A stretch of DNA of 23,017 nucleotides from a virus, in IMG/VR virus record IMGVR_UViG_3300045135_001510, positions 1-23,017 of that record. The stretch is one strand, 5' to 3'. The position numbers and the translations under genes were made by a program. Below the pieces are notes generated by a model that worked only from the letters and a program-made list of their open reading frames with translations, had not been told where the DNA came from and did no database searches. The number at the start of each line of letters is the position of its first letter. Within the stretch, counting starts at the first letter, position 1. This document shows positions 1 through 23,017 of this stretch, piece after piece.

Positions 1-253
1 TGCTTGTTGTAAAACTGTATTGTTTACCAACACCAATCCCCGCTTTATTTCTCTTGTATTTTTCGTTTGTGTGAGTTGAAGTTTTAACTTCAATCCTCAA
101 TGCCATGGGTAATCCATGACCTTTGGTTGCAATAATATCTGTGCCATCTTGTTTAACCAAGTCACAATGCACACCCAACAATGACAACTCAAAAGCTGTA
201 AAAAGCTCTCCAGCTGTTCCTGTTAATTTTTCTTCTCTTATACCTTTAGCCAT
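1..253 (-). CDS. PD-(D/E)XK-like nuclease, partial (C-terminus beyond window)
   Basis: The first 84 codons are visible, starting at the ATG at 253; the rest lies off the left edge. After an N-terminal helix with a Glu (GTAGELFTAFEL), the sequence gives GTDIIAT, a short loop, then RIEVKTS. This E...D...ExK arrangement is that of PD-(D/E)XK-fold nucleases, with the Asp about residue 38 and the Glu-Val-Lys near 56-58. Such enzymes in phages act as resolvases, recombination nucleases or DNA-processing endonucleases; which type cannot be told from half a protein. The start overlaps the end of the helicase gene by 16 nt, so the two are likely co-translated and may work on the same DNA substrate. 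The fold call is inference from motif spacing. Confidence 0.6.
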   Translation of the reverse strand, partial: MAKGIREEKLTGTAGELFTAFELSLLGVHCDLVKQDGTDIIATKGHGLPMALRIEVKTSTHTNEKYKRNKAGIGVGKQYSFTTS

Positions 254-1677
254 TCTAGTACTTCCTCTCCTAAAGTTTTGTTTGCAATTTTATCCTTTTC
301 TACCAAGGACTTAACGATGTGTACATCAACTGTGTTGGGGCACACCAAGTCAACATATAATACTGGTTTATGTTGACCTATTCTATGACATCTGTCTTCT
401 GATTGCTTTCTTGATTCCAGGTTAAAATCATTTGAGTAGTAAATCACGTTTGATGCAGCCGTCAATGTTATACCACGGCCCCCCGTTTGTGCATTACTGA
501 CAAAGAATCTTGTCTCTGGATTTGTTTGAAAGTTATGTATTGCCGAGTCTCTATCTTCTTGAGTTGTGTCGCCATAATAAGTGACCACGGAACCCGATCC
601 ATAGGTTTTAGCTAACTCATTTTTTATTTTCTTTATGTCGTATCTAAACCTAGACCATATAATAATTTTACCTGTCATTTCTTCTACGACTTCCATCATG
701 ACTTTTATTCTATTGTTAGCGAGTTCTATAGTTTCCCCATCATCGTTTACAAGATATCCACAAAGTAATTGTTGTAGTCTTAACAATCTTGTCATGACTT
801 CGGGAGCCGTAACCATGTCACCTTCTTCTAAAAAGATAACAGATGTTTTTTTCATGCTTTCATATTGTTCTTGTTGTGTGGATGTTAGTTCAACTTGTCT
901 GGTTGTATAAATCTTTTCTGGAAGATCTAACGCTTCTTTCTTTGTTGTTCTATGTGCAAAGATCTTTAGCTTTTGTGTCAGTTCATCTAAATTCTTGTAG
1001 CCAACCACTTGATTAAAACTATGGTTGCCCATTCTTTGTTGTTTGATGATGGCAAACCGACCTTGAAAAGACCAATAACTATCGTATCCCAAAAGTCTTT
1101 TGTTTAGAAAAGCACATTGTGAGTAAAGGTCCAAAGGCGATTGTGTGATCGGAGAACCCGTCAATATTCTTTTATACTTGGCAGTCTCTCCAAACTTCAT
1201 GATTGCTTTTGTACGTTTCGCTTTCGGATTTTTTATTGTTGTTGATTCATCAATAGCGAGTAAGAATTCACTTCTGTGGGTAAACGATTCAAGGAACACG
1301 GGTGCTTTCTTTGTCACAAATGATTCAACATTCATTACTAGTATTCTAAACTTATCTCTCTTGGTTACACCTTCAGTTAATCTTTTCTTTTCATTTCTTG
1401 TAGAGTTAGCTTTCCATAAATATATCTCTGGATTCATGTCTTCTGGCATATGTGTAGGTATTTCATTGTTTACCCAATTCATGTACACACCTTTTGGTGC
1501 AACAATGATTGCCGTGTCAATAAGTCTGTTTTGACATAGCCAATAAATGTTATCAATCAATACTTTTGATTTACCACATCCCATCTCCATGAAGTATGCA
1601 AAATTTTTCTTGTCATGTGATCGTTGCAAAGCATCTTCTTGATGAGCATACGGCTTCGTCTTGTATTTGAAATTCAT
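238..1677 (-). CDS. SNF2-type DEAD/DEAH helicase
   Basis: A 479-aa superfamily 2 helicase/ATPase of SNF2 type. Visible motifs: Q-like segment YAHQEDAL (res 10-17), Walker A MGCGKS (32-37), motif II DEST (143-146) in place of DEAH, motif III LTGSP (172-176), then in the second RecA lobe IWSRF, YYGDTTQEDR, the motif V-like TGGRGITLTAAS and motif VI QSEDRCHRIGQ (about 425-435). The CHRIGQ signature is diagnostic of SNF2 proteins. The length fits a minimal two-lobe enzyme without accessory domains. In phages these ATP-dependent translocases are thought to serve replication, recombination or transcription; the exact role is unknown. Start ATG at 1677 has AGGGGAC about 6 nt upstream. The 3-prime end overlaps the nuclease gene by 16 nt, suggesting a helicase-nuclease pair. 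Confidence 0.93.
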   Translation of the reverse strand: MNFKYKTKPYAHQEDALQRSHDKKNFAYFMEMGCGKSKVLIDNIYWLCQNRLIDTAIIVAPKGVYMNWVNNEIPTHMPEDMNPEIYLWKANSTRNEKKRLTEGVTKRDKFRILVMNVESFVTKKAPVFLESFTHRSEFLLAIDESTTIKNPKAKRTKAIMKFGETAKYKRILTGSPITQSPLDLYSQCAFLNKRLLGYDSYWSFQGRFAIIKQQRMGNHSFNQVVGYKNLDELTQKLKIFAHRTTKKEALDLPEKIYTTRQVELTSTQQEQYESMKKTSVIFLEEGDMVTAPEVMTRLLRLQQLLCGYLVNDDGETIELANNRIKVMMEVVEEMTGKIIIWSRFRYDIKKIKNELAKTYGSGSVVTYYGDTTQEDRDSAIHNFQTNPETRFFVSNAQTGGRGITLTAASNVIYYSNDFNLESRKQSEDRCHRIGQHKPVLYVDLVCPNTVDVHIVKSLVEKDKIANKTLGEEVLEWLKV

Positions 1678-1686
1678 TGTGTCCCC

Positions 1687-1968
1687 TTATTCGTCGTTGT
1701 AAAGCGATGATCTTGCTGATCTTGTTTCTGCTATCTTTCCTCTGTATGGTTCTTCGGGTTTGACTGCATCAGGATGGTCTGTCCCTCGGAAATCTGTTTC
1801 TGGTAATTCACTCTGTTCCTCTGTTGTTAAGAACGGCCCCCAATAGCCACCCCATCCGTCAAGAGAGTTTCTTTCTTTTCTTTTCCAACCCTCAAGCCGG
1901 GCTATCTTCTGAATCGTCTCCCCATCCGTCCCAATCTGGTTCGAAATGGATTGTGTATCCCTCCCCAC
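1687..1968 (-). CDS. Small protein with HTH-like segment (GTG start proposed)
   Basis: The frame is open from an ATG at 2067 to a stop at 1687 (126 aa). The upper half also codes for the 62-aa protein ending at 1892 in another frame, and the ATG at 2067 has no ribosome site. A clear AAGGAGG at 1978-1984 sits about 9 nt before a GTG at 1968, giving a 93-aa product. It starts with GRDTQSISNQIGTDG followed by ETIQKIARLEGWKRK, which resembles a helix-turn-helix as in small DNA-binding or terminase-type proteins. The C-terminal half is acidic and Pro-rich, with GYWGPF. Function unknown; the HTH is inference. An ATG at 1977 is another possible start, but it directly abuts the AAGGAGG. Confidence 0.5.
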   Translation of the reverse strand: MGRDTQSISNQIGTDGETIQKIARLEGWKRKERNSLDGWGGYWGPFLTTEEQSELPETDFRGTDHPDAVKPEEPYRGKIAETRSARSSLYNDE

Positions 1969-2080
1969 TTCCCACATCCTCCTTGCTACTGCTACTGCTA
2001 GGTGTGGATGGTTTGGGAAAAGGGATGACGTTATCTCTATCTTCAGAGTGTACTTTTTTTTCTTCATTCTTATCGACCAT
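1892..2080 (-). CDS. Small acidic protein, hypothetical
   Basis: A 62-aa protein starting at the ATG at 2080, chosen over an in-frame ATG at 2101 because GAGGAGG lies 6 nt upstream. It has an N-terminal charged stretch, then DNVIPFPKP, a Ser-rich linker and an acidic Trp-containing tail (DWDGWGDD). The NVIPFPK motif recurs, as NVIKFPYK, in the next gene upstream, so the two may share a short N-terminal interaction motif. Its last 77 nt are also read in another frame by the downstream gene. It overlaps the preceding gene by 11 nt. No function recognised. Confidence 0.6.
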   Translation of the reverse strand: MVDKNEEKKVHSEDRDNVIPFPKPSTPSSSSSKEDVGSGEGYTIHFEPDWDGWGDDSEDSPA

Positions 2081-2312
2081 CAATCTCCTCCTCTTCTTCA
2101 AGTCCGTTCATTAATCCAAATTTAGCAGACTCGAGATGCCAAAGCACCTCGGCTGGGTCTCTCATGGTTGTTATCATACTGACAAAACCATCCTTTTTTC
2201 TGCCGACCATTAGAATTTCTTCAAACTGTTCGGCTGCCATCTGACACACTGTTGGTACAGGTTTCAATGTCTTCTTTATTTTATATGGGAATTTTATGAC
2301 ATTGTCACTCAT
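2070..2312 (-). CDS. Conserved-type phage hypothetical protein (80 aa)
   Basis: Start at the ATG at 2312, whose first bases overlap the stop of the upstream zinc-ribbon gene as ATGA, indicating translational coupling. AAGGTG lies about 10 nt upstream. The protein has NVIKFPYK near the N-terminus, then a helix (AAEQFEEIL), KKDGFVSMITTM, and AEVLWHLESAKFGLMNG, ending in an acidic tail. Small phage proteins with a VLW.LE.AK..LM helix are familiar from marine phages, but I know of no assigned function. A longer in-frame start at 2333 is less likely because it ignores the ATGA junction. Confidence 0.65.
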   Translation of the reverse strand: MSDNVIKFPYKIKKTLKPVPTVCQMAAEQFEEILMVGRKKDGFVSMITTMRDPAEVLWHLESAKFGLMNGLEEEEEIDGR

Positions 2313-2473
2313 TTTAGTTGAGCACCTTGGCAACAGTCCTCAACAACCATGTGACACAACACACATTGTTCATGTCCATGAATGTTAACTGTCTGCAATG
2401 TACCTTGACACCTGGGACATCTCGGCAAGCAATGTGTCTTTATGTCTTCTTGTTTAATTTCATTTTCTTCCAT
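2309..2473 (-). CDS. Zinc-ribbon mini-protein (54 aa)
   Basis: A 54-aa protein with CPRC at residues 19-22 and CVLC at 37-40, a classic CxxC...CxxC zinc ribbon, plus nearby His residues. The start ATG at 2473 lies inside the 3-prime end of the upstream gene (14-nt overlap) with AGGA about 10 nt before it. The stop overlaps the next start as ATGA. These junctions and the intact cysteine pairs argue that it is real despite its size. Metal binding is inference; possible roles include modulating host transcription or another nucleic-acid machine, but no target is evident. Confidence 0.7.
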   Translation of the reverse strand: MEENEIKQEDIKTHCLPRCPRCQGTLQTVNIHGHEQCVLCHMVVEDCCQGAQLK

Positions 2474-2636
2474 CTTTATTTATCCTATCATAAACTGTTA
2501 AATGACCATTGTATTTCATCTCAAGATATTTACTAGCTAATTTTCTAGCCTCTTGTGCTTCTTTGTCCATGCCCGCCGATGCAAACTCCACGGCTTCTTC
2601 TTCACATCTTTTTATTAATGAGTCTATAAGTCTCAT
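2460..2636 (-). CDS. Hypothetical helical protein (58 aa)
   Basis: Start ATG at 2636 is preceded by GAGGAG about 6 nt upstream, favouring it over an in-frame upstream ATG at 2651. The 58-aa product is strongly helical: RLIDSLIKRCEEEAVEFA, then DKEAQEARKLASKYLEMKY and a short VYDRINKDGRK tail. It overlaps the upstream gene by 35 nt and the zinc-ribbon gene by 14 nt. No family recognised. Confidence 0.6.
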   Translation of the reverse strand: MRLIDSLIKRCEEEAVEFASAGMDKEAQEARKLASKYLEMKYNGHLTVYDRINKDGRK

Positions 2637-2856
2637 AATCTTTCTCCTCAACTATGTTATAGTCGCAGTCAACAAACACATATCCGTGTTGTTCCCAAAT
2701 TTTTCTGTCCTCCTCTTTTTTCAAAATTCTTTCCACGGCTCTCTCTTCGTTGTAGTCATGTGCTCTTACAATTCTTTTTATACTTGTGTAAATCTCAATG
2801 TAATGTTTTTTTGTTTTTGGATAGCTCAAAAGTTGTGTCTTGTATTTTCTCTTCAT
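2602..2856 (-). CDS. Hypothetical protein (84 aa)
   Basis: An 84-aa, charge-rich protein with a Lys/Tyr-rich N-terminus (KRKYKTQLLSYPKTKKHY), a central helix RAVERILKKEEDRKIWEQHG, then YVFVDCDYNIVEEKDYETY. The start at 2856 lies 2 nt after the 2OG oxygenase stop and is preceded by a GGGGAT purine stretch. Function not recognised. Confidence 0.55.
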   Translation of the reverse strand: MKRKYKTQLLSYPKTKKHYIEIYTSIKRIVRAHDYNEERAVERILKKEEDRKIWEQHGYVFVDCDYNIVEEKDYETYRLINKKM

Positions 2857-2858
2857 TC

Positions 2859-3500
2859 TTATATCCCCACATGATAGTTAGCAGAAAAAGATCTTCTTTC
2901 TCCTTCGCCATAAAAAGGATAAACAGTATGCATTAGATATGATGGAAACACATACAAATCGCCAACTTCGGGCATACAAGTAAAATTACCTTGTGATAAA
3001 GTTAAACTAGCACCATAGAAAAAGTCTATATATCCTTCTGTAGTAAGTTTATTCACATTCTTAGTGTTTGTTCGGCTAATACTTTCTGGAACTTTTAAAT
3101 AAAGAACACAAACAAAATTACCTCCGTTATGTATATGAGCAGGATTGTACTCGCCTTTGAAAGATCTAACAAACCAAGAACTATCTAATATAAATTGCTT
3201 GTCGGGCATAGGTTTATTGTTTTGCTCACGAGTAAATTCATCAGTCAAGCCTAAACTTAAATCTTTTAAATACTTTTGAAAGTCTTGTAAGTCAGGTAAA
3301 TTTAAATCACAAAAAAGCTCTTCAGCTACATGACCTATCAATCCTTCTGAAGCATCAAGCTCTTTTCTTCTTTCTTGGTCTTCAATTATTCTATCGCATT
3401 CTTTGTTAAGGGCATGTACCATACACATAGGCACTTTAGCTTTTGCTATCCTGGGACCAAATGGTCTTAATATTTCTACATGGTAATTATTTTCAGTCAC
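2859..3500 (-). CDS. Putative 2OG-Fe(II) oxygenase
   Basis: A 213-aa protein of the 2-oxoglutarate/Fe(II)-dependent dioxygenase superfamily, of the phage/marine-bacterial type that matches the putative 2OG-Fe(II) oxygenase family. The double-stranded beta-helix core is visible: the first metal ligands in NPAHIHNGGNFVCVLYL (His122 and His124), then GDLYVFPSYLMHTVYP with the distal His191, and GERRSFSANYHV with an Arg (202/203) to bind 2-oxoglutarate. The second ligand position is His/Asn rather than the usual Asp, as I recall for this subgroup. The substrate is unknown. The start is a GTG at 3500 whose G overlaps the upstream TAG, with AAAGGGGA upstream. Common in marine phage accessory gene sets. 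Confidence 0.8.
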   Translation of the reverse strand: MTENNYHVEILRPFGPRIAKAKVPMCMVHALNKECDRIIEDQERRKELDASEGLIGHVAEELFCDLNLPDLQDFQKYLKDLSLGLTDEFTREQNNKPMPDKQFILDSSWFVRSFKGEYNPAHIHNGGNFVCVLYLKVPESISRTNTKNVNKLTTEGYIDFFYGASLTLSQGNFTCMPEVGDLYVFPSYLMHTVYPFYGEGERRSFSANYHVGI

Positions 3501-3808
3501 TATTTATTTTCCCCTTTCTTGTATGTGTATCTTACACCATCTCTTGCCGATCCATGTTTCGCAACGTACCTAACATATTGATCTCCACCTTTATCCATGA
3601 CATCTGCTAGTGGATTGTAACCACCCGTGAATGGTTGAATCGTAGGTTCATGGTACACACGACCATATTCTATTTCTTTCACAGCTTTTGGATCATCCTC
3701 AAACCATGTGTCGTCCTCTTTTTTTTTGCTCGCTTTTCTTAGATCTCTGCAAACTTTTGAGATCTGACTTCTCAAAGCTCTCTCACTATGGTTGCTGGTT
3801 ATCTTCAA
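3500..3808 (-). CDS. Hypothetical protein (102 aa)
   Basis: A 102-aa soluble protein: basic N-terminal helix (SERALRSQISKVCRDLRKASKKK), a DDTWFEDDP turn, then aromatic/Gly-rich strands (YGRVYHEPTIQPFTGGYNP, QYVRYVAKHGSARDGVRY). It overlaps the upstream secreted-type gene by 23 nt and the oxygenase by 1 nt. No family recognised. It sits within the same leftward operon, so early expression is inferred. Confidence 0.55.
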   Translation of the reverse strand: MKITSNHSERALRSQISKVCRDLRKASKKKEDDTWFEDDPKAVKEIEYGRVYHEPTIQPFTGGYNPLADVMDKGGDQYVRYVAKHGSARDGVRYTYKKGENK

Positions 3809-4025
3809 TATTTGTCCTCCTTATTTTGTTTTCGCATTTGTACTTAATTATATGTGGATACGGAATCATTGTTGTTACCATATCTGCCATCTCTTTGACC
3901 CTAACTCTGCATTCTTTTTCTGTTAGATATCCATCGGGAACAAGTGTATCATTGATTTGAAAACAAAGTTTCTCGTCTCCCGATCCATGAACCAAGGAGC
4001 AGATTAAGATCATGGCTTTGAACAT
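3786..4025 (-). CDS. Small cysteine-containing protein, possible exported
   Basis: A 79-aa protein with a short hydrophobic N-terminus (MFKAMILICSLVHG) that could be a weak signal peptide, followed by Cys21, Cys39 and Cys64 and a charged C-terminus. The ATG at 4025 directly follows the stop of the upstream 56-aa gene (TAA then ATG). The pattern of a hydrophobic start plus spaced cysteines suggests a periplasmic disulfide-bonded product, but the hydrophobic core is only about 9 residues, so export is uncertain. Confidence 0.5.
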   Translation of the reverse strand: MFKAMILICSLVHGSGDEKLCFQINDTLVPDGYLTEKECRVRVKEMADMVTTMIPYPHIIKYKCENKIRRTNIEDNQQP

Positions 4026-4196
4026 TTAGATTCTGGTTTCGTTCAAAACTTTTTTCCAGGCCGACATAAGTTCCTCGGCATAGACATAGCCTCCATCTCT
4101 TTGTCTAAGGTCATCACAATTATCCGAGACAACTCTTTCTAGTCGGTTAATTGCTTCTTCTATAGGCATGTCTAGTCTTCTATCTAAAGTTTCCAT
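4026..4196 (-). CDS. Hypothetical protein (56 aa), first gene of leftward operon
   Basis: The ATG at 4196 has AGGAG 7 nt upstream. The product starts METLDRRLDMPIEEAINRLE and continues DDLRQRDGGYVYAEELMSAW, an acidic helical mini-protein. It is the promoter-proximal gene of the leftward block that runs to the left edge, and its stop abuts the next ATG. No family recognised. A second upstream ATG at 4201 hits a stop after five codons. Confidence 0.6.
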   Translation of the reverse strand: METLDRRLDMPIEEAINRLERVVSDNCDDLRQRDGGYVYAEELMSAWKKVLNETRI

Positions 4197-4220
4197 TTCA
4201 TACTCCTACATTGTTTATTA

Positions 4221-4249
4221 ATTTTCCTAAATTATCTTATAAAAGTCAA
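4221..4249 (-). promoter_or_regulatory. Candidate leftward promoter for the 4196-to-1 block
   Basis: On the minus strand, TTGACT (4244-4249) is followed after 17 nt by GAAAAT (4221-4226), upstream of the first leftward gene. The -35 is identical to that of the promoter at 10365-10370, but the -10 is poor. Alternative -10 sequences such as GATAAT lie closer in the same AT-rich stretch. Position and -35 match support it; the exact elements are uncertain. Confidence 0.35.
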
Positions 4250-4315
4250 GTGTTTTAGCTTACATAGTGTTTCTCCCATAATTTTTTGTTTTGTTTTTTA
4301 TTTTTTAAAAAATGG

Positions 4316-4402
4316 TGTAACAGGTGTAACAATGTAACAAGCACTCTGTAACCATTGGTTTTACTAGGGTTTTGTGTTACACTTTGTGTTACAGTTGTTA
4401 CA
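4316..4402. repeat. Array of seven TGTAAC/GTTACA sites in inverted arrangement
   Basis: TGTAAC occurs at 4316, 4325, 4333 and 4347; its complement GTTACA occurs at 4376, 4388 and 4397. The four left and three right sites face each other across about 23 nt. This lies in the only divergent gap between the leftward block and terS, making an operator array or replication-initiator iteron cluster plausible. The surrounding 4197-4488 region holds no gene I can support. Confidence 0.7.
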
Positions 4403-4450
4403 CTTCTACTAGGACAAGATGAAGCCGCAAACATTTTTTTCCGTTTTGAA

Positions 4451-4479
4451 TTGAAAAAATATGAGAAAAAACCTATTAT
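4451..4479 (+). promoter_or_regulatory. Candidate sigma70-type promoter for terS
   Basis: TTGAAA (4451-4456), a 17-nt spacer and TATTAT (4474-4479). A start site about 7 nt after the -10 would fall only 2-4 nt before the ATG at 4489, implying a nearly leaderless mRNA, consistent with the absence of a Shine-Dalgarno sequence. Confidence 0.5.
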
Positions 4480-4488
4480 ATTTTCGTT

Positions 4489-4986
4489 ATGGCAAAAGAA
4501 AAGATGCTTACCAACAGACAAAAAGAGTTTTGCAAACTTGTGCTTGAAGGCATTTATAGTAATGCCGAGTGTGCAAGACGAGCAGGTTATTCCGAAGGGC
4601 AAGCTAACAAGACTGCAAGTCTTTTGCTTAATGGTCGTGATTTTCCTTTGGTTACTGAACATCTTAAAGAACTCCGAGAAATTAGAGAGAAAAAATATGG
4701 TGTATCTGTTATTGGTCAACTCAAACGATTGAGTGAGTTAAGCCATGGAGCAGAACAATCAGGTCAATTTAGTGCAGCCATCAATGCCGAGAAGATAAGG
4801 TCTTCACTTGGAGGCTTAACTGTTGATCGAAGAGAAACAACACATCACTTAGATCAACTATCTCGAGAAGAAATAGTCGCAAGACTTGCCGAGATTAGAA
4901 AACAACATCCGTCTGCTTTTATTGAAGGTGAATTTAAGGTGGTCGGAGAGGATAAGGGGAGGACAAAACTCTCCGACCAAACATAA
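4489..4986 (+). CDS. terS: Putative terminase small subunit
   Basis: A 165-aa protein whose N-terminus, LTNRQKEFCKLVLEG followed by NAECARRAGYSEGQAN and ASLLLNG, matches the HTH DNA-binding region of Terminase_2-type small subunits, which recognise the phage genome for packaging. A central helical segment (GQLKRLSELSHGAEQSGQF, AAINAEKIRSSLGGL) would form the oligomerisation core, and the C-terminus is charged. The length is in the usual range. There is no Shine-Dalgarno before the ATG; a second ATG at 4504 is an alternative. Oddly, it stands alone, 6.7 kb from terL and flanked by leftward genes on both sides. Its 3-prime end contains a 10-bp inverted repeat. The small-subunit assignment is by motif; another HTH regulator is possible but less likely. 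Confidence 0.7.
   Translation: MAKEKMLTNRQKEFCKLVLEGIYSNAECARRAGYSEGQANKTASLLLNGRDFPLVTEHLKELREIREKKYGVSVIGQLKRLSELSHGAEQSGQFSAAINAEKIRSSLGGLTVDRRETTHHLDQLSREEIVARLAEIRKQHPSAFIEGEFKVVGEDKGRTKLSDQT
4941..4978. other. 10-bp perfect inverted repeat at 3-prime end of terS
   Basis: GGTCGGAGAG (4941-4950) and CTCTCCGACC (4969-4978) flank an 18-nt purine-rich loop, just before the terS stop and between convergent genes. It could limit read-through in either direction, but there is no T-run after it. A smaller stem, AGCAAT/ATTGCT, follows at about 4985-5003. Confidence 0.4.
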
Positions 4987-5042
4987 GCAATTCCTGATAT
5001 TGCTCCGTGCAATTTCTGTTTAGCATTATTTTTCCTGGGAAG

Positions 5043-5237
5043 TCAAGTAACTTCAATATTATTCCTCTTTGCATGTTCTTCCAATTGCTCAATAACATTA
5101 TCAATACAATCTTTTATTGTAAAAATAGTTCCGTTTGAATCTTTAGGAGATTGATCAAAATTTGTAAACTTAGCCATTCTCCTTATGTCATACATATCGC
5201 ATAACATATCTTCAATATTCATTTCATTAAATGCCAT
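5043..5237 (-). CDS. Hypothetical protein (64 aa), last gene of leftward block
   Basis: The ATG at 5237 is chosen because GAGGAGGTG lies 6-7 nt upstream; an in-frame ATG at 5288 has no such site. The product, starting MAFNEMNIEDMLCDMYDI, is acidic and helical, ending IDNVIEQLEEHAKRNNIEVT. It is the promoter-distal gene of the 9324-to-5043 block and converges with terS. No family recognised. Confidence 0.6.
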   Translation of the reverse strand: MAFNEMNIEDMLCDMYDIRRMAKFTNFDQSPKDSNGTIFTIKDCIDNVIEQLEEHAKRNNIEVT

Positions 5238-5253
5238 GTTTGTGCACCTCCTC

Positions 5254-5421
5254 TTAAAATCTGGGTTCGTGAAAAATACCTTTGTCAAGTAAATCTTTGT
5301 AATACAATGCTTTTAATTGATATCTTTTTGCATCTTCATACTTATCTTCCCATTCACAATTGTATTGTAATTGTCTAAGACGTTTGTATTCTGCATTGCA
5401 ATCTATTAAATGATTATTCAT
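5254..5421 (-). CDS. Hypothetical protein (55 aa)
   Basis: The ATG at 5421 has a strong AAGGAGG about 8 nt upstream; the same frame opens further up to 5496, but that part encodes the zinc-ribbon protein in another frame. The product (MNNHLIDCNAEYKRLRQLQY, then DKYEDAKRYQLKALYYKDLL) is Tyr-rich and helical. Function unknown. It overlaps the preceding gene by 8 nt. Confidence 0.6.
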   Translation of the reverse strand: MNNHLIDCNAEYKRLRQLQYNCEWEDKYEDAKRYQLKALYYKDLLDKGIFHEPRF

Positions 5422-5521
5422 TTTTATAATCCTCCTTACATTTATCACAAATTTCTCTGCCTTCTGGTGGTTCATCACACCAGAAGATTTCATCACAATC
5501 CCAACATTTGTATTCTCCCAT
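5414..5521 (-). CDS. Zinc-ribbon mini-protein (35 aa)
   Basis: A 35-codon gene: MGEYKCWDCDEIFWCDEPP followed by EGREICDKCKEDYKNE. CWDC (6-9) and CDKC (25-28) form a compact CxxC...CxxC knuckle with an extra Cys15. Its ATG at 5521 overlaps the upstream stop as TGATG, and it overlaps the downstream gene by 8 nt. The coupling and the four spaced cysteines make it credible despite its length. Role unknown; metal binding is inferred. Confidence 0.65.
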   Translation of the reverse strand: MGEYKCWDCDEIFWCDEPPEGREICDKCKEDYKNE

Positions 5522-5724
5522 CAATCTTCTCCTTCTAAAAAACAAGCACCTTGAATGTTTAGTTCATTGTAAAGAAACAAACCAAAATCATAACCTTCTT
5601 TATAGTAATGATGAGATTGATCATCATTTCTTTGACCATGAACTAAAGCGTCAGTTACTCCATCTTTAAATGCATTTATTACTTTATGTTTTTTAATATT
5701 TCTATCTAATTCAATTAAGTTCAT
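5521..5724 (-). CDS. Hypothetical protein (67 aa)
   Basis: The ATG at 5724 has GGAGGAC 6-7 nt upstream, within the end of the methyltransferase gene (14-nt overlap). The product contains NAFKDGVTDALVHGQRNDDQ and YYKEGYDFGLFLYNEL, a small soluble protein with repeated Gly-turn helices. No function recognised. Confidence 0.6.
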   Translation of the reverse strand: MNLIELDRNIKKHKVINAFKDGVTDALVHGQRNDDQSHHYYKEGYDFGLFLYNELNIQGACFLEGED

Positions 5725-6847
5725 TTTTCATGTCCTCCTTCAAAGCTAAACCTATTTGCATTGCTATTTGGGGAACTATTGCATTCCCCAACATCTTTAG
5801 TCTTTGTGCTCTGTTTTTTTGATTGACTGTGACTCTTGGGACTCCTCGAGGTTCGTCCATCCAATAGGATAACCCATTAGCCACTCTGTCCAGTTCGCAT
5901 TGAGTCTGCCGTCTCCCTCCTCTTGGAATATCTTGTGAGCCAAGTCCACTTGTCTGCCGTCCTTCAGTCTCTTCTTGTAGTATTCGTGATTTCCGTTGTA
6001 ACTGTGTTTCACTAGGCCTGCATTCGGTGTTGGGAATTTCCACTCCTTCATTCGAGGTGGTCGAAGAGTTACTCCGTTCATCATTGCTTGAGCCTCTTGT
6101 TCCGTTAGTTCTCCGTTCTCCACTTTCTTTCTGAATATCAATGTCATTCCCTCCGAGGCATGACCGAATCCTTTCGTTGTTGGAGTTGGATAGTTGGTTT
6201 CGTAAAGAGCCATTGTCTTCTTGTCCACTTGTTCCCTCAAGTTGCTTGGTCTCTTCCGACCTTTTCTGTGCCCCTCTTGCAATCTCTTGGTCGCTTCCTC
6301 CGATCTCGGAGGTAGAGCATCCATTGTATTCGGTGTCGCCCACATTTTTGCAGATGATCCAGAGTCTGTCCCTTTTGTGTCTGGCTCCGACACTACTAGC
6401 CGAAACAACAAATTGCCTCGTATGGTAGTTGATCCTTTCCATTTCAAAGAGAACCTCGTCAAGTCCCATTGAGACATGCCCATAAACATTTTCGAAAACA
6501 CAATAAGTGGGTCTTGTTTGTTCAATAATTCTATGGATGTACGGAAAGATGTGGCGAGGGTCTTCTTCGCCTCTGCGATTTCCCGAGACTGAGAAGGGTT
6601 GGCACGGGTAGCCCGAGGTGAGTACCCACTTTTCTCCTTTGTTGATTTTGTTTGAAATAAATCTTCTTGGGTCATTTGCGATCTCCTTTACATCATTATA
6701 TACTGGAATGTCCTTCCAATTTTTTCTTAAAACTTTTTGACACCATTCATCAAAGTCGCAGAACATTATTGGTTCTGCGAACTTTGCCCATTCGAATCCA
6801 AGGGAAAACCCTCCGATACCACTACAAAGAGAGACTTCTTTAATCAT
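5711..6847 (-). CDS. DNA cytosine-5 methyltransferase
   Basis: A 378-aa C5-MTase that transfers methyl from SAM to cytosine in DNA. Motif I SLCSGIGGFSLGFE (6-19), motif IV GYPCQPFSVSG with catalytic Cys82, motif VI ENV (119-121), motif VIII GARHKRDRLWI (154-164), and motif X LGNAIVPQIA (353-362). The fold is complete except between about residues 170 and 320, where a target-recognition domain should sit: there the chain is low-complexity, rich in Ser, Asn, Arg, Gly, Glu and Thr, and no clear motif IX is seen. The same DNA encodes a second, better-patterned protein in the +1 frame. The start has GGGAGAT upstream. No partner restriction enzyme is adjacent, so it is probably an orphan MTase protecting phage DNA from host restriction. 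It overlaps the neighbouring genes by 14 and 8 nt. Confidence 0.92.
   Translation of the reverse strand: MIKEVSLCSGIGGFSLGFEWAKFAEPIMFCDFDEWCQKVLRKNWKDIPVYNDVKEIANDPRRFISNKINKGEKWVLTSGYPCQPFSVSGNRRGEEDPRHIFPYIHRIIEQTRPTYCVFENVYGHVSMGLDEVLFEMERINYHTRQFVVSASSVGARHKRDRLWIICKNVGDTEYNGCSTSEIGGSDQEIARGAQKRSEETKQLEGTSGQEDNGSLRNQLSNSNNERIRSCLGGNDIDIQKESGERRTNGTRGSSNDERSNSSTTSNEGVEIPNTECRPSETQLQRKSRILQEETEGRQTSGLGSQDIPRGGRRQTQCELDRVANGLSYWMDEPRGVPRVTVNQKNRAQRLKMLGNAIVPQIAMQIGLALKEDMKNELN
5797..6675 (-). CDS. Overprinted gene inside the methyltransferase (292 aa, +1 frame)
   Basis: A 292-codon frame lying wholly within the methyltransferase gene, +1 relative to it. The ATG at 6675 has AAGGAG exactly 7 nt upstream, a textbook ribosome site. 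The product has protein-like organisation: FSLKWKGSTTIRGNLLFRL, MWATPNTMDALPPRS, KRPSNLREQV, two further PTP blocks (NYPTPTTKGFG, KFPTPNAG), and a C-terminal LNANWTEWLMGYPIGWT. From memory, the pattern LTWK...LLF.L..S.P.T...WPTP...EWLMGFPIGWT occurs in phage and plasmid proteins, often annotated as methyltransferase-associated or hypothetical. LMGYPIGW also resembles C5-MTase motif IX (LQGFPDGW). It may supply the recognition part missing from the main frame. Expression is unproven. Confidence 0.6.
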   Translation of the reverse strand: MTQEDLFQTKSTKEKSGYSPRATRANPSQSREIAEAKKTLATSFRTSIELLNKQDPLIVFSKMFMGMSQWDLTRFSLKWKGSTTIRGNLLFRLVVSEPDTKGTDSGSSAKMWATPNTMDALPPRSEEATKRLQEGHRKGRKRPSNLREQVDKKTMALYETNYPTPTTKGFGHASEGMTLIFRKKVENGELTEQEAQAMMNGVTLRPPRMKEWKFPTPNAGLVKHSYNGNHEYYKKRLKDGRQVDLAHKIFQEEGDGRLNANWTEWLMGYPIGWTNLEESQESQSIKKTEHKD

Positions 6848-7028
6848 TTCTATCTCCCAATATTTTTTGAACTTTTTCTTCTACTAGGTCTGCAAACCAA
6901 TCACTATCTGTAATGACATCAAATTTATGTTCCATGTAGTCTTCTAAACTTTTGGACATTTCTAACAGTTTGTGATCTTGTGCCTTAATTTCCTGGGCAT
7001 TCCCAGTCCAAGGTGTTTGATCTTTCAT
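6840..7028 (-). CDS. Hypothetical protein (62 aa)
   Basis: The ATG at 7028 overlaps the upstream stop as TAATG, with AGGAGAG upstream. The acidic product contains QEIKAQDHKLLEMSKSLEDY and DSDWFADLVEEKVQKILGD, probably helical. It immediately precedes the methyltransferase (8-nt overlap), so it may be co-translated with it. No family recognised. Confidence 0.6.
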   Translation of the reverse strand: MKDQTPWTGNAQEIKAQDHKLLEMSKSLEDYMEHKFDVITDSDWFADLVEEKVQKILGDRND

Positions 7029-7300
7029 TAGTCTTCTCTCCTATTTAAGTAAACTCTAAGGTGGGTTGATGCATATTGAGGTTGACCAAATTGATGCTCC
7101 CTCCAATCAACATCTTTTCTTAAGTGTTGTCCTTTAACTACAACATAGTAACCATCTTTATTTAAATACTTCTTCAAGCATTTTATAAATAAACGACCAT
7201 AGTCATTGTTTGGGACTTCTGTAAAATGATAACGTGGGACACAAGGAATTCCTTGTGCCCTCCATTTTTCAATTGCTTTTGCTTTTATTTTTCTAGCCAT
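7028..7300 (-). CDS. Hypothetical protein (90 aa)
   Basis: A 90-aa basic protein: ARKIKAKAIEKWRAQGIPC, then VPRYHFTEVPNNDYGRLFIK, CLKKYLNKDGYYVVVKGQHL and a C-terminal strand-rich end THLRVYLNRRED. It overlaps the genes on either side by 1 and 8 nt. The mix of basic helix and beta strands fits a small nucleic-acid-associated protein, but no motif supports this. Confidence 0.6.
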   Translation of the reverse strand: MARKIKAKAIEKWRAQGIPCVPRYHFTEVPNNDYGRLFIKCLKKYLNKDGYYVVVKGQHLRKDVDWREHQFGQPQYASTHLRVYLNRRED

Positions 7301-7700
7301 TTACTTGAACCTTCTCTTGTTTACCAAACAACATTTTGGCTTGATCATCAGTTATAATATATTCTCCACTTCTTTGATTATCTGTAATAATCCAAGGCTT
7401 CGATCTTGCTTTCATCTTGTAACCAACAAGAGTGTATCTTGGGTGTTTTCTCTCCAAGTCTATGTCACACAAATGAGCCATTTGTTTGAGATCATGTGCC
7501 TCTTGTTTTTTTTGAATGTCTGCAAGAGAATTACCTTCAAAAGTAACCATTAATTTGAATGTTGCTTTTTCGTGATCAAACGAACAGTTACCTAAAGTTA
7601 GTTGAAGTTTGTGATCTCCTAGGTCTATTCCATTTTTTAAAGATTCATCTATCTTATCTCTAAGCTTTCTAAGCATTGGTTTTGTAAAAGATTTATCCAT
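7293..7700 (-). CDS. Conserved-type phage hypothetical protein (135 aa)
   Basis: A 135-aa protein with an N-terminal helix (KPMLRKLRDKIDESLK), two amphipathic strands (HKLQLTLGNCSF, TFKLMVTFEG), a Gln/Lys helix, and HPRYTLVGYKMKARSKPWII followed by GEYIITDDQAKMLFGKQ. The segment Y.LVGY..KAR..P.I resembles a recurrent motif in small phage proteins of unknown role. It overlaps both neighbours by 8 nt. It sits among early-type genes, so it probably supports DNA metabolism or host takeover; this is inference from position only. Confidence 0.65.
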   Translation of the reverse strand: MDKSFTKPMLRKLRDKIDESLKNGIDLGDHKLQLTLGNCSFDHEKATFKLMVTFEGNSLADIQKKQEAHDLKQMAHLCDIDLERKHPRYTLVGYKMKARSKPWIITDNQRSGEYIITDDQAKMLFGKQEKVQVNG

Positions 7701-7878
7701 TGTTTTCCTCCTTTGGGTTGTTATGATTTCTTATTGTGTTTACACCGAGATTAAAAACCAACTCATTATAAAATTGTGTTATTTCACTAGGTGGATCGTC
7801 TGACTTGGTTAGTATTTGGTTGAGTCTGTTTATTACATAAAACATGCAGACTCTATTTTCTGTGTTTATATCCATCAT
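7693..7878 (-). CDS. Hypothetical protein (61 aa)
   Basis: Start ATG at 7878 with AAGGATG about 7 nt upstream and an ATGA overlap with the upstream stop. The product is MMDINTENRVCMFYVINRLN then PPSEITQFYNELVFNLGV with a polar tail. It is soluble, with no recognisable motif. It overlaps the 135-aa gene by 8 nt. Confidence 0.55.
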   Translation of the reverse strand: MMDINTENRVCMFYVINRLNQILTKSDDPPSEITQFYNELVFNLGVNTIRNHNNPKEENNG

Positions 7879-8063
7879 GATTGCATCCTTTGTAAGTTAA
7901 CTTCTTCTCTAAATTCTTCTAACAACTCTTCTGCATAATCCACAAACATCTGCGAACCAAAATGTTTGCGAACCTCTTTAATTACTTGTTCATTGGTTAG
8001 GTCTTGCAGTTTTTCGCCAACGAATAACTCAACCTCAAGTAAAATATCTTTAAGTCTACTCAT
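7875..8063 (-). CDS. Hypothetical acidic helical protein (62 aa)
   Basis: The ATG at 8063 is preceded by a strong AAGGAGGAG. The product (MSRLKDILLEVELFVGEKLQ, then EQVIKEVRKHFGSQMF and EELLEEFREEV) is almost all amphipathic helix and acidic. No family recognised. Confidence 0.6.
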   Translation of the reverse strand: MSRLKDILLEVELFVGEKLQDLTNEQVIKEVRKHFGSQMFVDYAEELLEEFREEVNLQRMQS

Positions 8064-8075
8064 GTTTACTCCTCC

Positions 8076-8255
8076 TTAATAAAGTTCTTTTTCAAAATGT
8101 TTGTCTAAAAAAGCTTTTTTTTCAAAGTCTTTAACAATCTTTTTTTTATCTCTAATCATATCCTCAATATAAGAAATGAGAGTACTTCTAGAAAAATGTT
8201 CTGCAATTCCTTGCAGTTCTCTTAATTTGTTTATATCGTTTAAAACGTCATTCAT
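8076..8255 (-). CDS. Hypothetical protein (59 aa)
   Basis: The ATG at 8255 overlaps the previous stop as ATGA and has AGGAGGG upstream. The product is MNDVLNDINKLRELQGIAEH, FSRSTLISYIEDMIRDKKKI and a Lys/Phe-rich end, a short basic helical protein. The stop at 8076 is 12 nt before the next ATG. Junctions on both sides support it as real; function unknown. Confidence 0.6.
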   Translation of the reverse strand: MNDVLNDINKLRELQGIAEHFSRSTLISYIEDMIRDKKKIVKDFEKKAFLDKHFEKELY

Positions 8256-8476
8256 TTAAATCGCCCTCCTACGTTGTGTTCACTACATAAAATTAGTAGT
8301 TCTTTAAATGTCATAGCATCATATAATTTGATGTTATGCTCTTCCTCAAAATATTCTCTAAAACTTCTTTTGTCGCTTGATAAAAGAATATTCCAAAGTA
8401 ATTCAATCTTCGTATTGTCTTGTTGCCAACAAGAGTTATGATTGATTATTTTTCTTAACTGTTCATAAATACTCAT
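8252..8476 (-). CDS. Hypothetical protein (74 aa)
   Basis: Start at the ATG at 8476, which overlaps the upstream stop as ATGA and has GAGGTG 5-6 nt upstream; an in-frame GTG at 8482 is a weaker option. The product contains MSIYEQLRKIINHNSCWQQD, IELLWNILLSSDKRSFREYF and a final ELLILCSEHNVGGRFK. Predicted helical. No family recognised. Confidence 0.6.
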   Translation of the reverse strand: MSIYEQLRKIINHNSCWQQDNTKIELLWNILLSSDKRSFREYFEEEHNIKLYDAMTFKELLILCSEHNVGGRFK

Positions 8477-8643
8477 CTGCACCTCACTAATTGATTGATG
8501 TCTTTAACTTGATTAATTAAATTTTTTGTCTCTTCAATCTCTTCTTCGATAAGATCTTCAACACTTGTATTAAACAAAATGTTTCCAATTTTCATAATCT
8601 TGAATTCGTGAAAACATGGATAGTTTTTCTTTTTCTTTTTCAT
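8473..8643 (-). CDS. Hypothetical protein (56 aa)
   Basis: The ATG at 8643 has AGGGGGA about 6 nt upstream. The product begins with a poly-Lys stretch (MKKKKKNYPCFHEFKIMKIG) and continues into an acidic helix (VEDLIEEEIEETKNLINQV). The stop overlaps the next ATG (ATGA). Opposite charges in the two halves suggest a small protein-protein contact module, but there is no direct evidence of function. Confidence 0.6.
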   Translation of the reverse strand: MKKKKKNYPCFHEFKIMKIGNILFNTSVEDLIEEEIEETKNLINQVKDINQLVRCR

Positions 8644-8652
8644 TATATCCCC

Positions 8653-9324
8653 CTAATGTGTCTTGAAAATAACTTGTCTTTTTGGTTGTTCCCAACATAA
8701 ACCACAAGTACCACAACTATTGGTTAATCCAATTTGTTCGGGACATTGTATTGACTTATCTTTTTGGGGACTTTGTAATTCTTCTGAGTTTGCAGAAAAT
8801 TCTTGTTTTAGATCATTACTATATCTAACAGAAAATCTCTTTTTATATTTAATTCTTAAACTTAAAATTGCTTGTGCAATGTTTCTACTAGTTTCATATT
8901 TACTAGATGTACTGTTTGCAGTATATCCATAAACTGCAATGTTAGGATATAATTTTAACATTAAATCCCAAAACCAAACATATTCAACATTAAAAAAATC
9001 GCCTAATATGTGCAATCTTATTAAAGCTTTTTTTCCATTTAATGCTTTTATATCGTTATGTATTCTTGTAGTTAAAAGTAATTCATCTTTAGCACTCATT
9101 CTATGAGCAAAAGGCATGTTATTTCCAAAACAATCGTCCCAATGAAAACAATCTTTTGGGCATGTTTCCCTTTCAACTAATGTCAATGTGTGAAATTTAT
9201 AACCTTTAAAACTACCTTTTGAAACTTCTTTTCCAAGCTTTTTGTTTGTACTTGGTTTTAAAACTTTAAATTGATAATCATTTAAATCATGTATATTCTT
9301 TTTATAAATTGTTGTTTGCAACAT
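8653..9324 (-). CDS. GP88-like cysteine-rich phage protein (223 aa)
   Basis: Start at the ATG at 9324, preceded by GGAGGAC; the upstream extension to 9384 lies in the promoter. The protein has ETCPKDCFHWDDCFGNN (three spaced Cys), then ALIRLHILGDFFNVEYVWFW, NIAVYGYTANSTSSKY, and a C-terminal Cys cluster CPEQIGL..CGTCGLCW. The order SCPxxC..., LHxxGDF..., YGYT resembles the phage Gene product 88 (GP88) family, whose biochemical role is not established as far as I know. The Cys clusters suggest a zinc or iron-sulfur site. It is the first gene of the leftward block and lies directly behind the best promoter in the window, so strong early expression is inferred. Confidence 0.65.
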   Translation of the reverse strand: MLQTTIYKKNIHDLNDYQFKVLKPSTNKKLGKEVSKGSFKGYKFHTLTLVERETCPKDCFHWDDCFGNNMPFAHRMSAKDELLLTTRIHNDIKALNGKKALIRLHILGDFFNVEYVWFWDLMLKLYPNIAVYGYTANSTSSKYETSRNIAQAILSLRIKYKKRFSVRYSNDLKQEFSANSEELQSPQKDKSIQCPEQIGLTNSCGTCGLCWEQPKRQVIFKTH

Positions 9325-9355
9325 TCGTTTGTCCTCCGAATAAAATACACAATTA

Positions 9356-9384
9356 ATTATGGGAAAATATAAGATAAATGTCAA
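9356..9384 (-). promoter_or_regulatory. Near-consensus sigma70 promoter for leftward block
   Basis: On the minus strand, TTGACA (9379-9384), a 17-nt spacer and CATAAT (9356-9361). It lies about 30 nt upstream of the GP88-like start and, by tight gene overlap, would drive everything down to 5043. The -35 overlaps the first codons of the divergent VRR-NUC gene (ATG at 9378), so the two transcription units may interfere. Confidence 0.75.
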
Positions 9385-9821
9385 GAGAAAAAAACTTTTT
9401 TAAACAGATAAAAATGAATTTGAAAAAATCTCATTTCATTCAAAAGATTGAGAATAAATACAATTCTGGTTTTCCAGATTTAATTATTATAAATGAAATG
9501 TTGCCATTGTTTATAGAATTAAAAGCACCCATAAAAGGAAATAAGATTAAATTAGAAAAATCCCAAATTTCAACACATATTAGGATATATAAGAATAATT
9601 ATGTGTCTTTTATCTTGGTTCGAGACCCTTCGACCTCCAATGCATTTTTATTTGACGGATATCTTGTTGCGAATGCCATTGTGCTTGGTCAAGACCAACC
9701 AAGTTTCTTGGTTCATGGTTCAATTGCCGAATGTCTGCAAGCTTGCAATAATGAGGCACGACGAAAAGGGATGCTTGCGAGCTTTTCGTCGTCATTGCTT
9801 CCCCCGTCTTGCGACCCTTAA
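9378..9821 (+). CDS. VRR-NUC / PD-(D/E)XK nuclease with repeat-derived tail
   Basis: A 147-aa protein. Residues 30-50 read SGFPDLIIINEMLPLFIELKA: the G.PD...ExK core of VRR-NUC/PD-(D/E)XK nucleases, with Asp34, Glu47 and Lys49. A downstream strand, SFILVRDPSTSNAFLF, completes the small fold. VRR-NUC domains cut branched or replication-fork DNA and are common in phages; the exact substrate is unknown. Residues from about 119 onward look unlike the rest, and 127-138 are encoded by a perfect 11-bp hairpin, so the natural end has probably been replaced by an inserted palindromic element. There is no good Shine-Dalgarno before the ATG; an ATG at 9411 is an alternative. It is the only rightward gene in this mosaic part. 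Confidence 0.75.
   Translation: MSREKNFFKQIKMNLKKSHFIQKIENKYNSGFPDLIIINEMLPLFIELKAPIKGNKIKLEKSQISTHIRIYKNNYVSFILVRDPSTSNAFLFDGYLVANAIVLGQDQPSFLVHGSIAECLQACNNEARRKGMLASFSSSLLPPSCDP
9758..9792. repeat. 11-bp hairpin related to the repeat family, inside VRR-NUC 3-prime end
   Basis: ACGACGAAAAG (9758-9768) pairs perfectly with CTTTTCGTCGT (9782-9792) around a 13-nt loop containing GCTTGC. The apex and the following CTTTT resemble the three larger repeats, but the arms differ in sequence, so it is a related rather than identical element. Confidence 0.6.
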
Positions 9822-9914
9822 AAATTTTCGGGAAAACAAAAGGAAACGAAGTGGTCGCTTGCGATCCTTTTGTTTTAAGTATCTGCGAGCTTGATTGGAA
9901 GCCTCGGGACACGG
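9811..9914. repeat. Structured hairpin repeat, copy A
   Basis: It begins GCGACCCTTAAAAATTTTCG, then a 12-bp perfect stem AAAACAAAAGGA (9833-9844) / TCCTTTTGTTTT (9865-9876) with a 20-nt loop carrying GGTCGCTTGCGA (possible apical stem with CTTG tetraloop). A 22-nt segment after TTTTAAG can form a second small stem, followed by CCTCGGGACACGG (9902-9914). Copies B (10396) and C (11466) match it closely. It occupies the gap between the VRR-NUC stop and the terminator at 9917. Confidence 0.85.
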
Positions 9915-9916
9915 AC

Positions 9917-9941
9917 AAAAAAAGGGAGGCTTTCGCCCCCC
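9917..9941 (-). terminator. Intrinsic terminator after the 122-aa gene
   Basis: On the minus strand, GGGGGGC pairs with GCCTCCC (one G-U) around a GAAA tetraloop, followed by seven T. It lies 4 nt past the stop at 9946, ending leftward transcription of that single-gene cassette. Confidence 0.85.
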
Positions 9942-9945
9942 GATG

Positions 9946-10314
9946 TTAGATAATTCTATGACGGAAATCATAATCTATAAAGGTTGTATTTTTGGAATGT
10001 TTCATTTGTTCTTGTAGATGATGGACGACCGAGAAAGCCATATCCATTCCACACCCATTGACCACCAAACCCGTATAAGTTTTGTTTGGTCGATAGTCTA
10101 AATAATCCGAGATTAAATTATCAAGGAATAAAGGTTTATTGTCTCGGTTATCAATAATAAAAAAGCTTATATGTCTAGTCATACCACTTTGGGAAACGTG
10201 GCGAATAATACAAAATATTTCTTGATGACTATTTAATAACTCATCAAGCCTAGCTTCTGCATAAATCTTATTATCAAGCTTTCTTTGCTTCTTGGTCATT
10301 GTTTCTTGTAACAT
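9946..10314 (-). CDS. Conserved phage hypothetical protein (122 aa)
   Basis: A 122-aa protein with IIRHVSQSGMTRHISFFI and YTGLVVNGCGMDMAFSVV followed by HHLQEQ. The pairing of RHVS.SGM.R.I and GCGMDM.F..V..L is a signature I associate with a widespread phage protein family of unknown function. The ATG at 10314 has AGGAGGAC about 7 nt upstream. It is a free-standing transcription unit, with its own promoter (10343-10370) and terminator (9917-9941), bordered by hairpin repeats A and B. This moron-like design suggests a mobile accessory gene. Confidence 0.75.
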   Translation of the reverse strand: MLQETMTKKQRKLDNKIYAEARLDELLNSHQEIFCIIRHVSQSGMTRHISFFIIDNRDNKPLFLDNLISDYLDYRPNKTYTGLVVNGCGMDMAFSVVHHLQEQMKHSKNTTFIDYDFRHRII

Positions 10315-10342
10315 TGTTAGTCCTCCTTTTATTGTTAATTTT

Positions 10343-10370
10343 ATTGTATAGGAATTACTGGGATAGTCAA
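10343..10370 (-). promoter_or_regulatory. Sigma70-type promoter for the 122-aa gene
   Basis: On the minus strand, TTGACT (10365-10370), a 16-nt spacer and TACAAT (10343-10348). The predicted start near 10336 leaves a leader of about 20 nt containing AGGAGG. The -35 overlaps CAAGCTTGCAAT, a sequence also found at 9739-9748 near repeat A. Confidence 0.7.
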
Positions 10371-10395
10371 GCTTGCAATCCTAGTATTATTTGAC

Positions 10396-10477
10396 AAAAC
10401 AAAAGGAAATGAAATGGTCGCTTGCGATCCTTTTGTTTTAAGGTTTTGCGACCCCGAAGGCGAACCTCGGGACACGG
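10396..10477. repeat. Structured hairpin repeat, copy B
   Basis: The stem AAAACAAAAGGA (10396-10407) / TCCTTTTGTTTT (10428-10439) is identical to copy A. The 20-nt loop differs from copy A at only two positions. Then AAG, a 22-nt variable segment of the same length as in A that can pair as CCCGA/TCGGG, and CCTCGGGACACGG (10465-10477). It sits between the promoter of the 122-aa gene and the terminator of the next cassette. Confidence 0.85.
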
Positions 10478-10479
10478 AT

Positions 10480-10507
10480 AAAAAAAAGGGAAAGCCGAAG
10501 CTCTCCC
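10480..10507 (-). terminator. Intrinsic terminator after the 50-aa gene
   Basis: On the minus strand, GGGAGAGC and GCTTTCCC form an 8-bp stem (one G-U) closed by a TTCG tetraloop and followed by eight T. It lies 20 nt past the stop of the last gene of the 11300-to-10528 cassette. Confidence 0.9.
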
Positions 10508-10527
10508 CTTTTCCCAAGGAAACTTGA

Positions 10528-10680
10528 TTATTTTTCATAGTTGGGATCATTAGGCATTCTGCCTTTATAGTCACACTCCCAAAACGGATCATGATGCTCT
10601 TTCTTAAGTTCTGCAATGTGATCACATTTTGCATTGTAATGATACCACCACTCTTCTTCTAGTTCTCTTTGCCTATCCAT
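10528..10680 (-). CDS. Hypothetical protein (50 aa)
   Basis: The ATG at 10680 has AAAGGAAG about 6 nt upstream. The product is MDRQRELEEEWWYHYNAKCD, HIAELKKEHHDPFWECDYKG, RMPNDPNYEK: charged, with aromatic and His residues and two Cys. It overlaps the zinc-finger gene by 8 nt and is followed directly by a strong terminator, so it is the last gene of its cassette. No function recognised. Confidence 0.65.
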   Translation of the reverse strand: MDRQRELEEEWWYHYNAKCDHIAELKKEHHDPFWECDYKGRMPNDPNYEK

Positions 10681-10951
10681 TATTCTTCCTTTCTTCATTC
10701 GCTCTTTTTGTGATGTGCTTCAAAGATACTTTAGCTAAAGCTCTTGCTTTGCGATGCTCTTTTAAAATCTCTTTGAGTGGCCTGGTCGGCATTGCTCGAC
10801 CCGAGGCTATGATTGCGATCCTCATCGGGATAACTTCAGTATCATTGCATCTTGTGCAACATCTACCTTTGGAGATAGGAAAGGCATTATGCCCTTCCTT
10901 CCATCCACTTGCTTGGATATCTATTTCGCTTGTGCAAATATCACATTTCAT
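10673..10951 (-). CDS. Putative zinc-binding phage protein (92 aa)
   Basis: The N-terminal half has CDIC (3-6), GHNAFPISKGRCCTRCNDTE and VIPMRIA: a treble-clef-like arrangement, CxxC then CCxxC, followed by V.P.R. The pattern GHN.FP...GRCC..CN...VIP.R is one I know from small phage proteins of unknown role. The C-terminal half is a basic helix (LKEILKEHRKARALAKVSL). Start ATGA overlaps the upstream stop. The basic helix plus zinc site suggest nucleic-acid contact, which is inference. Confidence 0.75.
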   Translation of the reverse strand: MKCDICTSEIDIQASGWKEGHNAFPISKGRCCTRCNDTEVIPMRIAIIASGRAMPTRPLKEILKEHRKARALAKVSLKHITKRANEERKNNG

Positions 10952-11115
10952 TGTTTCGCCTCCAGTTCTCTAACTCTAGTCTCGATGCAAGCAGTCACTT
11001 CCACGAGCCTTTGTAGTTCTTTTTTTAATGTTGATGTGTAATCAAAATTATTCTGACACATGTCTCTTAATAACTTTGTAGAATCTATTACTAACTGTAC
11101 TTCTTTTTCGTCCAT
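10948..11115 (-). CDS. Small coiled-coil protein (55 aa)
   Basis: The ATG at 11115 has GGGAGG upstream and overlaps the preceding stop as TAATG. The product, MDEKEVQLVIDSTKLLRDMC then STLKKELQRLVEVTACIETR, VRELEAKQ, shows heptad-like Leu/Val spacing, so a short coiled coil is likely. The stop overlaps the next start as ATGA. Function unknown. Confidence 0.65.
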   Translation of the reverse strand: MDEKEVQLVIDSTKLLRDMCQNNFDYTSTLKKELQRLVEVTACIETRVRELEAKQ

Positions 11116-11300
11116 TAGAACCTCCCTTTACTGGTTAGAAAGCTTGCCACATCTTTTAATGTATCAAACCTTATGTAAGACAAAGGCGAACCATGTCGTC
11201 TTAATGTGTATCTATTACTGTGTTTTTCTAGTATTGCATTCAATTGCGAATCGGCTATGAATGCTAAAGTTTTAAAATTATTGTGAATAATTTTAACCAT
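11115..11300 (-). CDS. Hypothetical protein (61 aa), first gene of cassette
   Basis: The ATG at 11300 has AAGGAGG 7 nt upstream. The product includes VKIIHNNFKTLAFIADSQL, NAILEKHSNRYTLRRHGSPL and FDTLKDVASFLTSKGRF: a small alpha/beta protein. It heads the four-gene cassette 11300-10528, driven by the promoter at 11332-11360. No family recognised. Confidence 0.65.
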   Translation of the reverse strand: MVKIIHNNFKTLAFIADSQLNAILEKHSNRYTLRRHGSPLSYIRFDTLKDVASFLTSKGRF

Positions 11301-11331
11301 AGTTTTCCTCCTTGGTTGTTGTTATAAAAAT

Positions 11332-11360
11332 ATTGTATCCCAGTTTCTCCCATAAGTAAA
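11332..11360 (-). promoter_or_regulatory. Sigma70-type promoter for the four-gene cassette
   Basis: On the minus strand, TTTACT (11355-11360), a 17-nt spacer and TACAAT (11332-11337). The predicted start is about 11325, giving a 25-nt leader with AAGGAGG. The spacer contains the 13-mer GTTTCTCCCATAA (11343-11355), shared with 4269-4281. Confidence 0.6.
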
Positions 11361-11392
11361 ACACTTTATGCAAAAAACTTGGCCTGGTATTT

Positions 11393-11442
11393 ATGTCACA
11401 CACTGTGGTAATTATGTCACAAACTGTTGCAGAAATGTCACA
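11393..11442. repeat. Three ATGTCACA direct repeats with 21-bp period
   Basis: ATGTCACA occurs at 11393, 11414 and 11435, exactly 21 bp apart (two helical turns); the first two copies extend to ATGTCACAnACTGT. They lie in the 363-nt gene-free stretch 11301-11663, between the leftward cassette promoter and repeat C, a likely place for a regulator or packaging protein to bind cooperatively. Confidence 0.7.
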
Positions 11443-11465
11443 CTGCGTCCCTTAAAAAATTTCGG

Positions 11466-11530
11466 AAAACAAAAGAGAACGGAGTGAAACGAAGTGGTCG
11501 CTTGCGACTCTTTTGTTTTAAGCCTCGGGG
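11466..11530. repeat. Structured hairpin repeat, copy C
   Basis: The stem AAAACAAAAGAG (11466-11477) / CTCTTTTGTTTT (11508-11519) differs from A and B by paired changes in both arms, keeping all 12 base pairs. The loop is 30 nt because GGAGTGAAAC is added beside GAAGTG, an apparent 10-nt duplication. AAGCCTCGGGG follows directly, without the 22-nt segment of A and B; CGGGACACGG recurs at 11591. The upstream CCCTTAAAAA...TTTCGG also matches copy A. Confidence 0.8.
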
Positions 11531-11628
11531 TTACTCCATGGAAAAGGAGAATAACTTAAGTATTGCAAGAGGGGCCACCCCCCTAAAACACGGGACACGG
11601 GTTACTTACACACTAATAATTACAATGA

Positions 11629-11657
11629 TTGATAATTTCATTCAAATATATTATTGT
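11629..11657 (+). promoter_or_regulatory. Candidate late promoter for terL operon
   Basis: TTGATA (11629-11634), a 17-nt spacer and TATTGT (11652-11657). The expected start, about 7 nt downstream, coincides with the ATG at 11664, so terL may be read from a leaderless mRNA; no Shine-Dalgarno is present. Confidence 0.45.
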
Positions 11658-11663
11658 TTGGGC

Positions 11664-13145
11664 ATGAACCTAGATGTATTACCTAAAGAAGTGTTACAAG
11701 AAGTTCTGTTACTGGAAGAACAGAAGAGACGACTTGAAACCAGAGAATTAGCTCAAACTAAATTTCTTGCCTATGCTAAACATGTATATGAGGGGTTTAT
11801 AGAGGGCAGACATCATCGTATCATTGCAGAAAAGCTCGAGGACATTGCATCGGGTAACTTGAAGCGTTTGATAATCAATATGCCACCTAGACACTCGAAG
11901 TCAGAATTAGCCTCATATTTAATGCCTTCGTGGTTCTTGGGTCGTAATCCTAAATTAAAAATCATACAGGCTACCATGAACACGGAACTTGCTGTAAGAT
12001 TTGGTAGGAAAGTCCGTGATCTTATTGCCGATCCCATTTATGCAGAGATCTTTCCCAAGACGGACTTGAAACAGGATAGCCAAGCGGCAGGTCGTTGGGA
12101 GACTAGCCAAGGCGGGGAATACTTTGCAGCGGGGGTGGGTGCTGCAATGACAGGTCGAGGTGCCGATTTGTTGATCATTGACGATCCACATTCGGAACAA
12201 GATGCACTGTCCACGGTTGCTTATGATAATACATACGAGTGGTACACATCAGGACCGAGACAGAGACTACAACCGGGGGGAACCATCATCATTGTGCAAA
12301 CCAGATGGTCTAAGAAAGATCTGACGGGGCGATTAATTCAGAATATGGCGATGGACAGTATGTCGGATCAATGGGAAGTTGTAGAATTTCCAGCAATACT
12401 TCCGAACGACAAACCTTTGTGGCCTGAATTTTGGCAAGTAGAAGAACTATTAAAGGTCAAGGCTTCACTGTCCCCGGTCAAGTGGAATGCACAGTGGCAA
12501 CAAAATCCGACATCGGAAGCTGTTGCGATGATCAAAAGAGAGTGGTGGCAACCTTGGGAGCACAAGGATGTTCCTAATTTGGATTATGTAGTTCAGAGTT
12601 ATGATACGGCATATTCTAAAAAAGAGACTGCCGACTATAGTGCTATTACAACATGGGGTGTGTTTGAACCGAAACCAAATGGTGAACAACATTTGATAAT
12701 GTTGGATGCGAAGAAGGGTAGATGGAGTTTTCCAGAGTTAAAGCAGATAGCGATAGAAGAAAATGAATACTGGGAACCAGACTTGATGTTGATTGAAGCA
12801 AAAGCATCTGGTCAACCTTTGGCAGATGAACTACGACTATTGAACTTGCCTGTTACAACATTTAGCCCGGGTAGACGAAAAGGTGGTGGTGGTGTTGATA
12901 AAACTATGAGGATGCATATAGTGTCGCCTATTTTCGAATCGGGCAAAGTATGGTATCCTGAAGGGGAAAAATTTGCCGATGATGTGATAGAAGAGGTTGC
13001 ATCTTTTCCTAATGGCGAGCATGATGACTATTGTGATAGTATGACAATGGCAGTCATGCGATTTAGGCAAGGTGGGTTTATAGATTTGAAGGGTGAAGAA
13101 ATACCAGAAGATTGGTATCCTCGTAGAGCAAGAGAGTATTATTGA
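11664..13145 (+). CDS. terL: Terminase large subunit
   Basis: A 493-aa packaging motor. The ATPase domain has an atypical Walker A, MPPRHSKS (73-80), and Walker B LLIIDDP (169-175). The C-terminal RNase H-like nuclease has YDTAY (Asp314), LIEAKASG (Glu378) and GEHDDYCDS (450-459) as acidic ligands. It cuts the concatemer and pumps DNA into the prohead through the portal. The frame is open back to 11427, but that part runs through hairpin repeat C and encodes no recognisable protein; ATG 11664 (MNLDVLPKEV) fits the family start, with ATG 11625 as alternative. Neither has a Shine-Dalgarno. The downstream 36-aa gene overlaps as TGATG. It is the first gene of the late operon. Confidence 0.95.
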   Translation: MNLDVLPKEVLQEVLLLEEQKRRLETRELAQTKFLAYAKHVYEGFIEGRHHRIIAEKLEDIASGNLKRLIINMPPRHSKSELASYLMPSWFLGRNPKLKIIQATMNTELAVRFGRKVRDLIADPIYAEIFPKTDLKQDSQAAGRWETSQGGEYFAAGVGAAMTGRGADLLIIDDPHSEQDALSTVAYDNTYEWYTSGPRQRLQPGGTIIIVQTRWSKKDLTGRLIQNMAMDSMSDQWEVVEFPAILPNDKPLWPEFWQVEELLKVKASLSPVKWNAQWQQNPTSEAVAMIKREWWQPWEHKDVPNLDYVVQSYDTAYSKKETADYSAITTWGVFEPKPNGEQHLIMLDAKKGRWSFPELKQIAIEENEYWEPDLMLIEAKASGQPLADELRLLNLPVTTFSPGRRKGGGGVDKTMRMHIVSPIFESGKVWYPEGEKFADDVIEEVASFPNGEHDDYCDSMTMAVMRFRQGGFIDLKGEEIPEDWYPRRAREYY

Positions 13146-13255
13146 TGAAAAAGAAACCGATTAAGAAAACAAGGGTAACTAAAGGTTATACTGTTACTAA
13201 TCGATTTTCTGATAGAATGCTTCCTAATAAAAAGAAGACAACAAGGGTAACTTAA
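13145..13255 (+). CDS. Basic 36-aa peptide between terL and the 1110-aa gene
   Basis: A 36-codon gene starting MKKKPIKKTRVTKGYTVTNR. It overlaps the terL stop as TGATG and the next start as TAATG. The peptide is Lys/Arg-rich, with two KKxTRVT-like ends: the DNA repeats ACAAGGGTAACT at both ends. The precise junctions suggest real translation, or at least a coupling device that carries ribosomes from terL to the next gene. No family recognised. Confidence 0.55.
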   Translation: MKKKPIKKTRVTKGYTVTNRFSDRMLPNKKKTTRVT

Positions 13256-16200
13256 TGGAACGTCAAGATAAACTTTTGCCAACACCTATGCCCCCAGAGG
13301 AAAAACAGGCACTTAGAACCAAAGCTAAAGAAGATATGCTAAGAGGTTTCGGGTTACTGGGAACTGATATCCTTGGAGCGGGAGGCGATATATCTGGACT
13401 AGTCGCCAAGTATCTACCTATTGCAGGTGGACAAACCATGGACGATATATATAAAGCAGAGAAGAAACCTAGTGAGATGCTTGAAAAAGGTATCGGCTCA
13501 CAGTTTTTTCAAAAAGTTTTTGATATAAAACCTACTGGTAGTTTCGCTGAAAACGTAACAAGAATTGGTGGTAGTGTTATTCCTGTCTCTGCATCGGGGG
13601 TCGTGAACACTTTAAAAGCTCCCGGGAATCTTGCTTCTAAGATAAGACAAAGCATGGTCACACCAGAGGGAATTGTTTTAAAAATGGACGACGTTCCACG
13701 AACCACGGGCGAGATTTTAATGACCGAGGGCACTGGTTCGGGAGGCATTAAACCAAAACCAAAGAAAATAAACATTGATACAAAAGCCAGAGATAAAGAT
13801 GAAATTACGTTTGGAAGTGCATTGTCCGCGGACAAAAGTATTTACTCTCGTTTAATTTATGACTTAGAAAATATAAACAAGCCGGGTGGAATGTCGTTTC
13901 CAAAAGATGGCACCAGTGCTCAAGATGCGATAAATATTTTGAGTAAGCGACCTACATTTGCCGAGGCACAAGAATCGGGGTTACTGGCATATTTACAAAG
14001 ACAGATTGACAAAGGATCAAATCAACCCGTTACACAAGATGATTTGTTGAGAGTGGCTAGAGGCTATAAACCTAATATAAATAAAAGGGTTTACTCAAGA
14101 AACAAATATGAAGAAATGAAAAAGGATACATCTTGGGCAGATAACATGAAATCCGAAAAAGCTGCTGAGATAATGGAAGACTATGATGTAGGTATTGCTA
14201 ATTACTTTGAACAAACACCAAAAAATTTAGAGCTAGTGGCGACTGACTATAAGATTATACATTTTAATGATCCCACGGAACCAATACCCGGGAACAAACT
14301 ATTAAACAGCACTTATTTATCCACGAAGTTAAAAGGGTTGGAGGGTCTTGGAGATGTTCACGGATTTCATGATTATGGAGAAAGCACTCTTAACCCTGGC
14401 TATTTTGGTCACATAAGATATGCAGATGTAAAACTAGACCCTAAACTAAATGACGGTTTATCTGACGGTGTTATTACAATTGAACATCAAATGAATTTAG
14501 CTGGTAACAAAGATCTGAATCAATCTTTAAGATCTTTACCAAAAAGAATTGATGATAAAATAGATGAAATAAGTAAATTAAAAAAAGAAGCATATGACTT
14601 AGATCAAAAAATATATAGCACTTTGACTTACGAAGAAAAAAGATTAGGTCGAAAACTTGAGATGGAGGATCTAGAAAGACTAGATAACTATAAAAAATCA
14701 GAACAAGCTAAACTTGATGAACAAAAGTTTAAAGCCTTACAATCCAGAATTTACAAAGAAGAAAATGTTTTTACAGACATGATGGCGAAAATGCGTTTAG
14801 GTATGGAAAAATCAGAGTTTAATACCCTCCTTAAAGAAAAATTGCAGAGAAGAGACGATGTTTTAGAAGGTAGGACCCCAACTAAATCAGATGCACCTAA
14901 CTATAGACCAGAAGAGAATGAAGAATTTTTAAATGTTCTTACAAATGAAGATCGTGTTTACATAGACGAAATTGCAGAAATAGATAAGAAAAAAAACATA
15001 GGTTTATCCACTTTTAAAAAAGAAAGACAAGATGCAATTAATAGTAGAGATAATCTAATTAATGAAACAAACAGAATATATGATGACATTAATCAATATG
15101 AAAGTTTAAAAGAAGAAATTATTGGTCAAAGTTTAGCGGGCGATAATGCTGTCGGTGTACTAACAAGAAAGAAAAAGCAAGAACCAACAGACATAGCTTC
15201 TCCTTTTACAGTATATGATGCAAGAGGAAATGCAGCAGAAAATCCTTATTTTGAGATGTTTGTTGATGCAGAAAAAGGTGGGGCGAGTAAAGATTTTACA
15301 ATTAAATTAGCTCGTAACCAAATAGATGACACAGTTAACAGTATTGTTGATCTTGAGAAGAAAACAGCAACCATGGATCTTGGTTTTATCGATAGACTAA
15401 AAGGTGTTAGACAAGATAACAAACAACTTGTGTCAAACACCATGAAGACAGAAGCTAAAAACTATTTTGAAACACAGCAACTAACAACGGAACTAGTGGA
15501 AAAAATAAGAAATCATCCTAATTTTGCTAGAAACTTTGATGAGGATACAATAACAAATCTGAAGAACAGACTTTTAAATTCTGAAAAAGGTAGTGATGAA
15601 TATATAAAAGCTAAGACAGATTTAAATATTATAGTATCAGAAGCTATAGAAGACACAGGATTAAATTTAGAGAAACTAGCAAAAGAACTTGTTGAAAGAT
15701 CAATTAAAGAGAATAGACAAATACCTGCCTTTTCTCCTCAGTTGTCCAAGAACCCAGTGTTGCATAAACAACAAGCTATTACAGACTTAGTTGAATCTAT
15801 AACAAACCCTACCATTGTTCGTGTTCCAGGAACTAAACAAAAAGTTAATCCTGATACAGGAAGACCTTTAATGAACATACGAGGACGTATAATGGAGGAC
15901 ATTGAATTTGATGCAAGTATCAATTCTATGGACACTTTAAATATAATGAGAGCCAAACTTGGTAAAAACGGATATGACGAAGATATAGCTTTCTTAGAGG
16001 ATAAGGTAAATAAAACACAAAGAGAAGTAGGTAAGCTACAAAATAAAATAGATAATCAGTATAACAAGAAAAGATTTGTAAAACTTTCTCAACAATTAAG
16101 AAAAGAACTTACAGATCCAAAACTATCCGATGTCTTTCTAAGAACAATGAAGCATGAATCTAAAGAAATGGAATTACCATTAACCAACGAACCATTATTT

Positions 16201-16587
16201 AAGAATGCTCCTTTCCCTAACTTAAAGAAAGCAAGTCAGTTTTTAGCTAGAAGCAACATAGAGCAAGCCATTGAAGACGGTAAAGAGTTTATTGCTTTTC
16301 CATCTAGAAACGATTATGCCTCAAGAAGACAAAGAGGAAATCAACCCGGACAGTTCGAATCAGTTTTTGGCAAAAACTTAGATGAGATTTTAAAAGAGTA
16401 TGTTAGAAAAGGTGCAATACTTAAAAATCAAGCTATATCTGCGGCAGATAAAGCAACCATTTCAAATCAAGTAGGGAATGAACCTATGAGAGTACTAGAC
16501 ATACGACCCTTGTTAGGAAAGAAAAAAGAAGCTATACCTAGAATGAACAAAGGTGGCTTTTTCGAAAAATTTAGAAAGGCAAGCTAA
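13255..16587 (+). CDS. Large polyvalent/internal virion-type protein (1110 aa)
   Basis: A giant protein between terL and portal. Residues 1-110 are Gly-rich and partly hydrophobic (GLLGTDILGAGGDISGLVAK), resembling a membrane-interacting N-terminus. Residues 367-412 contain FHDYGE, then PGYFGHIRYADV and VITIEHQMN. This follows the GH.R...I.E.Q pattern I know from large marine-phage polyvalent proteins. About 430-560 and 970-1020 are Lys/Glu-rich coiled coils. The C-terminus ends MNKGGFFEKFRKAS. Its position and size suggest an ejected internal virion protein or polyvalent effector carried in the head; no catalytic site can be assigned confidently. Both its start and stop overlap the neighbouring genes as TAATG. 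Coding is certain; function is inference. Confidence 0.75.
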   Translation: MERQDKLLPTPMPPEEKQALRTKAKEDMLRGFGLLGTDILGAGGDISGLVAKYLPIAGGQTMDDIYKAEKKPSEMLEKGIGSQFFQKVFDIKPTGSFAENVTRIGGSVIPVSASGVVNTLKAPGNLASKIRQSMVTPEGIVLKMDDVPRTTGEILMTEGTGSGGIKPKPKKINIDTKARDKDEITFGSALSADKSIYSRLIYDLENINKPGGMSFPKDGTSAQDAINILSKRPTFAEAQESGLLAYLQRQIDKGSNQPVTQDDLLRVARGYKPNINKRVYSRNKYEEMKKDTSWADNMKSEKAAEIMEDYDVGIANYFEQTPKNLELVATDYKIIHFNDPTEPIPGNKLLNSTYLSTKLKGLEGLGDVHGFHDYGESTLNPGYFGHIRYADVKLDPKLNDGLSDGVITIEHQMNLAGNKDLNQSLRSLPKRIDDKIDEISKLKKEAYDLDQKIYSTLTYEEKRLGRKLEMEDLERLDNYKKSEQAKLDEQKFKALQSRIYKEENVFTDMMAKMRLGMEKSEFNTLLKEKLQRRDDVLEGRTPTKSDAPNYRPEENEEFLNVLTNEDRVYIDEIAEIDKKKNIGLSTFKKERQDAINSRDNLINETNRIYDDINQYESLKEEIIGQSLAGDNAVGVLTRKKKQEPTDIASPFTVYDARGNAAENPYFEMFVDAEKGGASKDFTIKLARNQIDDTVNSIVDLEKKTATMDLGFIDRLKGVRQDNKQLVSNTMKTEAKNYFETQQLTTELVEKIRNHPNFARNFDEDTITNLKNRLLNSEKGSDEYIKAKTDLNIIVSEAIEDTGLNLEKLAKELVERSIKENRQIPAFSPQLSKNPVLHKQQAITDLVESITNPTIVRVPGTKQKVNPDTGRPLMNIRGRIMEDIEFDASINSMDTLNIMRAKLGKNGYDEDIAFLEDKVNKTQREVGKLQNKIDNQYNKKRFVKLSQQLRKELTDPKLSDVFLRTMKHESKEMELPLTNEPLFKNAPFPNLKKASQFLARSNIEQAIEDGKEFIAFPSRNDYASRRQRGNQPGQFESVFGKNLDEILKEYVRKGAILKNQAISAADKATISNQVGNEPMRVLDIRPLLGKKKEAIPRMNKGGFFEKFRKAS

Positions 16588-18980
16588 TGGCAATAGAACC
16601 TAGACAGATAGCAGGATTAGTGGAGAAATCCATGGGAGCAGGTGGTCAGATGATGCCTGAAGAAGATAGTTTACAAATAGAGCTACCTGAAACTGTTAAT
16701 GATTTACCAGAAGGCATAGAACTTGTAGATGAAGAAGCCGTTGAAGTTCAAGTTGAAGAATATAGACATGATGCCAATCTCGCAGAGATTCTTGATGACG
16801 ACGTTCTTGGAGAGTTATCATCTGACCTCAGAGCTAAATTCCGTGAGGATGTTGACTCAAGGGAAGATTGGGAAGAGGCGATTGCGAAAGGATTAGGGTT
16901 ACTCGGTATTAATTACGAAGATCGAAGTGAACCCTTCTTAGGTGCCAGTGGTGTAACTCATCCACTATTATCAGAGGCAGTTACACAGTTTCAAGCACAA
17001 GCTTACAAAGAAATGTTACCAAGTGGTGGACCTGTAAAGACACAAATATTAGGAGCACCTACACAAGAGACAGAAGCACAAGCTCAACGTGTAGAAGATT
17101 TCATGAACTATCAGATTACTGAAGTTATGGAAGAATATGATCAAGACACAGATCAAATGCTATTTTATTTGCCTTTGACAGGATCTACATTTAAAAAGAT
17201 TTATTTTGATGAGACTAAACAAAGAGCCGTTTCTAAGTTCGTACCAGCAGAAGATATGGTTGTTCCATACTCAGCTAGTGATTTAAGAACAGCAGAAAGG
17301 GTTACACATGTAGTAAGAATGACGTATAATGATATTCGTAAACTACAAGTAGCAGGAGTATACAAAGATGTTGAACTATCTGAAACAAGTGATGGTGAAG
17401 ACGAAGGAGCTATCCAAGAACGTGCTGATGAGTTGTTGGGACTACGTCCAAATTACTCTGACGACTCTTATACCTTATTGGAATGCCACGTTGACTTGGA
17501 CTTGGAAGGTTTTGAAGACATGGATAATCAGGGGAATCCTTCGGGGATTATGCTCCCTTATATTGTCACCCTTGATCAAAGCTCTGGAAAAGTGCTATCA
17601 GTGGTTAGAAACTTTAGAGAGCAAGACCCATTAAAAAGGAAGAGACAATATTTCACTCATTTCAAATTTTTACCAGGATTTGGTTTTTACGGCTTCGGTT
17701 TATTGCACACAATCGGAGGTCTCTCTCGTGCTGCAACTTCTATATTGAGGCAATTAATTGATTCGGGTACTTTATCAAATCTTCCAGCGGGTTTCAAAGC
17801 GAGAGGTGTTCGTATTCGTAATGATGATGAGCCTCTTAACCCTGGGGAGTTCAGAGACATCGATGTCCCAGGTGGGGATCTCAAAAATTCCATCATCCCA
17901 CTGCCATATAAAGAGCCATCAGCCACATTAGCACAACTTTTAGGGGTAGTTGTTGACTCTGGAAGACGTTTTGCACAGGTTGCAGATGCAAAAATAGCCG
18001 ATGTTAACTCTCAAGCACCTGTTGGAACGACTGTTGCCTTGATTGAACAAGGCTCAAAGATCATTTCAAGCATACATAAGCGTTTACATTATGCTCAAAA
18101 GCAAGAATTTCGCATGTTAGCCGAAATTTTTAGCGAAAATCCAGTTCCATACCCTTATTTTGTTGGAAATGTGCCACCAGAGACCATGCAAGCCGACTTT
18201 GATGGACGTGTTGACATACTTCCAGTGTCAGATCCGAACATTTTCTCTATGTCACAGCGATTATCACTGGCTCAAACACAATTACAACTGGCTCAAGCGG
18301 CTCCACAGATACATAATGTGCATGAAGCGTACAGAAGAATGTATGATGCACTCGATATTAAGAATATTGATGCTATTTTACCGAAGCCACAAGAGCCACA
18401 ACCCGTGGATCCTGCAACAGAAAACGGAAATGCGATGAAAGGTATGCCTTTACAAGCATTTCCACAACAAGATCACGAGGCACACGTTAGAGCACATGTG
18501 GTAATGTTATCAAGTCAGACATCTCAAGCAAATCCACAAGGATATATTATGCTACAAGCTCATGTACAAGAGCATGTTGGTATGATGGCAAGAGATCAAG
18601 TCACAAAATTCTTTCAAAAAACAATGGAAGAAGCTCAAGCTAGAGGTGAGCCTGTTCCTCAGATTGATCCAGCAGCCGTTGAAGCGGCAATCGCTCAACA
18701 AGTTGGCGAGATTTTGAATGAGATAATGCCTGCTCTACAACCGGCAACACCAGAAGATCCGTTAGTAGAAATTAGAAAGAAAGAACTTGATAACGATACG
18801 GCTGAGCTTCAAAGAAAAACAATGAATGATCAAATGAATTTTCAGATCGATCAAGAAAAACTAAAACAAGCCTATGAACTAGCTCAACAGAGGCAGAAGT
18901 TACAAGAAAACATTGCCGATGATAGAAACGATGTCAACATATACAGAATTAACATGGCATCGGCTAACAAAGGTAAATAA
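16587..18980 (+). CDS. Portal protein
   Basis: A 797-aa protein directly following the terminase region. Features typical of marine-phage P22-like portals are visible: an acidic N-terminus; DSREDWEEAIAKGLGLLGIN; YEDRSEPFLGASGVTHPLL; LFYLPLTGSTFKKIYFDE; VPAEDMVVPYSASDL; a turn region FLPGFGFYGFGLLHTIGGLS; SNLPAGFKARGVRIRND; and a C-terminal Gln-rich helical barrel (res 560-790). The portal ring forms the DNA entry vertex and docks the terminase. Length exceeds siphophage portals (about 400-500 aa) and fits P22-like ones. The start overlaps the previous stop as TAATG. Assignment rests on motif pattern and position. Confidence 0.85.
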   Translation: MAIEPRQIAGLVEKSMGAGGQMMPEEDSLQIELPETVNDLPEGIELVDEEAVEVQVEEYRHDANLAEILDDDVLGELSSDLRAKFREDVDSREDWEEAIAKGLGLLGINYEDRSEPFLGASGVTHPLLSEAVTQFQAQAYKEMLPSGGPVKTQILGAPTQETEAQAQRVEDFMNYQITEVMEEYDQDTDQMLFYLPLTGSTFKKIYFDETKQRAVSKFVPAEDMVVPYSASDLRTAERVTHVVRMTYNDIRKLQVAGVYKDVELSETSDGEDEGAIQERADELLGLRPNYSDDSYTLLECHVDLDLEGFEDMDNQGNPSGIMLPYIVTLDQSSGKVLSVVRNFREQDPLKRKRQYFTHFKFLPGFGFYGFGLLHTIGGLSRAATSILRQLIDSGTLSNLPAGFKARGVRIRNDDEPLNPGEFRDIDVPGGDLKNSIIPLPYKEPSATLAQLLGVVVDSGRRFAQVADAKIADVNSQAPVGTTVALIEQGSKIISSIHKRLHYAQKQEFRMLAEIFSENPVPYPYFVGNVPPETMQADFDGRVDILPVSDPNIFSMSQRLSLAQTQLQLAQAAPQIHNVHEAYRRMYDALDIKNIDAILPKPQEPQPVDPATENGNAMKGMPLQAFPQQDHEAHVRAHVVMLSSQTSQANPQGYIMLQAHVQEHVGMMARDQVTKFFQKTMEEAQARGEPVPQIDPAAVEAAIAQQVGEILNEIMPALQPATPEDPLVEIRKKELDNDTAELQRKTMNDQMNFQIDQEKLKQAYELAQQRQKLQENIADDRNDVNIYRINMASANKGK

Positions 18981-18999
18981 TTTATGATATACTCTCGAT

Positions 19000-19752
19000 A
19001 TGGATCCAGTAACTATATCAGTAGCCGTAGGAATAGCAGGTAAAGCTTTTGATGCAATCAAAAAAGGCTTTGCTGTAGGTCGTGATATTGAGCAAATGTC
19101 TGGCGATATTGGTCGTTGGATGGGTGCAGTAAGTGACGTTGATAATGCAGAAAAGCAAGCTAAAAATCCTCCCTTGTTTGGTAAATTGTTTAAGTCTGGT
19201 TCTATCGAAGAGGCGGCAATGGCTGCGTTTGCAGCAAAAAAGAAACTTGAGGAACAAAGGTACGAACTCAAGGTTTTTCTAAATATGACTTACGGCCCAC
19301 AGGCCTACAATGATCTTTTGGCTATGGAAGGTCAGATAAGAAAACAACGTCAAGAGACAATTTACAAACAACAACAATTACGAAGACAGATAGGTGAAGC
19401 AATCGGTTGGCTTGTTTGTGTGGGTTTAGTTGGTGGTTTTGCCGTGTTGATTGCATCCATTTGGATCAAAAGAGCAAATGCTTACGAATACAAACCAAAA
19501 AACTATTCACTGCAACAAAAACAATGGCGTAATCCAGACACAACAAAATATACTACATGTAGACTTAAAAAAAGAATCACATCAAAGTACACAAACAAAA
19601 GGGCTTGTATTTATCAAGGTGGTAATAAGACATTTACAATGATGATTGAAACTTTCTGTCCAAAACAATATAAATGTGTGTACGATCCAAATGGTGAAGA
19701 ACCAGATATAGACAAAGTTATGGAAAGTTTAAGAAGTATAGGGAAGAAATAA
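19000..19752 (+). CDS. Single-pass membrane protein, late operon (250 aa)
   Basis: Residues 1-130 are soluble and helical (DPVTISVAVGIAGKAFDAIK; KKKLEEQRYELKVFLNM; a Gln/Arg-rich stretch). A transmembrane helix spans about 135-156 (IGWLVCVGLVGGFAVLIASI). The C-terminal 95 residues are basic with four Cys (CRLKKR, ACIYQGG, FCPKQYKCVYD) that could form two disulfides in the periplasm. The position between portal and holins is one where marine phages often carry a DPVTI-type protein of unknown role; head-associated or lysis-related functions are both possible. There is no Shine-Dalgarno before the ATG; the AT-rich gap contains a weak TATACT. Confidence 0.65.
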   Translation: MDPVTISVAVGIAGKAFDAIKKGFAVGRDIEQMSGDIGRWMGAVSDVDNAEKQAKNPPLFGKLFKSGSIEEAAMAAFAAKKKLEEQRYELKVFLNMTYGPQAYNDLLAMEGQIRKQRQETIYKQQQLRRQIGEAIGWLVCVGLVGGFAVLIASIWIKRANAYEYKPKNYSLQQKQWRNPDTTKYTTCRLKKRITSKYTNKRACIYQGGNKTFTMMIETFCPKQYKCVYDPNGEEPDIDKVMESLRSIGKK

Positions 19753-19877
19753 TGGACAGTAATTTTATATTAGATGCATGGAATGGGTTGACTTACTTTG
19801 AGGGAATACTCTTTACTTTATGGCTATTTATCTTATACTATGGTAAATGTTGGATAGACAGTAGGTTTAAAAAATGA
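19752..19877 (+). CDS. Single-TM mini-protein (41 aa)
   Basis: Starts by TAATG overlap with the previous stop and ends by ATGA overlap with the next gene. The product begins MDSNFILDAWNGLTYFEGIL and has a hydrophobic helix of about 18 residues ending before GKCWIDSRFKK. The membrane span plus basic tail and the neighbouring holin-like genes suggest a lysis accessory or antiholin-type peptide; this is inference. Confidence 0.6.
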   Translation: MDSNFILDAWNGLTYFEGILFTLWLFILYYGKCWIDSRFKK

Positions 19878-20080
19878 CGGTGGAGACATTTCTGAAGTGG
19901 AAAATTCTACCGAGACTAATGATGCTCGCCAGCACTATTATGTCTTGGAGATGTGCAGAGTGGTTCATGCAACTTGAAGTTCCGACAGCTGCTCAGTCTG
20001 CTTTTGTTTCAGTCGTTATGGGTGTAATGACAGGTGTCTTTGGTATTTGGATGGGACACGAACATAAGGAACACAAATAA
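19874..20080 (+). CDS. Small membrane protein, possible holin (68 aa)
   Basis: A 68-aa protein with two hydrophobic helices, about 10-31 (KILPRLMMLASTIMSWRCAE) and 39-60 (AAQSAFVSVVMGVMTGVFGI), a short basic N-terminus and a charged C-terminus (HEHKEHK). This is the size and layout of a two-span holin. It overlaps its neighbours as ATGA and TAATG and directly precedes a clearer holin, so it may act with it as holin/antiholin or as a separate membrane protein. Confidence 0.65.
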   Translation: MTVETFLKWKILPRLMMLASTIMSWRCAEWFMQLEVPTAAQSAFVSVVMGVMTGVFGIWMGHEHKEHK

Positions 20081-20475
20081 TGTTAACAGCATTAATTGGA
20101 CCAGTAACCAATTTAGTTGGTAAGTTTATTGAAGACAAAGATGCTAAGAATAAATTAGCACACGAAATAGCGACCATGGCAGAAAAACATGCTCAAGAGT
20201 TAGCCAAGGGTCAATTAGAAATTAACAAGGCAGAGGCGACACACAAATCTATTTTTGTTGCCGGATGGCGACCCTTCATTGGTTGGACATGCGGTATTGC
20301 CCTATGTTGGCATTTTGTGCTTTCTCCTGTTACACTATTTATGTGTGCTTATTTAGACATATTTATACCAGAACTACCTGCTTTTGATATGGGTAGTTTA
20401 ATGACTGTGTTGATGGGAATGCTCGGGCTTGGCGGTTTGAGGTCATTTGAAAAGTATAAAGGATTAACAAAATAA
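20080..20475 (+). CDS. Holin, GTA 3TM type
   Basis: A 131-aa protein resembling the holin family with three TM segments described for gene transfer agent release. A soluble helical N-terminus (KDAKNKLAHEIATMAEKHAQ; LAKGQLEINKAEA) leads to the hallmark GWRPFIGWTCGIALCWHFVL (62-81), a second span, and SLMTVLMGMLGLGGLRSFEK (residues 105-124). Holins open the inner membrane to time lysis. The start overlaps the previous stop (TAATG). No endolysin is seen in the window. The match is by motif and topology; this family is typical of alphaproteobacterial phages and GTAs. Confidence 0.8.
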   Translation: MLTALIGPVTNLVGKFIEDKDAKNKLAHEIATMAEKHAQELAKGQLEINKAEATHKSIFVAGWRPFIGWTCGIALCWHFVLSPVTLFMCAYLDIFIPELPAFDMGSLMTVLMGMLGLGGLRSFEKYKGLTK

Positions 20476-20570
20476 TGATTAATTGGATTAAAAAAATATT
20501 AGCCTCTCCTAATAGAGATTTATCGAAGCATAGACTTCACACAACTAAATATCATGATTTGTGTATGTAA
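20475..20570 (+). CDS. 31-aa peptide, hypothetical
   Basis: A 31-codon frame with TAATG overlaps at both ends: its ATG overlaps the holin stop and its TAA overlaps the next ATG. The product is MINWIKKILASPNRDLSKHR followed by LHTTKYHDLCM, a short amphipathic, basic peptide. The double junction suggests it is translated, if only as a coupling relay. Function unknown. Confidence 0.5.
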   Translation: MINWIKKILASPNRDLSKHRLHTTKYHDLCM

Positions 20571-21100
20571 TGGCTAGAGTAAGACAATTTGCAAATGACT
20601 TGGGCATAAGTAGTAACCAAGCACAAAACTTAATTAACAAAGGTCGTCGTCGTAAAGACGGAGGATCGCAAATCTTGGAGAATGTAATGAAACCAGTTAA
20701 AAAAAGTTTTGGTGGAGCAACAACTCTTTCCAAAGAAGGAAAAAAGATAAAAAAGATGACAAAAAAACCAGATGATCCCATGGGAGATATGTTTGGTAAA
20801 GATAAAAAATTTAAGGTTAAACCAAAACCACAAAAACCTTATCATCCAAAATTTAACCCAGATCAATATCACCCAAAACTAAATCCTGATGGTAAGAAAG
20901 GTAGACCAATGATGAAGAAAAAATTAGGTGGCTCCAGTGATTTTGGAATGTTAAGTGTCAAAGCAGGCGTTGACAAAAATCCAAAACCAACACAAGCAGA
21001 CAGAATAGTAGGTGCTACAATGAAAGAAGGAAAACCTGTTAAAAAAGCTAAAGGTGGTGGTATTGCCATTCAAGGATTAGGGTTCAAAGGAGTTAGATAA
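20570..21100 (+). CDS. Basic Lys/Gly-rich protein with HTH-like N-terminus (176 aa)
   Basis: Start ATG at 20570 (TAATG overlap). The N-terminus, VRQFANDLGISSNQAQNLIN then KGRRRKDGGSQILENVM, resembles the small helical domain of translation factor IF-2 N-termini (A..LG.S......L...G). The middle (res 50-110) is highly basic and Pro-rich, with KPxKPYHPKFNPDQYHPKLN including a near-repeat HPKxNPD. The tail is Gly-rich, ending GGGIAIQGLGFKGVR. Proteins of this kind are familiar from uncultured marine phages near the head genes, without known function; a nucleic-acid- or capsid-binding virion protein is plausible. Confidence 0.6.
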   Translation: MARVRQFANDLGISSNQAQNLINKGRRRKDGGSQILENVMKPVKKSFGGATTLSKEGKKIKKMTKKPDDPMGDMFGKDKKFKVKPKPQKPYHPKFNPDQYHPKLNPDGKKGRPMMKKKLGGSSDFGMLSVKAGVDKNPKPTQADRIVGATMKEGKPVKKAKGGGIAIQGLGFKGVR

Positions 21101-22306
21101 GTGGAACTGGATGACAGTGTATCAACTGCTCAAGCTCAAGCCGCAGGACTAGCTGGGGACACTAGCTCAAGCTTTGCCGACGATGTTGCCAGTGGTAATG
21201 CTGGTGACTTTTCTATTGGACTAGATCCAAATAGAATATCAGATGACATGTTCACTAATTATGTGAATGCAGGCTCAAACCCTGTTACTAACGTATTTGA
21301 TCTTGGTGGTGGTGTCGGTGATTTTGGTTTTGGTACAACAAGTTCACAAAATTTTTTAAACCCAGAATTAGCAGAATTATATAAACAACAAGAGATGGCT
21401 AGAACGGGTGTTAATCTAGACAAAAATCCTTTTGTAGATTCTATATTCACTAAAATGTTTGGTGATTCAATAGATAGAAGAAGGGATCTTGGTTCTCAAA
21501 GAATACAAGAGATAAATGATTTAAGAGCAAGACAAGCTTTTGGTTTACCTTCTTTAAAAACTGGAAAACCATATACATCTAGAGACTTTGAACTAGGTAG
21601 AGATACTAATCAAGGTATGGTTAGTGAATTACCCGTTGGTGGTTTAGAAAGTATGGCTAGATCTTTTACTCCTTTTGGTGCAATTATACCAAGAGGGGCT
21701 GCTCCAGAAGGATCTCAAATGTTTAGAGATGCTCAAGAAAGAGCAAATGCTCCTGGAATATTAAGTCAGACAGGAGACTTTTTAACTGATATTGCTAATT
21801 CTGCTGAAAGATTTTTTTCAGGTATTTTTTCAGGCCCAGTAAGAAATCAACCCGTCAATCAAGTTGAAACGGTACAAACACCTGCTTCAATACCAACTGA
21901 TGAAAGTTTTAAACCTATAAGTAACGTGAGTATTACAAGAGAAGATGTAGTAAATCCTTATGATGAAAACCTTGGAATGACTATTGATAAAACAGGACCA
22001 CAAACATATCAGTTCCAAGACTTTGATGTTGATCCTAATTTTCAATCAGAAATGAGATCATTAAATCCAGAAGAAAGAAGTTTTTTAACTGGTAGAACTG
22101 ACACTATTAGTGCTAATAATGAAGATGAACTTTATGCAGATGCTTCAGAATATATTCCACAAAGTTTCAGAGGTGCTGCAGAAGGAATAGGAAAACTTTT
22201 TGATGAGAATGGAGTTCCTATTGGGCCTGGAAATTTAAGATTTAGATATGAACCTGAAAAAAGAGAACAAAAACTTACTTATACAATTCCTTTTAGCACA
22301 GCGTAA
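21101..22306 (+). CDS. Putative structural protein, unknown (401 aa)
   Basis: The start is a GTG at 21101 immediately after the previous stop, with AAGGAG about 10 nt upstream. The N-terminal 110 residues are low-complexity and acidic (Ser, Ala, Gly, Asp: TAQAQAAGLAGDTSSSFADD), followed by an Arg-rich helix (DRRRDLGSQRIQEINDLRAR), a Gly/Pro-rich middle and an acidic C-terminus. No enzymatic motif is seen. Position between holin/basic protein and GroES within the head-gene operon suggests a virion or scaffold-like component, but there is no direct evidence. Confidence 0.55.
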   Translation: MELDDSVSTAQAQAAGLAGDTSSSFADDVASGNAGDFSIGLDPNRISDDMFTNYVNAGSNPVTNVFDLGGGVGDFGFGTTSSQNFLNPELAELYKQQEMARTGVNLDKNPFVDSIFTKMFGDSIDRRRDLGSQRIQEINDLRARQAFGLPSLKTGKPYTSRDFELGRDTNQGMVSELPVGGLESMARSFTPFGAIIPRGAAPEGSQMFRDAQERANAPGILSQTGDFLTDIANSAERFFSGIFSGPVRNQPVNQVETVQTPASIPTDESFKPISNVSITREDVVNPYDENLGMTIDKTGPQTYQFQDFDVDPNFQSEMRSLNPEERSFLTGRTDTISANNEDELYADASEYIPQSFRGAAEGIGKLFDENGVPIGPGNLRFRYEPEKREQKLTYTIPFSTA

Positions 22307-22308
22307 TT

Positions 22309-22539
22309 ATGTTCGTAGCAGATTTTCTACATAAATATAAAAAAGACTTGAATAAAAGAATTGAAGACATAAGTATTTCATTGACTAGTGGTAGTGCATC
22401 TGATATTGGTCAATATAAAGCAATGGTAGGCGAAATACAGGGATTAACCTATGCATTGGAACATGTACAAACCCTGCTAAAGAAGGTGGATGATGAGTCT
22501 GATAGTACCAGAATACGTTCTAGCACAGAGGAACGCTAA
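22309..22539 (+). CDS. Conserved-type small marine phage protein (76 aa)
   Basis: A 76-aa protein: MFVADFLHKYKKDLNKRIED, SISLTSGSASDIGQYKAMVG, EIQGLTYALEHVQTLLKKVD and a Ser/Arg tail. The MFV.DFLHKYKK start followed by Y...VG...GL is a pattern I associate with a small protein next to structural genes in marine phages; function unknown. The last 50 nt overlap the GroES gene in a different frame, so the polar tail may be constrained by overlap. Confidence 0.65.
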   Translation: MFVADFLHKYKKDLNKRIEDISISLTSGSASDIGQYKAMVGEIQGLTYALEHVQTLLKKVDDESDSTRIRSSTEER

Positions 22540-22918
22540 AAAGAAAGCCGAAGAAGAAGCAAAAAAACTCAAATTAATAGAAAGAATACCACAGCCAACA
22601 GGTTGGCGAATATTAGTTATGCCTTACATGGGCAAAGAAAAGACTGAAGGTGGTGTTTACGTTCCAGATCCAGTAAGAGAAAGAGAAGCGAGAGCCACAG
22701 TTACAGCATATGTAGCTAAAGTGGGACCTTTGGCATATAAAGATATTGACAAATTTGGAGAAGACGGAGCTTGGTGTAAAGAAGGCGACTGGGTTTGTAT
22801 TGGTCGTTATGCTGGGTCACGTTTCCAAATAGAAGGTGGGGAGGTTAGAATAATCAATGACGACGAAGTCATTGCAACAATCGTTGATCCCGATGACATA
22901 AAATCTTACGGAGCATAA
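22490..22918 (+). CDS. groES: GroES-like co-chaperonin
   Basis: A 142-aa protein. After a 30-residue Lys/Glu-rich extension it carries the Cpn10 fold: GWRILVMPYMG, the mobile-loop region KEKTEGGVYVPD, a strand series (TVTAYVAKVGPLAY, GDWVCIGRYAGSRFQI) and IINDDEVIATIVDPDDIK. Host GroES is about 95 aa; the N-terminal extension is extra. Phage GroES proteins replace the host lid so the GroEL chamber can fold capsid protein, as T4 Gp31 does, which fits a location before the capsid genes. ATG 22490 directly abuts AAGGTGG; ATG 22493 has better spacing and may be used. It overlaps the previous gene by 50 nt. The tail is partly duplicated downstream. Confidence 0.85.
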   Translation: MMSLIVPEYVLAQRNAKKKAEEEAKKLKLIERIPQPTGWRILVMPYMGKEKTEGGVYVPDPVREREARATVTAYVAKVGPLAYKDIDKFGEDGAWCKEGDWVCIGRYAGSRFQIEGGEVRIINDDEVIATIVDPDDIKSYGA

Positions 22919-22989
22919 AGACAATAGGGGTGGAGAAACGAGAGTAACCATTGTCGATCCTGACGGCATCAAAAACATACGGAGTAAAG
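22877..22989 (+). repeat. Imperfect duplication of the GroES 3-prime end
   Basis: The groES end 22877-22920 (TIVDPDDIK, stop, ACGGAG...TAAAG) recurs at 22947-22989, where the same sense would read TIVDPDGIK. Differences fall largely at third codon positions. The second copy is out of frame with groES and after its stop, and its GGAGTAAAG serves as the ribosome site of the next gene. Confidence 0.65.
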
Positions 22990-22990
22990 T

Positions 22991-23017
22991 ATGCAAGAAG
23001 ATGTAAAAGTCGAACAA
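22991..23017 (+). CDS. Start of next late gene, partial
   Basis: The ATG at 22991 follows GGAG at 9 nt distance and opens a frame, MQEDVKVEQ, to the window end. The position after portal and groES suggests a scaffold/protease or capsid gene, but nine residues give no identity. Confidence 0.45.

Follow-up and report, generated by a model that had tools for sequence, protein, structure and literature searches.

Constant-loop, variable-stem hairpins punctuate an array of small genes beside terL in marine phages related to HTVC023P and HTVC027P

Genes and hairpins between the nuclease gene and terL

The window, meaning the whole stretch of DNA analysed here, is a virus record of 23,017 bases. The cultured phages nearest to it by terminase large subunit (TerL) are Pelagibacter phage HTVC027P (59%), DSL-LC04 and HTVC023P. 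Between a plus-strand nuclease gene and plus-strand terL lies a variable row of small minus-strand genes, here called cassette genes, with hairpins in most of the gaps. The genes, the hairpins and the short TGCRAnYC boxes that precede three of the hairpins are as follows.

9378..9821, plus strand: PD-(D/E)XK nuclease, Hjc/VRR-Nuc-like; left border of the array
9758..9792, plus strand: hairpin D, ACGACGAAAAG / GGATGCTTGCGAG / CTTTTCGTCGT, an 11-bp perfect stem with a variant loop
9810..9817, plus strand: TGCRAnYC box upstream of hairpin A, TGCGACCC, about 23 nt before the left arm
9833..9876, plus strand: hairpin A, AAAACAAAAGGA / AACGAAGTGGTCGCTTGCGA / TCCTTTTGTTTT; 66 bits against the family model
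9946..10314, minus strand: cassette gene, between hairpins A and B
10374..10381, plus strand: TGCRAnYC box upstream of hairpin B, TGCAATCC
10396..10439, plus strand: hairpin B, stem as in A, loop AATGAAATGGTCGCTTGCGA, flanked by two minus-strand genes; family-model match
10528..10680, minus strand: cassette gene (50 aa)
10673..10951, minus strand: cassette gene (92 aa)
11115..11300, minus strand: cassette gene (61 aa)
11444..11451, plus strand: box upstream of hairpin C, TGCGTCCC
11466..11519, plus strand: hairpin C, AAAACAAAAGAG stem, 10-nt insertion in the loop; family-model match
11664..13145, plus strand: terL; right border of the array

An initial annotation of this DNA had described hairpins A, B and C as three copies with 12-bp perfect stems containing GGTCGCTTGCGA, all in one orientation, with a paired change between A/B and C (AAGGA/TCCTT to AAGAG/CTCTT) and an extra 10-nt stretch in the loop of C, and all of this was confirmed. 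Perfect stems of at least 12 bp (loop up to 55 nt) occur three times in the window and not once in 12 shuffles; GGTCGCTTGCGA is present in three exact copies, and in six at up to two mismatches against 0.5 expected. The predicted folds of A, B and C range from -12 to -19 kcal/mol. The second stem that had been proposed for the 22-nt spacer of A and B was not borne out: folding with the spacer gave z = -0.9 for A and -1.7 for B, and across relatives this stretch consists of the TGCRA box and the lead-in to a minus-strand terminator.

Hairpin A is flanked by the nuclease gene and the convergent minus-strand gene 9946-10314, and hairpin C by the divergent minus-strand gene 11115-11300 and terL. 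Hairpin D, overlooked in the initial annotation together with the terminator and promoter context of the hairpins, falls inside the C-terminal extension of gene 9378-9821. The cassette proteins have no Pfam matches above the cut-off. The nuclease keeps an E...D...ExK...Q pattern in 14 homologues; its profile matches, to VRR_NUC below threshold and to a PHROG Holliday junction resolvase at 1e-3, are weak. The structure predicted for it (pLDDT 75) most resembles the Hjc and RecU resolvases, with modest E-values.

A constant loop on freely varying stems

A loop-only pattern, AAYGRARTGGTCGC(N0-3)TGCGA, scanned over 2.9 million viral contigs, matched 52 of them, 50 in one clade of HTVC023P/HTVC027P-related phages. 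These contigs and the window together hold 89 loop matches, 84 of which are flanked by perfectly complementary arms of at least 8 bp and represent 51 distinct elements. The stems differ widely (for example, AAAACAAAAGGA, GTGTGCAAAGAA, AATCGCAAAGGA, TTGCAGAGAT and AGGAGCAGAAGC) while the loop stays constant. A covariation test on 21 representatives upheld the compensatory pairing that had been proposed from the three copies: both-sided changes occur at every one of the 12 stem pairs (71 cells, a count that includes related sequences), and the observed score was reached by no shuffle and was lost when the partners were slid. One-sided wobble changes are absent from the 12-pair stem of these 21 sequences, and the inner ten pairs comprise 274 Watson-Crick pairs, one GT pair and five mismatches. 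An inner helix within the loop, considered as a further candidate, showed no both-sided changes and is therefore not claimed. A search with the covariance model, also suggested at the outset, recovered further copies and weaker variants.

Between the window and distant core-loop relatives, the fourfold-degenerate sites of TerL retain only 41-49% identity, whereas the loop is 90-100% identical; thus, loop conservation exceeds neutral expectation, and its cause is selection or repeated exchange. Most elements have a TGCRAnYC box upstream, and where it is present it mostly lies 20-26 nt before the left arm (mode 22). TGCRA also stands at or near the end of the loop types listed, and a further box of this kind often lies downstream. 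A constant loop on a free stem almost without wobble pairs is unusual and points to a loop-binding factor or a DNA-level process, and a protein-binding or RNA role for the loop is possible.

Where do the hairpins occur? Hairpin contigs with recognisable genes all belong to a single clade of uncultured marine phages, and their hairpins are located only between the plus-strand nuclease gene and plus-strand terL, always in terL orientation. Perfect hairpins of at least 10 bp number 2.93 per kb inside the array and 0.147 per kb outside it, a 20-fold difference. The cultured phages HTVC023P, HTVC027P, DSL-LC04 and 023Pt_psg01 are without these hairpins near terL. A scan of GTDB (84,980 bacterial and archaeal species) returned two exact loop matches, one of them a hairpin, where we calculate a chance expectation of about 0.5 for a 20-mer in that collection. 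The match in a Sphingorhabdus MAG is apparently coding; the hairpin, in a Prevotellaceae MAG, sits near a contig end as a single copy in that genome. Consensus hairpins searched by blastn against INPHARED gave weak matches only, to Nocardia, Mycobacterium and fecal phage records, and the family covariance model found no match in the three of these records to which it was applied. A Y1-mobilised repeat of the RAYT/IS200 type was considered and rejected, with no PF01797 match. A literature search found no paper on pelagiphage intergenic stem-loops.

The initial annotation had offered a selected structured element as its general interpretation and a palindromic mobile element, with copies to be sought at non-homologous positions, as one form of it. 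The former is supported by the covarying stems and by the conservation of the loop relative to TerL fourfold sites. The latter is not: exact-loop copies are limited to a single interval of the genome within one clade of phages, in a single cluster per record in records of up to 78 kb. The hairpins are real, clade-wide and functionally constrained punctuation of a cassette array, and they are probably not freely mobile.

Composition of the gaps and turnover of cassettes

The hairpins share their gaps with other predicted signals, which in the window are the following.

9924..9941, minus strand: predicted intrinsic terminator after gene 9946-10314, facing hairpin A
10343..10370, minus strand: sigma70-like promoter of gene 9946-10314 (TTGACT-16-TACAAT), just left of hairpin B
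10489..10508, minus strand: predicted intrinsic terminator after gene 10528-10680, facing hairpin B
11629..11657, plus strand: promoter-like site of terL (TTGATA-17-TATTGT), also in relatives without the array

Between two minus-strand genes the order from left to right is minus-strand promoter, hairpin, minus-strand terminator. A predicted intrinsic terminator lies on the right of 26 of 27 such elements (5% in shuffles), and a sigma70-like promoter on the left of 18 of 27 (10% in shuffles). At the plus-strand foot, 64 of 94 elements carry a run of at least four T residues (2% expected); at the minus-strand foot, 27 of 94 do. The hairpin may thus be a plus-strand terminator opposed to the minus-strand one. 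Several points tell against plus-strand termination: the T-tract is short or the stem GC-poor in some elements, neither the conserved loop nor the TGCRA box 22 nt upstream is required by a terminator, and the array is without a demonstrated plus-strand promoter to require so many stops.

Close relatives differ by whole genes, and in five comparisons the breakpoint lies at a hairpin or at the promoter-hairpin module (the pairs L009/L004 and L006/L005 concern the same gene; one polymorphism, f14, enters the count through two contig pairs). For example, where L004 carries a gene between two hairpins, L009 carries just one hairpin, and the two alignment blocks share that hairpin and 2-4 nt more of L009. 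The window differs from L014 by a 60-aa gene: hairpin B of the window has on its left the flank found left of one L014 hairpin, and on its right the flank found to the right of the following L014 hairpin. Likewise, L120/L208 and L259/L040 differ by the presence or absence of a cassette with the breakpoint at the promoter-hairpin module, and L295/L296 switch within 37 nt spanning the right half of a hairpin. The hairpin at L018:1671 combines arms from two adjacent tandem hairpins, the left arm from the first and the right arm from the second, with the join at the loop; its mismatched arms fit a loop crossover of the tandem pair in L258. Since cassette boundaries fall in gaps anyway, and hairpins with 10 nt added occupy 9-28% of the sequence in the gaps, the breakpoints at hairpins are suggestive, short of conclusive.

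An unbiased set of 80 loci was picked by TerL alone, and 44 of these have both borders. Seven of the 44 (L310-L316) have 150-213 nt between the nuclease gene and terL, and neither cassettes nor hairpins there; among the remaining 37, TGCRA hairpins are present in 30 and the core loop in 17. Unrelated palindromes are found in other loci, some of which lack a recognised left border: TGACCGTTGGGGTGGG...CGGGTGGAGT in one group and TTAACATGTTAA in another. The empty loci and those with other palindromes indicate that the hairpins track the cassettes, and not packaging, terL expression or the nuclease gene.

We propose, with moderate confidence, that the hairpins are the recurring part of composite intergenic modules, which would separate the exchangeable genes of the array and combine opposed terminators, a promoter and seams for cassette turnover. 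Each hairpin between cassette genes would have a minus-strand promoter at its left and a minus-strand terminator at its right, and with its perfect stem and T-tract it would itself be a moderate intrinsic terminator on the plus strand, so that the gap would hold opposed terminators. These may shield the cassette genes from antisense read-through. Being near-identical, the modules could act as seams, such that recombination between two copies would insert or remove a whole promoter-gene-terminator cassette, an outcome read from genome comparison only. The complementarity of the arms may be held during sequence drift by selection or by template-switch repair between the arms. Gain and loss of small genes by phages has so far mostly been inferred from mosaicism. 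Here, in a compact and repeatedly sampled marine phage locus, the cassettes are delimited by a recognisable signature, and their turnover is therefore readable from metagenomes and testable in the laboratory.

Alternative readings and known systems

Could the hairpins instead be structure-recognised recombination sites, extruded as cruciforms or single-stranded hairpins and cut by a nuclease in a cassette exchange like that of integron attC sites? Each unit pairs a gene with a hairpin on its 3' side, and the orientation is the same throughout; the free stem sequence and strict Watson-Crick pairing are what would be expected if both strands must fold; and the cassette junctions and the loop-crossover chimera would follow. 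The cutting enzyme would possibly be the Hjc/VRR-Nuc-like protein encoded beside the array, which has a predicted Holliday-resolvase fold; prokaryotic VRR-Nuc proteins cleave four-way junctions (PMC4103454). We nonetheless consider this reading rather unlikely, given that relatives of 60-78 kb yielded neither a tyrosine or serine recombinase nor a Y1 transposase, that the elements have no attC core motif, that the nuclease gene is present even where the array is empty, and that ordinary homologous recombination accounts for the junctions. Searches for a serine resolvase and an ERF annealase were likewise negative. An exchange system encoded by the phage itself, in which structure and not stem sequence would mark the junctions and the linked nuclease would process the extruded constant-loop hairpin, is unlikely; if true, it would let marine phages take up and shed small genes as discrete modules. 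With the nuclease gene also present without hairpins, its connection to them is only a suggestion.

Loop conservation beyond neutral expectation, the narrow distance of the upstream box and the plus-strand polarity of the T-tracts would also suit a plus-strand RNA signal, be it a nut/put-like antitermination site or the site of a phage or host RNA-binding protein, with the TGCRAnYC box and the loop as the recognised unit and the stem merely presenting it. Most copies, however, are antisense to their flanking genes and lie in non-coding gaps, the stem is almost without wobble pairs, the same positions are occupied elsewhere by other loop sequences, and the window has no Rfam match above the gathering score, which makes an RNA signal quite unlikely in our view. 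That the elements are multicopy, in one orientation and tandem in L013 and L241 recalls a REP/MITE-like palindrome spreading in phages, yet the stems differ among copies within one genome, unlike those of copied elements, and beyond one interval of one clade there is a single bacterial hairpin; we judge such spread very unlikely. Finally, clustered directional repeats adjoining terL might suggest a packaging (cos/pac) signal or a replication origin, a role that is highly improbable given that every copy is absent from relatives with an empty nuclease-terL interval and that other relatives have unrelated palindromes at that place.

Against these alternatives we retain composite modules with opposed terminators as the preferred reading, and known systems resemble them in part. 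Like an integron, the array pairs each gene with a structured site at its 3' side, the stem being variable with conserved pairing and the sites sharing one orientation. In contrast to an integron, most cassettes have their own promoter and terminator, and it is the loop, not outer boxes, that is conserved. The tyrosine integrase PF00589 is absent from nine records including the 60-78 kb relatives (a host enzyme is possible), and RYYYAAC / GTTRRRY core boxes are missing from the base of the stem in the arms inspected (e.g., AATCGCAAAGGA and TGCAGAGGT); with neither integrase nor core boxes found, this is not an integron. The cassettes also recall the morons of tailed phages, extra small genes with their own promoter and terminator between conserved genes, but here they stand in an array, with a dedicated family of hairpins between them. 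Similarly, the hairpins resemble intrinsic terminators in having a stable stem followed by a T-tract (64 of 94 elements), and differ from them in their 20-nt conserved loop, their conserved upstream box and their antisense orientation to most flanking genes.

A further parallel lies in the PeSL (promoter-early stem-loop) cassettes of T4-type phages, reportedly the subject of Arbiol et al. 2010 and Comeau et al. 2014. These promoter-terminator cassettes are reported to mediate modular gene shuffling (cited in PMC4503421). PeSLs share with the array a composite of promoter and stem-loop or terminator between genes (26 of 27 and 18 of 27 here), a high copy density in a plastic region (here a 20-fold enrichment amid variable gene content) and copy-copy recombination that shuffles small genes (here from comparative evidence only). 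PeSLs belong to T4-like myovirus genomes and use a T4-type early promoter, whereas the TerL of the window is nearest to HTVC027P/HTVC023P; the array adds to the PeSL plan a hairpin opposite in polarity to the genes, with an invariant loop, a free stem and a fixed TGCRA box, as well as a separate minus-strand terminator and, in sister phages, unrelated palindrome families. Judged from sequence, the arrangement is PeSL-like in outline and seems not to have been described before in HTVC023P/HTVC027P-related phages. Since the TerL is nearest to those of pelagiphages and the genome is not T4-like, we regard the array as analogous to PeSLs and not as a member of their class.

Palindromes in the cassette array of relatives

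In the window, the array of small minus-strand cassette genes lies between the nuclease gene and terL. Sister phages punctuate this array with hairpins of a second family, TGACCGTTGGGGTGGG ... CGGGTGGAGT ... CAACGGTCA, which is conserved but unrelated to the core-loop hairpins. In other relatives a third repeat, the palindrome TTAACATGTTAA, occurs there in several copies.

Contigs carrying each repeat
Second hairpin family: L278, L286, L289, L292, L293, L305, L307, L309
TTAACATGTTAA palindrome: L318-L321, L336, L346-L352

In three further contigs (L240, L141 and L053), the array holds long-loop hairpins (stem 12-20 bp, loop 20-50 nt) whose sequence differs from that of these families, hinting that the array tolerates or recruits any strong palindrome.

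Hairpin D and other repeats in the window

Hairpin D, a variant-loop relative of the core-loop hairpins, together with its flank (window 9758-9821), encodes a C-terminal extension of the nuclease; the majority of nuclease homologues stop short of this extension. Immediately ahead of hairpin C, the core-loop hairpin nearest terL, ATGTCACA occurs as three direct repeats spaced by ~25 nt (window 11390-11446), possibly an operator or terminase-binding site. The corresponding spot in relatives contains TGTGACATTT repeats or hairpins (for example, L008:9774-9800). Directly upstream of the small terminase gene, direct and inverted copies of TGTAACA/TGTTACA cluster at window 4315-4410, a candidate packaging or regulatory site.

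The core loop in a Prevotellaceae MAG

The 20-nt core loop recurs exactly, within a hairpin, in L020 and L274 (Prevotellaceae MAG contig JAIRZR010000477.1). There the stem is long, AT-rich and unrelated, and the hairpin, present as a single copy in that genome, lies close to the contig end; it could be either a distant relative or a chance occurrence.
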